64,000 nt of DNA from Hyphomicrobiales bacterium (GTDB taxonomy: Bacteria; Pseudomonadota; Alphaproteobacteria; Rhizobiales; Beijerinckiaceae), in contig JAIXYZ010000013.1 in the NCBI GenBank assembly GCA_027489955.1, forward strand, positions 372,001 through 436,000. Direction: 5' to 3'. Under the pieces are notes generated by a model. It was not told the origin of the DNA. It saw nothing but the letters and a program-made list of their open reading frames with translations, and did no database searches. Positions 1 through 64,000 of this stretch are shown one piece after another. The first letter of the stretch is position 1; each line of letters begins with the position of its first letter. The translations under genes were made by a program, and so were the position numbers.

Positions 1-1340
1 CGGACGAAGCCCTCGAGATCACGGGCGAAACGCCCGTCGAGGCTCACCTCGACATCGCGCAGATCGTCGCGCTCGCGCGATCGGTCGGCGCCGACGCGAT
101 CCACCCGGGTTATGGGTTCCTGTCCGAAAACGCCGCGTTCGCCGCGGCCGTGACCGCGGCCGGGCTGACCTTCATCGGCCCCGACGCCCGGACCATCGCC
201 CTGATGGGCGACAAGGTCTCCGCCCGCGAATTCGCCCGCGCCAACAATGTTGCCGTCGCGCCGTCAGTCATGGCGAGCGACGACTTGGGCGATTTCGTCA
301 CACGCGCGAGCGCCATCGGCTTCCCGCTGCTGATAAAGGCCGCGGCGGGCGGCGGCGGGAAAGGCATGAGCATCGTCAGGTCCGCGTCCGACCTAGAGGC
401 GGCCGTGCGGCGCGCGTCCGGCGAGGCCGAGCGCTATTTCGGCGACGGGCGCATCTATGCGGAAACCTATGTCGAGCGGCCGCGCCATATCGAGGTCCAG
501 GTGCTGGGCGACGGCGAAGGCAACGTCATCCACCTGTTCGAGCGCGAATGCTCGATCCAGAGGCGCTTCCAGAAGATCGTCGAGGAGGCGCCGGCTGCAA
601 ACCTGCCCGGCGGGCTGCGGGACGAAATCTGCGCCTGCGCCGTCACGCTCGCCACGGCGGCCCGGTACAAGAACGCCGGAACCGTCGAGTTCATCCTGGG
701 CGGCGACGGCCGCTTCTTCTTCCTGGAGATGAACACGCGGCTGCAGGTCGAGCATCCGGTGACCGAGATGGTGACGGGGATGGATCTGGTTCGCGCCCAG
801 ATCGAGATCGCGGCGGGCCTCGGGCTGCCGTGCTCGCAGGCGGATGTGCCCGTCGACGGGCACGCCATCGAGTGCCGCGTCTGCGCCGAGGACCCCGAGC
901 GCGATTTCCTGCCCGAGACAGGCACCGTGCGGTACCTGTCGGTTCCCCGGGCGGACTGGCTCCGTTTCGAGAGTGCGATCGCGCCGGGCCACAGGGTCAC
1001 CGCCGATTTCGATCCCATGCTGGCCAAGCTCGTGGTTCACGCGCCCGACCGGGCCGAGGCCATCGACCGGAGCATCGCGGCGCTGGACGACCTGTCCGTC
1101 CTCGGCGTGACCACGAACATCGACTATCTCGCCCGCGTGCTCGGCCACGGAGCGTTCCGGGATGGCGCGCTCCATACCGGGTTCGTCCCCGATCACGCCG
1201 ACGCGCTGCGGCGGCCCGAACCCGGCCATGACGAACGCGATCGCCTGCTGATCGCGGGTGCGCTCGGGTTCCGCGAGTTCCGCGAGGCGGCATTCGGGCT
1301 GCCGGACCTGCAGGCGGCCATGGGCGGCTGGACGAACTGA
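1..1340 (+). CDS. Biotin carboxylase subunit of an acyl-CoA carboxylase (5' end missing)
   Basis: This is the ATP-dependent biotin carboxylase component, which carboxylates the biotin on the neighbouring carrier protein. The open frame runs in from base 3 with no start, and its first visible residues already belong to the N-terminal fold (DAIHPGYGFLSENAAFA), so the true start lies upstream of the window. The glycine-rich ATP loop reads KAAAGGGGKGM; further on EMNTRLQVEHPVTE is the catalytic EMNxRxQVEH motif, and ECRVCAEDPERDFLP opens the C-terminal domain. The protein ends at the biotin carboxylase domain. In methylcrotonyl- and geranyl-CoA carboxylases the alpha subunit normally also carries the biotin domain; here that domain is the next gene, one base downstream. 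The partner is the carboxyltransferase at 1848, so this serves the acyl-CoA carboxylase and probably not the fatty-acid AccABCD enzyme. Confidence 0.93.
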   Translation, partial: DEALEITGETPVEAHLDIAQIVALARSVGADAIHPGYGFLSENAAFAAAVTAAGLTFIGPDARTIALMGDKVSAREFARANNVAVAPSVMASDDLGDFVTRASAIGFPLLIKAAAGGGGKGMSIVRSASDLEAAVRRASGEAERYFGDGRIYAETYVERPRHIEVQVLGDGEGNVIHLFERECSIQRRFQKIVEEAPAANLPGGLRDEICACAVTLATAARYKNAGTVEFILGGDGRFFFLEMNTRLQVEHPVTEMVTGMDLVRAQIEIAAGLGLPCSQADVPVDGHAIECRVCAEDPERDFLPETGTVRYLSVPRADWLRFESAIAPGHRVTADFDPMLAKLVVHAPDRAEAIDRSIAALDDLSVLGVTTNIDYLARVLGHGAFRDGALHTGFVPDHADALRRPEPGHDERDRLLIAGALGFREFREAAFGLPDLQAAMGGWTN

Positions 1341-1341
1341 C

Positions 1342-1845
1342 ATGGCGTTCATCCTGGACATCGACGGACGCCGTCACGAACTGCGCATCCTGGCCAGGTG
1401 GCCGAGCCTGATCGTCGAGATCGACGGGCGGCGCCACCGCGTGGACGGGACGCCGGGCGAGGGCGACGGCGCGGGATGCGTCCGCATCGATGGGGCCGTT
1501 TTGTCCTTTGCCCGTGTCTCGACCGGATCGTCCCAGATCGTCCGGCTGCCGGGGACGACGTCCACCGTACACCTCGTCGACCCCCGCGCCGCCGCGTCCT
1601 CCGCACTTGGCAACGACGACATCCGGGCGCCGATGCCGGGTGCGGTCGTCGCCGTGTCGCGCCAGGCCGGCGAGGCGGTGCTCAGGGGCGAGACCGTTCT
1701 CACCATCGAAAGCATGAAGCTCCAGACCGCGCTCGCCGCTCCCCGGGACGGCGTGATCGCCGAGATCGTGCGCCCGGTGGGCGAGACCTTCGGCCAGCAC
1801 GACGTCCTCGCGCGGCTGGAGCCGTCCACCGAAAGCGAGGCTTGA
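1342..1845 (+). CDS. Biotin carboxyl carrier protein of the acyl-CoA carboxylase
   Basis: A 167-residue protein carrying the biotin that shuttles CO2 between biotin carboxylase and carboxyltransferase. The ATG lies one base after the upstream stop, giving an N-terminus MAFILDIDGRRHELRI. The C-terminal 75 residues form a biotinyl/lipoyl domain: IRAPMPGAVVAVSRQAGEAV, then TIESMKLQT. The lysine of ESMKLQT is the predicted biotinylation site; the usual motif is (E/V)AMKM, so Ser and Leu are mild variants also seen in MCC-like carriers. The N-terminal 80 residues look like the linker or BT-type region that in MCC alpha joins biotin carboxylase to the carrier. With the previous gene this appears to be an MCC/GCC alpha subunit split into two genes, co-translated with its neighbours. 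Confidence 0.9.
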   Translation: MAFILDIDGRRHELRILARWPSLIVEIDGRRHRVDGTPGEGDGAGCVRIDGAVLSFARVSTGSSQIVRLPGTTSTVHLVDPRAAASSALGNDDIRAPMPGAVVAVSRQAGEAVLRGETVLTIESMKLQTALAAPRDGVIAEIVRPVGETFGQHDVLARLEPSTESEA

Positions 1846-1847
1846 GG

Positions 1848-3455
1848 ATGCGCAGGCTGCAGTCGATGCTCAGCACGTCGAGCGCGGAGTTCCGGCGCTA
1901 CGAGGCGCATAACCGGGCGCTGGTGGCGGATTTCCGGACGAGGCAGGAGGCTGCCCGGACCAGGAGGGCGCAGCGCGATCTCGACCGGATTGCGCAGCAG
2001 GGCAAGCTGCGCCCGCGCGAGCGCATCGCCCGGCTGCTCGATCAGGCGACCCCGTTCCTGGAACTGTCGTCGCTAGCCGCCAATGCCGCTTACGGCGGCG
2101 AGAGCCCCGCGGCGAGTTGCATCACCGGGATCGGGATGGTGTCGGGCCGCGAGGTGATGGTCATCGCCAACGATTCCACCATCAAGGGCGGTGCCTGGTA
2201 CCCGCTGACCGTCACCAAGATGGTCAGGGCGATGGACATCGCGTTGGAGAACCGTCTGCCGGTCGTCCACCTGTGCGACTCGGCCGGCGCCATGCTGCAG
2301 ATGCAGTCGGACATCTTTCCCGACAGGCACATGGCGGGGCGCATCTTCCGCAACCAGACGCTTCTGTCGAAGCTCGGGGTCAAGCAGGTGGCGCTGGTCT
2401 TCGGCCATTGCACCGCAGGCGGCGCCTATGTCCCCGCCCTCTCGGATTACAGCGTGATCGTGCGCGGGACCGGCGCGGTGTTCCTCGGCGGGCCGCCGCT
2501 GGTCAAGGCCGCGACCGGGGAGGAGGTCACCGTCGAGGAACTCGGCGGCGCCGACATGCACACCACGATCTCGGGCACCTGCGACTATGCCGCCGCGAGC
2601 GAGGAGGAGGCGATCCTCATCGGCCGCGAGATCGTCGCGCAGTGGGAGCGCCCGAACCGCTGGGAGTGCCAGAGGGAAGCGCCGGAGGCCCCCGCCTACG
2701 ATCCGCAGGAGCTCTACGGAATCATCCCCGACGACATCAAGAAGCAGTTCGACATGCGCGAGGTCATCGCCCGCATCGTCGATGGAAGCCGCTTCCACGA
2801 ATATGCCCCCGATTACGGGACCACCCTGGTCTGCGGCTTCGCGAATGTCTGGGGCTACAAGGTCGGGATCCTCGCGAACAACGGTGTCCTGTTCAACGAG
2901 TCATCGCTGAAGGGCGCGCACTTCATCGAATTGTGCAACCAGAACGGCACGCCGCTGGTCTTCCTGCAGAACATCACGGGATACATGATCGGCCGCGAAT
3001 ACGAGCGGCGGGGCATCACCAAGGACGGCGCCAAGATGATCATGGCGCAGTCCTGCTCGCGGGTGCCCAAGTTCACCGTCATGTGCAACGGCTCCTTCGG
3101 CGCCGGCAATTACGGCATGTGCGGCCGGGCCTTCGACGCCCGCTTTCTCTTCACCTGGCCCAACCACCAGATCGGCGTCATGGGAGGCGAGCAGGCCGCC
3201 AGAACGCTCGTCGACGTGAAGCTCAACCAGATGAAGCGCGCGGGCCTCGCCCCCGACCAAGAGGAACTCGACCGCGTCTATGAGGACACCCGCAAGGGCT
3301 ATCGGGATCAGATGTCGGCCTATTTCGCCACGTCCGAACTGTGGGACGACGGGATCCTCGATCCCGTGGACACGCGCAACGCGCTGGCCATCGCGATCTC
3401 CGCGTCTCTCAACGCGCCGCTCGGCGATCCGGGCTACGGCGTCTTCCGCTTTTGA
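1848..3455 (+). CDS. Acyl-CoA carboxylase carboxyltransferase (beta) subunit, methylcrotonyl/geranyl-CoA carboxylase type
   Basis: A 535-residue carboxyltransferase, the usual length for MccB/AtuC-type beta subunits. It transfers CO2 from biotin to the gamma carbon of an alpha,beta-unsaturated acyl-CoA. The ATG at 1848 follows a GAGG 2 nt after the preceding stop. Recognisable parts are GKLRPRERIARLLD, the N-terminal oxyanion region CTAGGAYVPALSD, and in the C-terminal half ITGYMIGREYERRGITKDGA and GNYGMCGRAFDARFLFTWPN. The substrate-pocket stretch reads DSAGAMLQMQSDIFPDR where classical MCC has an SGGA(N/F)LP.Q motif, so the substrate may not be 3-methylcrotonyl-CoA. Fatty-acid AccA/AccD and propionyl-CoA carboxylase are poorer matches. 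It forms a tight cluster with the carrier gene and is followed by an enoyl-CoA hydratase, the expected next step. Confidence 0.92.
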   Translation: MRRLQSMLSTSSAEFRRYEAHNRALVADFRTRQEAARTRRAQRDLDRIAQQGKLRPRERIARLLDQATPFLELSSLAANAAYGGESPAASCITGIGMVSGREVMVIANDSTIKGGAWYPLTVTKMVRAMDIALENRLPVVHLCDSAGAMLQMQSDIFPDRHMAGRIFRNQTLLSKLGVKQVALVFGHCTAGGAYVPALSDYSVIVRGTGAVFLGGPPLVKAATGEEVTVEELGGADMHTTISGTCDYAAASEEEAILIGREIVAQWERPNRWECQREAPEAPAYDPQELYGIIPDDIKKQFDMREVIARIVDGSRFHEYAPDYGTTLVCGFANVWGYKVGILANNGVLFNESSLKGAHFIELCNQNGTPLVFLQNITGYMIGREYERRGITKDGAKMIMAQSCSRVPKFTVMCNGSFGAGNYGMCGRAFDARFLFTWPNHQIGVMGGEQAARTLVDVKLNQMKRAGLAPDQEELDRVYEDTRKGYRDQMSAYFATSELWDDGILDPVDTRNALAIAISASLNAPLGDPGYGVFRF

Positions 3456-3535
3456 GGCGTGGCACCGGCAGGCAGACGCTCCGCCGCATCGACCTTGACG
3501 CCGGCAAATCGACGATTTGGCGATTGGCGGTTCAA

Positions 3536-3549
3536 CTAACAAACGTTAG
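3536..3549. promoter_or_regulatory. Palindromic operator, copy 1 (CTAACAAACGTTAG)
   Basis: Perfect 5-bp arms CTAAC and GTTAG flank a 4-base spacer (AAAC), 23 bp upstream of the enoyl-CoA hydratase start, in the only non-coding stretch between the carboxylase and hydratase genes. A near-identical element (one base different, in the spacer) lies at 13914 before the acyl-CoA ligase. Size, symmetry and position fit a TetR-family repressor site of the kind that controls acyl-CoA catabolic operons. No TetR-type gene lies in the window, so the regulator is unknown. Confidence 0.6.
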
Positions 3550-3572
3550 ATAGAATTATGATCGGAGACGAC

Positions 3573-4358
3573 ATGGTCGCAGAGCAGCCCATCACGGTTC
3601 GTATCGAGGACGGCGTCGCGACCGTGTGCATCGACAGGCCTGCCGCAAGGAACGCGCTGTCGATCGCCGCGGCGGATGGGCTGGCCGACGCCTGGGAGAG
3701 GCTGGACCGCGATCCCGGCGTCCACGTCATCATCCTGACGTCCAGCGATTGCGGCGTGTTCTCGGCAGGGCTCGACCTGAAGGAGGCCAGGGATATCGCC
3801 GAGCAGGGCGGCGGCGACATCCTGTCCCGGATGCGCGACCCGTTCCACACGCGGATGCGCGATGTCGGCAAGCCCATCGTGGCCGCCATGACGGGCTCGC
3901 TGATGGCAGGCGGCATGCTGCTGTCCCTCAATTGCGACCTGCGCGTGGGGCTGGCCGGGACGATGGCTGGCATCACGGAGGTCAAAGTCGGTCGCGGATC
4001 GCCTTGGGCCGCACCGCTGCTGTGGATGCTGCCGCAGCCCCTGCTGGTGGAGATGCTGCTGACGGGCGACACCGTCCCGATCGAGCGGCTGCGCGACCTC
4101 GGTTTCATCAATTACCTGGAGGAGACGCCCGATGCCGTCCGTGCGCGGGCGCTCGATCTCGCACGCCGGATCGCGGCCGCCGCGCCCCTGTCGGTGAGGG
4201 CGGCGAAGGCCAGCGTCAAGGCCTGGCAGGACCTGGGCTGCAAGGCCGGCTTCGAGGAAGCCGTGCGCCTGCACGCCGGCGTCTATGCGAGCCGGGACGC
4301 CATCGAGGGGCCGAGAGCCTTCGCGGAGAAGCGCCCCCCGCGCTGGGAGGGCCGATGA
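3573..4358 (+). CDS. Enoyl-CoA hydratase/isomerase (crotonase) family protein
   Basis: A 261-residue crotonase-fold protein that probably hydrates the carboxylated enoyl-CoA, the role of AtuE or LiuC in the related pathways. I chose the ATG at 3573, which has GGAG 5 nt upstream; an in-frame ATG at 3558 has no ribosome binding site. The oxyanion-hole residues lie in VFSAGLDLKEARD and in the segment AAMTGSLMAGGMLLSLNCDLR. The second segment reads SLMAGG where classic hydratases have x-G-G-G, and the usual catalytic Glu pair is not obvious (TEVKVGRGSPW holds a Glu near the first position), so isomerase, hydrolase or retro-aldol activity is possible. A palindromic operator lies just upstream and the AtuA gene follows 70 bp downstream. 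Confidence 0.87.
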   Translation: MVAEQPITVRIEDGVATVCIDRPAARNALSIAAADGLADAWERLDRDPGVHVIILTSSDCGVFSAGLDLKEARDIAEQGGGDILSRMRDPFHTRMRDVGKPIVAAMTGSLMAGGMLLSLNCDLRVGLAGTMAGITEVKVGRGSPWAAPLLWMLPQPLLVEMLLTGDTVPIERLRDLGFINYLEETPDAVRARALDLARRIAAAAPLSVRAAKASVKAWQDLGCKAGFEEAVRLHAGVYASRDAIEGPRAFAEKRPPRWEGR

Positions 4359-4428
4359 CCGGCAACCCTCGGATACGACGCCTCGAATTCGTGCAGGGCC
4401 GCATCGAGCGCGCCCAGGGAGCATGCGC

Positions 4429-5832
4429 ATGAACCAGCAATCCACACCCGCGGGCGCAAGGCGCCGGGACAAGGTCCGGCTCGGTGCCGGAGCCGGCTAT
4501 TGGGGCGCCGAGATGGAAGGCCCGCTGAAGCTCGCGACGTCCGGCGCGATCGACTACCTCTGCTTCGACCAACTCGCCGAACTCACCATGTCGCTGCTCG
4601 AGCGGCAGCGCATGAAGAATCCCGAGCTCGGCTACATCCCCGATCTCGCCTCGCACGTCGAAAAGCTGCTCCCGGTGATGCGGGACCGCGGCGTGAAGGT
4701 CATCACCAATGCGGGCGGGACGAACTGCCCCTCGGCCATGACCATGGCGCTGGCGATCGCAGGGCGCCTGGGCTTCGGCGGCATGAAGATCGCCGCCGTG
4801 TCCGGTGACAACGTCACCGGGCTGATCGATCCGCTGCTGCAGCAGGGCTGGAAGTTCACCAATCTCGACACCGGCGACGACCGCATCGAGGACATCCGCG
4901 AAAGGATTGTATCCGCCCATGCCTATGTCGGGGCGGAAGGCATCGTCGAGGCCCTGGACGGCGAGGCGGACCTCGTGATCGCCGGGCGCGTCTCCGACAA
5001 TGCGCTGTATGTCGGGCCGCTGATGCACGAATTCGGCTGGTCGTACGAGCCGGAATTCGTAGACCGCATCGGCTCGGCCATCGCGATCGGCCACATCGTC
5101 GAGTGCGCCGAACTCGTCTGCGGCGGAATGAGCAACCTCTGGAAGGTGTCGGACCGGCCCTGGGAGATCGGCTTCCCCATCGCGGAAGTGCAGGCCGACG
5201 GCTCGGCCATCGTGACCAAGCTCCCCGGGACCGGCGGCGTGGTCAACGAATGGACCGTCAAGGAACACCTGGTCTACGAGGTCCACGATCCGCGCCGCTA
5301 CATGATGCCCGACGGTGTCGCCGACCTCACCTCCCTGCGCCTGGAGGATCTCGGCGAGGACCGCGTCCGCGTCAGCGGAGGGCGCGGCGCGCCGAGACCC
5401 GACACGCTGAAGGTCCAGGTCGGGTACATGGACGGCTTCATCGCCGAGGGCACGTTCCTGGTGGGCGGGCCCGACGTCCTGGCCAAGGTGCGCAAGGCCC
5501 GCGAAATCTTCGAGGGCCTGCTGGCGCGGGCCGGGATCGTTCCGATCGACCTGCGCTACGACCGGATCGGCATTGACGCCATATCCGGCGACATGTTCGC
5601 CGATCCGGCCGAGGACAGCGTGCGGGAATGCGGCCTGCGGATCGCCGTCCGCGTGCGGACCCGCGAGGAGGCGAACATCGCGCGGGGCCACATGCTGCGC
5701 GTGACGCTCTACGGCCCGGTGGGGCTCGGCTGGGGGCCGCCGGCGGCGGTGCGGCCGGTCATTTCGCTTTGGCCGACCCTGATCCCGCGAGACGCAGTGA
5801 AGCTCCAGGTCGACGTCAGGAGGGCGGCATGA
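4429..5832 (+). CDS. AtuA-family protein (DUF1446), acyclic terpene utilisation
   Basis: A 467-residue member of the AtuA/DUF1446 family, named for the first gene of the acyclic terpene (citronellol/geraniol) utilisation cluster of Pseudomonas; its reaction is unknown. Diagnostic stretches are VRLGAGAGYWGAEMEGP near the N-terminus, IDYLCFDQLAELTM, and VITNAGGTNCPSAM. The ATG at 4429 has AGGGAG 7 nt upstream; ATG 4423 sits too close to it. Family members are often near 600 residues with a small C-terminal ferredoxin-like domain; here that domain is a separate gene overlapping the stop by 4 nt (ATGA). Lying between crotonase and racemase genes, it probably acts on a CoA thioester intermediate or its release. 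Confidence 0.9.
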   Translation: MNQQSTPAGARRRDKVRLGAGAGYWGAEMEGPLKLATSGAIDYLCFDQLAELTMSLLERQRMKNPELGYIPDLASHVEKLLPVMRDRGVKVITNAGGTNCPSAMTMALAIAGRLGFGGMKIAAVSGDNVTGLIDPLLQQGWKFTNLDTGDDRIEDIRERIVSAHAYVGAEGIVEALDGEADLVIAGRVSDNALYVGPLMHEFGWSYEPEFVDRIGSAIAIGHIVECAELVCGGMSNLWKVSDRPWEIGFPIAEVQADGSAIVTKLPGTGGVVNEWTVKEHLVYEVHDPRRYMMPDGVADLTSLRLEDLGEDRVRVSGGRGAPRPDTLKVQVGYMDGFIAEGTFLVGGPDVLAKVRKAREIFEGLLARAGIVPIDLRYDRIGIDAISGDMFADPAEDSVRECGLRIAVRVRTREEANIARGHMLRVTLYGPVGLGWGPPAAVRPVISLWPTLIPRDAVKLQVDVRRAA

Positions 5833-6197
5833 AGGCCCATTCCATCCCCTTGAAGCGCATCGCCATCACGCGCTCCGGCGACAAGGGCGACGTTTCGAAC
5901 ATCGGCATCATCGCCTTTTCCGACGCCCTGTACCGGCTGCTCCTGGAGCGCCTGACGCTTGAACGCGTCAAGCAGCACTTCAAGGGCATGGTGAAGGGCG
6001 ATGTTGCCTTCTACCCGATGGACAATATCGGCGCGGTCCAGATCGTCATGCGTGGCGCGCTCGGGGGCGGTGCGACCAAGACGCTCCGGTTCGATCAGAC
6101 CGGAAAGTCGATGGGCGTGCTGATCCAGTCGCTGGAAATCCCCTTCAGCGACGAGGAACTCGCCCTCATTCCTGACCGACCGCCGTTCGAGCGCTGA
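5829..6197 (+). CDS. AtuA C-terminal (ferredoxin-like) domain as a separate small protein
   Basis: A 122-residue protein matching the small C-terminal domain normally fused to AtuA. The signature is ITRSGDKGDVSNIGIIAF near the N-terminus (the RSGDKGD(T/V)xNIG motif), followed by a mixed alpha/beta region ending VLIQSLEIPFSDEELALI. The start codon overlaps the stop of the large AtuA gene as ATGA, so the two are translationally coupled and probably made in equal amounts as a heterodimer. There are no cysteines for an iron-sulfur cluster; ferredoxin-like refers only to the fold. No enzymatic role is known. Confidence 0.83.
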   Translation: MKAHSIPLKRIAITRSGDKGDVSNIGIIAFSDALYRLLLERLTLERVKQHFKGMVKGDVAFYPMDNIGAVQIVMRGALGGGATKTLRFDQTGKSMGVLIQSLEIPFSDEELALIPDRPPFER

Positions 6198-6253
6198 GGG
6201 GACCGGCGCCACGACAGGCAGTTCCCGCGCCATCGACAATGCAGGGCAGCGAC

Positions 6254-7420
6254 ATGGGGCCTTTGGGATCAATCAGGGTACTGGAATTCGCCGGCATCGG
6301 CCCCGGTCCGATGTGCGCCATGGCGCTGTCGGATCTGGGGGCGCAGGTGCTGCGCCTCGACAGGCCGTCGCCGGCGGCCCTTGGCATCGCCAAGCCCGCG
6401 CGCTTCGACTACCTGCTGCGCGGGCGCAAGCGCCTCGCGGTCGACCTGAAATCTGAAGCGGACATCGCCCTCGTCCTGGATCTGGTCGCAGGGGCGGACG
6501 CCATCATCGAGGGCTTCCGGCCGGGCACGATGGAGCGGCTGGGCCTGGGGCCGGACGTGTGCCTGGCCCGCAATCCACGCCTGGTCTACGCGCGGATGAC
6601 AGGCTGGGGCCAGACCGGCCCGCTGGCGAAATCGGCGGCCCACGACATCAACTACATCGCCATTTCCGGAGCGCTCGACGCCATCGGGCGGAAAGGCGCG
6701 CCGCCGACCGTCCCGCTGAACCTCATCGGCGACTATGCCGGCGCCGTCTACATGGCCATGGGGATCCTGGCCGGCATCGTCCACAGCCGTGAGACGGGGC
6801 AGGGTCAGGTCGTCGATACGGCTATCGCCGACACGACGGCCCACCTGATGACCCACGCCTACGGCATGTGTGCCGCGGGCATGACGTCCCCGGAACGCGG
6901 GACAAACGTGCTCGACGGGGGCGTGCCCTATTACGACGTGTACCGGTGCCGCGACGGGACCTTCATCTCGATCGGCGCCATCGAGGAGAAGTTCTTCCAC
7001 GAGTTGATCGTGCGGCTGGGCTTCGACCCGAAGACGTTTCCTCCGCAGCGGGACGTGGCGCGGCACGCGGAGATGCGCCGGGCTTTCGAGGACCGCTTCC
7101 TGCAGAAGACGCGCGAGGAGTGGTGCGCCGAACTTGAGGGAACCGATGCGTGCTTCGCCCCGGTCCTCACCGCGGCCGAGGCGGCGTCGCACCCTCATTA
7201 CCAGGCCCGCCGGTCCTTCGTGGACGTCGACGGCCTGGCCCAGCCTGCACCCGTACCGGTTTTCTCGGCGACGCCTCCTTCCGTTCCGTCGGCGCCGGCG
7301 GAAGTCGGCTTCGAGCCGGCATCCGTCCTGCAGGGCTGGCTTTCGCCGGAGGCGCTGGCCCGGCTCGCGCGGGAGCGGCCCACGCCTGCGGGCCGAAATC
7401 CGGTGCACGGCGCAACATGA
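6254..7420 (+). CDS. CaiB/BaiF family protein, alpha-methylacyl-CoA racemase type
   Basis: A 388-residue class III CoA-transferase-fold protein, closest to alpha-methylacyl-CoA racemases, which invert the 2-methyl centre of branched acyl-CoAs so that they can be dehydrogenated. The three residues used by racemases are all present in context: His in AAHDINYIAISG, Asp in NLIGDYAGAVYM, and Glu in SIGAIEEKFFHEL. RVLEFAGIGPGPMCAM is the typical N-terminus. I prefer ATG 6254 (AGGG 7 nt upstream) to ATG 6239, which has no ribosome binding site. A racemase points to a substrate with a methyl branch, as in isoprenoid acids. A CoA-transferase role is possible, but HDINY and GAIE favour racemase. Confidence 0.87.
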   Translation: MGPLGSIRVLEFAGIGPGPMCAMALSDLGAQVLRLDRPSPAALGIAKPARFDYLLRGRKRLAVDLKSEADIALVLDLVAGADAIIEGFRPGTMERLGLGPDVCLARNPRLVYARMTGWGQTGPLAKSAAHDINYIAISGALDAIGRKGAPPTVPLNLIGDYAGAVYMAMGILAGIVHSRETGQGQVVDTAIADTTAHLMTHAYGMCAAGMTSPERGTNVLDGGVPYYDVYRCRDGTFISIGAIEEKFFHELIVRLGFDPKTFPPQRDVARHAEMRRAFEDRFLQKTREEWCAELEGTDACFAPVLTAAEAASHPHYQARRSFVDVDGLAQPAPVPVFSATPPSVPSAPAEVGFEPASVLQGWLSPEALARLARERPTPAGRNPVHGAT

Positions 7421-7456
7421 CCCTGCGCTGCGGCGCGAACCGAACCGAGGAATCAG

Positions 7457-8203
7457 ATGGATCTGGATATTCAGGGCAGGACTGCCGTCATAACCGGTGC
7501 GGCCGGCGGCATCGGTGCCGCCATCGCGAGCCGTCTGGCGCGCGAGGGGGTGCGCGTGGTCATCGTGGACCTCGCCGCCGAGGCGGCGGAGAAAGTCGCG
7601 GCCCGGATCCGGGATGGCGGCGGGGAGGCGATGGCCGTCGCCGCGGACGTGACCAGCGCCGATTCCGTCGCGGCGATGATGCGGACCATCGCCGACGGCT
7701 TCGGCGGGGTCGACATCCTGGTCAACAATGCGGGCTTCACCCGGGACATGCGCATCGGGCGCATGGCAGAGGCGGACTGGGACGCGGTCATCGACGTTGT
7801 CCTCAAGGGTTCGTTCCTGTGCAGCCGCGCGGTGATGGAAGGCATGAAGGAGCGCGGCTGGGGACGCGTGATCAGCATTTCCTCCCGTGCCCATCTGGGC
7901 AATCCGGGACAGACCAACTACTCCGCCGCGAAGGCGGGCATCATCGGGTTCACCAAGGCCCTGGCGCTGGAATCGGGGCGCTCCGGCATCACCGCCAACG
8001 CGGTCGCGCCCGGCATCATCGACACCGAGGCCGTCCGCAACCTCGGCCATTTCGAGAAGATCGAGGCGGCTGCGCGCCAGATCACGCCGGTCCAGCGCCT
8101 GGGCCGTGTGGAGGACGTCGCCGACGCGGTCGCGTTCCTGGCGTCCGAGCGGGCATCCTACATCACCGGCGAGGTGCTGCACGTCACCGGGGGACGCTAC
8201 TGA
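7457..8203 (+). CDS. SDR family oxidoreductase (3-hydroxyacyl-CoA dehydrogenase-like, FabG fold)
   Basis: A 248-residue classical short-chain dehydrogenase. The cofactor motif TGAAGGIGAAIA lies near the N-terminus, NNAG follows DILV, the active-site serine is in ISISSRAHLG, and YSAAKAG gives the catalytic Tyr-x3-Lys. Asp in VDLAAEAAE at the end of beta2 favours NAD(H). AtuB and AtuG in the terpene cluster belong to the same family. It probably oxidises a 3-hydroxyacyl-CoA made by the crotonase or MaoC enzymes. It is the last plus-strand gene before the convergent IclR regulator; its start has AGGAA 5 nt upstream. Confidence 0.88.
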   Translation: MDLDIQGRTAVITGAAGGIGAAIASRLAREGVRVVIVDLAAEAAEKVAARIRDGGGEAMAVAADVTSADSVAAMMRTIADGFGGVDILVNNAGFTRDMRIGRMAEADWDAVIDVVLKGSFLCSRAVMEGMKERGWGRVISISSRAHLGNPGQTNYSAAKAGIIGFTKALALESGRSGITANAVAPGIIDTEAVRNLGHFEKIEAAARQITPVQRLGRVEDVADAVAFLASERASYITGEVLHVTGGRY

Positions 8204-8230
8204 GCACCGGCTTCCTGCGGGGCGCGCGCG

Positions 8231-9007
8231 TCAGAGCGCGACGGCGACTTCCGCGGCGACACGGGACAGGCGCCGCCCGATATCCTCGATGCTCCGAAGC
8301 TCCGGCTGGGCGCTGAACAGGATGTTGGAGATGCAGTACCGGGTCGCTCCGCTCTGGTCGGGGACCGGCGCCGCGATGGTCGTCACGCCCTGGACGAAAT
8401 TGTTCACGTCCACCGCCCAGCCATTGCGCCCGGCCAGGGCCACGTCCGCCACGTATTCCTCGAACGAGGGCGGCGACTGCCAGGGCAACTGGTCGAATGT
8501 CGCCCGCAACTGCTCCACGTCGTACCGGCGATTGGCGGCGATGCAGCGCCCCATCGCTCCCGTCATCGCGGGAAGCCGCTGGCCCACCTCGATGTGGATG
8601 TTCATCACGGCGCGGCTGTCGAACAGGCCGATCAGGACGAGGCGGTCGGTGCGCGTCAGGCGCCAAAGCGTGCTCACGCACCGGTAGTCGTCGGCCATCT
8701 GCTGGAGATGCGGCGTTGCGAACTGCATCACCTGATCCGCCTTCAGCATGCGCCGCGCGAGATACACGGGGGCGACACCCAGCGAATAGGTCTTCGTACG
8801 GTCGTCGATCTCGGCGAAATCCCAGGCCACCAGCGTCTTCAGGATGTTGAAGCACGAGCTCGGGCTAAGCCCCAGGCGCCGCGCGATGGCATTGACGCCG
8901 AGCGGGGCAGGTTCGGTGGCCAGAAGACGCATGATCCGGGCAGCGGCTGCGACGGAGCCCACGACCGGGGCGGATGTGGGGGCGGTGGGGCGGGGCTGAT
9001 CCTGCAT
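8231..9007 (-). CDS. IclR family transcriptional regulator
   Basis: A 258-residue regulator on the minus strand. The N-terminal winged helix reads AARIMRLLATEPAPLGVNAI followed by RLGLSPSSCFNILKTL, the recognition helix region. The C-terminal effector domain includes QMADDYRCVSTLWRL and GAMGRCIAANRR (the conserved G.A position) and ends in GVTTIAAPVPDQSG. IclR regulators typically bind small carboxylates or aromatic acids and control divergent operons. It is divergent from the MaoC-hydratase operon, with a repeat-rich AT-rich spacer at 9008-9200. It is the only regulator gene inside the catabolic locus and is likely its substrate sensor. Confidence 0.93.
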   Translation of the reverse strand: MQDQPRPTAPTSAPVVGSVAAAARIMRLLATEPAPLGVNAIARRLGLSPSSCFNILKTLVAWDFAEIDDRTKTYSLGVAPVYLARRMLKADQVMQFATPHLQQMADDYRCVSTLWRLTRTDRLVLIGLFDSRAVMNIHIEVGQRLPAMTGAMGRCIAANRRYDVEQLRATFDQLPWQSPPSFEEYVADVALAGRNGWAVDVNNFVQGVTTIAAPVPDQSGATRYCISNILFSAQPELRSIEDIGRRLSRVAAEVAVAL

Positions 9008-9027
9008 AAGCCCGCTCGTAGCATTCT

Positions 9028-9059
9028 CTATATTGAATGGTCAATCTATATGTTGAATG
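9028..9059. promoter_or_regulatory. AT-rich repeat element in the iclR / MaoC divergent spacer (likely IclR operator)
   Basis: Within GC-rich surroundings this 32-bp stretch is AT-rich. It holds ATTGA-ATGG-TCAAT, a perfect inverted repeat with a 4-base spacer at 9032-9045, and two direct copies of CTATAT(G)TTGAATG 18 bp apart (9028-9039 and 9046-9059). It lies about 20 bp upstream of the iclR start and about 140 bp before the MaoC gene, where an autoregulating IclR protein would bind. Which repeat is recognised cannot be told from sequence. Confidence 0.5.
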
Positions 9060-9200
9060 CACGCTATGGCCGTGTTAGTCGATTGTCGACACTTGAGGAG
9101 TGCAGGTCGATGGCGGCCGAAGCGACGGCGATCATGGCGGACATGGATGGGAGCGCATTCCTGCGGAAGCGCGGCATCCTCCCGCGTGGCGTGGCCTGCC

Positions 9201-10061
9201 ATGCCGCTTGATCCCCGGCGCCTGGAAAGCGCGCTTCCCATCGTGACCGACCAGGTCCTCACGCGCCGCGACGTGATCCTCTATGCGCTCGGCGTCAGCG
9301 TTGCCCTCGATCGCGAGACCGATCCGCACGCCTTGTCGTTCCTCTACGAGGACCGGCTTCAGGCGCTTCCGTCCATGGCCGCCGTCCTCGGCTATCCCGG
9401 CTTCTGGCTGGGCGAGGAGCGGTTCGGCCTGACGGCGAGCGGCATTCTCCATGTCGGCCATTCCATCGAGATCCACCGTCCGCTGCCGGTGGAGGGCACC
9501 ATCCGCGGCGTGACGACGATCGACGGCATCATCGACAAGGGCGCCGGCAAGGGCGCTCTCGTCTACATCCGCCGCGAAGTCTACGACGCAGCCGCCGGCG
9601 ACCATCTGGCGACGGTTCTCCAGACGTCGCTCCTGCGCCATGACGGCGGCTTCGGCGGCGAGGGCGGCGCCGGCCGCGAGCTCATCCGCGTGCCCGAGCG
9701 GATGCAGGACGTGTCGCTCCACAGCCGGACCGTGCCGGAGCAGGCCCTGATCTACCGGCTTTCGGGCGACTACAACCCGCTTCACATCCTGCCCGACGTG
9801 GCGAAGCAGGCGGGGTTCGAGCGCCCGATCCTGCACGGCCTTTGCACCTACGGCGTCGTCGGTTTCGCGCTCCTGTCGCACCTGTGCGCCCGGGGCGGGA
9901 GCATCTCCCGCCTCGATGTCCGGTTCTCGGCGCCCGTCTATCCCGGCGAGCGCCTGCGCACCGACGTGTGGCTGCTCGGCGATGGCAAGGCATCCTTCCG
10001 GTCCACTGCCGTGGAACGGAACGTCACGGTCCTGGACAACGGTTTTGCGGAGTACCACTGA
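9201..10061 (+). CDS. MaoC-like double hot-dog dehydratase ((R)-specific enoyl-CoA hydratase type)
   Basis: A 286-residue protein with two hot-dog halves, the length of eukaryote-like hydratase-2 proteins. The catalytic motif lies in the C-terminal half: YRLSGDYNPLHILPDVAK, with Asp and His of the D-x-N-P-x-H signature, followed by FERPILHGLCTYG. The start at 9201 (MPLDPRRLESALP) agrees with relatives that begin MPxD, although its ribosome binding site is weak; a 33-codon open frame with a good Shine-Dalgarno (9110-9211) overlaps it and may couple translation. The enzyme would hydrate a trans-2-enoyl-CoA to the (R)-3-hydroxy form. It heads the operon with the HMG-CoA-synthase-like, thiolase and acyl-CoA dehydrogenase genes. 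Confidence 0.88.
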   Translation: MPLDPRRLESALPIVTDQVLTRRDVILYALGVSVALDRETDPHALSFLYEDRLQALPSMAAVLGYPGFWLGEERFGLTASGILHVGHSIEIHRPLPVEGTIRGVTTIDGIIDKGAGKGALVYIRREVYDAAAGDHLATVLQTSLLRHDGGFGGEGGAGRELIRVPERMQDVSLHSRTVPEQALIYRLSGDYNPLHILPDVAKQAGFERPILHGLCTYGVVGFALLSHLCARGGSISRLDVRFSAPVYPGERLRTDVWLLGDGKASFRSTAVERNVTVLDNGFAEYH

Positions 10062-10065
10062 GGTC

Positions 10066-11544
10066 ATGACAGGCATCGTTGCCTTCGGCGCCTACATCCC
10101 CAGGGCCCGCCTGCAGCGCGCGGCCGTGGTCGAGGCCAACGCGTGGTACAATCCCGCGCTGCGCTCCCACGCGAAGGGCGAGAAGGCCATCTCCAACTGG
10201 GACGAAGACGTCGTCACGATGGCCGTCGAGGCCGCCCGCGACTGCTTGGCCGATCGGGACCGGAGCGACATCCGGGACATCTTCCTGGCGTCGACCACCC
10301 TGCCGTTCTCCGAGCGGCAGAACTCCGTCATCGTCAAGGAAGCGCTCAACATCGCCGATGAAGTCGGCACACTCGACGTCTGCGGCAGCCAGCGCGCGGG
10401 CATCGCCGCCCTCATCCAGGCCATGGCCGCCGCACCGGAAACGGGTCACAACCTCTGTGTTGCGTCGGAAAAGTTGAACACGCGGCCCGGCTCCGAGGGT
10501 GAGCTGCTGCGCGGCGATGCAGCCGCCGCGTTCCTCGTGGGCCGTCACGACGTGATCGCCCGCAAGGTGGCGACGTTCCGCATCTCCGCCGACTTCGTGG
10601 ACCATTTCCGCGAAAGCGGCAGCGCATTCGACTACGATTGGGAAACCCGCTGGGTGCGCGACGAGGGTTATGCCGCCCTGGCGGGAGCGGCCATCGAGGG
10701 CGTGCTCGAGCGAGGCGGCTGCCGCCCGGAAGAGGTCGACAAGTTCATCCTCGCCGCGCCCATCCGTGGGGTCGCCGCGTCCGTCGCCAAGCAGGGTGGG
10801 ATCAACGCCGCGGCCGTCGTCGACGACCTGGGCCAGTCGGTCGGCATCGCCGGCACCGCCCATCCCCTGCTGATGCTGGCGCACTGCCTGCAGAGCGCCG
10901 CTCCCGGCGCCCGCATCCTCGTTCTCGGCTTCGGCTCCGGCTGCGATGCCATCCTGCTGGAGCGCACGGACCTTGAGATCGCCCACCCCGCACCCTTCGG
11001 GGTCGGCGGCTGGCTGGCGCGCCGCCGGGCCGAGCCGAACTACCTGCGATATCTGTCCCTGGCAGGCCACGTCGAGATCGACCGCGGCATGCGCGCCGAG
11101 TTCGACCAGAAGCAGCCGCTCACGGCGCTCTGGCGCCATCGCAAGACCGTGCTGGGCCTGGTCGGCGGGCGCTGCACCCGGACGGGAACCGTGCAGTTTC
11201 CCCGCACCGATATCTCGGTCGCGCCGAACGGTCATTTCGTCGGTACGCAGGAGGATTATCCCTTCGCCGAGCGCACCGCCCGCATTCTGACCTTCACCTC
11301 CGACAGGCTGACCTACACCCCCGATCCGCCCGCCTATTACGGGATGATCGAGTTCGTCGAGGGCGGCCGGATGAACGCGGAGTTCTGCGACGTGGAGCCG
11401 GAAGACGTCGCCGTCGGCCGGGAGATGCGGATGATGTTCCGCATCAAGTCCATCGACGAGCAGCGCGGCTTCCGCCGCTATTTCTGGAAGGCCGCCCCGA
11501 CCGCCACCACCACGAAAGGATCGTCCGATGGCCAGCGGAATTAA
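10066..11544 (+). CDS. HMG-CoA synthase-like protein fused to a DUF35-type OB-fold
   Basis: A 492-residue fusion. Residues 1 to about 330 have the thiolase fold of the HMG-CoA synthase/KAS III group: GIVAFGAYIPRARL at the start, SNWDEDVVTMAVEAARDCL, and the nucleophile Cys106 in LDVCGSQRAGIAAL. By eye, the position of the HMG-CoA synthase Glu is Thr (LASTTLPFSE), so canonical chemistry is doubtful. Residues from about 380 form a DUF35-like OB-fold; its zinc ribbon is degenerate, with one Cys left in GGRCTRTGTVQFPRTDIS. The C-terminus is YYGMIEFVEGGRMN to RYFWKAAP. The stop overlaps the thiolase start by 17 nt. Archaeal HMG-CoA synthase, DUF35 and thiolase proteins form one complex; this operon resembles that with two parts fused. 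Confidence 0.82.
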   Translation: MTGIVAFGAYIPRARLQRAAVVEANAWYNPALRSHAKGEKAISNWDEDVVTMAVEAARDCLADRDRSDIRDIFLASTTLPFSERQNSVIVKEALNIADEVGTLDVCGSQRAGIAALIQAMAAAPETGHNLCVASEKLNTRPGSEGELLRGDAAAAFLVGRHDVIARKVATFRISADFVDHFRESGSAFDYDWETRWVRDEGYAALAGAAIEGVLERGGCRPEEVDKFILAAPIRGVAASVAKQGGINAAAVVDDLGQSVGIAGTAHPLLMLAHCLQSAAPGARILVLGFGSGCDAILLERTDLEIAHPAPFGVGGWLARRRAEPNYLRYLSLAGHVEIDRGMRAEFDQKQPLTALWRHRKTVLGLVGGRCTRTGTVQFPRTDISVAPNGHFVGTQEDYPFAERTARILTFTSDRLTYTPDPPAYYGMIEFVEGGRMNAEFCDVEPEDVAVGREMRMMFRIKSIDEQRGFRRYFWKAAPTATTTKGSSDGQRN

Positions 11545-12733
11545 GGACAGGGTGGCGATCCTCGGCATGGGCTGCGCGCGCTTCGGCGAGCGCTGGGACG
11601 TCGACGGCGAGACCCTCATGGTCGAGGCCTATACCGAGGCGCTCGAGGATGCCGGCATCGACACCTCGTCCATCGAGGCCGCCTGGCTCGCGGTCGGCAT
11701 GGATGCGTTCAACATCGGCCCGTCCGCCATCCCGGCATCGGTCGCGCTGCGGCTCGACAACATCCCGGTCACGAAGGTCGAGAACTATTGCGCCTCCGGT
11801 ACCGAGGCGTTTCGCGGCGCCGTCTACGCCGTCGCCAGCGGCGCGGCCGACATCGCGCTCGCCATCGGCGTCGAGAAGCTGAAGGACACGGGCTATGGCG
11901 GCCTTCCGGTCCGCAGCCGCGGCACGATGTTCGACATGATCGGCGTCGTCGGATCGGCACCGGGAAGCTTCGCGCAGCTGGCCGGTGCCTACCAGGCACG
12001 GCACGGCATCCCGCCGCAGGACCTGAAGCGCGCCATGGCGCATGTGTCGGTCAAGAGCCACGCCAACGGGGCCAAGAACCCCAAAGCGCACCTGCGCAAG
12101 CCCATCGACATGGACACGGTGATCAACGCGCCGATGGTGGCCGAGCCGCTCGGCCTGTTCGATTGCTGCGGCGTCTCGGACGGCGCGGCCTGCGCCATCG
12201 TGACGACCCCCGAGATCGCCCGCGCCCTCGGCAAGAAGGATCTGGTGACGATCAAGGCCCTGCAGCTCGCAGTCTCCAACGGCTGGGAATTGCAGGGGGC
12301 CGGGTGGGACGGAAGCTATGTCCACACCACAAGGATCGCCGCCGAGCGGGCCTACCGCGAGGCCGGCATCACCGACCCGCGCAGTCAGCTGAGCCTCATG
12401 GAGGTCCACGACTGCTTCTCGATCACCGAGCTGGTGACGATGGAGGACCTGGGCATCAGCCCGGTGGGCGGGGCGGCGCGGGACGTGCTGGACGGCTTCT
12501 ACGATGCGGACGGGACGCTGCCCTGCCAGATCGACGGTGGCCTCAAGTGCTTCGGCCATCCGATCGGCGCCTCGGGCCTGCGGATGATCTACGAGAACTA
12601 TCTTCAGATGCAGGGGCGCGCCGGCGAACGGCAGCGCCGGCAGCAGCCGGTCTTCGGCCTGTCCCACAATCTGGGCGGCATGCCGAACCAGAACGTCTGC
12701 GCGATCGCCATCGTGGGGCTCGAAGGCGCATGA
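11528..12733 (+). CDS. Thiolase family protein (SCP2-type acetyl-CoA acyltransferase)
   Basis: A 401-residue thiolase of the SCP2/SCP-x group. The nucleophile is Cys88 in VENYCASGTEAF. The conserved His lies in EVHDCFSITE, and the C-terminal GGLKCFGHPIGASG motif has both Cys and the HP. These proteins cleave 3-ketoacyl-CoAs, or act as retro-aldolases when paired with a DUF35 partner, as Ltp2 does in steroid side-chain degradation. The partner here may be the OB-fold of the upstream gene, whose stop it overlaps. ATG 11528 has AGGA 8 nt upstream. It overlaps the dehydrogenase by 4 nt (ATGA), so three genes are translationally coupled. Confidence 0.9.
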   Translation: MASGIKDRVAILGMGCARFGERWDVDGETLMVEAYTEALEDAGIDTSSIEAAWLAVGMDAFNIGPSAIPASVALRLDNIPVTKVENYCASGTEAFRGAVYAVASGAADIALAIGVEKLKDTGYGGLPVRSRGTMFDMIGVVGSAPGSFAQLAGAYQARHGIPPQDLKRAMAHVSVKSHANGAKNPKAHLRKPIDMDTVINAPMVAEPLGLFDCCGVSDGAACAIVTTPEIARALGKKDLVTIKALQLAVSNGWELQGAGWDGSYVHTTRIAAERAYREAGITDPRSQLSLMEVHDCFSITELVTMEDLGISPVGGAARDVLDGFYDADGTLPCQIDGGLKCFGHPIGASGLRMIYENYLQMQGRAGERQRRQQPVFGLSHNLGGMPNQNVCAIAIVGLEGA

Positions 12734-13872
12734 TGGAGGAATCGACCAGGCAGCAATTGCTGGAGGCGGTGCGGCGCTTCGTCCGCGAACGGCTGGTCCC
12801 GCTGGAGGAGCAGGTCGCCGAGAACGACCGCATCCCCGACGAGACGATCGCGGAGATGCGCGAGCTCGGCCTGTTCGGCCTCACCATTCCGGAGGAATAT
12901 GGCGGGCTGGGCCTCGGCGCGCTCGACGAGGTCGACGTCATGATCGAGCTGTGCTGGGCGTCGGCGGCGTTCCGCTCGGCGATCGGCATCAATATCGGCC
13001 CGGGTTCCCAGAGCATCCTGCGCAGCGGCACGCCCGAGCAGAAGGCGGCCTGGCTTCCCCGCGTGGCGAGCGGCGAGATCGTCACCAGCTTCTGCCTCAC
13101 CGAGCCGAGCTCCGGGTCGGACAGCGCGGCGCTTCGCACCTCGGCGGTCAGGGACGGTGACGGCTATGTCATCAACGGCTCGAAGCGATACATCACGAAC
13201 GCGCCGGTCGCCGGCGTGTTCATCGTGATGGCCAGGACCAATCCCGAGCGGCTGCCGAAGAACGCCCATGTCAGCTCCTTCCTCGTCCCGGCCGGGACCC
13301 CGGGTGTGACGGTCGGCGCCAAGGACCGGAAGATGGGCCAGAGCGGCGCATGGTCCGCCGACGTCTATTTCGACAATGTCCGGGTTCCGGCCGATGCCCT
13401 GATCGGCGGCGTCGAGGGCAAAGGCTTCGCGATGGCGATGAAGTCGCTGGATCGGGGCCGCGTGAACATCGCCTCGGTCTGCGTCGGCCAGGGCCGGCGG
13501 ATCCTCCACGAAGCCGTGCAATACGCCCGGCAGCGCACCCAGTTCGGCAAGCCGATCGCCGAGTTCCAGCTCGTCCAGGCCATGCTGGCCGACAGCCAGG
13601 CCGAACTCTACGCGGCGGAATCGATGGTGCGCGAGACCGCTCGCCGTATCGACAAGGGTGAGCAGGTCTCCCTTGAGGCATCCTGCTGCAAGATGTTCTG
13701 CTCCGAGATGGTGGGACGCATCGCGGACAAGGCGGTGCAGATCCATGGCGGTGCCGGATACATGCGCGACAGCGCGGTGGAGCGCTTCTACCGGGATGTG
13801 CGCCTGTTCAGAATCTACGAAGGGACGACGCAGATCCAGCAGATCATCATCGGGCGTCAGCTCGCGCAGTAG
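12730..13872 (+). CDS. Acyl-CoA dehydrogenase
   Basis: A 380-residue flavoprotein that introduces the alpha,beta double bond into an acyl-CoA and passes electrons to ETF, hence to ETF-ubiquinone oxidoreductase (a gene for which is at 36140). Landmarks are LFGLTIPEEYGGLGL, SFCLTEPSSGSDSAAL for FAD and substrate binding, and RTQFGKPIAEFQLVQAM. The catalytic Glu is in FRIYEGTTQIQQIIIGRQL, the short/medium-chain position rather than that of isovaleryl-CoA dehydrogenase. AtuD and LiuA are the equivalents in the known pathways. The start overlaps the thiolase stop as ATGA. It is the last gene of its unit; the next gene has its own operator. Confidence 0.94.
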   Translation: MMEESTRQQLLEAVRRFVRERLVPLEEQVAENDRIPDETIAEMRELGLFGLTIPEEYGGLGLGALDEVDVMIELCWASAAFRSAIGINIGPGSQSILRSGTPEQKAAWLPRVASGEIVTSFCLTEPSSGSDSAALRTSAVRDGDGYVINGSKRYITNAPVAGVFIVMARTNPERLPKNAHVSSFLVPAGTPGVTVGAKDRKMGQSGAWSADVYFDNVRVPADALIGGVEGKGFAMAMKSLDRGRVNIASVCVGQGRRILHEAVQYARQRTQFGKPIAEFQLVQAMLADSQAELYAAESMVRETARRIDKGEQVSLEASCCKMFCSEMVGRIADKAVQIHGGAGYMRDSAVERFYRDVRLFRIYEGTTQIQQIIIGRQLAQ

Positions 13873-13913
13873 GGCCGGCATGGACCTGCGCGGGCTTCGA
13901 AGCGACATGCCAC

Positions 13914-13927
13914 CTAACAAATGTTAG
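13914..13927. promoter_or_regulatory. Palindromic operator, copy 2 (CTAACAAATGTTAG)
   Basis: Arms CTAAC and GTTAG around the spacer AAAT, 28 bp upstream of the acyl-CoA ligase start. It differs from the 3536 copy at one spacer base only. The matching pair, each just ahead of a transcription unit in the same catabolic locus, implies one repressor acts on both. The downstream unit would include the ligase, both CoA-transferase genes and probably the TRAP transporter. Confidence 0.6.
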
Positions 13928-13955
13928 TTATTACCACGGGCAGGAAGGCGGTCAC

Positions 13956-16157
13956 GTGATGCAGCATTTCAGCGGGATGACGGGAGAACGCAGCGGCGGA
14001 CCGACCGAAAATCCGGTCGTCGCTCCCGCGTCCGACGTCTTGAGGAAGCTCTTCTCTCCCGCCTCGGTCGCCTTCGTGGGCATCTCGAGCCGCCCGGGCG
14101 TGTTCCAGGTGGGTGGCCGCGCTGCGATGGATCACCTGGTCCGCCACGGGTACAGAGGCGCCGTCTACCCGATTTCCCGGACCGCGGCCGAGATCGACGG
14201 CTTCACGACCTACCCGTCGATCACGGACCTGCCGGCCGCCCCCGATTGCGTCGTCATCGCTCTGCCCGCGCCGCAGGTGATCGACGTCGCCCGTGAGGCG
14301 CTCGCCAGGGGTGCGCGCGCCTTCATCCTCATCAGTTCTGGCTTTGCCGAGGCCGGCGAGGCGGGCGCTCTGCTCCAGGCCGAGCTCACCGCGATGTTGC
14401 GGCAGGCCGGCGCGGTCGCGCTCGGGCCCAACACGACCGGCTTCATCAATTTCGTGGACGGCGTCGTTCTCACATCCACGAGCCGCGCCGGCGGCACGCT
14501 CTGCGCCCTCGGCCGCATCGGCATGGTCCTGCAGAGCGGCGCGCTCGGCAGCGCGCTGCTCGACCTTGCGGCCGACCGGTCGATCGGCCTCAGCCACCTG
14601 ATCTCGACCGGCAACGAGGCCAGCGCCGATGTCAGCGACTGCATTCGCTGGCTCGCGGAAGACCCCTCGACCGACGTGATCGCCCTCTACCTGGAGGGCC
14701 TGCGCAACCCGGACGGCTTCGTCGCCGCCTGCCAGCTCGCGGCGCGAAACGGCAAGTCCATCGTCATCCTCAAGAGCGGTCGCTCCGACGAGGGCAGCCG
14801 GGCCGTCGCCAGCCACACGGGCGCGCTCGCCGGTTCCGCGCACGTCCAGCAGACCCTGTTCCGCCAGCTCGGCGTCATTAGCGTCAACAGCCTGCACGAG
14901 CTTCTGTCGGTTTCCGCTCTGCTCGCGCACGGCAAGCCCTTCGGTCCCCGGCTCGGCATCTTCACCGTGTCGGGCGGCCTCGGCAGCCTGCTCATAGACG
15001 GGTTCGAGCGCGTGCCGGCGGCAACCTTCCCGCAGATCGCGGAGGCAACGACCGCGGCTCTTCGCACGGATTTCCCGGACCTGACCGCGTGCGCCAATCC
15101 GCTCGATTTCGGAGGCGCGCCGTTCGGCGGCGCCGCCTTCCGCACCGAGGGCATGGTGGCCAGGATGCTCAAGGCCTTCGCCTCCGATCCGGCCGTGGAC
15201 GCCGTCATCGTCGGCGTGACGCCCATGGTGGAGAGCTGGGCGGCGGAGATCGTTCGCGCCGCCATCGAGGCCGACCGCGAGATCGGCAAGCCCGTTTCGG
15301 TGGTCTGGCTTGGCGCCGATGCGAACACCGCCGAGATCGCGACGCTGCGCCAGGCAGGGATCGGCGTGTTCGCCGACGTGACCGAATGCGCGGCCAGCCT
15401 GGGTGCCGTCATCGGCCGGCCTGCCTGCACGTATGAAGGTCGTCTCGGCCGTCGCCCCGCATCGGCCGGACCGGTCGAGGTCCTCAACGAGCACCTGAGC
15501 AAGGTCACGCTGCGCCGCCACGGCCTCACGGATTTCCCGAACGAGCGCCTTGTCGCCGTCGACGACCCCGCCGTGATCCGCGCCGCTGCGGCAGCCGTGG
15601 GATACCCGGTCACGCTCAAGGGCCTCATGCGCGGGACCGCCCACAAGTCCGAGCTCGGGCTCGTCGCGGTGGGGATCGAGCGGGAAGAGGATCTGATCGC
15701 TGCTGCAGGCCGCCAGAAGCGGTCGATCGAGGATGCGGGTGGCACGTTCGAAGGCTTCGTCCTGGTCGAGACGGTGAAGCCGAAGGCGGAAATCCTGGCC
15801 AGCGTGACGATCGATGAACTGGCCGGGCCGGTGCTCACCGTCGGGGCAGGGGGGATCTATACCGAGATCCTGCACGACGTGAGCTCGCGCGTCCTCCCCG
15901 TCGACAAGGCCGAGATCGAGGCGATGATCGGCGAGTGCCGCATCTCCAGGATCCTAGAGGGCGCGCGCGGCGGGGCTCCCCTCGACGTCCCGGCCCTGGT
16001 GGACTTCCTGCACAGGCTCGCCGGAATCGGCCTGACCGGCGACGAGACGATCGTGTCGGCCGAGATCAATCCCCTCGCCGTGTTCTCCCGCGGGCAGGGC
16101 GTCGCCGCCCTCGACGCCAAGGTCTTCGTCCAGAGGGGAGGCGACCATGTTTCCTGA
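13956..16157 (+). CDS. NDP-forming acyl-CoA synthetase (acetate--CoA ligase family, fused alpha-beta)
   Basis: A 733-residue fused acyl-CoA ligase that makes acyl-CoA with nucleotide diphosphate as product, or runs in reverse. The order is a CoA-binding Rossmann domain (SPASVAFVGISSRPGVFQ), succinyl-CoA-ligase-like flavodoxin domains with the predicted phospho-histidine in SHTGALAGS, then a C-terminal ATP-grasp domain (GYPVTLKGLMRGTAHKSELG). The GTG at 13956 has AGGAAGG 7 nt upstream; the ATG at 13959 would also work. Such enzymes occur in catabolic loci, for example as feruloyl-CoA or pimeloyl-CoA ligases, so the substrate cannot be read from the family. The gene overlaps the CoA-transferase A gene by 11 nt. 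Confidence 0.88.
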   Translation: MMQHFSGMTGERSGGPTENPVVAPASDVLRKLFSPASVAFVGISSRPGVFQVGGRAAMDHLVRHGYRGAVYPISRTAAEIDGFTTYPSITDLPAAPDCVVIALPAPQVIDVAREALARGARAFILISSGFAEAGEAGALLQAELTAMLRQAGAVALGPNTTGFINFVDGVVLTSTSRAGGTLCALGRIGMVLQSGALGSALLDLAADRSIGLSHLISTGNEASADVSDCIRWLAEDPSTDVIALYLEGLRNPDGFVAACQLAARNGKSIVILKSGRSDEGSRAVASHTGALAGSAHVQQTLFRQLGVISVNSLHELLSVSALLAHGKPFGPRLGIFTVSGGLGSLLIDGFERVPAATFPQIAEATTAALRTDFPDLTACANPLDFGGAPFGGAAFRTEGMVARMLKAFASDPAVDAVIVGVTPMVESWAAEIVRAAIEADREIGKPVSVVWLGADANTAEIATLRQAGIGVFADVTECAASLGAVIGRPACTYEGRLGRRPASAGPVEVLNEHLSKVTLRRHGLTDFPNERLVAVDDPAVIRAAAAAVGYPVTLKGLMRGTAHKSELGLVAVGIEREEDLIAAAGRQKRSIEDAGGTFEGFVLVETVKPKAEILASVTIDELAGPVLTVGAGGIYTEILHDVSSRVLPVDKAEIEAMIGECRISRILEGARGGAPLDVPALVDFLHRLAGIGLTGDETIVSAEINPLAVFSRGQGVAALDAKVFVQRGGDHVS

Positions 16158-17103
16158 TCCCGTGGCGCAACCCCATCCCCAGCGCCGGTCGAAGGCGGTG
16201 GACGTCGCCGACATCGGGCGCGTCATCGCGGAGGCCCTGGCCGACGGCGGCAGCGTCTGCATCGGCGGCCTTCTCAAGCAGGGCCGACCGGTCGCGCTGG
16301 TGCGGGAGGTGATCCGCGCCGGGCGCAAGGGGCTGAAGCTCTTCTCCTCGCCGGCCTCGGGCTACGATGTCGATCTGCTCATCGCTGCCGGCTGCGTCGC
16401 CGAAACGTACCTGCCGGTCGTGACCCTCGAGCACCGGTTCTGCCCGTTCTTCCGCGACGCGGTCGAGCGCAACACGATCAAGGCCCATGCCGTCGACGCT
16501 CTGACCGTCGTCGGCGGGCTGATGGCGACGACCAACGGCGTCCCGTACCAGCCCGTGACGGCATGGGCCGGTTCGGACGTCATCGACCTCAACCCGCTGA
16601 TCGCCCGGACCACATGCCCGTTCGACGGCACGCCGCTCTTCGCCGTCCAGGCGATCCGCCCGGACGTGGCGCTCATCCACGCCCAGGAAGCGGACGAGTT
16701 CGGCAACATCCGGCATCTGTCGACCATGACCTACGCCGATGCCCTCATCGCGCGCGCGTCCCGCACGGTGATCGTCAGCGTCGACCGCATCGTGCCGGCC
16801 GAGAAAATCCTGGCCGATCCGACCGGCACCACGATACCGGGCTTCTACGTCGACCACGTCGTGCAGATCCCCTTCGGCGCGCATCCCACGGCGAGCTTCC
16901 CGAACTACAGCGTCGACGAGGAATTCATCGACGCGTTCGCGGATATCGGCGACGCGGTCCGCAAGGACCCGAACCGGCGCGACGCCGTCGAGGCCTATCT
17001 CGACCGCCATGTGCGCGATCCCAGGGACCCGTTCGACTACCTCGACGCCGTGGGGGGCTATCGCCGCCTGTCCGCACTCGAAGACGAGGCGCGATTCATA
17101 TGA
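16147..17103 (+). CDS. CoA-transferase subunit A (glutaconate CoA-transferase / IpdA type)
   Basis: A 318-residue alpha subunit of a family I CoA-transferase. GSVCIGGLLKQGRPVALVRE gives the glycine-rich N-terminal CoA region; FSSPASGYDVDLLIAAGCV and ALIHAQEADEFGNIRHLST are typical of GctA-like subunits. It resembles glutaconate CoA-transferase A and the IpdA subunit of steroid ring hydrolase, so either CoA transfer or C-C hydrolysis of a cyclic beta-diketone-like CoA ester is possible. It overlaps the upstream ligase by 11 nt and the B subunit by 4 nt (ATGA). Confidence 0.82.
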   Translation: MFPDPVAQPHPQRRSKAVDVADIGRVIAEALADGGSVCIGGLLKQGRPVALVREVIRAGRKGLKLFSSPASGYDVDLLIAAGCVAETYLPVVTLEHRFCPFFRDAVERNTIKAHAVDALTVVGGLMATTNGVPYQPVTAWAGSDVIDLNPLIARTTCPFDGTPLFAVQAIRPDVALIHAQEADEFGNIRHLSTMTYADALIARASRTVIVSVDRIVPAEKILADPTGTTIPGFYVDHVVQIPFGAHPTASFPNYSVDEEFIDAFADIGDAVRKDPNRRDAVEAYLDRHVRDPRDPFDYLDAVGGYRRLSALEDEARFI

Positions 17104-17870
17104 GCAGGCCTTACTCCACCGGCGAGCTTCTGGCCGTCCTCCTCTCCCGTGACCTGCAGGACGGGGAGACGGGCGCGGCCGGGGCGGCGGCCCTCATCCC
17201 TATGGCTGCGATCCTGCTCGCGCGTGCCAGCCACGCGCCGAACATGCAGATCGCCGGCGAGATGTTCGTCAATCCGTATCCGAAGGTGCTCTCGTCCTCG
17301 ATGCTGGACGACCGGGCTCTGGGGAAGTGCGAGGCTGCGGAGACGTTCGTCGAACTGTTCGGCCATTCCCACCGCGGCCTGGACTTCTTCTTCCACAGCG
17401 GCCTGCAATACGACCAGTACGGCAACGTCAATCTGCATTGCATCGGTCCTTGGGACCGGCCGCAGGTCCGGGGCCCGGGAGCGGCGAACTTCTCTTACGC
17501 CATCCGTTCCAGGCGCTTCTACATCTGCGCCCTTGACCACTCGCCGCGCTCCTTCGTCGAGCGGGTCGATTTCCTCACGATCCCCGGCAATCTCTCCGGC
17601 CCCGAAAGCCGTCGCGCAGCGGGGCTGACCCACCAGGGACCGCGCTACGTCCTCACGCCGTTCTGCGTTTTCGACTTCGACGAAGTCACTCTGAAGATGA
17701 GGCTGATGTCTCTTCACCCCGGCGTGACCCTCGACGAAGTCGTTTCAAGGACAGGATTCGCATTCGATACGCGTGCGGACCTGAGCGAAACCAAGACGCC
17801 CACCGACGACGAGCTGCATCTGCTTCGGACGATCGTCGATCCGGGCGGATCACTGAAGTCCATCAACTAG
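17100..17870 (+). CDS. CoA-transferase subunit B (GctB / IpdB type)
   Basis: A 256-residue beta subunit, coupled to subunit A by an ATGA overlap. STGELLAVLLSRDLQDGETG starts the protein; NMQIAGEMFVNPYPKV carries a Glu where family I enzymes place the residue that forms the glutamyl-CoA thioester, although I judge this from context only. The segment QYDQYGNVNLHCIG and the C-terminal FCVFDFDEVTLKMRLMSLHPGV fit the family. With subunit A it probably moves CoA to or from a dicarboxylate, or hydrolyses a ring. The TRAP transporter starts 47 bp downstream, so ligase, transferase and transporter probably share a transcript. Confidence 0.82.
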   Translation: MSRPYSTGELLAVLLSRDLQDGETGAAGAAALIPMAAILLARASHAPNMQIAGEMFVNPYPKVLSSSMLDDRALGKCEAAETFVELFGHSHRGLDFFFHSGLQYDQYGNVNLHCIGPWDRPQVRGPGAANFSYAIRSRRFYICALDHSPRSFVERVDFLTIPGNLSGPESRRAAGLTHQGPRYVLTPFCVFDFDEVTLKMRLMSLHPGVTLDEVVSRTGFAFDTRADLSETKTPTDDELHLLRTIVDPGGSLKSIN

Positions 17871-17917
17871 AAGAAGCGTCGAAAAGCCTAGCACAACACA
17901 AATGGGAGGAATCCGAT

Positions 17918-18958
17918 ATGAATCTCGTGAAACGCATTGCCCTGGTCGCGGGCTTCCTGGCGGCCGTCCTGCATGGTGCCGGCCAGGCTCAGGCCCAGAC
18001 CCCGGCACAGCCGCAGATCACCATCCGGTACGCGGACCAGTTCCCGCCCCGGCACCTTCTGTCCCGCCTGTCGGGCCAGGCCTTCAAGCAGCTCATCGAG
18101 GAGCGCAGCAACGGCCGCGTGAAGGTCAACCTGTTCCCGGGCGAGCAGCTCGCCAAGGCCGCAGGCATGCTTGATGCGGTCAAGAACGGGATCGCCGACA
18201 TCGGAACGGTCGGGACCGTGTACATCACGGACCGCATGCCGCTCACCAGCGCGATCGAGCTGCCCGGCCTTTTCGAGAATGCCGTTCCCGGCAGCAAGTC
18301 GGGCCTCGAACTGGCCCAGAACTTCCTCCTGGAGCGGGAATATCTGCCGAACGGCGTCCGTCCCCTGTGGTTCCTGGCCATCCCGCCCTACCAGCTGATG
18401 TTCACCAAGAACAACCAGCTCACCTCCATGGCCAACCTGTCCGGCCAGAAGCTGCGGGCCTCGGGCGCGGTCAGCGAGTTCGTTGCCAAGGTGCTCGACG
18501 CCGTGCCGGTGCGCATGTCGGCGGGTGACCTCTATCTGGGTCTCCAGCGCGGCACCGTGGACGGTGCGATCTACAATCCCCCGAGCGTGTTCGCGTACAA
18601 GATCGAGGAACTGCTGGGCTCGGTCACCACCAACGCCAGCCTCGGCTCGGCGACCTTCGTGGGCGTGATCAACGAGAACTTCTGGAAGGGCCTGCCGGAG
18701 GATATCCGCCAGCTGATCGTCCAGGTCTCGAATGAGGTGAACGTGAAGATGGCCGAGGGCTTCCAGGCGGACAACGACGCGTCCTACGAGAAGCTGAAGT
18801 CTCTCGGCGTGAAGCTTGTCGAGCTGTCTCCCCAGATGCAGCAGGAATTCGCCAAGCGCCTCCTCGATGTCGAGAAGGCCTGGGTCGCCCAGATGAAGAC
18901 CCGTGGCCTGGCCGCCGAGCAGACCCTCGAGCTCTACCGCTCCTACCTCAAGAAGTGA
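17918..18958 (+). CDS. TRAP transporter substrate-binding protein, DctP family
   Basis: A 346-residue periplasmic binding protein for a tripartite ATP-independent transporter. The signal peptide is MNLVKRIALVAGFLAAVL with cleavage expected after AQA near residue 27. The mature domain opens with ITIRYADQFPPRH. The highly conserved DctP arginine lies in NLSGQKLRASGAVSEFVAKV, where it pairs with the substrate carboxylate. A strong GGGAGGAA lies 6 nt ahead of the ATG. DctP proteins bind organic anions; given the adjacent ligase and CoA-transferase the cargo is probably the substrate of this locus. The permease genes follow directly. Confidence 0.94.
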   Translation: MNLVKRIALVAGFLAAVLHGAGQAQAQTPAQPQITIRYADQFPPRHLLSRLSGQAFKQLIEERSNGRVKVNLFPGEQLAKAAGMLDAVKNGIADIGTVGTVYITDRMPLTSAIELPGLFENAVPGSKSGLELAQNFLLEREYLPNGVRPLWFLAIPPYQLMFTKNNQLTSMANLSGQKLRASGAVSEFVAKVLDAVPVRMSAGDLYLGLQRGTVDGAIYNPPSVFAYKIEELLGSVTTNASLGSATFVGVINENFWKGLPEDIRQLIVQVSNEVNVKMAEGFQADNDASYEKLKSLGVKLVELSPQMQQEFAKRLLDVEKAWVAQMKTRGLAAEQTLELYRSYLKK

Positions 18959-19015
18959 CCCCGAGGGCGGCCCCGGCATCTGGCCGGGGCCGTCCCCAGA
19001 TCGGAGGGATCAGGC

Positions 19016-19507
19016 ATGCGCGGCTACGTTCACCGAACGCTCGACCTGCTCGACAGGCTGACGCTTGCGCTCGCGCAGGCGAGCATCGTGATCATGATGC
19101 TGCTGATCAGCGCCGATGCGATCGGACGCTACCTGGTCTCGCGGCCCATCCAGGGCACGTTCGAGGTCACGACCTACTACCTGATGGTCGTCCTGACGTA
19201 TCTCGGCATCCCCATCATGTATACCAAGGGTCGCCATATCAAACTCGATATCCTTGGAAAGTGGAGCCACAACCGCTTCATCGAGATGTTCCGCTCGGCC
19301 ATCATTCTCGCCGTAATGGGTTTCATCACCTGGCATGCCTCGATCGAAGCCTTCGGCAAATTCCGGGCCGGCGATACGACGTTCGGCATCATCCAGTTCC
19401 CGCTCTACTGGAGCTATGTCTGGTTTCCCATCGGGTGCGGGCTCCTGTCCTTACGCATCCTGAGCGACCTCTTCTTCCATCGCGAGCGGGAGACCGGCCA
19501 TGACTGA
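19016..19507 (+). CDS. TRAP transporter small permease subunit (DctQ)
   Basis: A 163-residue membrane protein with four predicted helices, the standard DctQ design. IVIMMLLISADAIGRYLVSR gives helix 1 with the family's (D/N)xxxR motif; TTYYLMVVLTYLGIPIMYTK contains helix 2, followed by GRHIKLDIL, the G-x-H-x-x-x-D motif typical of DctQ. GGAGGGA lies upstream of the ATG. The reading frame overlaps dctM by 8 nt. It forms the membrane complex with the large permease. Confidence 0.92.
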   Translation: MRGYVHRTLDLLDRLTLALAQASIVIMMLLISADAIGRYLVSRPIQGTFEVTTYYLMVVLTYLGIPIMYTKGRHIKLDILGKWSHNRFIEMFRSAIILAVMGFITWHASIEAFGKFRAGDTTFGIIQFPLYWSYVWFPIGCGLLSLRILSDLFFHRERETGHD

Positions 19508-20795
19508 CATCGCCCTGCTCACGATCGGCTTTCTCTTCTTTCTGCTCCTCATCGAGGTTCCGGTTGCGTTTGCCATGCTCATCGCCGGCGTGGTGGGCAT
19601 CTATGCGGCCGGCGGGATGGCGCCGCTCATCGGGGTCGCGAAGCTCGCGCCATACGAGCACGTCATGAATTACTCGATCTCGACGCTGCCGATGTTCGTC
19701 CTGATGGGCGAATTCCTGTCGGCCGGCCGCTTCACCCGGGACCTGTTCGACGCCTCGAACCGCTGGCTCGGCGCCATCAAGGGCGGCGTCCTCTATTCGT
19801 CCCTGGCTGGCGGCGTGATGCTGTCGGCGATCACCGGGTCCAGCACCGCGGCCGCCGCGATGCTCGCCTCCTCGTCCTACCCGGAGATGAGAAGGCTCGG
19901 CTACGACAGCGGCTTTGCCTGCGCCGCCGTGGCCATCATCGGGACGCTGGCGATCATGCTCCCGCCGAGCCTGGCGCTGGTGATCTACGGGATCTTCACG
20001 GAGACGTCCGTCGGCGCGCTGTTCCTGGCAGGCGTCGTGCCGGGGATCGTCACGGCCGTCGGCTATGCGCTGGCGATCTACTTCATCATCCGGCGCAAGC
20101 CCTCGCTCGCGCCGGATACCGTGCCGCTCCAGTCGCTCCGCTACCGGATCGAGGGCCTGAAGGGGATCTGGCCGATCATCCTCCTGATGATGCTGATCGT
20201 GTTCGCCATCTATTCGGGCGCCATCACCACCACAGAGGTCGGCGCCGTCGGCGCATTCGCCGCCCTTCTGATCTGTGTCTTCATGGGGCGCATGGGCTGG
20301 CGCGAATTCCTGCAGGCAACCAGATCGGCCACCATGCATTCGGTGATGATCCTGACGATCATCGCGTTCTCGGCGGTATTCGGCATCTTCCTGACGATGA
20401 CCGGCACGACGCAGGCGCTGATCCAGTTCGTGCAGGATGCGCATATCCCAGCGCCGATGGTCCTCGCCTTCGTCATCCTGCTGCTGCTGGTCCTGGGGTT
20501 CTTCCTCGATCAGACCGCCGTGCTGGTGCTGACCCTGCCGCTGACGTTTCCGCTGCTCACCGAGCTCGGCTACCACCCCGTCTGGCTCGGCATCATCTAC
20601 GTCAAGACCTGCGAGATCGGGATGGTGACGCCGCCAATGGGCATCAACATCTTCGTGGTCTCGTCGACGACGCATGTTCCGCCGAGCGCGATCTTCCGGG
20701 CCATCTGGCCGTTCGTCGGAATGGAACTGCTCATCCTTCTCGTCCTGATTCTGTTTCCGGCCCTGTCCCTGTGGGTGCCCGGGCTGGCGAAGTAG
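19500..20795 (+). CDS. TRAP transporter large permease subunit (DctM)
   Basis: A 431-residue integral membrane protein with about 12 hydrophobic segments that forms the ion-coupled channel. LPMFVLMGEFLSAGRFTRDLF is the conserved region after the first helices. GGVMLSAITGSSTAAAAMLAS is the first scaffold loop with the GSS/T signature, and CEIGMVTPPMGINIFVVSS near the C-terminus is the matching inverted-repeat loop (TPPxGxN). It closes the catabolic locus on this side. A GCCGGC-N10-GCCGGC stem follows the stop at about 20801, but with no T-run. Confidence 0.93.
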   Translation: MTDIALLTIGFLFFLLLIEVPVAFAMLIAGVVGIYAAGGMAPLIGVAKLAPYEHVMNYSISTLPMFVLMGEFLSAGRFTRDLFDASNRWLGAIKGGVLYSSLAGGVMLSAITGSSTAAAAMLASSSYPEMRRLGYDSGFACAAVAIIGTLAIMLPPSLALVIYGIFTETSVGALFLAGVVPGIVTAVGYALAIYFIIRRKPSLAPDTVPLQSLRYRIEGLKGIWPIILLMMLIVFAIYSGAITTTEVGAVGAFAALLICVFMGRMGWREFLQATRSATMHSVMILTIIAFSAVFGIFLTMTGTTQALIQFVQDAHIPAPMVLAFVILLLLVLGFFLDQTAVLVLTLPLTFPLLTELGYHPVWLGIIYVKTCEIGMVTPPMGINIFVVSSTTHVPPSAIFRAIWPFVGMELLILLVLILFPALSLWVPGLAK

Positions 20796-21400
20796 CGCGC
20801 CGGCAATCGAATCGGCCGGCAGATCCCGCCGCCTGCGCCCGACGCGGCCGGAGGCGGTCCCGACCGTGGTATCGGCGGTCGCAAGAGGCCGGGCCGGGGG
20901 GCGCCGTTCCCGAGTCGGCGGCGCCTGTGCCCGGAATCTGCGGAAGACCGTCCCGGCGCCGTCTGCAAGGAGCCTCGGGCCGCTGATTCCGCTCGGGCGC
21001 CATGGGCCGGCGAGCGCTGTCGAATCGAGGTCGCAACAAGGCAGAGCGCGGGCGCACCTCACGCGAGCGTGAGCGGCGGCCTTCCCGACATGGTTTAAAA
21101 TGTCTTTACGTTTCAGCCGGTTACGCGGGCATCTCGTGCCCAATGTCGTGGCGTTTGTGCAACACGACCCTGAAAACGCCCCGTCCTTGCCCCGTTTTGG
21201 GCATCCCGCGGTTGATCGGGAAGGCTTGCTGGATATGGTGGCGATGCGACGGGGGCGTCCCGGTCGTACCGCTTCGTGCAATTTCCTCGAGGGAAGGAGC
21301 GCGAAGACCGGGAAAAGGGAAGGCTTACGGGTGGGCCAGAGGTCCGGCCCGCCGAGTTAAAACCCGCTCCCGATAGGGTCTCGAAACTTTGGAGGTCAAT
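20796..21400. other. 605-bp non-coding spacer before porin 1
   Basis: No credible gene is visible on either strand; the short open frames have the codon pattern of GC-rich noise. The first 300 bp are very GC-rich. A short AT-rich island at 21093-21115 (TGGTTTAAAATGTCTTTACG) is the most promoter-like part. A strong ribosome site GGAGG at 21391 serves porin 1. A long 5' leader is likely given the distance from this island to the porin start. Confidence 0.5.
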
Positions 21401-22693
21401 ATGAAGCTCGTGAAGAGCCTTCTCCTCGGTTCGGTGGCGGGTCTCGCCGCTGTCGCCGGGGCTCAGGCTGCGGATCTTCCGTCGAAGAAGGCCGCGCCGG
21501 TTGAGTACGTTCGTGTCTGCTCCGCTTATGGCGCAGGCTTCTTCTTCATCCCGGGCACCGACACCTGCCTTCGCGTTGGTGGTCGTGTCCGCGCTGAGTA
21601 TCGCTGGCAGGAAGCTTTCGGTCGCGCCGATAACGCTTCGGGCTTCCGCGCTCGCGGTCGTCTGAACATCGACGCTCGTACGCAGACCGCCTACGGCACC
21701 CTGCGCACGTTCTTCCGCTACGAGCTGACGGGCAACCGCGGCGTGTACGGCGCCGAGACGTCGGTGCTCGACAAGGCCTTCATCCAGTTCGCTGGTATCA
21801 CGGCCGGTCGCGCTCAGTCGTTCTTCGACTTCTACGCCCACGACTACGACTGGCGCGCTGACCTGCGCGCGTCCGACGTGACCACCCAGAACCTCCTCGC
21901 CTACACGGCGACGTTCGGTGGCGGCTTCTCGGCCACGATCTCGATCGAGGACCAGACGCAGCGTCAGACGGCCCAGGCCGGCTTCGGCAACGTGATCGCC
22001 TACGGCGGCACCCGCATGCCCGACATCGTCGCGAACCTCCGCGTCGACCAGGCTTGGGGTTCGGCCCAGATCGCCGGTGCCGTGCACCAGCTGTTCGCCA
22101 CCAACCGCGTCCCGGCTGGTCTCGCCAACACTGGCGCGTTCGTCGACACCGAGTACGGCTTCGCCCTCACCGGCGGTGTCAAGCTGAACCTGCCGATGCT
22201 CGCCGCTGGCGATACCCTCTGGCTGCAGGCTTCGTACTCCGAAGGCGCTCTGTCGTATGTCGGCGGCGCTCCGAACAACTTCGGCGGCGTTCTCATCCGT
22301 CACGCGGATGGCTATGTCGACGCGTTCGGCAACGTCAAGAAGACGAAGGCCTACTCCATCGCGGGTGCCTTCCTCCACTACTGGACCCCGTCGGTCCGTC
22401 AGGCTCTCTTCGCTTCGTACGCTCGCTATGACTACGCGGCGTCGGTGGAGACCCCGGTCAACGCTCTCGGTATCGCTCCGGCGCTCGCGCTGCGCGACAC
22501 CTCCGAGTGGAAGGTCGGCTCGAACCTGATCTGGTCGCCGGTGCGTGACTTCGACATCGGCGTCGAGGTGTTCTACACCCGCGTCGACCCGAAGGGCCGT
22601 CAGTTCACCAACAACCCGAACCAGCTCGGTACGGTCACTGTTGGTCACGAGGACCAGTTCGACGTCCGTCTGCGCTTCCAGCGCGACTTCTGA
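21401..22693 (+). CDS. Porin (Porin_2 family), paralogue 1
   Basis: A 430-residue outer-membrane trimeric porin of the alphaproteobacterial Porin_2 family, a general diffusion channel. The signal peptide is MKLVKSLLLGSVAGLAAVAG with cleavage after AQA; the mature protein starts ADLPSKKAAPVEYVRVC, the family hallmark, and two early cysteines probably form a disulfide. It ends in a beta strand with terminal Phe (RLRFQRDF), the outer-membrane assembly signal. The ATG at 21401 has GGAGG 5 nt upstream. Codon choice differs from the neighbours: many GCT, GGT and CGT codons instead of GCC, GGC and CGC, which suggests very high expression. Confidence 0.96.
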   Translation: MKLVKSLLLGSVAGLAAVAGAQAADLPSKKAAPVEYVRVCSAYGAGFFFIPGTDTCLRVGGRVRAEYRWQEAFGRADNASGFRARGRLNIDARTQTAYGTLRTFFRYELTGNRGVYGAETSVLDKAFIQFAGITAGRAQSFFDFYAHDYDWRADLRASDVTTQNLLAYTATFGGGFSATISIEDQTQRQTAQAGFGNVIAYGGTRMPDIVANLRVDQAWGSAQIAGAVHQLFATNRVPAGLANTGAFVDTEYGFALTGGVKLNLPMLAAGDTLWLQASYSEGALSYVGGAPNNFGGVLIRHADGYVDAFGNVKKTKAYSIAGAFLHYWTPSVRQALFASYARYDYAASVETPVNALGIAPALALRDTSEWKVGSNLIWSPVRDFDIGVEVFYTRVDPKGRQFTNNPNQLGTVTVGHEDQFDVRLRFQRDF

Positions 22694-22747
22694 TCTCTTT
22701 CCAGAGATCCGAGTTCGGGAAACCCCGGCCGCAAGGCCGGGGTTTTT
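22692..22747 (+). terminator. Double stem-loop terminator after porin 1
   Basis: A first hairpin GATCTCT-TTCC-AGAGATC (22692-22709) starts at the stop codon. It is followed by CCCCGGCC-GCAA-GGCCGGGG (22723-22742) and a TTTTT run, a classic intrinsic terminator. Confidence 0.9.
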
Positions 22748-22997
22748 CGTTTGGGCTCCGCGTCCGTGCCAGACGCGCGGATGGCCGGTCCGCCAGTGCC
22801 CCCTTCGCATCCCCCGGCCTTCACGGAAGCTCTAGATGGGAGCACCCATCGCCTCGCTGCCGGCCAAGGCTTCACCACCCGCGTCATGCGCGATCGGCCG
22901 CCCGCGGCGTGGACGAGTCGCCGGCCAAGCCTGCCTGTGGGGATGCCCGCTTTCGCGCCAGCCCTGCCGATTATGCGAGGCTAAAAATGCATCAACC

Positions 22998-23018
22998 GGC
23001 GCTCAAAAATTGAGCGCC
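22998..23018. promoter_or_regulatory. Perfect hairpin/palindrome in the porin 1 - porin 2 spacer
   Basis: Nine-base arms GGCGCTCAA and TTGAGCGCC flank AAA. The element is bracketed by two ATGCAT hexamers (22987-22992 and 23019-23024). It lies 185 bp before porin 2 in a spacer of 509 bp (22694-23202) that otherwise shows no gene; an AT-rich stretch at about 23020-23080 after it could hold the porin 2 promoter. It may be an operator or a leader stem-loop; the lack of a T-run argues against a terminator. Confidence 0.5.
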
Positions 23019-23202
23019 ATGCATAAGTATCCACCAAGTAAATACGTCAAGATGACCTTGTTGTTGTGGATTCGTCACACCGAGTCTGCTGCGTGCATGC
23101 TTGGACGCCCATGATGTCGTCGATGTATTGCGGTGCAGCACCGTTTCCTTATGGTCGTGAAACCCAAGGTCGGTCACGCCGGCCCAATAGCGGGAGATTG
23201 GA

Positions 23203-24447
23203 ATGGGTTTCGGTCGTTCGATTCTTTTAGCTTCCTGTGCGGCACTTGCGCCGGTCGCGGCCAGCGCCGCTGATCTGCCGTCCCGCAAGGCGGCGCCCGT
23301 CGAGTACGTGCGCATCTGCTCGGTGCACGGCGAGGGCTTCTTTTACATTCCCGGCACGCAGACCTGCATCCAGATCGGCGGGCGTGTCCGCGCCGAGTAC
23401 CGGTATGTCGACCCCAAGGGCGCGTTCCCGGGCCTCGGCCGCGCCAACGACGCCATCGGTTTCCGGGCGCTCGGCCGCCTAAACATCGATGCCCGCACGC
23501 AGACCGAATACGGCACGCTGCGCACCTATATCCGCTACGAGCTGACCGGCGATCGCGGCAATTACGGCGCCCCGGGCTTCTCCGTCGTCGACAAGGCCTT
23601 CATACAGTTCGCCGGCATCACGGCGGGCCGCGTCCAGTCGTTCTTCGACTTCTACGCCAATGACTGGAACTACTCGACCGGCATCCTGGGCGGCTTCGGC
23701 TCCGATTCCGGCAACAGCAACGTGCTGGCCTACACCGCCACGTTCGGCGGCGGCTTCTCGGCGACGATCTCGCTCGAGGACGGCACGATCCGCGAGGTCA
23801 ACTCCGCGGCTTACGGCCGGGCGGGCACCCGCGCCCCGGACCTGGTCGGCAACCTGCTGTACGAAGGCGGCTGGGGTAACGCCCAGCTCTCCGCCGCGGT
23901 GCACCAGCTGCGCTCCATTGCCCGCACGCCGATCGGCAACTTCGTCGACACCGAGTATGGCTTTGCCATCCAGGGCGGCGTGAAGATCAACCTGCCGATG
24001 CTGGCGGCCGGCGACGTCCTGTGGCTGCAGGGCGCCTATGCCGACGGCGCGGTGAGCTATCTCGGCGTCACCGGCAACCTCGCGGCCGGCAAGGTCGCCG
24101 CCTTCGCCACCGACGCTCTGGTCATCGGCAACGGCCTGTCGACGACCAAGGGCTGGAGCGCCACCGCGGCCTTCACCCATTACTGGACCCCGAGCTTCCG
24201 CTCGTCGATCCTCGGCAACTACACCTATCTCGACTACTCGCGTCTTGCGGCCCCGGTCGCGGTCGACACGCGCGTCCTGACCGGCGTGCTCCAGACGGTG
24301 TGGTCGCCGGTGACCAACTTCGACATCGGCCTCGAGCTGGCCTATACGCGCCTCGATCCGAAGGGCGTCCAGGTCATCCTCCCGCAGCTCATCAAGAGCT
24401 CGGACGACATCCTCGAAGCACGCCTGCGCTTCCAGCGCGACTTCTGA
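23203..24447 (+). CDS. Porin (Porin_2 family), paralogue 2
   Basis: A 414-residue paralogue of the preceding porin. The signal peptide MGFGRSILLASCAALAPVAA is cleaved after ASA, giving the mature start ADLPSRKAAPVEYVRIC. Both proteins share the strand SVVDKAFIQFAGITAGR-like segment and the C-terminal RLRFQRDF, but the loops differ, for example YVDPKGAFPGLGRANDAIG here, so permeability probably differs. GGGAG lies 6 nt before the ATG. Codon use is the ordinary C/G-ending pattern of the genome, unlike porin 1, so this copy is probably less strongly expressed or separately regulated. The long spacer and the separate terminators indicate independent transcripts. Confidence 0.95.
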   Translation: MGFGRSILLASCAALAPVAASAADLPSRKAAPVEYVRICSVHGEGFFYIPGTQTCIQIGGRVRAEYRYVDPKGAFPGLGRANDAIGFRALGRLNIDARTQTEYGTLRTYIRYELTGDRGNYGAPGFSVVDKAFIQFAGITAGRVQSFFDFYANDWNYSTGILGGFGSDSGNSNVLAYTATFGGGFSATISLEDGTIREVNSAAYGRAGTRAPDLVGNLLYEGGWGNAQLSAAVHQLRSIARTPIGNFVDTEYGFAIQGGVKINLPMLAAGDVLWLQGAYADGAVSYLGVTGNLAAGKVAAFATDALVIGNGLSTTKGWSATAAFTHYWTPSFRSSILGNYTYLDYSRLAAPVAVDTRVLTGVLQTVWSPVTNFDIGLELAYTRLDPKGVQVILPQLIKSSDDILEARLRFQRDF

Positions 24448-24474
24448 CGAGAGACGCCCCCGCGTCAGAGAGGA

Positions 24475-24506
24475 AGCCCCGGCCGCCGGCCGGGGCTTTT
24501 TTTTTT
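24475..24506 (+). terminator. Intrinsic terminator after porin 2
   Basis: Ten-base arms AGCCCCGGCC and GGCCGGGGCT with loop GCC, then a run of ten T residues. It lies between convergent genes and only 18 bp from the stop of the minus-strand hydrolase gene. Confidence 0.95.
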
Positions 24507-24524
24507 AAGGCGCGGGGCGTGGCT

Positions 24525-25406
24525 TCAGCCGGCCGCGTCGCAGCGGGCGATAAAGCGCTGGATCCGGCCGATCACGTCGCGCCCCGTCAGGTGCGGGGCG
24601 TGCCCCTGGTCCGGCACGGTGTAGGTCTCCAGGCCCGGATGGCGCCCGGCCATGAGCGCCACTGTTTCCTCGGACAGAAGGTCGGAATTGGCACCCCTAA
24701 GCGACAGGACCGGCACCGTCCGCAAGCCGTCGAAATATGGCCAGAGCGGCGGCAGCGGCCGCTCGAGGTCCAGCGACTTCAGCGGCTTCATCAGCGCGGG
24801 GTCGTAATCCGGCTTCAGCGTCGAGCCTTCTTGCTTCCAGGTCAGACGCGCATAGGCATCCCAATCCGCGTCGGCCATGCGGGGGAATTGCGTGCTGAAG
24901 AGGGCCTTCAGGATGCCGACGGCGTCCTCATAGGTCCGCGGCGCCGGCATCTTCCCGACATAGCCGCGGATGCGGATCAGCCCCTTGGTCTCGATGACGG
25001 CGCCGATATCGTTCAGCACCGCGCCCGCGATGGCGCCCGGCCGGGCGGCGGTCATGGCCATGGTGATGATGCCGCCCCGGGACGTGCCCACGAAGATCGC
25101 CCGCTCGATGCCAAGCGCGGTCATCACATGCAGCGTGTCGCCGAGTTCCACGCGCACGTCGTAGTTCTTCCAGTTCCGGTCGTAGTCGGACCGGCCGCGG
25201 CCGCGATAGTCGGGCGCCACCACCCGGCGGGGCCTGCGGGCATCGCCTGCCAGCGCGACGGCGAGGTCGTGGAAATCGCCGCTCGATCGCGTGAGGCCCG
25301 GAAGGCAGATGACGGGCAGGCCGCCCGCATGGCGCGCGCCGTAATCCCTGGCGTGGAGGCGCAGGCCGTCCGCCGCCGTCACGAAAATGCTGTCGTAGGT
25401 GTCCAC
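24525..25406 (-). CDS. Alpha/beta hydrolase
   Basis: A 293-residue alpha/beta-hydrolase-fold enzyme, probably cytoplasmic. The oxyanion region is VICLPGLTRSSGDFHDLA, the nucleophile elbow is FVGTSRGGII (GxSxG with Ser), and the catalytic His is in TVPDQGHAPHLTG. RVVAPDYRGRGRSDYDR is the strand 4 region. A GTG at 25406 is taken as start; no convincing ribosome site is visible, and the preceding transglycosylase gene stops 35 nt upstream, so it may be translated by reinitiation. Substrate unknown; epoxide hydrolase, haloalkane dehalogenase and esterase relatives all share these motifs. Confidence 0.85.
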   Translation of the reverse strand: MDTYDSIFVTAADGLRLHARDYGARHAGGLPVICLPGLTRSSGDFHDLAVALAGDARRPRRVVAPDYRGRGRSDYDRNWKNYDVRVELGDTLHVMTALGIERAIFVGTSRGGIITMAMTAARPGAIAGAVLNDIGAVIETKGLIRIRGYVGKMPAPRTYEDAVGILKALFSTQFPRMADADWDAYARLTWKQEGSTLKPDYDPALMKPLKSLDLERPLPPLWPYFDGLRTVPVLSLRGANSDLLSEETVALMAGRHPGLETYTVPDQGHAPHLTGRDVIGRIQRFIARCDAAG

Positions 25407-25441
25407 CGCGCCCCGCGCCCTGCTGTTGCCGTCGCGCGACC

Positions 25442-27472
25442 CTAGCGCGAACGGGCGCCGAATTGCAGGTCCGCTTCCGACAGAACGACGCGATGTCCCT
25501 CGAGCCGGTGGCGGTACACCTTGAGGTTCTCGATCACGCGCTGGACGTAGTTGCGGGTTTCGCCGAAGGGGATCCGCTCCACCCAGTCGATCGGGTCCGT
25601 GCGCCCGTCGCGCGGATCGCCATAGGTCTGCACCCATTTGCGCACGTTGCCGGGTCCGGCATTGTAGGACGCGAAGGTCAGGATGTAGTTGCCGCGCCAG
25701 TCGCGCATCAGGTCGGCGAGATGCGCCGCGCCGATCCTGGCATTGTACGCGCCGTCGCTCGTGAGCCGCTCGAGCTCGAACTTCACGCCGATCTGCCGGG
25801 CCGTGGCCTGCGCTGTGGCGGGCATCAGCTGCATCAGCCCGCGCGCCCCGGCATGGGAGCGGGCATCGACCGCGAACGCGCTCTCCTGCCGGGCGATGGC
25901 AAACACCATGGCGGGATCCACCGCGCCGGCCGTCGCCACATTCGGCACGCCGAAGGTCGGGAAGGCTTCCTCGTCGAGCGCGAAGCCCCGCTGCGTAGCG
26001 ATCTTGCCGATGGCGAGCGCCGCGGTCGCGTCGCGCTGCTGGTGGGCGATGGCGGCGAGGGCGGACAGGCTTTCCTCCGTGTCCAGCGACTGAGCGAAAT
26101 CGCGGTAGAGCATCGCCAGCGTATCCTCGGCCCCCGCCGCCTTCAGGCGGTGGAGCGCCTGGACGGGGCGGCTGGCGGCGAAGGCCGTCATCTGGGGCCC
26201 GTCGAGGCGCCGGGCCGCCCGGATCGCCGTTTCCGGCAGGCCGAGCCTGCCCCGGGCGAGCTGGCCGTAATAGGTGATGCCCGCATCCGCCGCCTTGGCA
26301 TAGGCGGCGATGGCGTCCGGCATCCGGTCGTCGGCTTCCGCCGCCCGGCCGAGCCAGTAATCGACCCGCGCGGTGGAAATGGGCGTGGTCGCCGCCAGGT
26401 CGGCGCGGGCGAAATGCAGCGCCGCGTCCCCGGGACGGTTCAGGAACTGAAGGGCGACCCAGCCGGCGAAGAATTCGGCCTCCACCAGGTGCGCCGGGCT
26501 CTGCGCCGTGTGCGCTTTGATCAGCGCATAGGCGAGGGCGGGCTTGCCCTCGTCGAGCAGTTCGCGCGCCAGGAAGCGCCGTTCCTGCCACCAGGCATCG
26601 CCCGTGGCGGCATCGGCGCGGGCGGCGATCAGCTCCTTGGCGGCCGCCTCGTGTTCGCCCTTGCGCTTCAGCACCTGCGCCCGGGCGAAGCGGTAGGCCG
26701 GTTCCGCGCGCAACGAACTCGGCACGGCCCCGAGCGCCTTGTCGACCGCCTTGCCGCGTCCGCGGGCGGCGGCGATCCGCGCCTTGGCGAGCAGCCCGTA
26801 ATCGTCGCCGGCCCGCGCCGCCGACTTGAGGCCGGAGGCGGTCGAGCCGCGGAAGATCAGCATCTCCGACCGCAGGTGATGGTCGCGGCGGTCGAAGGCA
26901 TCGCCGAAAGCGGCGAGCAGCCGTTCTTCCAGCGCGTCGCCCATCGCATCGCCAAGCCAGGCGGCGCGCGCCAGGCGCACGGCCCGCTCGCGTTCCGTGC
27001 CGGCAAGAGCCAGCGCCAGGGCGATCCGGCCAGCGCCGGTCTCCGGCTCGCGCGCGCCGAAGAACGCACGGACCTCGGCGGGCGTTGCCCGCTCGGCCAG
27101 CAGCCGCTCCTCCAGCCTTCGCCCGAGCAGCGCCCGGCCCGGCCAGTCGGGCTCGGCGGCGAGGAAAGCGCGGATGCGCTCCGAGGGCACGGGATTGAAC
27201 CGGATGGCCATGGCCTCCAGCACGGCCCGCTCGACGGGGTCGGAGAACCGCGCTGCGAGCCGGTCTCCCACCGCAAGGTCCCGGCCGCGATACGCGTCGA
27301 GCGCGGCGCGCAGCGAGGTGCCCTCGGTCCGCAACTGGGCGAGGATGGCGTTTTCGGCGTCGGTGACGGGCGGCAGAGCCCCGGTGAAGGCGATGTCCGC
27401 GGGCTCGGCGAGCGCCGGCCGGCCCGCTTGCAGGGCCAGGATGGCGACGGCTGTCAGCAACCAGCGATGCAT
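25442..27472 (-). CDS. Soluble lytic murein transglycosylase (SLT family)
   Basis: A 676-residue periplasmic enzyme that cleaves peptidoglycan to 1,6-anhydromuropeptides. The signal peptide is MHRWLLTAVAILALQAGRPA with AxA before EPADIAF. A long alpha-helical, TPR-like superhelix forms the doughnut region. The C-terminal catalytic domain has the acid Glu in FAIARQESAFAVDARSHAGA, GLMQLMPATA, and FASYNAGPGNVRKW, then ERIPFGETRNYVQRVIENL. The length is close to Slt70. The ATG at 27472 was chosen because it starts the signal peptide. It is divergent from dapA and probably co-transcribed with the downstream hydrolase. Confidence 0.93.
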   Translation of the reverse strand: MHRWLLTAVAILALQAGRPALAEPADIAFTGALPPVTDAENAILAQLRTEGTSLRAALDAYRGRDLAVGDRLAARFSDPVERAVLEAMAIRFNPVPSERIRAFLAAEPDWPGRALLGRRLEERLLAERATPAEVRAFFGAREPETGAGRIALALALAGTERERAVRLARAAWLGDAMGDALEERLLAAFGDAFDRRDHHLRSEMLIFRGSTASGLKSAARAGDDYGLLAKARIAAARGRGKAVDKALGAVPSSLRAEPAYRFARAQVLKRKGEHEAAAKELIAARADAATGDAWWQERRFLARELLDEGKPALAYALIKAHTAQSPAHLVEAEFFAGWVALQFLNRPGDAALHFARADLAATTPISTARVDYWLGRAAEADDRMPDAIAAYAKAADAGITYYGQLARGRLGLPETAIRAARRLDGPQMTAFAASRPVQALHRLKAAGAEDTLAMLYRDFAQSLDTEESLSALAAIAHQQRDATAALAIGKIATQRGFALDEEAFPTFGVPNVATAGAVDPAMVFAIARQESAFAVDARSHAGARGLMQLMPATAQATARQIGVKFELERLTSDGAYNARIGAAHLADLMRDWRGNYILTFASYNAGPGNVRKWVQTYGDPRDGRTDPIDWVERIPFGETRNYVQRVIENLKVYRHRLEGHRVVLSEADLQFGARSR

Positions 27473-27694
27473 CGCACCTCGCGAATCGAAATCGACCGGA
27501 CGCGTCACCGGCAAGGATCGCGCCGGATGACTGAGCGAAGGCTTAAAGCCGGCCGTCGCCCTGTCGTCATAATGGCGCGCTTTGCGCAGGTGGCGAGACC
27601 GGATATGACAAGCGCCCCGCATCGGGTTCGGGCTTTAGGCGAACAGCCGGGCATCTTTGTGGCCGGCGGACAGGCGAAGACAGGATAGGGCGCG

Positions 27695-28585
27695 ATGGCT
27701 CGCGTGGATTTCAAGGGTTCGATGACGGCGCTCGTCACCCCGTTCCGGGATGGCGCGCTCGACGAGGCGGCATTCCGCGACCTCGTCGCCTGGCAGATCG
27801 AGAGCGGCACCCGGGGTCTCGTGCCTGTGGGGACGACGGGCGAGAGCCCGACGCTCTCCCACGACGAGCACAAGAAGGTGGTCGAGTGGTGCATCGCCGG
27901 CGCGAAGGGCAAGGCCTTCGTCATCGCGGGCGCGGGCTCCAACAACACGACCGAGGCGGTCGATCTCGCGCGCCACGCCGAGAAGGCCGGGGCCGACGCC
28001 GTCCTCGTCGTCACACCCTACTACAACAAGCCGACCCAGGAGGGGCTCTATGCCCACTTCAAGGCGGTGAACGATGCCATCGGCATCCCGATCATCATCT
28101 ACAACATCCCGCCGCGCTCGGTCGTGGACATGTCGGTGGAGACGATGGCGCGGCTCTTCGAGCTGAAGAACATCGCGGGCGTGAAGGACGCGACGGGCAA
28201 CCTCGCCCGCGTCTCCCAGCAGCGACAGGCCATGGGCGCCGACTTCATCCAGCTCTCGGGCGAGGACATGACCGCGCTCGCCTTCAACGCCGCCGGCGGG
28301 CAGGGCTGCATCTCCGTCGTCGCCAACGTGGCGCCCCGCCTGTGCGCCGACCTGCAGGAAGCGACCCTCGCCGGCGACTATGCAGGCGCGCTCGCCATCC
28401 AGGACCGGCTGATCCCGCTCCATGCGGCGGTCTTCCAGGAGCCGGGCGTCGCCGGCGCCAAGGCCGGGCTCTCCCTGCTCGGCCGCGTGCGCGACGAGGT
28501 GCGTCTGCCGCTCATGCCCGCCACCGACAAGGCGAAGGCCGCGATCCGCGATGCCATGGTGCATGCCGGCATCCTGAACGGCTGA
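27695..28585 (+). CDS. dapA: 4-hydroxy-tetrahydrodipicolinate synthase
   Basis: A 296-residue enzyme condensing pyruvate with aspartate semialdehyde, the first committed step to diaminopimelate and lysine. Typical DapA motifs are present: [16 protein letters not shown] at the start, [33 protein letters not shown], the catalytic Tyr in [13 protein letters not shown], and the Schiff-base Lys in [14 protein letters not shown]. Length is standard. smpB follows after 2 nt, a pairing widely conserved in alphaproteobacteria. The ribosome site (AGGGC) is modest. Confidence 0.97.
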
Positions 28586-28587
28586 TC

Positions 28588-29061
28588 ATGGTCAAGGACG
28601 TCAAGGGTCTGGGAAAGGTCGTCGCCGACAACCGCAAGGCCCGCTTCAACTACGAGATCGTCGATACGGTGGAGGCCGGGCTCGTCCTGACCGGCACCGA
28701 GGTCAAGTCGCTGCGCACGGGCAAGGCGACGATCGCGGAATCCTATGCCGGGGCCGAGGGCGACGAGCTCATGCTCATCAACGCCAACATCCCGGAATAC
28801 CTGGAAGCCAACCGCTTCAACCACCTGCCCCGCCGGCCGCGCAAGCTGCTGCTCCACCGCCGGCAGATCAACAAGCTGCTAGGCGCCATCCAGCGCGAAG
28901 GCTTCACGCTGGTGCCCTTGCGGCTCTATTTCAACGAGAAGGGCAGGGCGAAGATCGAGATCGGGCTGGCAAGGGGCAAGAAGCTCCACGACAAGCGCGA
29001 GACTGAAAAGGCCCGCGACTGGCAGCGCGACAAGGCCCGCCTCATGCGCCAGAAGGGCTGA
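28588..29061 (+). CDS. smpB: SsrA-binding protein SmpB
   Basis: A 157-residue partner of tmRNA for rescue of stalled ribosomes. Signatures are [40 protein letters not shown], the beta-barrel core, and the basic tail [20 protein letters not shown] ending in RLMRQKG, which becomes helical in the ribosomal mRNA channel. It starts 2 nt after dapA. No tmRNA gene is visible in the window. Confidence 0.97.
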
Positions 29062-29161
29062 GGCCTGCCGCTTCGGCCATTTAAACGGAAGCGCCGTCAT
29101 GCGAGCGAAGACCGCAGCGCTCGAGTGCGCCCAGCGTCATCAGCGCTATGCTCATTTCCGT

Positions 29162-29298
29162 GTCATCCCCGGCCGAAGTCGCGACAGCCGCGGAAGGGAA
29201 GGGGATCCAGGCAAGGGAATCCAAAGGGATTGGCGGCCCTCGGGCGTCCGGCGGGCGTTTCTGGATCCGCTTCCCTCGCTTCGCTCGCCGGGGATGAC
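29162..29298. repeat. Palindromic intergenic repeat, GTCATCCCCGG family, copy 1
   Basis: A 137-bp element bounded by the inverted termini GTCATCCCCGG and CCGGGGATGAC, with internal GGATCC-containing arms. A second copy with the same termini and internal pattern is at 54898. It occupies the middle of the 382-bp smpB - cydA spacer (29062-29443); the rest of that spacer shows no gene. It has no transposase and is a MITE- or REP-like element. Confidence 0.75.
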
Positions 29299-29443
29299 AC
29301 AGAGCGCCGCGACTGGCGGAACAGGTGAGTGCCGTTTCGCCTGCGGCCCAATGCCCGTGCGGCATCGCGCCCGCCGCAGTTTGAACGGTTTCGTTTCAGG
29401 CCTATGATCACGGACAGGTGAACTGCCGCTGGAGGCCGGAATC

Positions 29444-30841
29444 ATGCCGCTCGACGCAACCATGCTGGCCAGGCTGCAATTTGCGTTCACCGTCACCTTC
29501 CACATCATCTTCCCGGCCTTCACGATCGGCCTGTCGGCCTTCATCGCCACACTGCTCGGCCGTTACCTCATCACTGGCGAGGAGCGCATCAAGCGGCTTG
29601 CCCGGTACTGGACGAAGATCTTCGCCGTGTCCTTCGCCATGGGCGTGGTCTCGGGGATCGTGCTGTCCTACCAGTTCGGCACCAACTGGAGCCGCTTCTC
29701 GGTCGTCGTCGGCAACACGATCGGCCCGCTGATCGGCTACGAGGTGCTGACCGCCTTCTTCCTGGAAGCGACCTTCCTCGGGATCATGCTGTTCGGCTGG
29801 AACCGCGTGTCCGACCGGCTGCACTTCATCTCGGCGCTGATGGTCGCCATCGGCACCGCGATCTCGGCTTTCTGGATCCTCTCGGCCAACAGCTGGATGC
29901 AGTACCCGACCGGCCACGAGGTCCGGAACGGCATCGCCTATCCGGTCGACTGGTGGCAGATCATCTTCAATCCCACCTTCCCCTTCCGCCTGGCGCACAT
30001 GGTGACGGCGGCCTACCTGACCACGGCCGTCGTCGTCATCGCCGTGGGCGCGCGCCATCTGCTGGCAGACCGCTTCCCCGACCAGTCGCGCACGATGATC
30101 AAGATGGGCCTGGCGCTGACGCTGATCCTCGCCCCCGCCCAACTCGTCATCGGCGATCTCCACGGCCTGGCGACCGCGCGCTATCAGCCGGCCAAGCTCG
30201 CCGCCATGGAAGGTCACTGGCCGGCCCGCGAGGTGGCGCCGCTCGTCCTGTTCGGCATCCCCAACGAGAAGGCGGAGCGCAACGACTGGGAGATCGCGAT
30301 CCCCCGGCTCGGCTCGTTCATCATCACGCATGACTGGAACGGGGTCTATCCTGGCCTGAAGAGCTTTGCGCCCGACGAGCGCCCGCCCGTCCTGCCGGTC
30401 TTCTTCGCCTTCCGCCTCATGGTCGCCATCGGCATGTTCCTCATCGCGCTCGCCTTCTGGGGAGGCGTGCAATGGTGGCGCGGGCGCCTGTTCGAGGACC
30501 GGCTCTGGCTGAAGGTCGCCTCCTGGTCCTGGCCGCTCGGGTTCGTCGCGATCGTGGCCGGCTGGATGGTCACCGAGATCGGCCGCCAGCCCTGGATCGC
30601 CACGGGCATCCTGCGGACCGCCGATGCCCGCTCGCCCGTGGCGGCCGAAACCGTCGCCATCACGTTGGCCCTGTTCGTCGTCGTCTACGGCATCGTCTTC
30701 ACCATGGGCATCCGGTACATCAACCTCCTGGTGAACAAGGGCCCAGACCCCGAGGCGACGGCCGATCCGCGCGGCGTGCCCAACCGGCCGCTCTCCGCCG
30801 CGGAGGATGCGGTGCGGGACGCCAGCCAGCAGGGGGCCTGA
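29444..30841 (+). CDS. Cytochrome bd-type quinol oxidase subunit I (CioA-like)
   Basis: A 465-residue membrane subunit with the haem sites of a bd-family quinol oxidase, which reduces O2 to water at low oxygen or under stress. The N-terminal FTVTFHIIFPAFTIGLSAFI holds the conserved haem His; FAVSFAMGVVSGIVLSYQFG and FFLEATFLGIMLFGWNRVS are typical helices. The periplasmic Q-loop is short, as in the cyanide-insensitive CioA group. The start has GGAGG 8 nt upstream. Subunit II follows after 1 nt. Confidence 0.94.
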   Translation: MPLDATMLARLQFAFTVTFHIIFPAFTIGLSAFIATLLGRYLITGEERIKRLARYWTKIFAVSFAMGVVSGIVLSYQFGTNWSRFSVVVGNTIGPLIGYEVLTAFFLEATFLGIMLFGWNRVSDRLHFISALMVAIGTAISAFWILSANSWMQYPTGHEVRNGIAYPVDWWQIIFNPTFPFRLAHMVTAAYLTTAVVVIAVGARHLLADRFPDQSRTMIKMGLALTLILAPAQLVIGDLHGLATARYQPAKLAAMEGHWPAREVAPLVLFGIPNEKAERNDWEIAIPRLGSFIITHDWNGVYPGLKSFAPDERPPVLPVFFAFRLMVAIGMFLIALAFWGGVQWWRGRLFEDRLWLKVASWSWPLGFVAIVAGWMVTEIGRQPWIATGILRTADARSPVAAETVAITLALFVVVYGIVFTMGIRYINLLVNKGPDPEATADPRGVPNRPLSAAEDAVRDASQQGA

Positions 30842-30842
30842 C

Positions 30843-31847
30843 ATGGAATATTATCTTCCCGTCATCTGGGCCGGTCTCATCGCCACCGCCGTCGCGCTCT
30901 ACGTGGTGCTCGACGGGTTCGACCTCGGCATCGGCATCCTGTTTCCCACCACGCCCGACGAGCGCCAGCGCGACCAGATGATGAACTCGGTCGCCCCCTT
31001 CTGGGACGGCAACGAGACCTGGCTGGTGCTCGGCGGCGGCGGGCTCTGGGTCGCCTTCCCGCAGGCCTATGCGGTGATCATGCCGGCGCTCTACCTGCCG
31101 GTGATCCTCATGCTGCTCGGCCTCATCTTTCGGGGCGTCGCGTTCGAGTTCCGCTGGGTCGCCAAGCCGCGCCACCGCGTCTGGGACGCGGCCTTCGCCG
31201 GCGGCTCCATCACCGCCGCCTTCTTCCAGGGCGTGATCCTCGGCGGCCTGCTCCAGGGCATCCCGGTGGTGAACGGCGAATTCGCGGGCGGCTCGTTCGA
31301 CTGGCTCCGGCCGTTCCCGCTCCTGTGCGGCGTGGGTGTGGTGGCGGGCTATGCGCTCATCGGCTGCGGCTGGCTGACGATGCGGATCGAGGGCGCCACC
31401 GCCGATCACGCGCGCACGCTGGTGCGCCCGCTGCTTATCGTCGTCGGCGTCTGCGCCGCGCTCGTCAGCCTGTGGACGCCCTATGCCTTCCCGCGCATCG
31501 CCGACATCTGGTTCGGCTGGCCCAACATCGCCTATCTCTGGCCGCTCCCCGTCCTGACCGGCGCATTGGCCCTGTTCATCTGGACCCAGGCCAAGCGCGA
31601 TCATTCCGCCCGGATCTTCCTGGCTACGATCGGCATCTTCCTGCTGTGCTATGCGGGCCTGGCGATCTCCAACTTCCCCTATCTCGTGCCGCCGAGCCTG
31701 ACCGTGTGGGACACCGCCGCGGTGCCGGCCGCGCAGATGTTCCTGCTCGTGGGCACGCTCGCCCTCCTGCCCATGGTGCTGGGCTACACGGTCTTCATCT
31801 ATTGGACGTTCCGCGCCAAGTTGAAGGACGGCGAAGGCTACCACTAA
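30843..31847 (+). CDS. Cytochrome bd-type quinol oxidase subunit II (CioB-like)
   Basis: A 334-residue membrane subunit, paired with the preceding gene. The start MEYYLPVIWAGLIATAVALY and the motif YVVLDGFDLGIGIL are typical of CydB; the conserved DGNETWLVLGGGGLW loop and ALYLPVILMLLGLIFRGVAFE follow. I see about eight or nine hydrophobic segments. No small CydX-like gene follows directly. The frame ends 75 bp before the metallopeptidase gene. Confidence 0.94.
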   Translation: MEYYLPVIWAGLIATAVALYVVLDGFDLGIGILFPTTPDERQRDQMMNSVAPFWDGNETWLVLGGGGLWVAFPQAYAVIMPALYLPVILMLLGLIFRGVAFEFRWVAKPRHRVWDAAFAGGSITAAFFQGVILGGLLQGIPVVNGEFAGGSFDWLRPFPLLCGVGVVAGYALIGCGWLTMRIEGATADHARTLVRPLLIVVGVCAALVSLWTPYAFPRIADIWFGWPNIAYLWPLPVLTGALALFIWTQAKRDHSARIFLATIGIFLLCYAGLAISNFPYLVPPSLTVWDTAAVPAAQMFLLVGTLALLPMVLGYTVFIYWTFRAKLKDGEGYH

Positions 31848-31922
31848 GCTGGCGCAACGGAACGGCGGGCGCGTCCCGCCGTTGAACGAGGCCGCGACGA
31901 AGCGGCGTCACGGGAGGCACCG

Positions 31923-32822
31923 ATGCGCTGGGACGATTTCCGCACCTCCGAGAACGTGGAGGACCGGCGCGGCAGCGGCGGGGGATTCCGCCTGCCGGGC
32001 GGCGGAGGCGGCGGGCGGGGCCTCGGGCTCGGCACGATCGTCGTGCTCGGCCTTGTCGGCTGGGCGCTGGGAATCGATCCGCGCATCCTGATCGGCGGAG
32101 CGGAGATGCTGTCCGGCGGCGGCCCGTCCGTCCAGCAGGAGGCTCCCCGGCGCACCGGTCCATCCGCGCCGCCGACCGACCAGATGGGCCGGTTCGCGGC
32201 GGCGATCCTCGGCAACACGGAGGACGTGTGGTCCAAGGTCCTGCCGGAACAGGCCAACCGGCCCTATCGCAACCCGCGCATGGTCCTGTTCTCGGGCCAG
32301 TCCAATTCCGGCTGCGGCTTCGCCCAGTCGGCCATGGGCCCGTTCTACTGCCCGCTCGACGAGACGGTCTATATCGACCTCACCTTCTTCGAGGAGATGC
32401 GCACCCGGTTCCGCGCCGGCGGCGACTTCGCCTACGCCTACGTGATCGCCCACGAGGTGGGCCACCACGTGGAGAACGTGATGGGCATCCTGCCGCGCGT
32501 GCAGGAGATCCAGCGCCGGGTCGACCGGCGCGAGGCCAACCAGCTTTCCGTCAAGGTCGAGCTCATGGCCGATTGCCTGGCCGGCGTCTGGGCGTTCCAT
32601 TCCAACCAGCGCTGGAAGTCGCTGGAGGAGGGGGACGTGGAGGAGGCGATGAACGCGGCCTCCGCCATCGGCGACGACAAGCTGCAGAAGCAGGCGCAGG
32701 GCCGTGTCGTGCCCGACAGCTTCACCCATGGCTCGTCCGCCCAGCGCGTCCGCTGGTTCATGACCGGGCTGAAGGGCGGGGACGTGCGCCGCTGCGATAC
32801 GTTCCGCGCCGAGCAACTCTGA
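31923..32822 (+). CDS. Neutral zinc metallopeptidase, YpfJ family
   Basis: A 299-residue membrane-anchored peptidase of the YpfJ family (cell function not established). The N-terminal MRWDDFRTSENVEDRRG is the family hallmark. A Gly-rich stretch leads to one transmembrane helix (GTIVVLGLVGWALGI). The zinc site HEVGH is at about residues 177-181 in VIAHEVGHHVENVMG, and VELMADCLAGVWA follows with a further acidic ligand candidate. GCGFAQSAMGPFYCPLDETV holds two conserved cysteines. Confidence 0.93.
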   Translation: MRWDDFRTSENVEDRRGSGGGFRLPGGGGGGRGLGLGTIVVLGLVGWALGIDPRILIGGAEMLSGGGPSVQQEAPRRTGPSAPPTDQMGRFAAAILGNTEDVWSKVLPEQANRPYRNPRMVLFSGQSNSGCGFAQSAMGPFYCPLDETVYIDLTFFEEMRTRFRAGGDFAYAYVIAHEVGHHVENVMGILPRVQEIQRRVDRREANQLSVKVELMADCLAGVWAFHSNQRWKSLEEGDVEEAMNAASAIGDDKLQKQAQGRVVPDSFTHGSSAQRVRWFMTGLKGGDVRRCDTFRAEQL

Positions 32823-32826
32823 CCGG

Positions 32827-33333
32827 TCAGGCCCGGCCGAGCGCCTCGATGGCGATGGGCAGGCGGCGGACGCTGCCTGCGAGGGCAGGCGCCATCAGCT
32901 CGTCGCGCGCCACCAGGAGCCCCGGCGTGAGCGCCCGGGGCGCCAGCGTTTCCGAGACGAGCTGGCCGATCCTGTCCGCCAGCGAGGCCGGCCGGCGCCG
33001 CAGGCGGGCAAGCCGCGGCGAATAGGCCAGCAGCGCCTGCTCGGCCTCCGGAATCCAGCCCGGCTCCATCCTGTCTCCCGCTTCCAGCAACAGAAGCCAG
33101 CGGCCGCGCGCCCCGGCGGCGGCCTGCCGCCAGCCCTGCGCGCTTCCTGAATCGGGAACCACGGCGACGCCTGCCGCGTCTGCCACATGGGAGATCGCCT
33201 CGTCGGCCTGTCGCGCCATGACGATGGCATCGCCCACGAGCCCGTGGACGACGGCCGGAACGAGCGAGGTCAGCGTGATGCCCAGATGCTCGACGGGCTG
33301 GCCGGCGCGGGCGCGGATGAGGACGGTGATCAT
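32827..33333 (-). CDS. Small glycosyltransferase-like protein
   Basis: A 168-residue protein resembling a truncated GT-A (family 2-like) domain: MITVLIRARAGQ starts the fold and GRWLLLLEAGDRMEPGW resembles the region that in GT2 enzymes carries the D-x-D metal site, here reading EAGD. It lacks the acceptor half and is short for an enzyme. Similar small proteins occur in Hyphomicrobiales with no assigned function. It converges on the metallopeptidase with a 4-nt gap and diverges from the radical SAM gene across a LexA box, so it may also be DNA-damage responsive. Confidence 0.6.
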   Translation of the reverse strand: MITVLIRARAGQPVEHLGITLTSLVPAVVHGLVGDAIVMARQADEAISHVADAAGVAVVPDSGSAQGWRQAAAGARGRWLLLLEAGDRMEPGWIPEAEQALLAYSPRLARLRRRPASLADRIGQLVSETLAPRALTPGLLVARDELMAPALAGSVRRLPIAIEALGRA

Positions 33334-33392
33334 TGCACTGCACCATACCATTTTTGCATCGCCGAAGCCAAACGCGGCGGGCGGCTTGCAAT

Positions 33393-33407
33393 GTTCTTCT
33401 TTTGTTC
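33393..33407. promoter_or_regulatory. LexA box (GTTC-N7-GTTC)
   Basis: GTTCTTCTTTTGTTC is an exact match to the alphaproteobacterial SOS box, a direct repeat of GTTC with a 7-base T-rich spacer. It lies 46 bp upstream of the radical SAM start and 59 bp upstream of the divergent glycosyltransferase-like gene, inside the only AT-rich part of this spacer. Confidence 0.75.
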
Positions 33408-33453
33408 TAGTATCCATGAGGCAGAAGCGAACGCGGATTCCCAGGAGGGCATC

Positions 33454-34695
33454 GTGGGCAAGGTCGGCATGGCAGGCGGTTCGGCGGCGGCGCAGCGGAT
33501 GGACGGCGAGCGGCCGCTTGTGTCGCCGCGCGATCGCGCCCAGGCCCGCAGCCGGCCTGACGGGGAGCGTGTGAGCGCGCTCGTGCGCCCGGCCGATCCC
33601 TATGCGAATGTCGGGCACCGGCTGGATCCCGACCGCCGCCGCGGACGTGGGGCCACCGTCAATCCCGCGGCCCGCTTCGAGCCTATCACCTCGGTGGAGG
33701 AGGACGACGGCTGGGGCATCATGGGGGAGGCGGCGCCCTTCCGCACGGATGTCGCCATCGAGACGCCGCGCACGATCATCACCCGCAACGAGAGCCCGGA
33801 CATCTCCTTCGACCGGTCGATCAACCCCTATCGGGGCTGCGAGCACGGCTGCGTCTATTGCTTCGCCCGGCCGACCCACGCCTTCATGGGCCTGTCGCCG
33901 GGGCTGGACTTCGAGAGCAAGCTGTTCGCCAAGCCCAACGCCGCCGCCCTGCTGCAGAAGGAGCTGTCGGCGAAGGGTTATGAGCCGCGCACGATCGCCA
34001 TCGGCACCAACACCGATCCCTATCAGCCGATCGAGCGCAAGTTCCGCATCATGCGGCAGGTGCTCGAGGTGCTGGCGGCGGCCGACCATCCGGTCGGCAT
34101 CGTCACCAAGTCCGCGCTCGTGACCCGGGACATCGACATCCTGGCGCCGATGACGGCGAAGGGGCTGGCCAAGGTCGCCATCTCGGTGACGACGCTCGAT
34201 CCCGCCCTGGCGCGGGTCATGGAGCCGCGGGCGGCGACGCCCGCCAGGCGCATCGAGGCGATCCGCCAGCTGACCGACGCCGGCATTCCGGTCACCGTCA
34301 TGACCGCGCCCATTGTGCCGGCCATCAACGACCACGAGATCGAGCGCATCCTGGAAGCTGCTTATGCCGCCGGCGCGCGCGAGGCGGGATATGTGCTGCT
34401 GCGCCTGCCCCTGGAGCTGAAGGACATCTTCCGGGACTGGCTGGCCGCGAACTTCCCGGACAAGCTGGCGCATGTCATGTCGCTCATCCGCTCCACGCGC
34501 GGCGGCAAGGACTACGACGCCAACTGGGCGCAGAGGCAGATCGGCTCCGGCCCGTACGCGTGGATGATCGGCAGGCGGTTCGAGGTCGCCGCCCGGCGCA
34601 TCGGCTTCAATGCCCGCCGGACACGCCTGCGGACCGACCTGTTCCACCCGCCGGTGCCGGAGCCGGCAGCCCGGACGCAGCTCGAACTGTTCTAG
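33454..34695 (+). CDS. Radical SAM protein, PA0069 / Rv2578c family
   Basis: A 413-residue radical SAM enzyme. The cluster motif is CEHGCVYC in NPYRGCEHGCVYCFARPTHA (CxxxCxxC). RRRGRGATVNPAARFEPI near the N-terminus and the C-terminal RTDLFHPPVPEPA region ending QLELF are characteristic of this SplB-like family; the reaction is unknown, with a nucleic-acid repair or modification role often suggested. The GTG at 33454 has AGGAGG 5 nt upstream, better than the ATG at 33469. A LexA box lies in its promoter region. Confidence 0.88.
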   Translation: MGKVGMAGGSAAAQRMDGERPLVSPRDRAQARSRPDGERVSALVRPADPYANVGHRLDPDRRRGRGATVNPAARFEPITSVEEDDGWGIMGEAAPFRTDVAIETPRTIITRNESPDISFDRSINPYRGCEHGCVYCFARPTHAFMGLSPGLDFESKLFAKPNAAALLQKELSAKGYEPRTIAIGTNTDPYQPIERKFRIMRQVLEVLAAADHPVGIVTKSALVTRDIDILAPMTAKGLAKVAISVTTLDPALARVMEPRAATPARRIEAIRQLTDAGIPVTVMTAPIVPAINDHEIERILEAAYAAGAREAGYVLLRLPLELKDIFRDWLAANFPDKLAHVMSLIRSTRGGKDYDANWAQRQIGSGPYAWMIGRRFEVAARRIGFNARRTRLRTDLFHPPVPEPAARTQLELF

Positions 34696-34703
34696 GGAAT
34701 TTC

Positions 34704-35141
34704 ATGACGGCCATACCCGCCCGCGTCACGCTGATCACGCTCGGCGTCGCTGACCTGTCCCGCGCCATCGCCTTCTACGAGCGGCTGGGCTGGCGGCGGT
34801 CGCTTTCGGCGGGCAGCGAAGGGGTCGCCTTCTTCGCGCTCGACCATGTCGTGCTCGGCCTGTTCCCCCGGACCGAGCTGGCCGCCGACGCCCATGTGGA
34901 GAACACGCCCGCGGGCTTCTCGGGCGTGACGCTGGCCATCAACATGGGAAGCAAAGCGGAGGTGGACGGCGTCCTCGCGGCCGCGCGGGCAGCCGGCGCC
35001 TCCGTTCCCAAGCCCGCCGAGAAGGTGTTCTGGGGCGGCTATTCCGGCTATTTCGCCGATCCGGACGGCCATCTCTGGGAGGTGGCCCACAACCCGTTCT
35101 TCCCCATGGATGCGGAGGGAAGGGTCGTCCTGCCGGATTGA
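34704..35141 (+). CDS. VOC family (glyoxalase-like) protein
   Basis: A 145-residue vicinal oxygen chelate fold protein. VTLITLGVADLSRAIAFYER gives the first beta-alpha-beta-beta-beta unit; the second ends SGYFADPDGHLWEVAHNPF, a typical metal-site strand with Glu. It starts 8 nt after the radical SAM stop with AGGGAA upstream, so it is probably co-transcribed with it and under the same LexA box. Substrate unknown. Confidence 0.85.
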   Translation: MTAIPARVTLITLGVADLSRAIAFYERLGWRRSLSAGSEGVAFFALDHVVLGLFPRTELAADAHVENTPAGFSGVTLAINMGSKAEVDGVLAAARAAGASVPKPAEKVFWGGYSGYFADPDGHLWEVAHNPFFPMDAEGRVVLPD

Positions 35142-35156
35142 GACGGCGGCAGGGTC

Positions 35157-35987
35157 TCAGGAAGGCGGCGGGTTCTCCAGCGCCGCCTTCAGCGCCTTCA
35201 TGTCCCGCCAGGCTAGGCGCTTCTGTCTGGGCTCGCGCAGCAGGTAGGCGGGGTGAAGCGTCGCCATCGCGCGGATGGTCCGGCTGCCGGTCGCGTATTC
35301 GAACCACCGCCCGCGGGTCTTGATGATGCCGTCGCGGCTGCCCAGCAGCGCCTGCGCGGAGGGGCCGCCGAGGCAGACGAGGATGTCGGGGTCGCACAAT
35401 TCGATCTGCCGCTCGATGAAGGGGCGGCAGATGGCGGCTTCCTGCGGCGTCGGCGTGCGGTTTCCCGGCGGGCGCCAGGGCACGATGTTGGCGATGTAGG
35501 CGAGGTTTCGGTCGAGGCCGATCGCCTTCAGCATGCGGTCGAGCAACTGGCCGGAGCGGCCGACGAACGGGCGCCCCACGCGGTCCTCGTCGCCGCCGGG
35601 CGCCTCGCCGACGAACATGATCCGTGCAGCCGGGTTGCCGTCCGCGAAGCACAGCGACTTGGCCGTCAGCCGCAGGGCGCAACCCTCGAAGGCCTCCATC
35701 ACGGCGCGCAGTTCCTCCAGCGTGGCGGCTGCCCGCGCCGCGCTGCGCGCGACCAGCGCCTGGTCCTCTGCGGAGGCCGCCAGCGCCGGGTTCGCTGCCG
35801 GGGCGGCGATGGGTCGCGCCTCGGCGCCGCGATCGGCCACGGGCTGTCGGCCCGCCCGGGCCTGCGCCTCCGCTGCGGATTCCGCGAAACGGTCGTGCGC
35901 AGCCTCGTCCAGCCCGGCATCGACGCCGGACGCGGCATAGAAATCCAGCAGCGCATCGATGTTGCGCAGATCGTGATCGGGCATCAT
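35157..35987 (-). CDS. Uracil-DNA glycosylase, family 4/5-type iron-sulfur enzyme
   Basis: A 276-residue base-excision-repair enzyme. The active-site motif is [20 protein letters not shown] (GEAPG), the second motif is TLHPAYLLR (HPAYLLR). Four cysteines fit the 4Fe-4S cluster: in [18 protein letters not shown] and in [17 protein letters not shown], with another in ILVCLGG. The N-terminal 90 residues are an Ala-rich extension. Either of two adjacent ATGs (35987, 35984) can start it. It converges on the VOC gene. Confidence 0.92.
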
Positions 35988-36098
35988 GGTGCCGACCTTA
36001 ACGCGCCGGCGGGACGGGAACGAGTCCCGCGGCGGGTTTGTTGCGCCTCGGTGCCCCCACGCGATGGGCAGGCGGGGCGCCAATATTGCCAAGACGCA

Positions 36099-36120
36099 GA
36101 TAGTTCACATATGAACTATC
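36099..36120. promoter_or_regulatory. 22-bp near-perfect palindrome before ETF-QO
   Basis: Nine-base arms GATAGTTCA and TGAACTATC flank CATA, ending 19 bp before the ETF-ubiquinone oxidoreductase start and overlapping the likely promoter. The symmetry and length suggest a MarR- or TetR-family dimer site. No regulator gene of either type lies nearby. Confidence 0.6.
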
Positions 36121-36139
36121 TGACTGGGAGGAGCACAGA

Positions 36140-37816
36140 ATGGAAACGCCGCCGCGCGAGAGCATGGAATACGATGTCGTCATTGTCGGCGGCGGGCCCG
36201 CCGGGCTGGCATCGGCCATTCGGCTCAAGCAGATCGCGGCCGAGCGCGGCACCGAGATTTCCGTCGTCGTGGTGGAGAAGGGCTCGGAGATCGGCGCCCA
36301 CATCCTGTCCGGTGCGGTCATCGATCCCAAGGGTCTCGACCGCCTCGTCCCGGACTGGCGCGACGATCCGGAGTGCCCGCTGACGACGCAGGTCACCGAA
36401 GACCGGTTCTACTGGCTCGGCCCCGCCGGCGGCCTGCGCCTGCCGAACTTCGCCATGCCGCGCCTGATGGGCAATCACGGCAATTTCGTCGGGTCCCTCG
36501 GCTCCGTCGCGCGCTTCCTGGCCCAGCGCGCGGAAGCGCTCGGCGTCGAGATCTATCCGGGCTTTCCGGCAGCCGAGGTGCTCTACGGCGAGGGCGGGGA
36601 GGTCGTGGGCATCGCCACGGGTGACCTCGGCATCGGCCGCGACGGCGAACCCCGCTCCGACTACACGCGCGGCATGGAGCTGCGCGGCCGCTACACGCTG
36701 TTCGCCGAGGGCGCCCGCGGCAGCCTGTCCAAGCAGCTCATCGCCCGGTTCGGCCTGGCGCAAGGCCGGGACCACCAGAAGTTCGGCATCGGCCTGAAGG
36801 AGATCTGGCAGGTCAGCCCCGACAAGTTCAAGCCGGGCCTCGTCCAGCACAGCTTCGGCTGGCCGCTGGACAGCCGCACCGGCGGCGGCTCGTTCCTCTA
36901 TCATTTCGGCGACAATTACGTGTCCGTCGGCTTCGTGGTCCATCTCAACTACGAGAACCCGACCCTGTCGCCATTCGACGAGTTCCAGCGCTTCAAGACC
37001 CATCCGCTGATCCGCGACACGTTCGAGGGCGCCAAGCGCATCTCCTACGGCGCCCGCGCCATCACCGAGGGCGGCTGGCAGTCCGTGCCCAAGCTCGTCT
37101 TCCCCGGCGGCGCGCTCGTGGGCTGCGCGGCAGGCTTCGTCAACGTGCCGCGCATCAAGGGCAGCCATAACGCCATCCTCTCCGGCATGCTCTGCGCCGA
37201 GCACGTGGCGGACGCCCTCGCGGCCGACCGGTCCCACGACGAGCTCTCGGGCTACGAGGAAGCCTGGCGCGCCTCCGATATCGGCCGCGACCTCAAGCCG
37301 GTGCGCAACGTCAAGCCTCTCTGGTCGCGCTTCGGCACCGTGCTGGGCATCCCGCTGGGCGGGATCGACATGTGGACCAACCAGCTCTTCGGCTTCTCGT
37401 TCTTTGGGACGTTGGCCCACGGCAAGGCCGACCATGAGACGCTGAAGCACATCGACGAGGTGAAGCCGATCCGCTATCCCAAGCCGGACGGCGTCCTGAC
37501 CTTCGACAAGCTCTCCTCCGTGTTCATCTCAGCGACGAACCACGAGGAGGACCAGCCTCCGCATCTCAAGCTGGCCGATCCGTCGATACCGGTGGAGCAG
37601 AACCTGCCGCTCTATGGAGAGCCGGCGCGGCTCTATTGCCCGGCCGGGGTGTACGAGATCGTGTACGGCGACGAGGCCACCCGGTCCGATCCCCGCTTCG
37701 TGATCAACGCGCAGAACTGCGTCCACTGCAAGACGTGCGACATCAAGGACCCGGCGCAGAACATCACCTGGGTGACGCCCGAGGGCGGCGGCGGGCCGAA
37801 CTACCCGAATATGTGA
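36140..37816 (+). CDS. Electron transfer flavoprotein-ubiquinone oxidoreductase
   Basis: A 558-residue membrane-associated enzyme that moves electrons from ETF, reduced by acyl-CoA dehydrogenases, to ubiquinone. The FAD dinucleotide motif is YDVVIVGGGPAGLASAIRLK; EKGSEIGAHILSGAVIDPK is family specific. The C-terminal 4Fe-4S domain contains RLYCPAGVYEIV and INAQNCVHCKTCDIKDPAQN, ending GGGGPNYPNM, the family's conserved tail. GGGAGGAG precedes the ATG. It would serve the acyl-CoA dehydrogenase at 12730 among others; no etfAB genes are in the window. Confidence 0.97.
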   Translation: METPPRESMEYDVVIVGGGPAGLASAIRLKQIAAERGTEISVVVVEKGSEIGAHILSGAVIDPKGLDRLVPDWRDDPECPLTTQVTEDRFYWLGPAGGLRLPNFAMPRLMGNHGNFVGSLGSVARFLAQRAEALGVEIYPGFPAAEVLYGEGGEVVGIATGDLGIGRDGEPRSDYTRGMELRGRYTLFAEGARGSLSKQLIARFGLAQGRDHQKFGIGLKEIWQVSPDKFKPGLVQHSFGWPLDSRTGGGSFLYHFGDNYVSVGFVVHLNYENPTLSPFDEFQRFKTHPLIRDTFEGAKRISYGARAITEGGWQSVPKLVFPGGALVGCAAGFVNVPRIKGSHNAILSGMLCAEHVADALAADRSHDELSGYEEAWRASDIGRDLKPVRNVKPLWSRFGTVLGIPLGGIDMWTNQLFGFSFFGTLAHGKADHETLKHIDEVKPIRYPKPDGVLTFDKLSSVFISATNHEEDQPPHLKLADPSIPVEQNLPLYGEPARLYCPAGVYEIVYGDEATRSDPRFVINAQNCVHCKTCDIKDPAQNITWVTPEGGGGPNYPNM

Positions 37817-37967
37817 CGCCCTGCGCCGCTCGGCTTAAAGGCGCGCGGCGTCCCGCCGCGTGCCGAAAGATCGGGCGGCCCCCTCTTCGACCTTGCCGCG
37901 CGGCGGCGAAGCCGCCATGGTCCGGGCGTGAATCCGGCTGCGTCGCGGCCGAAGCAAAGGCCCGTCC

Positions 37968-39761
37968 ATGATCGTCCGCCACTCTTTCCTCCGGCGTCTC
38001 GGCCTTGCTGCCGCCACTGCGGCCTGTACCGGCCTGTTCCTGGGCGCGGATCTCGCGCGGGCGAACGCGCAGGCGGTCGCGATCGCCGAACAGCCGCGTC
38101 TGGAGCCGGCCGAGAGCCTGGAAGGCAATTATCTCGCCGCGATCATCGCCGGCGCCTCCCGCGACACAGGCGCCGCCGCGCTCTATTTTCGGGAGGCTCT
38201 GCGCGCCGACCCGCGCAATCTGGAGCTGCTGGAGCGGGCCTTCACCGTCTTCCTCGCCGACGGCTCGATGAACGAAGCCTTCAGCGCGGCCGAGCGCCTG
38301 GCTGCCCGCGAGCCCAATCACAGCCTCGCCAACCTCGCTCTCGGCGTGCGCGGCCTCAAGACCCGGCAGTTCCAGAACGCCCGCAACGTCCTGAGCCGCA
38401 ACACGCGCGGCCGCGCGGCCGACATCACGGCCACGCTCCTGTCGTCCTGGGCCTGGGTCGGCTCTGGCGATGGCAAGCGCGCGCTGGAGACGGTGGACCG
38501 CCTGCGCGGGGACCGGATCTACAACGTGTTCCGCGACTATCACGGCGCCCTGATCGCCGACTTCTCCGGCAACAAGGCCGAGGCCGCGCGCCGCTTCAAG
38601 GCGGCGTACGGCGTGGAGCAGACGACGCTGCGGCTCGTGGACGCCTATGGCCGGTTCGAATCGCGCCGGGGCGAGCGGGCGGCCGCGCGCGAGATCTACG
38701 AGACCCTGCTGCGCTCCTATCCCGACCAGCCGATCCTGCGCGACGCCGTCACCCGGATCGATGCCGGCCAGACGCTCGAACCGCTCGTCGGCAGCGTTCA
38801 GGAGGGTGCCGCTGAGGCGCTCTACGGCCTGGTGGGCGGCTGGCAGGACGACAACGTCGTCTCGCTGATCTACCTGCAGCTCGCGCTCTATCTCGATCCC
38901 AACCACGTCCTGGCGCTCGTCTCGCTCGGCAACACCCTAGAGCGGGCCAAGCGCACCGACGCCGCGATCGCCGTCTACGAGCGCATCCCGCAGGATTCGC
39001 CCCTCCGGCCGAGCGCGGACATCCAGATCGCGCTGGCCTACGAGATGTCCGATCGCCACGACGCCGCGCGCCAGCGCCTCGCCGCGGTGACCAAGGCGCA
39101 CCCGGACAATGTCGACGCGGTGACCGCGCTTGGCAACGTGCTGCGCAACCGCAAGAGCTTCGAGGAGGCGGCCGAAGCCTATAGCCGCGCCATCGCCATG
39201 AGCGGCGAGGGCAAGGCGAACTGGGCGCTCTACTATTATCGCGGCACGTCCTACGAGCGGGCCAAGCAATGGCCCAAGGCCGAGGCCGACCTGAAGCGGG
39301 CGCTGGAGCTGGTGCCGCTGGAACAGCCGCGCGAGCGCGCGCAGGTGCTGAACTATCTCGGCTATTCCTGGGTGGACCAGAACCTCAACATCGAGGAAGC
39401 CTTCCAGATGCTGCGCCAGGCGGTGGAGATGTCCCCGCGGGACGGCTACATCGTCGACAGCCTCGGCTGGGCCTATTATCGCCTCGGCCGCTTCGAGGAC
39501 GCGGTGCGCGAACTGGAGCGCGCGGTGGAGCTTCGCCCCGCCGATCCGGTCATCAACGACCATCTGGGCGACGCCTACTGGAAGGTGGGGCGCAAGCTCG
39601 AGGCCCGGTTCCAGTGGAGCCACGCCAAGGACCTGAACCCCGAAAAGGAGGATCTGGTCCGCATCGCCGACAAGCTGCAGAACGGGCTGCCCGAGGCCGA
39701 GAAGCCGGCCGCCGCCGAGAACGCCGCCCCGCAGCCCGAGCCCAAGCCCAACGGCGGCTGA
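37968..39761 (+). CDS. Tetratricopeptide repeat protein, secreted
   Basis: A 597-residue protein with an N-terminal signal sequence (MIVRHSFLRRLGLAAATAAC, with AxA-type sites near residue 35) followed by many TPR helices. Clear repeats include ALYFREALRADPRNLELLER, AVEMSPRDGYIVDSLGWAYY and AVRELERAVELRPADPVIND. The C-terminus is a Pro/Ala/Glu-rich tail. It resembles the TPR proteins found next to ispE in Hyphomicrobiales, perhaps scaffolds for envelope assembly, but no partner can be named. Confidence 0.88.
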   Translation: MIVRHSFLRRLGLAAATAACTGLFLGADLARANAQAVAIAEQPRLEPAESLEGNYLAAIIAGASRDTGAAALYFREALRADPRNLELLERAFTVFLADGSMNEAFSAAERLAAREPNHSLANLALGVRGLKTRQFQNARNVLSRNTRGRAADITATLLSSWAWVGSGDGKRALETVDRLRGDRIYNVFRDYHGALIADFSGNKAEAARRFKAAYGVEQTTLRLVDAYGRFESRRGERAAAREIYETLLRSYPDQPILRDAVTRIDAGQTLEPLVGSVQEGAAEALYGLVGGWQDDNVVSLIYLQLALYLDPNHVLALVSLGNTLERAKRTDAAIAVYERIPQDSPLRPSADIQIALAYEMSDRHDAARQRLAAVTKAHPDNVDAVTALGNVLRNRKSFEEAAEAYSRAIAMSGEGKANWALYYYRGTSYERAKQWPKAEADLKRALELVPLEQPRERAQVLNYLGYSWVDQNLNIEEAFQMLRQAVEMSPRDGYIVDSLGWAYYRLGRFEDAVRELERAVELRPADPVINDHLGDAYWKVGRKLEARFQWSHAKDLNPEKEDLVRIADKLQNGLPEAEKPAAAENAAPQPEPKPNGG

Positions 39762-39791
39762 CCCGTGGCGGGTCACGCGGCGGGCGGGCTG

Positions 39792-40613
39792 ATGTCCCGC
39801 GCGCCGGCCAAGATCAATCTCACGCTGGCGGTCCTTGGCCGCCGTGCCGACGGATATCACGAGCTGGACAGCCTCGTGGCCTTTGCCGGCTGCCACGATA
39901 CGCTCGCGCTCGACCCTCGTGCGCCCTTCGGGCTGACCGTCTCCGGGCCGACCGCGGGCGCTGCCGGCGACGGCGCGGACAACCTCGTCCTCAAGGCTGC
40001 CGCCGCGCTCCGGGCGCGCATCCCCTCGCTCCGCACGGGCGGCTTCCGGCTGGTAAAGCGCCTGCCGGTCGCGGCCGGCATCGGCGGCGGTTCGGCTGAT
40101 GCGGCCGCCGCGCTGCGCCTGCTGGCCCGGCTGAATGGCCTCGACGCGGGCCATCCCGCCCTTCGGGAAGCGGCCGCCGCCACCGGGGCGGACGTGCCGG
40201 TATGCCTGGCTTCCCGCGCCGCCCGCATGCGCGGCATCGGTCATGACCTGTCGCCGGTGCCACGGCTCGTCCTGTGGGCGGTGCTCGTCAATCCCCGCGT
40301 CCCGGTGCCGACCGCCGACGTCTTCCGCGAACTCGGCCTTGCCGCCGGCGCCGCCAATCCCGCGCCGTCCGCGGCGCTGGACGTCGCGTCCGGGGGCAAC
40401 GACCTGGAGCGTCCGGCCATCGCCATCGCGCCGATCGTGGGCGAGGTGCTGGCGGCGTTGAGAAGCCTGCCCGGTTGCACCCTGGCGCGCATGTCCGGGT
40501 CGGGGGCTACATGCTTCGGCCTGTTCGCCGATTGCCGGGAGGCCGCCGCCGCCGCATCACGCCTGCGCCGCGCCCGGCCGGACTGGTGGATCAAGCCGAC
40601 CGTCCTGCGCTGA
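39792..40613 (+). CDS. ispE: 4-diphosphocytidyl-2-C-methyl-D-erythritol kinase
   Basis: A 273-residue GHMP kinase of the MEP isoprenoid pathway. Motifs: [20 protein letters not shown] with the N-terminal PAKINL motif, the ATP loop [19 protein letters not shown], and the C-terminal [17 protein letters not shown] (GSG.T). The ATG at 39792 starts three residues before APAKINL, as in most relatives; an in-frame GTG at 39765 would add nine residues. The TPR gene stops 30 bp upstream, so co-transcription is likely. Confidence 0.95.
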
Positions 40614-40702
40614 CCGGCACCGGAGGATGGGCTCGCACGCCTATGCCAGGGGCGCTCGCCGTTCTGCTAGACTGGACGCCCCGTTCCGCCGGAGAGCCAG
40701 CC

Positions 40703-41206
40703 TTGATCGGTCCCGACTATGTGCGCGCCATGGCCCGCTACAATGCCTGGCAGAACGCCAGCCTCTACGGCGCGGCCGACAGCCTCGACGATGCGGCCCG
40801 GCAGGCCGAGAGAGGGGCCTTCTTCGGCTCCATCGAGGCGACGCTGAACCATATCCTCTGGGGCGACCGGATGTGGATGAACCGGCTTGCCGGAACGCAG
40901 CGCCCGGCCGGGACGATCTCGGAATCCCGCCGCCTGACCCCGGACTGGGCTGCCCTGCGGATCGAGCGCGACCGGACCGATGCGGAGATCGCCGCCTGGG
41001 CCGCTGCCATCGATGCCCCGTCTCTGGAAGGCGACATCACGTGGTTCTCGGGCGCGGCCGGCCGCGAGGTGACGAAACCGCGCTGGCTCCTGACGGTGCA
41101 CATGTTCAACCACCAGACCCACCATCGCGGCCAGGTCCACGCCATGCTGACCGCGGCCGGCACGAAGCCGGGCGACACCGACCTGTTCCTGATGCCGGAG
41201 GTCTAG
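40703..41206 (+). CDS. DinB family protein
   Basis: A 167-residue four-helix DinB/YfiT-like metalloprotein. YVRAMARYNAWQNASLY begins the family; the three metal-binding His are suggested by IEATLNHILWGDRMW and VHMFNHQTHHRGQVHAML. I chose the TTG at 40703, which has GGAGAG 6 nt upstream and gives MIGPDYVRAMARYN, the usual family N-terminus; an ATG at 40643 has no ribosome site. Bacterial DinB-fold enzymes include thiol-dependent transferases, but the substrate is unknown. Confidence 0.85.
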   Translation: MIGPDYVRAMARYNAWQNASLYGAADSLDDAARQAERGAFFGSIEATLNHILWGDRMWMNRLAGTQRPAGTISESRRLTPDWAALRIERDRTDAEIAAWAAAIDAPSLEGDITWFSGAAGREVTKPRWLLTVHMFNHQTHHRGQVHAMLTAAGTKPGDTDLFLMPEV

Positions 41207-41255
41207 CGCGTCCGCCGGGCCCTGCCTGCAGGGCCCGACCGCTGCGGGGCTGACC

Positions 41256-42266
41256 CTAATGCGCGCGGGCGATGCAGAAATCGACCGCTTCGAGGAGCGC
41301 GCGGCGCATGGGCGAATCGGGAAACAGCTCTAGGGCATCCCGCGCCATGGCGCCGTAATGCCGGGCGCGCTCTACCGTGTCTTCCAGCGCGCGGTGCCGG
41401 CGCATGATCGCCTGCGCTTCGGCCAGGTCGCCGTCGCCGATCTGCCCCTCCACCAGCGTGCGCGTCCAGAAGGCGCGCTCCGCCTCGCTGCCGCGCCGGA
41501 ACGAGAGCACGACGGGGAGGGTGATCTTCCCCTCGCGGAAATCGTCGCCGACATTCTTGCCGAGCTTTGCGGCCGTCCCGCCATAGTCCAGCGCATCGTC
41601 CACGAGCTGGAAGGCGATGCCGAGATTCATGCCATAGGAGCGGCAGGCGGCGCGCTCTTCCCGAGGCCGTTCGGCGACGATGGGGCCGACCTCGCAGGCG
41701 GCTGCGAACAGCGCCGCGGTCTTGGCGCGGATGACGGCGAGGTACTCGTCCTCGGTCGTCGACGTGTTCTTGGCCGCCGAAAGCTGCATGACCTCGCCCT
41801 CGGCGATCACGGCGGCGGCGGTGGACAGCACGTCGAGCGCGGGGAGGGAGCCCGCCTCGACCATCATCTTGAAAGCCTGGCCGAGCAGGAAATCGCCGAC
41901 GAGCACGCTTGCCTCGTTGCCCCACAGCATGCGGGCGGCGAGCTTGCCCCGGCGCATGTCGCTCTCGTCCACCACGTCGTCGTGCAGCAGCGTGGCGGTG
42001 TGCATGAACTCGACGGAGGCGGCGAGCTTCACATGCCCCTCGCCGCGATAGCCGGAGAGATTTGCGGTCGCGAGCGTCAGCATGGGCCGCAGGCGCTTGC
42101 CGCCCGAGGAGATGAGGTGGTTCGCCACTTCGGGGATCATCGCCACGTCGGACCCGGTCCGCGACAGGATCATCGCGTTGACCCGCTCCATGTCCCCGCG
42201 CACGAGGCCGACCAGCGCCTCGATGCCCGGTTCCGGCTTGTCCTCCAGCGAAATGACGACGCCCAT
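41256..42266 (-). CDS. Polyprenyl diphosphate synthase (octa-/decaprenyl type)
   Basis: A 336-residue trans-prenyltransferase that makes the ubiquinone side chain. The first aspartate-rich motif is LLHDDVVDESDMRRG (DDxxD), the second FQLVDDALDYGG, with SGGKRLRPMLTLAT upstream. Long-chain synthases, unlike FPP synthase, lack two extra residues in the first motif, as here. Chain length cannot be read; alphaproteobacteria usually make decaprenyl. It is divergent from the DUF2007 gene, an arrangement common in Hyphomicrobiales. Confidence 0.95.
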   Translation of the reverse strand: MGVVISLEDKPEPGIEALVGLVRGDMERVNAMILSRTGSDVAMIPEVANHLISSGGKRLRPMLTLATANLSGYRGEGHVKLAASVEFMHTATLLHDDVVDESDMRRGKLAARMLWGNEASVLVGDFLLGQAFKMMVEAGSLPALDVLSTAAAVIAEGEVMQLSAAKNTSTTEDEYLAVIRAKTAALFAAACEVGPIVAERPREERAACRSYGMNLGIAFQLVDDALDYGGTAAKLGKNVGDDFREGKITLPVVLSFRRGSEAERAFWTRTLVEGQIGDGDLAEAQAIMRRHRALEDTVERARHYGAMARDALELFPDSPMRRALLEAVDFCIARAH

Positions 42267-42392
42267 GGGCCCTGCGATCCGTTTTGTTCAGGTGCGGGGC
42301 TTGATGATGCTCCCCGTGGCGCGCAACGTCGCATGCCGCTTGCGGCGCCGCAACGCGGCCACCGTGTCGCACTCTTTCCCGGACGGCTCAAG

Positions 42393-42617
42393 ATGATGGA
42401 GCTCATCCGCACCAACGACCTGGTGCTCATCAACGTCGTCGAGACCATCCTCGGCGAGGACGGGATCGCGTTCTTCGTCGCCGACAACCACGTCAGCGCC
42501 GTCGAGGGCGGCATCGGCGCGTTCCAGCGGCGCGTGCTGGTGCGCAGCGACCATGCGGCCCGGGCGCGGCGGCTCCTGGCCGAGGCGGGGCTGGCGGCGG
42601 AGTTGCGGGATGCGTGA
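42393..42617 (+). CDS. DUF2007 domain protein (putative signal transducing protein)
   Basis: A 74-residue protein: MMELIRTNDLVLINVVETIL, then AFFVADNHVSAVEGGIGAFQ and a short helix. DUF2007 has a small alpha/beta fold and no proven function. It overlaps the methyltransferase gene by 8 nt, so the two are translationally coupled. Confidence 0.88.
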   Translation: MMELIRTNDLVLINVVETILGEDGIAFFVADNHVSAVEGGIGAFQRRVLVRSDHAARARRLLAEAGLAAELRDA

Positions 42618-43374
42618 CGTGCCCGAAGACCTGACCCGCGACGCCATCCTCGACGGGCGCGTCGTGCTGCTCCAGCCCCGGCGCGGCCATCGGGTCGGAT
42701 CGGACGCCGTGCTCCTCGCCGCCGCGGCGGGCGCGGTCGAGGGTGCATCCGTGGTCGATCTCGGCTGCGGCGTCGGCGCCGTCGGGCTGGCGATGGCCGC
42801 TCGGGCCGGGCGCGTCCTGCTCGTCGACAGCGACCCCGCCATCCTCGCGCTGGCGGCCCGCAACGCGGAGCTGAACGGAATGTCGGGCAAGGCCGCCGCC
42901 ATCGAGGCGGATATCCTGGCCCCAGCCGCGCGCCGCCGCGAGGCGGGCCTCGAAAACGGCGTCCACGATGTCGTTCTCACCAACCCGCCGTTCCTGGAAG
43001 CCGGCACGAGCCGGTCCTCCCCCGTGCCGGGGCGCTCCCGCGCCCACGACATGCCGGCCGGCGGGCTGGATGCATGGATCGCCAACGCCCTCGCGCTCCT
43101 GAAGCCCGGGGGACGGTTCGTCCTGATCCACCGCGCCGACGCGCTCGCGGCGATCCTGGCGGCCCTGGACCGACGGGCGGGATCGATCCGGGTCCTGCCC
43201 GTGCATCCCGACGCCGGGCGCCCGGCCGCGCGCGTGATCGTCGGGGCGGTGAAGGGCCGGCGGGGGCCGCTGGCGATCCTCCCGCCGCTCGTCCTCGCGG
43301 AGGCAGGCGGCCGCTTCACCCCGTGCTCCGACGCCGTTCACCGTGGCCGCGCCGGTCTCGACCTCTGGCCCTGA
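42610..43374 (+). CDS. TrmN6-like methyltransferase (tRNA1(Val) adenine-N6 type)
   Basis: A 254-residue SAM-dependent methyltransferase. The SAM loop is VVDLGCGVGAVGLAMAAR and the N6-adenine motif is DVVLTNPPFLEAG (NPPF/Y). RGHRVGSDAVLLAAA near the N-terminus is typical of TrmN6/YfiC. The substrate is inferred from the family; an rRNA target is possible. The stop is followed by an inverted repeat at 43383. Confidence 0.88.
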   Translation: MRDVPEDLTRDAILDGRVVLLQPRRGHRVGSDAVLLAAAAGAVEGASVVDLGCGVGAVGLAMAARAGRVLLVDSDPAILALAARNAELNGMSGKAAAIEADILAPAARRREAGLENGVHDVVLTNPPFLEAGTSRSSPVPGRSRAHDMPAGGLDAWIANALALLKPGGRFVLIHRADALAAILAALDRRAGSIRVLPVHPDAGRPAARVIVGAVKGRRGPLAILPPLVLAEAGGRFTPCSDAVHRGRAGLDLWP

Positions 43375-43382
43375 AACGCAAA

Positions 43383-43404
43383 ACGGGCGGCCGAAGCCGC
43401 CCGT
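43383..43404. terminator. Stem-loop between convergent genes
   Basis: ACGGGCGGC-CGAA-GCCGCCCGT, a 9-bp stem in the 55-bp gap between the methyltransferase and the small secreted protein gene. There is no T-run, so termination is only probable. Confidence 0.55.
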
Positions 43405-43429
43405 CCTGTCTGTCCGAAAGCTGACCGCA

Positions 43430-43753
43430 CTAGCGGCGGTAGCAGACCCGAACCGGAACGCGCACATAGCCGTATCCCGGGCGGAACTGGCGGCGGATTT
43501 CCGTGCGGCACACCGTCCGCGACCGGTACACGGGGCGGTACACGGGGCGGTAGGCGGGCCGGTAATGCGGCCGGTAATGGCCGCGCGGGCGGTGCCAGTG
43601 CCGGTGATAGGCCTGGACGACGGGCGCCTCGGCCACGCCGCCGGCGACGCTTGCCCCCAGGGCGACCGGGGCCGCGCTGGCGGGGGCGGCTGCGATGAAT
43701 CCCGGCACCGCGAGCGCGGCGACGAGAGCCAACCGGGCGAAGAATGCCTTCAT
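43430..43753 (-). CDS. Small secreted His/Tyr/Arg-rich protein, function unknown
   Basis: A 107-residue protein with an evident signal peptide (MKAFFARLALVAALAVPGFI, cleavage after ASA) and an AGGAGG site 6 nt before the ATG. The mature part contains HRHWHRPRGHYRPHYRPAYR, tandem (A/V)YRPVYR units, and two cysteines in the C-terminal region (RTVCRTEIRRQF, RVPVRVCYRR) that could form a disulfide. The repeats suggest a metal- or polyanion-binding surface, but I recognise no family. Confidence 0.75.
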   Translation of the reverse strand: MKAFFARLALVAALAVPGFIAAAPASAAPVALGASVAGGVAEAPVVQAYHRHWHRPRGHYRPHYRPAYRPVYRPVYRSRTVCRTEIRRQFRPGYGYVRVPVRVCYRR

Positions 43754-43863
43754 GTCTGTCCTCCTTGTCCGCCGTCGAGCGGCGGCTTGTTGAGATGGGC
43801 CGACATTAGGCCCCCGAACCTGAACGGAACCTGTCGGCACCGTTCAGGTTCCCCGGCCGGGCG

Positions 43864-44193
43864 TCAGCGGCGCTGGCGCGGGATGCAGGCGACGCGGACG
43901 TTGCGGCCCTGGCCGACATAGGCCGGGGTGAGCGAGCGGTCGCTGCACACTTCGCGGTAGACGACGGGCACCTGCGGGCAGGCGGCGCCGGCAGTGCAGT
44001 TCGGGCTGGCGGGCCATCCCTGCTTGTCCTGCTGGAAGAAGGCGATGATGTCGTTGCCGCCGTCGCCGGCGCCGCCGCCACCCTGGCCGCCGCCACCGCC
44101 GCCGCCATTGGCCTGGGCGAAGGCGGAACCGGCGGCCAGCGTGGCGCCGATGGCGAAGCAGATCCTGATCGTGGTCGTACGAATGGTCGTCAT
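43864..44193 (-). CDS. Small secreted Gly-rich protein with four cysteines, function unknown
   Basis: A 109-residue protein: signal peptide MTTIRTTTIRICFAIGATLA to AFAQA, a Gly-rich segment (GGGGGGGQGGGGAGDGG), then a compact domain with four cysteines (SPNCTAGAACPQVPV, YREVCSDRSLTPAYVG, VRVACIPRQRR). The cysteine spacing suggests two disulfides in the periplasm. No family recognised. It lies 110 bp upstream of the other small secreted gene on the same strand. Confidence 0.7.
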   Translation of the reverse strand: MTTIRTTTIRICFAIGATLAAGSAFAQANGGGGGGGQGGGGAGDGGNDIIAFFQQDKQGWPASPNCTAGAACPQVPVVYREVCSDRSLTPAYVGQGRNVRVACIPRQRR

Positions 44194-44364
44194 GGTCGTT
44201 CTCCTCTGTTGCGGGGTTTACGCCTGAGCGACACTCCCTGACCGTGACCATGCTCCCGACCGCGACCGTCCGCGGTGCGTTTCGGCACGCGTGATGCGCC
44301 CGCCTTGACTTGGCCATGCCGTGCCCACAGAACGGCGGCCCTGTCGACACGAGTGGACGATCCG

Positions 44365-45291
44365 ATGAACGCCGCCCCCGCCGTCACGATGAGCCCGGAC
44401 CGGTCCTTCCAGGGCCTGATCCTGACCCTCCAGCGCTTCTGGGCCGAGCGGGGCTGCGTGATCCTCCAGCCCTACGACATGGAAGTCGGCGCCGGCACGT
44501 TCCACCCGGCGACGACGCTGCGCGCGCTGGGGCCGAAGACGTGGAATGCGGCCTATGTCCAGCCCTCCCGCCGCCCCAAGGATGGCCGCTACGGCGAGAA
44601 CCCCAACCGGCTCCAGCACTATTACCAGTTCCAGGTGATCCTGAAGCCGTCGCCGCCGAACCTGCAGGAGCTCTACCTGGAATCGCTCGCCGCGATCGGC
44701 GTGGACCTCGCGCTTCACGACGTGCGCTTCGTCGAGGATGACTGGGAGAGCCCGACGCTGGGCGCCTGGGGCCTCGGCTGGGAATGCTGGTGCGACGGGA
44801 TGGAAGTGTCCCAGTTCACTTACTTCCAGCAGGTGGCGGGCTTCGAATGCGCGCCCGTCGCGGGTGAGCTCACCTACGGGCTGGAGCGCCTGGCCATGTA
44901 TGTCCAGGGCGTCGAGAACGTCTACGACCTCAATTTCAACGGCGGCGAGGGCGACGCCAAGGTCACCTACGGCGACGTCTTCCTCCAGGCCGAGCAGGAA
45001 TATTCGCGGCACAATTTCGAGCACGCCGACACGCAGATGCTCTTCCGGCACTTCAAGGACGCGGAGGCCGAGTGCCGCGCGCTTCTGGACAAGGGAGGCG
45101 AGGGCGAGCGCCATCTCATGGCGCTGCCGGCCTATGACCAGTGCATCAAGGCGAGCCACGTGTTCAACCTGCTGGATGCCCGCGGCGTCATCTCGGTCAC
45201 CGAGCGGCAGAGCTACATCCTGCGCGTGCGCGAACTTGCCAAGGCCTGCGGCGCGGCCTGGCTCAGGACCGAGGGCGGCGGGGTCGCGTGA
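44365..45291 (+). CDS. glyQ: Glycyl-tRNA synthetase alpha subunit
   Basis: A 308-residue catalytic subunit of the alpha2-beta2 bacterial GlyRS. The family is clear from [60 protein letters not shown] and the active-site region [18 protein letters not shown] 44365 is taken; an ATG at 44389 (MSPDRSF) is also possible. The stop overlaps the VOC gene start (GTGA). The beta subunit begins only 2.6 kb downstream. Confidence 0.97.
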
Positions 45292-45689
45292 GCGCGGCGC
45301 GCATCACGGACCAGGCGACGCCGCTCCTGGTCAGGGACGTCGCCGCCTCCATCGCCTACTGGACCGACAGGGTCGGCTTCCGCGCGACCGGGGTCTGGGG
45401 CGAGCCGCCGGACTTCGCCATCCTGGAGCGCGACGGCGCCTTCGTCATGCTCGGCGCCGCGCCCGGAGGGCATGAGATCGTGCCGTACTGGCGCATCCGA
45501 CCCCATCTCTGGAACGCCTATTTCTGGGTCGACGACGCGGCCGCGCTCTTTGCCGAGATGCAGGAGCGTGGCGCGACCATCGACTACGAGCTGTGCCTCC
45601 AGCCCTATGGCGTGAGGGAATTCGGCATCCAGGATCTGGACGGCCACGACATCGGCTTCGGCGAGATCGTCCGCGATCGCGGCCCCTGA
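45288..45689 (+). CDS. VOC family protein between glyQ and glyS
   Basis: A 133-residue bleomycin-resistance/glyoxalase-fold protein. [20 protein letters not shown] gives the N-terminal motif; [20 protein letters not shown] and the C-terminal [17 protein letters not shown] complete the second half, ending in a metal-site Glu. The GTG start overlaps the glyQ stop by 4 nt, so it is translationally coupled to a tRNA synthetase. Substrate unknown. Confidence 0.85.
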
Positions 45690-45778
45690 GCGGGGCGTGG
45701 ACCGGCGCCCGCGGCGTCATCCCCGTGACATGCAACTTGGCCAAGGTCCGCCCGCCATCCACAAGCGGGACGAGACCT

Positions 45779-47752
45779 GTGTCAGAGCATTCCTACATGA
45801 GCCGGTCAGCCGGCACCGAGGCCGAGCGCGATCTCGGCTGCAACCCGACCCCGAACGCGACGATGGGCGAGATCATCGCCGCGCGCTTCAGCCGCCGCGA
45901 CCTCATGAAGGGCGCTATGGCCGTTGCCGCGATCTCGGCGACGGTCGGTACCCAGGCGCTCCAGCGCGCCCAGGCCCAGACCCGCGCGCCCGGCGCCACG
46001 CGCTTCACCTTCGGCGAGATCGAGGCCGGCGTCGACGAGACCCACCATGTCGCCCAGGGCTACGACGCCGACGTCCTGCTGCGCTGGGGCGACCCGCTCT
46101 TCCCCGACGCGCCGGCCTTCGACCCGCAGAACCAGTCGGCCGAGGCCCAGGCCCGGCAGTTCGGATACAACAGCGACTTCGTGGGGTTCATCCCGATCGG
46201 GAACGCGGCCGATCACGGGCTGCTCGTGGTCAACCACGAATACACGAACGAGGAACTGATGTTCCCCGGCGTCGGCATCCAGGACAGCAAGGACGCCAAC
46301 TTCTCCAAGATGACGCCGGCGCTGGTCGCCATCGAGATGGCGGCCCACGGCGGCGCCGTGGTCGAGGTCCGCCGCGGCGCCGACGGCAAGTGGAGCCACG
46401 TGATGGGCTCCCGCTACACCCGGCGCATCACCGCCGACACGCCGATGGAGATCACCGGCGCCGCCGCCGGGTCCGACCGCATCAAGACCGCCGCCGATCC
46501 CACGGGCCGGCGCGTTCTGGGCACGGTCAACAATTGCGCGGGCGGCGTCACCCCCTGGGGCACCTGGCTCTCCGCCGAAGAGAACTTCAACGGCTATTTC
46601 TGGGGCAAGCTGCCGGAGGGCCACCGCGAGGCCGGCAATTACAAGCGCTACGGCATCGGCTCCCCGGCCTATGCGTGGGGCAAGTTCCACGACCGCTTCG
46701 ACATGAGCAAGGAGCCCAACGAGGCCAACCGCTTCGGCTGGGTGGTGGAGATCGATCCGTTCGATCCCAATTCCGTGCCGCGCAAGCGCACGGCTCTGGG
46801 GCGCACCAAGCATGAGGGCGCGGCCGGCATCGTCAACCGCGACGGGCGCTACGTCATCTATCTCGGCGACGACGAGCGCTTCGACTACGTCTACAAGTTC
46901 GTGACCGCGGGCCGGGTCGATCCGGCCAACCGGGCCGCCAACCTGAACCTGCTCGACGAGGGCACGCTCTACGTCGCCCGCTACGATGCCAACGGCACGG
47001 GCGAGTGGCTCCCGCTGGTCCACGGCCAGGGCCCGCTCAATGCGGCCAACGGCTTTGCCAGCCAGGCGGACGTGCTGATCGAGACCCGCCGCGCCGGCGA
47101 CGTCCTGGGCGCGACCAAGATGGACCGTCCGGAGGACGTGGAGGCCGACCCCAGGACCCACCGCGTCTACGTCATGCTGACCAACAACACCCGGCGCGGG
47201 GACGAGCAGGTCGATCCCGCCAACCCGCGCGCCAGGAACGCCTTCGGCCACATCATCGAGATGAAGCCCGAGGGGGACGATCACGCCTCCACGCGGTTCA
47301 CCTGGGAGGTGCTGGTCAAGTGCGGCGATCCCTCGGTCGCCGCGGTCGGAGCCACCTTCTCCTCGGAGACGACGAAGAACGGCTGGTTCGGCATGCCCGA
47401 CAATTGCGCCATCGACAGCCAGGGCCGGCTCTGGATCGCCACGGACGGAAACAATGCCAAGGCCACCGGCCGCGCCGACGGTCTCTGGGCGCTGGAGACG
47501 GAGGGGGAGGGCAGGGGCACGTCCCGTCACTTCTTCCGCGTGCCCGCCGGCGCCGAATTGTGCGGCCCGTGCTTCACGCCGGACGACGCGTCGCTCTTCG
47601 CCGCGATCCAGCATCCCGGCGAGTCTGACGACGACAAGGTGCCGGTCAGCTTCGAGAACCCGGCCACCCGCTGGCCCGACTTCAAGCCCGGCATCCCGCC
47701 GCGCCCGTCGGTCGTGGTCATCACCAGGAAGGGCGGCGGCCGCATCGGCTGA
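45779..47752 (+). CDS. PhoX family alkaline phosphatase (Tat-exported)
   Basis: A 657-residue calcium/iron-dependent phosphatase of the PhoX type. A Tat signal is present: FSRRDLMKGAMAVAAISATV, then an AQA cleavage region. The body has PhoX features: GYNSDFVGFIPIGN, LLVVNHEYTNEELMFPG, GGVTPWGTWLSAEENFNGYF, and the C-terminal LCGPCFTPDDASLFAAIQHP. The GTG at 45779 or ATG at 45797 may start it; neither has a strong ribosome site. No convincing Pho box is present upstream. It sits between the two GlyRS subunit genes. Confidence 0.93.
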   Translation: MSEHSYMSRSAGTEAERDLGCNPTPNATMGEIIAARFSRRDLMKGAMAVAAISATVGTQALQRAQAQTRAPGATRFTFGEIEAGVDETHHVAQGYDADVLLRWGDPLFPDAPAFDPQNQSAEAQARQFGYNSDFVGFIPIGNAADHGLLVVNHEYTNEELMFPGVGIQDSKDANFSKMTPALVAIEMAAHGGAVVEVRRGADGKWSHVMGSRYTRRITADTPMEITGAAAGSDRIKTAADPTGRRVLGTVNNCAGGVTPWGTWLSAEENFNGYFWGKLPEGHREAGNYKRYGIGSPAYAWGKFHDRFDMSKEPNEANRFGWVVEIDPFDPNSVPRKRTALGRTKHEGAAGIVNRDGRYVIYLGDDERFDYVYKFVTAGRVDPANRAANLNLLDEGTLYVARYDANGTGEWLPLVHGQGPLNAANGFASQADVLIETRRAGDVLGATKMDRPEDVEADPRTHRVYVMLTNNTRRGDEQVDPANPRARNAFGHIIEMKPEGDDHASTRFTWEVLVKCGDPSVAAVGATFSSETTKNGWFGMPDNCAIDSQGRLWIATDGNNAKATGRADGLWALETEGEGRGTSRHFFRVPAGAELCGPCFTPDDASLFAAIQHPGESDDDKVPVSFENPATRWPDFKPGIPPRPSVVVITRKGGGRIG

Positions 47753-47771
47753 CGCATCCCCCTGAACGCCG

Positions 47772-47803
47772 GCCTCCTCCGCCCGCCGCCGGGCGGGGGA
47801 GGC
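47772..47803. terminator. Stem-loop in the phoX - glyS gap
   Basis: A 14-bp stem (GCCTCCTCCGCCCG with its complement and one G-T wobble) around the loop CCGC, 20 bp after the PhoX stop. There is no T-run. It could be a terminator or attenuator ahead of glyS. Confidence 0.5.
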
Positions 47804-47925
47804 ATTCGCGTCTCGACAGGCCGCGCCGGCCTTTGTATGCCTCGGCTCTCCGATGAACCCGGCCGCCGCCTCCAGGCGGCCGATGCTCCGGCCTCGTCGG
47901 GCCGGAGGGCGAGAGATCCTGACGC

Positions 47926-50394
47926 ATGTCCGACCTGTTGCTCGAGCTTTTCTCCGAGGAAATTCCCGCCCGCATGCAGCGGCGCGCGGCCGAGGACCTG
48001 AGGAAGCTCGTCACCGATGCCCTCGTCGAGCGCGGCCTCCTCTATGAGGGCGCCAAGGCCTACGCGACCCCGCGGCGCCTCGCGCTGCAGGTCGTCGGCC
48101 TGCCCGCCAAGGGCCAGGACGTGCGCGAGGAGCGCCGCGGCCCGCGGGTGGGGGCGCCGCAGGCGGCGGTGGACGGGTTCGTCCGCTCCGCCGGGCTCAC
48201 CTCCACCGAGCAGGTGAAGGTGGAATCGACGCCCAAGGGCGATTTCTACGTCGCGCTGATCGAAAAGCCCGGCCGGCCGACCGTGGAGGTCCTGGCCGAG
48301 ATCCTGCCTGCCATCATCCGCGCCTTCCCGTGGCCGAAATCCATGCGCTGGGGCGCCGCCTCCCGCGAAACCGGCTCGCTGCGCTGGGTGCGCCCGCTGC
48401 ACTCCATCGTCTGCACCTTCGGGCCGGAGACGGAGGAGCCGGAGATCGTCCCCTTCGAGGTCGACGGCATCGCCTCCGGCGACGTCACCTACGGCCACCG
48501 CTTCATGGCCCCGCAGCCGATCCGCGTGCGCCGCTTCGACGATTACGTCGCCGCGCTGGAGAAGGCAAAGGTCGTGCTCGACGCCGACCGCCGCAAGGAG
48601 ATCATCCTCGCCGACGCCCGCAACCTCGCCTTCGCGCAGGGGTTCGAGCTGGTGGAGGACGAGGGCCTGCTGGAGGAGGTGGCCGGGCTCGTCGAATGGC
48701 CCGTCGTGCTCATGGGCCAGTTCGAGGAGCGCTTCCTCGCCATTCCCGGCGAGGCGATCCGCGCCACGATCCGCGCCAACCAGAAATGCTTCGTGCTGAA
48801 GCGCGCCGACGGCACGCTGGCCGACCGCTTCATCCTCGTCTCCAACATCGTGGCCAGCGACGGCGGGACGGCCATCGTCGCCGGCAACGGCCGCGTCGTG
48901 CGCGCCCGGCTGTCGGACGCCGCCTTCTTCTGGGAGACCGACAAGAAGACGAAGCTGGAGGACCGGCTGGAGAAGCTGAAATCCATCGTCTTCCACGAAA
49001 AGCTCGGCACGCAATACGAGCGCGTGGAGCGCATCGCGGCCTTGGCGAAGGAGCTGGCGCCGGTCGTCGGTGCCGATCCGGCGCTGGCCGAGCGCGCCGC
49101 CCGCCTCGCCAAGGCCGACCTCGTCACCGAGATGGTCGGCGAATTCCCCGAGCTGCAGGGCCTGATGGGCCGCTATTACGCGGCCGGGGAGGGCGTCGAG
49201 CCGTCCGTCGCCATTGCCATCGAGGACCATTACAAGCCGCAAGGCCCCTCCGACCGGGTGCCGACCGATCCGGTCGCCGTGGCCGTGGCGCTCGCCGACA
49301 AGCTCGACACGCTGGTGGGCTTCTGGGCGATCGACGAGAAGCCGACGGGCAGCAAGGACCCTTATGCGCTGCGACGGGCTGCGCTGGGCGTGATCCGGCT
49401 GGTGCTGGAGAACGGCTTGCAGCCAAAACTTGAGCAGTTTGTGCAGCTTATATACTCGATGTATCTGCTGAGACTACACACAGCTGACTTATTTGTCTTT
49501 ATGCATGATCTGGAAGGAAAAGGACATATTTCGATTACTGCTTATTTTACAGATGATGAACGCTTCTTCCGCGCAGTAGATTTTTCGAAGCCAGCCTATA
49601 TTTGTCGGCCGCGAGATAAAAACGATGATCGCAATTCTGAAGATTCATTGATTATAACTTTAGGGCTGAATCATTATTACGAGATTATATCTGAGATAAT
49701 ATCCGCAAAATCCTTGTTTGAGCTACTCCTCGCCTTCGTCCACGACCGCCTGAAGGTCTATCTGCGTGACAAGGGCGCGCGGCACGATCTCATCGATGCG
49801 GTGCTGGCCCCGGTTTCCCCCTCCCCCCCTGTGGGGGAGGGCAGGGAGGGGGGTACGGCCCCCGCAGGCTCGATGCCGGCCGTCGCAGACGGCATCGGCA
49901 CACCCCCTTCTCCGTCTCTCCCCCACAAGGGGGGAGAGGGCCCACACGCGCCGGCGGCCGACGACCTGCTCATGGTCGTGCGCCGCGTCGAGGCGCTGGG
50001 ACGGTTCCTCGAAACAGAGGACGGGGCGAACCTGCTCGCAGGCTATCGCCGCGCCGCCAATATCCTGAAGGCCGAGGAGAAGAAGGACGGGGCCGGCGCG
50101 TTCGACGGTGCGGTCGATTACGACCTCATCGCCGACAAGGGCCAGATCGAGGAGAAGCTTCTCGCGGTCACGCTCGCCAAGGCGGCCGAAGCCGCCCGCG
50201 CCGCGGTCGCCGCCGAGGATTTCGAGGGCGCGATGAAGGCGCTCGCCGAGCTCCGGCCCGCGGTCGACGCATTCTTCGACAAGGTCACCGTCAATGCGGA
50301 GGATCCGCCGGTGCGCGTCAACCGCCTGCGGCTCCTGAACGCCCTGCGCGCCGCAACCCGCGAGGTCGCCGATTTCGGCCGCATCGGCGGGTAG
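47926..50394 (+). CDS. glyS: Glycyl-tRNA synthetase beta subunit with two in-frame insertions
   Basis: An 822-residue tRNA-binding beta subunit; bacterial GlyS is usually about 690-750. [20 protein letters not shown] is the typical start, [20 protein letters not shown] the conserved mid segment, and [14 protein letters not shown] the anticodon-binding end. Between VLENGL and the conserved [19 protein letters not shown] lie about 100 residues encoded by an AT-rich block (49423-49728), and between HDLIDAVLA and [14 protein letters not shown] lie about 45 residues encoded by a palindromic repeat (49815-49941). The frame is intact throughout, so the protein is probably functional with extended linkers. 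Confidence 0.95.
49423..49728. other. AT-rich in-frame block inside glyS
   Basis: About 306 bp with roughly 38 % G+C by hand count (280 bases counted), against about 65 % in the line just before it. Codons change abruptly from C/G-ending to A/T-ending at both edges. It encodes about 100 residues (for example [20 protein letters not shown] and [20 protein letters not shown]) that I do not recognise as GlyS. No terminal repeats are obvious, so it is either an acquired block or a fast-evolving linker. Confidence 0.75.
49815..49941. repeat. GC-rich double-hairpin repeat inside glyS
   Basis: Two stem-loops, CCCTCCCCC-CCTGT-GGGGGAGGG (49819-49841) and CTCTCCCCC-ACAA-GGGGGGAGAG (49916-49938), bracket a central segment. 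Together they have the layout of the CCCTCCCC palindromic repeats common between genes in Hyphomicrobiales. Here the element is read through in frame ([11 protein letters not shown] to [10 protein letters not shown]). Confidence 0.75.
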
Positions 50395-50559
50395 ACGCAG
50401 CGCCCGCGCGCGATCGGCGCTGCCGGAAAGTCGCGCCGGGCAGGGCCGCCGGTCGCCGGCATGCGCCCGTCACGCGTGCCCCTCGCGGGCGCAATCGCCG
50501 TGGAACCCAAGCGGTGTGGACGCCGTTGTCTGGCGATCCATCCGCAAAAGGGGCTTCCC

Positions 50560-50703
50560 ATGGTTTTCGGCGCCATCGCCATCCAGCCGCTCGTCGCGCT
50601 CGTCGCGGGCATCCTGATCCTGCTCGTGCCGCGCCTGCTGAACTACATCGTCGCGATCTACCTGATCGTCGTCGGCGTGATGGGCCTTCTGGGCACGCGC
50701 TGA
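50560..50703 (+). CDS. DUF3096 family small membrane protein
   Basis: A 47-residue protein that is almost entirely membrane: IAIQPLVALVAGILILLVPR, then LLNYIVAIYLIVVGVMGLLG, two helices separated by a short turn. AAGGGG lies 7 nt before the ATG. It matches the DUF3096 pattern; function unknown. An inverted repeat TCCCGCC-TAA-GGCGGGA (50737-50753) follows before ppdK. Confidence 0.8.
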   Translation: MVFGAIAIQPLVALVAGILILLVPRLLNYIVAIYLIVVGVMGLLGTR

Positions 50704-50815
50704 TCGTCACTCATCTATGACGAGCCGGCCGGGCCCTCCCGCCTAAGGCGGGATGGTGCCGGCGGCCGTTGCGCTTTAAGAGGCGTGTCGCAACGTCCCG
50801 TGTGCAGAGGGCAGC

Positions 50816-53494
<2,679 letters not shown>

Positions 53495-53641
53495 ATTCCG
53501 GGCTGCAGCGCCTTAAGACTCTCGCAACCCTAACCGCCGATAACGAATGCATCGGCGGTTCGGATCGTTGGCTGTGTCGTGCCTGCAACACGCGACCGGC
53601 CGGCGGCGGCTGCCGCGGTGTCGGTCAGTCGGGTTGCGTTC

Positions 53642-54877
53642 ATGCGTCAGCGTCGCAGGCCATCGCGAATTCAGTGGATTTGCGCCACGGCGGCGCCCTG
53701 GGCTCTCGCCTCGGGCCTCCTGGTGTCGTTCACGGCCTCCGCCGGTCAGGATCTCAGCGCCGGCTGGTCCACGGCTCCGCTGGTGCAGACCGCCGAGCTC
53801 GGCCGCTTCCCCCTGTCCGGCCACCCGGAGGACCGGCAGGCGCAGGCGCAGGCGCCGCGCCGCGTCGTCCTGGCCTCCTTCTCTCCCGAGATCCCGGTCG
53901 ACATGGCCATCGCCGAATCCGGTGACGGCCTCTCGCCGCGGGAAGGCCTGAAGCTGCGCGCTTCCGGCTTCTCCGTGCTGGGCCGCGGCGGCAAGGGCGC
54001 GCCGCTCATTGCGCCGCAGCCGAGCCTCAGCCGCATCGGCCTGGACGGCGCGCTCGCGGGCGCTCCCCTGCGCCGCCTCATGTTCGACGGGCCCGCCGAG
54101 GTCGCCGCACCGGGCTTCGTGCCCGCGGGCGAGATGATGGACTGGCCGCAGCACGTCTTCGTGCCGCTCACCGACGGCGACGGCGCCACGCGCTCCACGC
54201 TCGGCGGAACGTCCTCGTCCGGCTCCGCGTCCGGAGGCGCAACGGCCAAGCACCGCATCGTCTCGATCGACGGCGCGACGCCGTCCACCCCCCGCGCCAT
54301 CGCGCTGTCCTCCGCCACGCCCGCCCCGGCGGACGCGACGCCCGTCGAGGTCGCAGCCGCGCCCGTGTCGATCCCCGAAGGCGGTCTCATGACGGCGCGC
54401 CCGGTCCCCGGCACGCCCAAGGCCGACGAGAACCGCCCCGCCTACGCGACGCTCATCGACCCGCAGGCCATGAGCAAGGAACAGCGCTGCCTGGCCGAAG
54501 CCGTCTATTTCGAGGCCCGAAGCGAGAGCGAGGAAGGCCAGGCCGCCGTGGCCCAGGTCGTGCTCAACCGCGTCAAGAGCGGCCTGTACCCGAAGACGGT
54601 CTGCGGCGTCGTCTACCAGAACCGCCACCGCTATCTCGGCTGCCAGTTCTCCTTCGCTTGCGAAGGCAAGTCGCTGCGCATCACCGAGGCGGCGCCCTGG
54701 AACCAGGCGGTGCGCGTCGCCCGCGAGGTCACCGAGGGCAAGACCTATCTGGCCGATGTGGGCGGCGCGACGCACTACCACGCCGACTATGTGCGCCCCT
54801 TCTGGGCCAAGAAGCTCAAGAAGATGGACACGATCGGCCGGCACATCTTCTACAAGCTGCGCCCCGGACAGACGTGA
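53642..54877 (+). CDS. Cell wall hydrolase, SleB family
   Basis: A 411-residue protein with an N-terminal signal/anchor (IQWICATAAPWALASGLLV, after a basic start) and about 250 residues of Ala/Pro/Ser-rich low-complexity linker, ending in a SleB hydrolase domain of about 130 residues. The domain reads CLAEAVYFEARSESEEGQAA (catalytic Glu in AVYFEAR), VVLNRVKSGLYPKTVCGVVY, CQFSFACEG, and DVGGATHYHADYV. Such proteins cut peptidoglycan, and in non-sporulating alphaproteobacteria probably serve cell-wall turnover. The ATG at 53642 begins the basic segment; an earlier GTG at 53579 is less likely. Confidence 0.87.
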   Translation: MRQRRRPSRIQWICATAAPWALASGLLVSFTASAGQDLSAGWSTAPLVQTAELGRFPLSGHPEDRQAQAQAPRRVVLASFSPEIPVDMAIAESGDGLSPREGLKLRASGFSVLGRGGKGAPLIAPQPSLSRIGLDGALAGAPLRRLMFDGPAEVAAPGFVPAGEMMDWPQHVFVPLTDGDGATRSTLGGTSSSGSASGGATAKHRIVSIDGATPSTPRAIALSSATPAPADATPVEVAAAPVSIPEGGLMTARPVPGTPKADENRPAYATLIDPQAMSKEQRCLAEAVYFEARSESEEGQAAVAQVVLNRVKSGLYPKTVCGVVYQNRHRYLGCQFSFACEGKSLRITEAAPWNQAVRVAREVTEGKTYLADVGGATHYHADYVRPFWAKKLKKMDTIGRHIFYKLRPGQT

Positions 54878-54897
54878 AGGCGCGCTCTGTCTGGATT

Positions 54898-55023
54898 GTC
54901 GTCCCCGGCCGGAGCGATACAGGCGCGCAGGGGTAGGGGATCCGGGGGCAGCGTTAGCCCTGCTCGATGTCCGGCGTTCGTCTGGATCCCCTTCCCGGCG
55001 CGTTCCGCGCCGCCGGGGATGAC
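54898..55023. repeat. Palindromic intergenic repeat, GTCATCCCCGG family, copy 2
   Basis: Starts GTCGTCCCCGG and ends CCGGGGATGAC, with internal GGATCC-type segments as in the copy at 29162. It lies directly after the SleB gene in a 563-bp spacer (54878-55440) that holds four repeats and no gene. Confidence 0.72.
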
Positions 55024-55034
55024 AGGGTGAGATC

Positions 55035-55112
55035 GTCATTGCGAGCGCAGCGAAGCAATCCAGAGCGGTTGCCGCCGGTGGATTGCTTCGTCGCCCTGCT
55101 CCTCGCAATGAC
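55035..55112. repeat. Repeat, GTCATTGCGAGC family, copy 1
   Basis: Inverted termini GTCATTGCGAGC and GCTCCTCGCAATGAC, with inner arms GCGAAGCAATCCAG and GGATTGCTTCGTCG. The same element is at 60716. It is a REP/MITE-like hairpin of a kind frequent in Hyphomicrobiales. Confidence 0.85.
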
Positions 55113-55192
55113 GGAAGCTTTCCACAACGCCCCTCTTGATGAGGCGCTCAGGCGAAGCCGAGCTGAGAAGCGCACACAGCTGGCCGCGACCC

Positions 55193-55290
55193 GATCCCTC
55201 CCATTCATGGGAGGGTGGCGCGAAGCGCCGGGTGGGCCCACCCGTTCGATGCTGCCGCGCCGGCCACCCTCCCGTCACGGGGAGGAATCA
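55193..55290. repeat. Repeat, GATCCCTCCC family, copy 1
   Basis: Starts GATCCCTCCC and ends GGGGAGGAATCA; the core GGGTGGCGCGAAGCGCCGGG and the inner CCGGCCACCCTCCC match the copy at 60861. A palindromic element with a perfect GCGCGAAGCGC-type hairpin. Confidence 0.8.
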
Positions 55291-55331
55291 GAGCGCAGAT
55301 GCCCGAATGCTGGCGGATGCCGAACCCAGGA

Positions 55332-55432
55332 CGTGGATCGGTCGGGCAGGCCAGTTCATGACGGGTGGGGCATCGCGTCGCGAAGCAGCATCGCGCGCCC
55401 CGTCATGCTCGGCCCTGTGCCGAGCATCCACG
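55332..55432. repeat. Repeat, CGTGGAT / ATCCACG family, copy 1
   Basis: Bounded by CGTGGAT and ATCCACG and containing CCCGTCATGCTCGGCC with GTGCCGAGCATCCACG, as in the copy at 61003. It ends 8 bp before the nadC stop codon. Confidence 0.75.
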
Positions 55433-55440
55433 GCGACCCG

Positions 55441-56301
55441 TCACCCGATCGCGATGTCGAGCCCGAGGTCGAAGACCCTGGCGGAGTGGGTGAGGGCGCC
55501 CACCGAGAGCATGTCGACGCCGCTTTCGGCCACCGCCCGTGCCGTCTTCAGGTTGATGCCGCCGGACGCTTCCGTGCGCATCCGGCCGCCCACCATGGCG
55601 ACGGCCTTGGCCAGCGTCGCCGGGTCCATGTTGTCGAGCAGGACGACGTCGGCGCCCTCCGCCAGGACCTCGGCGAGCTGGTCCAGATTGTCGACCTCGA
55701 TCTCGATCCTGACCATGTGCCCGGCCGCGCGCTTGGCCGCCTGGAGCGCCGGCGCGATGCCGCCCGCCACCGCGATGTGGTTGTCCTTGATGAGGATCGC
55801 GTCGTCGAGGCCGAACCGGTGGTTCATGCCGCCGCCGCAGCGCACCGCGTATTTCTCGAAGGCGCGCAGGGTGGGCGTCGTCTTGCGCGTATCGACCACG
55901 GCCGCGCCGGTATGGGCGACTTCGGCGACGAAGGCTGCCGTCAGCGTCGCGATGCCCGACAGGCGGCCGAGGAAGTTCAGCGCCACGCGCTCCGCCGACA
56001 GGACGCCGCGCGCCTCACCCTCGATCCGCGCGACCGTCGCGCCCGCCTCGACCCGCGCCCCGTCCTCGACGAGCGGGGAGAAGCCGATGGACGGGTCGAT
56101 CTGGCGGAACGCCTCGCGTGCCAGCGCAAGCCCCGCGATCACGCCCGGCTCGCGGGCGGCGATGACGGCCCTGGCCGTGCGGCCCGGCGGGATGGTCGCG
56201 TGGCTGGTGATGTCGCCGGCACGGCCCAGATCCTCCTCGAGCGCGCGGCGGACCGCGTCCTGAACGAGGAACGGGTTGAGCATGGCCTGTGTGGATGGCA
56301 T
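55441..56301 (-). CDS. nadC: Nicotinate-nucleotide pyrophosphorylase (quinolinate phosphoribosyltransferase)
   Basis: A 286-residue enzyme joining quinolinate to PRPP to form nicotinate mononucleotide with loss of CO2. Motifs are [55 protein letters not shown] with [20 protein letters not shown], and VLLDNMDP. Start [11 protein letters not shown] has AGAGGAA 7 nt upstream. nadB stops 14 nt upstream, so the order nadA-nadB-nadC forms one operon. Confidence 0.97.
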
Positions 56302-56315
56302 CGGCCGCGTTCCTC

Positions 56316-57947
56316 TCAATGCAGGCGGGCGCTGCGGGCCACGTCCCGCGCCCGCTGCGGCGTCGCCCGCCGGGCCACCGCCGCCCGCGGCGAGACGGAA
56401 CTGGCGACAGCGTCCACCTCGGCCAGGGTCACGAGAGTGCGATGGGCGAGGGCGGCATCGGCCTCGGGATGATCGGTGCGGAAATGGCCGCCGCGGCTCT
56501 CCTTGCGCAGGAGGGCGCAGACCGCGACGAACAGAGCCGCCGTCGCCATGTTGTACAGCGCCTCGCTCTCCGCCTCGCGCCGGATGACCGCGAGCCGCTG
56601 GACGGCGACCGTCAGGCCACGCTCGTCGCGCACGACGCCGCAATGGGCCTGCATGACCGCGCGCAGACGCCGGATCGCGACGCCGTCGCGCGCGGTCGCC
56701 TCCGCCGTGCGGCGGCGGGGCGCGGTGCGGGCGGCGGCCGGTTCGGCCGCCACCGCGTCGGTCGTGACGTCCGCGGCGCCGGCGGCGATGTCGGCCGCGA
56801 TGCGGGCTCCGAACACGACCGCCTCCAGCAGCGAATTGGAGGCCAGGCGGTTGGCGCCATGGACGCCGGTGGACGCCACTTCTCCCGCCGCCCAGAGGCC
56901 CGGCAGGGTGGTGCGTCCCCGCGCGTCGGTGAGCACGCCGCCCATGTGATAGTGCTCGGCGGGCGCAATGGGGATGGGCTGGGAGACCGCGTCGATCCCC
57001 GCGGCCATGCAGGCGGCGTAGACGGTCGGGAAGCGCTCCGGGAAAGCCGCGCCGACGGCGGCCCGCGCATCCAGGAACGCGCCCTTGCCGGCGGCGATGG
57101 ACGCGGCGACGCCGCGCGCGACGATGTCGCGGGGCGCCAGCTCGCCGTCCTTGTGGAGCGCGGCCATGAACCGGTCGCCGTCCTTGTCCACCAGGATCGC
57201 GCCGTCGCCGCGCAGTGCCTCGGTGGCGAGCGGCGCGGGATCGCGACCCACGTCGATGGCGGTGGGATGGAACTGCACGAATTCCGGATCGGCGATGACG
57301 GCGCCGGCGCGGGCTGCGATGGCAAGGCCGATGCCCCGCGCCTCGGGGGGATTGGTGGTGACGCCAAACAGTGCGCCGATGCCGCCGGTCGCGAGCACGA
57401 CGGCGTCGGCCTCGATCGTCTCCGGGTTGCCCCCATCCACAGGCCGCGCCGCCACGCCCGCGACGCGGCCGTCCCGCACGACCAGTTCGTCGGCGACGAA
57501 GCCCTCGCGAACCGTGATGGCCGGCGTGCGCCGCACGGCGGCGACGAGCGCCTCCATGATGGCCTGCCCCGCCTTGTCTCCGGCAACGCGCACGATGCGC
57601 CGCGCCGAATGCGCGGCCTCGCGGGATTGGACGAGCCGCCCCTCCAGGTCCTTGTCGAAGGGAACGCCGAATTCGAGCAGGTCGAGCACCCGCTCGCGCG
57701 CCTCGCGCGCCATGCCCAGCGCCACCTTTTCATCCACCAGCCCCGCGCCGGCGGCGACCGTGTCGGCCGCGTGCGCCTCCGGCGTGTCGCCCTCGTCGAG
57801 GGCGGCGGCGATGCCGCCCTGCGCCCAGGCCGAGGACGCGCCTTCGCCCAGGGGGCGCGGGCTCAGGACCGTGCACGGGGCCGGCGCGAGCTTCAGCGCC
57901 GTGAACAGCCCGGCCAGGCCGCCTCCGATGATCAGCGTCGGCTTCAT
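56316..57947 (-). CDS. nadB: L-aspartate oxidase
   Basis: A 543-residue FAD enzyme oxidising aspartate to iminoaspartate, the first step of de novo NAD synthesis. The FAD motif is [36 protein letters not shown] and the catalytic region [20 protein letters not shown] are typical, with [20 protein letters not shown] near the flavin. The ATG at 57947 opens [10 protein letters not shown]. nadA is 118 nt upstream on the same strand. Confidence 0.97.
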
Positions 57948-58065
57948 CGGGCCGGGACCGACGCCGGAACGGGGACGCACGTGTCGCGACAGGTCGGGAC
58001 GGGCCGGGCGGCCTCGATCGCGTTCATGATCGCACTCCGAAGGGCCGGTAAGGGGCCGGGCAGGG

Positions 58066-59154
58066 CTACTGCTTCAGGTTGACCATGCGCTCGACGCTCC
58101 GGCGCGCGCGCTCGGCGATCGCCGGGTCGATCACGACCTCCTCGCGCATGTGGATCAGGCTGTCGAGGATCTTCGGCAGGGTGATCCGCTTCATGTGCGG
58201 GCACAGGTTGCAGGGCCGCACGAACTCAACGCCCGGCGTCTCGGCCGCGACGTTGTCCGCCATCGAGCACTCGGTGACCATCACCACGCGCCGCGGGCGG
58301 TTCGTCTTCACCCAGTCGATCATGTGCGCGGTCGAGCCGGTGAAATCGGACTCCGCGATGACGTCCGGCGGGCATTCCGGATGCGCGATGATCTTCACCG
58401 ACGGGTCGGCGTTCCGGTAGGCGCGCAGCTCGTCGCCGGTGAAGCGCTCATGCACCTCGCAGGCGCCATGCCAGGCGATGATCTTCACCTTGGTCTGCGA
58501 CGCGACATACTTGGCCAGATACTGGTCCGGCAGGAAGATGACCTCTGGCACGCCCAGGCTCTCCACGACGCGCACGGCGTTCGAGGAGGTGCAGCAGATG
58601 TCGACCTCGGCCTTCACCTCGGCCGAGGTGTTCACATAGGCGACGACCGGCACGCTGGGATATTGCTGGCGCAGCAGGCGCACGTCGGCGCCGGTGATCG
58701 ACTCCGCCAGCGAGCAGCCCGCGCGCAGGTCCGGAATCAGAACCGTCTTGCCCGGATTGAGCAGCTTCGAGGTTTCCGCCATGAAGTGCACGCCGCCCTG
58801 GACGATGACGTCGGCATCCACGCGCGTCGCTTCGCGGGCGAGCTGGAGCGAGTCCCCGACGATGTCGGCGACGCAATTGTAGATTTCCGGCGTCTGGTAA
58901 TTGTGCGCCAGGATCACGGCGTTGCGGACCTTCTTCAGGTCGTTGATCGCCTTGACGTAGGGCGCGAAGAAGGGCCACTCGACCGGCGGGATGACCGTCT
59001 TCACGCGCTCGTAGAGATGCGCGGTCTCGGCCTCCACGGCGGGGGTCCAGGTCAGGTCGGGCACGGACACGGGCTCGAAGCGCCGGCGCAGCGGATCCGC
59101 GGCCGGAGGCATCGGCCGGATGGCGGCCTGGGCCGTCTGGTAGACCTGGGTCAT
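58066..59154 (-). CDS. nadA: Quinolinate synthase A
   Basis: A 362-residue 4Fe-4S enzyme condensing iminoaspartate with dihydroxyacetone phosphate. Motifs: [52 protein letters not shown], and the C-terminal [13 protein letters not shown] with cysteines for the cluster. The ATG at 59154 is the usual type of start ([15 protein letters not shown]). A palindrome 55 bp upstream of the start probably regulates the operon. Confidence 0.97.
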
Positions 59155-59209
59155 GACACCCTCCTGCCGCCGGAGCGGCCAAGGCGGCGGCCCGAGGGAC
59201 GCCTAGTTA

Positions 59210-59224
59210 TGCTCAAAATGAGCA
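59210..59224. promoter_or_regulatory. Palindromic operator before nadABC
   Basis: TGCTCA-AAA-TGAGCA, a perfect inverted repeat 55 bp upstream of nadA within an AT-rich region. Position and symmetry suit a NAD-biosynthesis repressor; NadQ regulators do this job in many alphaproteobacteria, but I have not verified that this is their consensus and no nadQ gene is in the window. Confidence 0.55.
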
Positions 59225-59428
59225 AAAGGATATTAACACCTGTGTGACAGCCGCGCTAGGGGGCGCCCATGCGGTGGCTGCATTACCCGGCCCCGCGCGC
59301 TGCGCGACATCTGCCGATGGTGCACGGATTCATGGACCGGCGTGATGGAATGCATCAGCGGAAGGCGATGGCCTCCCAGCCCCTGCGAGCCTAACGTGCA
59401 GCCCGCAAAACAGGTCCGGATTCCGCCC

Positions 59429-60673
59429 ATGTCGGCACCATCGTCCCAGCCGCAGACCGTCACACCCCGGCAGATCGCGCCGGCGGTGATCGTCGTCGCA
59501 GGATGCCTCATCGCCCTGGCGACGTTCGGGCCGCGCTCGTCCGCCGGCCTCTTCCAGGTGCCGATGACCCAGGAATATGGCTGGGGCCGCGATATTTTCA
59601 GCCTCGCCATCGCCGTCCAGAACCTGCTCTGGGGCGTGGGGCAGCCCTTCGCCGGTGCGGTCGCCGACCGGTTCGGCGCGGTCCGGGTGCTCTGCGTCGG
59701 CGCGATCCTCTATGCGGCCGGCCTGATCGTGATGGCCTATGCGGCGACGCCCGGCCTCCTGACCGTCGGGGCCGGCGTGCTCGTCGGCTTCGGCCTCTCG
59801 GGCTGTTCGTTCAACCTCGTGCTCGGCGCCTTCGGCAAGCTGCTGCCCGAGGAGAAGCGCCCGATGGCTTTCGGCGCGGGCACGGCCGCCGGCTCCCTCG
59901 GCCAGTTCTTCTACCCGCCGATCGGCACCGCGCTCATCCAGTCGGTCGGCTGGCACTCGACGCTTTTCGTCTTCGCGCTCAGCCTCCTCATCGTGCTGCC
60001 GCTGTCGCTTGCCCTGGCGACGCCCAAGGGCGGCGTGAAGTCCGCCATCGCCGCCGCCATGCCCAAGCAGACCATCGGCCAGGCGCTCGCCGAGGCCTTC
60101 CGCCACCCGAGCTACGTGCTGCTGGTGCTGGGCTTCTTCACCTGCGGGTTCCAGCTCGCCTTCATCACCGCGCACATGCCGGCCTATCTGCGCGATACCG
60201 GGCTGCCGCTCTGGGTCGGCGGATGGACCCTGGCGGTGATCGGCCTCGCCAATGCCGCCGGCTCGCTCTATTCCGGCTACCTCTCGAGCCGCATGCCCAA
60301 GCGCTGGCTGCTGGCGGGCATCTATATCGGCCGTTCGGTCGCGATCCTCATCTTCATCCTGCTGCCGCCTTCGCCCGCCAACGCAATCATGTTCGGCGTG
60401 TTCATCGGCGTCCTCTGGCTGTCGACCGTGCCGCCGACATCGTCCCTCGTCATGCTGATGTTCGGGACGAACTACATGGCGATGCTCTACGGGTTCGCCT
60501 TCTTCTCTCACCAGCTCGGCGGGTTTCTCGGCGTGTATCTGGGCGGCATCCTCTACGAGGCGACCGGCTCCTACATCGTCGTCTGGTGGCTCTCCATCGC
60601 CCTCGGCATCGCCTCCGCCGCCATCAACCTGCCGATCAAGGAAAAGCCGGTGGCACGTCCCGCGCTTGCGTGA
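59429..60673 (+). CDS. MFS transporter (monocarboxylate / oxalate-formate antiporter-like)
   Basis: A 414-residue permease with about twelve transmembrane helices. APAVIVVAGCLIALATFGPR starts helix 1; VADRFGAVRVLCVG holds the loop 2-3 motif (D-R-x-G); VQNLLWGVGQPFAGAVADRF and PTSSLVMLMFGTNYMAMLYG (with preceding VP) resemble members of the monocarboxylate/OxlT-like branch. The ATG at 59429 was preferred over 59342 because the earlier part has no hydrophobic or homologous signal. Substrate unknown. Confidence 0.85.
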   Translation: MSAPSSQPQTVTPRQIAPAVIVVAGCLIALATFGPRSSAGLFQVPMTQEYGWGRDIFSLAIAVQNLLWGVGQPFAGAVADRFGAVRVLCVGAILYAAGLIVMAYAATPGLLTVGAGVLVGFGLSGCSFNLVLGAFGKLLPEEKRPMAFGAGTAAGSLGQFFYPPIGTALIQSVGWHSTLFVFALSLLIVLPLSLALATPKGGVKSAIAAAMPKQTIGQALAEAFRHPSYVLLVLGFFTCGFQLAFITAHMPAYLRDTGLPLWVGGWTLAVIGLANAAGSLYSGYLSSRMPKRWLLAGIYIGRSVAILIFILLPPSPANAIMFGVFIGVLWLSTVPPTSSLVMLMFGTNYMAMLYGFAFFSHQLGGFLGVYLGGILYEATGSYIVVWWLSIALGIASAAINLPIKEKPVARPALA

Positions 60674-60715
60674 AGCCGCTCCGACGTGACGGTGTGACGC
60701 CGGGCGCCGCCTGTC

Positions 60716-60796
60716 GTCATTGCGAGCGTCAGCGAAGCAATCCAGGCAGCGCGTGCGACCGCTGGATTGCTTCGTCGCTTCGCTCCTCGCAATGAC
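60716..60796. repeat. Repeat, GTCATTGCGAGC family, copy 2
   Basis: The same termini and inner arms (GCGAAGCAATCCAG, TGGATTGCTTCGTCG) as the copy at 55035, 81 bp long. It opens the 597-bp spacer 60674-61270, which contains three repeats and no gene. Confidence 0.85.
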
Positions 60797-60860
60797 GGCG
60801 GTGGAAACGGCACGGGGCGATCGTGACGCGTTGAATAGCGTGCGGTGCCAGCCGCGCTGT

Positions 60861-60978
60861 GATCCCTCCCCGCCAGGGGAGGGTGGCGCGAAGCGCCGGG
60901 TGGGGCCTACGAGCGGATAAGAGGCCCACCCGTCCGGCGCTGGCGCGCCGGCCACCCTCCCTTGTCAGGGAGGGATCA
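60861..60978. repeat. Repeat, GATCCCTCCC family, copy 2
   Basis: Termini GATCCCTCCC and GGGAGGGATCA, the GGGTGGCGCGAAGCGCCGGG core, and the inner CCGGCCACCCTCCC found in the copy at 55193. Confidence 0.82.
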
Positions 60979-61002
60979 CGACGCGGATGTCCCGACCGAA
61001 GG

Positions 61003-61122
61003 CGTGGATGGTCGGGACAGGCCCGACCATGACGGCCGGGTCAGGACGGCGTTTGGTGACATAAGCCGGAAGACCCGTCGTCTCGTCGCCCGTCATGCTC
61101 GGCCTCGTGCCGAGCGTCCACG
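61003..61122. repeat. Repeat, CGTGGAT / GTCCACG family, copy 2
   Basis: CGTGGATGGTCGGGACAGGC at the left, CCCGTCATGCTCGGCC and GTGCCGAGCGTCCACG at the right, matching the copy at 55332 in order and in ends. Confidence 0.75.
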
Positions 61123-61270
61123 CTTTGCCCTTCCCGGTCGCTGCCACCGCCGCCCACGTCATCCCGCCTGCGTCCGTCGAACACGACGTCCCATCCGCGC
61201 CATCCCTTCGCAGGGGTGGACGCGCGGGCCCCTGCGCCTAATCTCGCCGCATCGCGGGAGGTTCACGTCC

Positions 61271-62260
61271 ATGTCCACGTTCAGGGCCGTCGTCATCGAC
61301 AAGACGGAGGCAGGCCAGACCTGCGGTTTCAGGGAACTGACGGATTCCGACCTGATGGACGGCGACGTCACCGTGCGGGTCACCCACTCGACGGTGAACT
61401 ACAAGGACGGCCTCGCGATCACCGGGAAAGCGCCCATCGCGCGCCGCTTCCCCCTCGTCCCCGGCATCGACCTTGCCGGTATCGTCGAAAGCTCCGAAAG
61501 CCCCGAATTCAAACCGGGCGATGCGGTCATCCTCAACGGGTTCGGCGTGGGCGAAGGCCATTTCGGCGGCTATGCCGGGCGCGCGCGCCTGAAGAGCGAG
61601 TGGCTCGTGCGCAAGCCCGAAGGCTTCACCGCCGCCCAGTGCATGGCGGTGGGCACGGCCGGCTTCACCGCCGTCCTCTGCGTCCAGGCGCTGGAGCGCT
61701 TCGGGCTGACGCCCGACCGCGGGCCGGTGGTCGTGACCGGAGCGGCGGGCGGCGTCGGTTCCGTCGCCGTGGCGCTTCTTGCCAAGGCCGGCTGGCATGT
61801 CGTGGCCTCGACCGGCCGGCCCCAGGAGGCCGAATACCTGAAGGGCATCGGCGCGGCGGAGATCGTCGACCGGGCGGAGTTCACCGGCCAGGTGCGCCCG
61901 CTCGCGAAGGAACGCTTCGCCGCGGGCGTCGATTCCGTCGGCTCCACGACCCTGGCGAACATCCTGTCCATGACGAAGTATCACGGAGCCGTCGCGGCCT
62001 GCGGCCTGGCGGGCGGCATGGATCTTCCCGCCACGGTCGCCCCGTTCATCCTGCGCGGCGTCGCCTTGCTCGGGATCGATTCCGTGATGAGCCCGCGCGC
62101 GGAGCGCATCGCAGCCTGGGACCGGCTGGCGAAGGATCTCGACAAGGACCAGCTCGCCGCCATGACCACGACCATTCCGTTCGACGCCGTCATCGAGGCC
62201 GGCCGCGACATCGTGCAGGGCAAGGTGCGCGGCCGCCTGGTCGTCGAGATCGGCGCCTAG
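61271..62260 (+). CDS. MDR-family reductase, AcuI / YhdH type (acrylyl-CoA reductase-like)
   Basis: A 329-residue zinc-free medium-chain reductase. THSTVNYKDGLAITGKAPIA, FPLVPGIDLAGIVESSE, NGFGVGEGHFGGYA and the NADPH motif VVVTGAAGGVGSVAVALLAK are characteristic of AcuI/YhdH. AcuI reduces acryloyl-CoA to propionyl-CoA during 3-hydroxypropionate or DMSP use. GGGAGG lies 11 nt before the ATG. Its stop overlaps the convergent LysR gene by 4 nt, so read-through or antisense effects are possible. Confidence 0.9.
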   Translation: MSTFRAVVIDKTEAGQTCGFRELTDSDLMDGDVTVRVTHSTVNYKDGLAITGKAPIARRFPLVPGIDLAGIVESSESPEFKPGDAVILNGFGVGEGHFGGYAGRARLKSEWLVRKPEGFTAAQCMAVGTAGFTAVLCVQALERFGLTPDRGPVVVTGAAGGVGSVAVALLAKAGWHVVASTGRPQEAEYLKGIGAAEIVDRAEFTGQVRPLAKERFAAGVDSVGSTTLANILSMTKYHGAVAACGLAGGMDLPATVAPFILRGVALLGIDSVMSPRAERIAAWDRLAKDLDKDQLAAMTTTIPFDAVIEAGRDIVQGKVRGRLVVEIGA

Positions 62261-63189
62261 AGCCGCGCGCCCTCGAGCATCGAGCGGCGGCGGCCGAGCT
62301 CGCCGGCCATATAGTCCATGAAGGCGCGCACCCGCGGCGCGTGTCTCAGGTCGGGGTGGGTGAGCAGCCACAGGCCGGCGGCGAAGTCCGGATCGGGGTC
62401 CATGAGCCGTACCAGGCCGGCTCGCCGGTCGGCGATGAAGCAGGGCAGGGGGCCGATCCCGATCCCGGCCTCCACCGCCTCCGCCAGCCCCAAAACCGTG
62501 TTGATCCTGAGCGCCAGCCGTTCGGGCCGGACATGCGCCCGCACGAACCGCGAGACCTTGAGGTGCGAGAGGTTGTCGCCCAGTGCGACCCAGTCCTGCT
62601 GCTGGCAGACATCCACGTCGAAGGGCTTTCCCGCCCATGTCGAGGCGCGGCCGTACAACGCCCAGGCGATGGTGCCGACACGCCGGCCGACGAGATTGTC
62701 GGGCGGATCGTCGGTGGCGCGCAGGGCCACGTCCGCATCGCGCCGGGACAGGTTGAGCGCCTGCGTCGCGATCAGCGTGTCGATTCGGATGTCGGGATAG
62801 GCCTCCCGGAACCCGGCCAGGATCGGCGGGAGCAGATGCACGAACAGCGTGTCGTTCGTCGTCAGCCGTAGTTCGCCCGCCGGCAGGAACCCCTGGCCCG
62901 AAAGGCGCAGCGAGAGGGCGTCGAGCCGGTCGCCGGTCTCGCGGGCGATGCCGACGATCTCCTCGCAGACGGCTGTGGGCTCGTAGCCGGCGCGATGGCG
63001 TTCGAACAGCTTGCCGCCGATGCGCTCCTCGATCTGCGCCAGCCGCCGGAACACAGTGGAATGATTGAGGCCGAGCGCCTCGGCGGCGCCGGTGAGGCCC
63101 CGCGTCTCCGCGATCGCCTGGATCAGGCGCAGGTCGTCCCAGGACGTCAGCGGATCGCCGGCCAAATCGTGCTCCTCACTTGCAATCAT
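62257..63189 (-). CDS. LysR family transcriptional regulator
   Basis: A 310-residue regulator: the N-terminal HTH reads TRGLTGAAEALGLNHSTVFR followed by RLAQIEERIGGKLFER, and the C-terminal substrate-binding domain has GELRLTTNDTLFVHLLPPIL and ADVALRATDDPPDNLVGRRV. It diverges from doxX over a spacer with TGCAA-type palindromes and converges on the AcuI-like gene. The target is probably doxX-wrbA, a redox-type pair. Confidence 0.93.
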   Translation of the reverse strand: MIASEEHDLAGDPLTSWDDLRLIQAIAETRGLTGAAEALGLNHSTVFRRLAQIEERIGGKLFERHRAGYEPTAVCEEIVGIARETGDRLDALSLRLSGQGFLPAGELRLTTNDTLFVHLLPPILAGFREAYPDIRIDTLIATQALNLSRRDADVALRATDDPPDNLVGRRVGTIAWALYGRASTWAGKPFDVDVCQQQDWVALGDNLSHLKVSRFVRAHVRPERLALRINTVLGLAEAVEAGIGIGPLPCFIADRRAGLVRLMDPDPDFAAGLWLLTHPDLRHAPRVRAFMDYMAGELGRRRSMLEGARL

Positions 63190-63226
63190 GCAAGCATGTA
63201 ATTGCCGCAGGGCGAATGCAATTGCA
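63179..63226. promoter_or_regulatory. TGCAA palindromes in the lysR - doxX spacer
   Basis: CTTGCA-ATCA-TGCAAG (63179-63194) overlaps the lysR start codon and TGCAATTGCA lies at 63217-63226, with GTAATTGC between them. The related half-sites fit a LysR protein binding several sites and repressing itself. Confidence 0.5.
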
Positions 63227-63294
63227 GCAACGAAAGTCTACCTCTGTCGCACGGGTTCGCCGATCAGGAGCGGACCGTCATCGGGACAACCACC

Positions 63295-63732
63295 ATGATC
63301 GACAACCGCACGGCTCCCTACGGCCTCTTCGTCCTCCGCGTCGCCCTCGGCGTGATGTTCATCGCCCACGCGCTCCTCAAGTACGTCGTCTTCACGATGC
63401 CGGGCTTTGCCGGCTTCCTGGGCTCCATCGGCATGCCGGCCGCGCTGGCCTGGCCGATCTTCCTCGCCGAGCTGCTGGGCGGCATCGCTCTCGTCGCGGG
63501 CTTTTATGCCCGGCTCGTCTCGGTGGCGCTGCTGCCCGTGCTGCTCGGCGCGCTCTGGGTCCATTCCGGCAACGGCTGGCTCTTCACCGCCGCCAATGGT
63601 GGCTGGGAATATCCCGCCTTCCTCGTCGTCGGCGCGCTGACCCACATCCTGGCCGGCGACGGCGCCTTCGCGATCCGCCCCGTCACCCTTTCCGCTCCGC
63701 TGGGTCGGCCTGCCGTCTCGAACGCGGCCTGA
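63295..63732 (+). CDS. DoxX family membrane protein
   Basis: A 145-residue four-helix membrane protein. [20 protein letters not shown], then [20 protein letters not shown] and [18 protein letters not shown] are family helices. DoxX-type proteins are found with quinone and thiol redox systems, without a defined activity. It precedes wrbA by 67 bp, probably in one operon. Confidence 0.88.
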
Positions 63733-63799
63733 TCCGCCCTATCTCGCGCGGAGCGCTCGCGGCTCCGCGCGTCTTTCCTGTCCACACAAGGAGACTTCC

Positions 63800-64000
63800 A
63801 TGGCCAAGGTCCTCGTCCTCTACTACTCGTCCTGGGGGCATATCGAGCAGATGGCGAACGCGGTCGCCGAAGGCGCCCGGGAAGCGGGCGCGACCGTCAC
63901 GGTCAAGCGCGTGCCCGAGCTGGTGCCCGAAGAGGTGGCCCGCAGCGCGCACTACAAGATCGACCAGTCCGCCCCGATCGCCACGCCCAACGAGCTAGCC
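63800..64000 (+). CDS. wrbA: NAD(P)H:quinone oxidoreductase WrbA (3' end missing)
   Basis: The first 67 codons of a flavodoxin-like FMN enzyme that reduces quinones to quinols by two electrons. [20 protein letters not shown] contains the FMN phosphate loop (YYSSxGHIE) and [19 protein letters not shown] is the usual WrbA insert. AAGGAG lies 7 nt before the ATG. The gene runs off the window end. Confidence 0.94.

Follow-up and report, generated by a model that had tools for sequence, protein, structure and literature searches.

What is a stretch of AT-rich DNA, foreign in its composition, doing in the middle of a gene for glycyl-tRNA synthetase? Aminoacyl-tRNA synthetases have the reputation of being very conserved. 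The case comes from 64,000 nucleotides of a Hyphomicrobiales bacterium (assembly GCA_027489955.1, contig JAIXYZ010000013.1, positions 372,001 to 436,000 of the forward strand), called the window in what follows, and coordinates are those of the window. The gene, glyS, occupies 47926-50394 on the forward strand and is an open reading frame for the 822-residue beta subunit. It codes for a full-length member of the family: PF02092 matches residues 4-628 (632 bits), TIGR00211 matches with 761 bits, DALR_1 is present, and 7yse and 7eiv are solved homologues. The alpha subunit gene, glyQ, lies upstream on the same strand (44275-45291; PF02091, 479 bits, the Pfam match beginning at residue 45 of the open reading frame), and a phoX-like gene (PF05787, 45593-47752) separates the two. 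In G001, a genome of the same genus, the DNA upstream of about 47820 is unrelated to the window. Elsewhere, the window contains two tandem, repeated genes at 21618-24447 (matched pieces 76-89% identical), which we take to code for outer-membrane porins, and two copies of a composite repeat of about 370 nt with GC-rich inverted parts, at 55064-55432 and 60748-61122, some 5.7 kb apart.

The preliminary description of this DNA had reported an in-frame block of low GC content in glyS, crossed by neither frameshift nor stop, and both points are borne out. The block covers 49423-49728 on the forward strand, that is 102 codons or residues 500-601 of GlyS, between the conserved VLENGL motif and a conserved segment of 15 residues; a change-point fit puts it at 49425-49727, with a GC content of 0.382 against about 70% around it. 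Its conserved flanks, on the same strand, lie at 49363-49422 on the left (20 residues) and at 49729-49773 on the right, the latter including Arg608. By codon position, GC content is 0.49, 0.29 and 0.36 in the block and 0.74, 0.45 and 0.91 in the remainder of glyS, and nowhere else in the 64 kb does a 300-nt segment fall below 0.50 (mean 0.688, SD 0.041, minimum 0.38). The frame of 822 residues is open throughout. When its bases are shuffled, only 4 of 2000 sequences lack stops, and the block's other five frames hold 5-10 stops each. Its translation is 42% hydrophobic, with an entropy of 4.0 bits. The same gene carries a second, unrelated in-frame insert, GC-rich and palindromic, before the anticodon-binding domain (approximately 49813-49955, forward strand), as alignment with G001, which shares it, indicates. 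Opposite window position 48810, where the window has none, G001 (L040) carries a further insert of this type, in frame, GC-rich and palindromic, about 141 nt long.

Is the block simply a normal part of GlyS? This would have told against the initial reading, and G001 speaks otherwise: its glyS flanks are 92% identical to those of the window at the nucleotide level (93% on the left, 89% on the right), and it has a GC-rich linker of 31 residues instead of the block. Relatives of the block do exist, further away. Blocks that are 26-30% identical to it are found in G033, a genome of the same family, and in a contig from a metagenome-assembled genome, L071, while a profile matches a block in G296, which belongs to another family (E 9e-6). 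At an E value of 0.1, the profile matched 3 of 397 genomes of the order, namely the window genome, G296 and, weakly, G405; the G405 match (E 0.09) was treated as chance, as were other weak matches to the block (E 0.2-3.5). The genomes that hold relatives of the block are not the closest kin of the window by GlyS. As far as sequence searches tell, credible homologues seem to occur only in GlyS, at the same site. Hence the suggestion that the block is an acquired domain in a linker gains support: it is absent from G001, its composition is foreign, and distant GlyS proteins have credible homologues in the same place. Searches with the block alone, recommended at the outset, did find remote homologues in GlyS; on the structural side they gave little. 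Two AlphaFold models, built with only three sequences, reached pLDDT values of 43.5 and 51.9, too poor to show a fold, and the model of the block by itself, a helix, strands and a helix, is of too low a quality to count as evidence. Profile matches in the PDB were designed barrels, at E 0.25 and above; Pfam and NCBIfam gave no match to the block, and the best match in PHROGs had an E value of 0.35.

Two other origins have to be weighed at this point. The genome is in 13 contigs, and one may wonder whether the block results from an assembly chimera or from contamination; this is scarcely credible, because homologous blocks hold the same position, in frame, in G033, G296 and L071. A remnant of a mobile element, an intein or an intron would account for the foreign composition and the sharp edges, and the mobile-element form of this idea had been put forward at first. 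It finds no support in the data. A protein search of the window genome found a single copy of the block, at its own place; terminal repeats and a duplicated target were not seen; the reading frame is kept open; the Pfam intein model matched neither whole GlyS nor the block; and no RNA element appeared in Rfam over 47900-50500 at E values up to 1. Searches of phages and plasmids (E up to 1) and of viral contigs yielded no relative of the block. Palindromy amounts to one imperfect palindrome of 13 nt and a pair of 9 nt, which is not what a palindromic repeat element looks like. We consider this origin largely refuted, and highly improbable.

The site itself is a more telling object than the block. 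Linkers at this place were compared at 165 loci (164 genomes of the order, together with L071), in a sample of one genome per species that was mostly ranked by similarity to the window, not drawn at random; neither genomes nor pairs are independent. A sequence pattern read the linker in 162 loci; G051, G046 and G097 escaped it, the linkers of G051 and G046 being visible otherwise. Lengths range from 22 to 183 residues in these 162 loci (25-115 in 147 of them), and 60 of the linkers have at least 70 residues. What fills the site is often unrelated from one genome of the order to the next, while the 75-residue segment before it is present in 381 of 397 genomes. GC content is lower in the linker than in its flanks in 143 of the first 152 linkers read. 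In a comparison of 48 full-length GlyS proteins, from 54 loci, the site was the most length-variable place of the protein (SD 38.8 residues); the next two (SD 16.7 and 13.5), of which residues 629-677, the region of the second insert, come first, are where the window genome or G001 has its GC-rich palindromic inserts, in frame. Some glyS linkers (L020, L101, L078) hold peptide pieces such as RDKPGHD, presumably typical of rhizobial palindromic repeats.

In the loci sampled, long linkers are commoner in this order than outside it. In other alphaproteobacterial orders, where 40 of 90 matches were fetched and yielded 37 linkers, 3 reach 70 residues, against 60 of 162 in the order (p 0.0004, the genomes being non-independent). 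Outside Alphaproteobacteria, 20 matches together with Escherichia coli gave 17 linkers for 21 loci, and none reaches 70 residues; the pattern truncated four of the 17, at 23 residues, and two of these four, E. coli K-12 and G717, otherwise read 40. The glyS gene of E. coli is covered over at least 80% of its length in 5375 of 5426 E. coli genomes, and the 20 matches listed are covered in full. Order-wide, the site thus appears to be hypervariable rather than a fixed feature of GlyS, a variation that could not be seen from the window alone. As to whether the block is lineage-specific, a check suggested at the outset, the block itself is rare in the order, yet it is no isolated accident: the same site varies across the order. 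The interpretation of the block given in the preliminary description is, on the whole, partly supported. We recognised no description of such a GlyS site in open-licence PMC papers.

What are these inserts? At E 0.01, four libraries (Pfam, NCBIfam, PHROGs and PADLOC) gave no match to any of 71 long inserts, the window block being one of them. With three more from other orders they make 74 long cores, which iterative profiles sorted into eight groups with several members, five of these spanning bacterial families, and 50 singletons. The first step of this procedure gave 19 real pairs against about four decoy matches per decoy set at an identical cut-off, the best decoy having an E value of 0.0001. 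The best-supported links across families are those of the window group with G296 and of G016 with G355 (E 8e-6); the remaining cross-family links are weaker. The pairing of G171 with G415 is unsure, and a connection between G027 and the window group was discarded as a likely chance match, given the decoy rate. Two further group profiles, run against 249 genomes each, matched strongly only at known GlyS places (three and one), their weak matches (nine and one, E 0.009-0.05) being treated as chance. For all three insert families searched, every strong match therefore fell within GlyS. An alignment of 28 inserts of 82-93 residues displayed no common pattern to the eye, and iterative profiles joined only small groups, so that a single ancestral domain family was rejected.

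The long inserts have the appearance of proteins. Hydrophobic content is 0.315 in their cores against 0.309 in the 100 residues upstream, and, judged on composition only, neither the block nor the long cores show the low hydrophobic content and low complexity of disordered variable regions. There are 31 linkers of 83-93 residues against five of 70-82 and five of 94-106, in bins set after the lengths were seen. The amino-acid make-up of the long inserts is that of a folded domain. Where a long insert is shared between genomes, synonymous changes outnumber nonsynonymous ones: 19 to 1 in G104/G139, 15 to 4 in G441/G469, 27 to 14 in G104/G262, 28 to 14 in G139/G262 and 33.5 to 18.5 in G032/G559, with dN/dS of 0.01-0.12 for these five pairs. 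The ratio is 0.23 in G033/L071 (5 and 4 changes), 0.47 in the distant long pair G004/G010, and anywhere from 0.07 to 1.5 in nine pairs with short linkers. Compared with the flanks, synonymous changes in the insert are fewer in G033/L071 (p 0.02) and more numerous in G104/G139 (p 0.04). Shared long inserts are, by these counts, under purifying selection, and because of this the idea of a purely relaxed region, also voiced early on, finds no support for long inserts in general. This selection may reflect just the need for the insert to fold. The homologues of the window block are all remote, and its own selection falls outside the dN/dS comparisons.

How does one insert give way to another? When pairs of genomes are ranked by the identity of the 150 residues upstream (the pairs overlap, and short linkers are included), the 16 pairs with an identity of at least 95% divide into 6 that share the insert core and ten with unrelated cores; sharing is seen in none of 32 pairs at 90-95%, and in 2 of 221 at 85-90%. 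G012 and G511 are a case in point: upstream they are 99.3% identical, yet their linkers measure 100 and 54 residues and have cores that are unrelated. The junctions are sharp: in nine inspected pairs the left edge, about LENG, and the right edge, about LL[AS]FF, shift by no more than a few codons, with the exception of G299/G069, where the right edge of G299 is several codons further on. Pairs are, by their sequences, apparently close to all-or-none, with either a similar or an unrelated core. Flanks beside unlike inserts are somewhat less alike than flanks beside like ones (107 and 18 pairs; 66 and 8 pairs); when each genome enters a single pair (15 and 6 pairs), the p value is 0.14 upstream and 0.04 downstream, so that this signal of exchange is suggestive only.

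Where in the enzyme does the site lie? In E. coli the linker begins near residue 493 and is followed by GRFRAW, at 530. The HD domain comprises residues 341-540, according to PMC8464048, and its Arg531 contacts the acceptor stem of the tRNA, according to PMC9908026. Since Arg608 of the window protein matches Arg531, in an alignment made by eye, the block would end seven residues upstream of a tRNA contact.

We consider it probable that GlyS of this order has, in its HD domain, a hypervariable site at which whole translated cassettes are exchanged, and that the block is one of the alleles of this site. At one genome per species, the comparisons show no swap directly. Recombination in the conserved flanks would put a new cassette in the place of the resident one, its source being other glyS alleles or an unsampled pool; searches of phages, plasmids, viral contigs and genomes of the order found no donor or pool. 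The window species may have taken up its AT-rich cassette recently, the composition being as yet unadjusted. On the HD domain, next to the acceptor stem, the cassette would make up a small domain of its own, at a site that may be under diversifying selection.

The main rival, which we think somewhat unlikely, is a loop tolerant of insertion, where foreign or new DNA is accepted as long as it leaves the reading frame open and yields a product that folds, the inserts then drifting with no function. Some inserts, such as those of G011, G461 and G492, seem to descend from palindromic repeats, two other places in GlyS also accept in-frame GC-rich repeats, the dN/dS of short linkers rises to 1.5, and 50 of the 74 long cores are singletons; all this agrees with mere tolerance. 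Random inserts, however, are not expected to show low dN/dS where long ones are shared, nor an excess of lengths at 83-93 residues with a folded-type composition, nor families that recur across bacterial families. One may also think of one domain family evolving extremely fast in place, so that alignments fail without any swapping. It would explain the common size of 83-93 residues and the few distant groups that are just detectable, but it is improbable in the face of pairs that are nearly all-or-none, such as the one with linkers of 100 and 54 residues beside near-identical upstream sequence, and of shared long inserts that change slowly.

If swapped cassettes are what we see, why should variety be favoured? 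The most likely cause, which we put forward with low confidence, is escape from some factor that binds GlyS, for example a toxin, an inhibitor made by a competitor or a protein of a phage. More tentatively still, the site may hold a recognition cassette with many alleles, whose diversity would be maintained by conflict with a factor that attacks or reads glycyl-tRNA synthetase. We know of no antagonist that acts on GlyS. An indel upstream of glyS is mentioned in work on phage-coevolved populations of Vibrio, which is too indirect to count. Were the reading true, unrelated and constrained inserts beside a tRNA contact would suggest that translation is under a selective pressure so far unrecognised, which might be a phage or competitor factor acting on the enzyme. 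The inserts also supply many orphan, apparently folded sequences absent from the four domain libraries searched, and, with reference to protein engineering, the site is a natural permissive position.

Several known systems resemble this one in part. Palindromic elements are reportedly inserted in coding genes, as in Rickettsia. They too are in frame, and the GC-rich insert at 49813-49955 has the look of one, whereas the AT-rich block is neither a long palindrome nor repeated. The known domains inserted in aminoacyl-tRNA synthetases are stable within lineages; GlyS inserts, by contrast, differ between species of one genus. Such domains are otherwise similar to the block as extra sequence within a synthetase (PMC8464048). 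Variable regions of housekeeping proteins share with the GlyS site a lineage-wide variability within conserved proteins (PMC9425974). Those regions are predicted to be disordered, whereas the long GlyS inserts look as if swapped in one piece and are of folded-type composition; 'glycyl' is a word absent from the main text of that paper. A parallel in layout is offered by the C-terminal tips of Rhs proteins, as presented in PMC2935791, where their variety is attributed to substitution from a large pool and not to rapid divergence. In both cases a conserved core carries unrelated, exchangeable pieces, each conserved in relatives. Rhs tips (PMC2935791) are terminal, whereas the GlyS block is internal, at residues 500-601 of 822; displaced Rhs tips remain downstream, whereas the search of the window genome gave the block alone, being blind to displaced pieces unrelated to it; and the GlyS piece differs from them in lying in a translation enzyme. 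By analogy, the conflict reading would liken the GlyS module, tentatively, to specificity or toxin-tip modules, placed here in an enzyme essential for translation.
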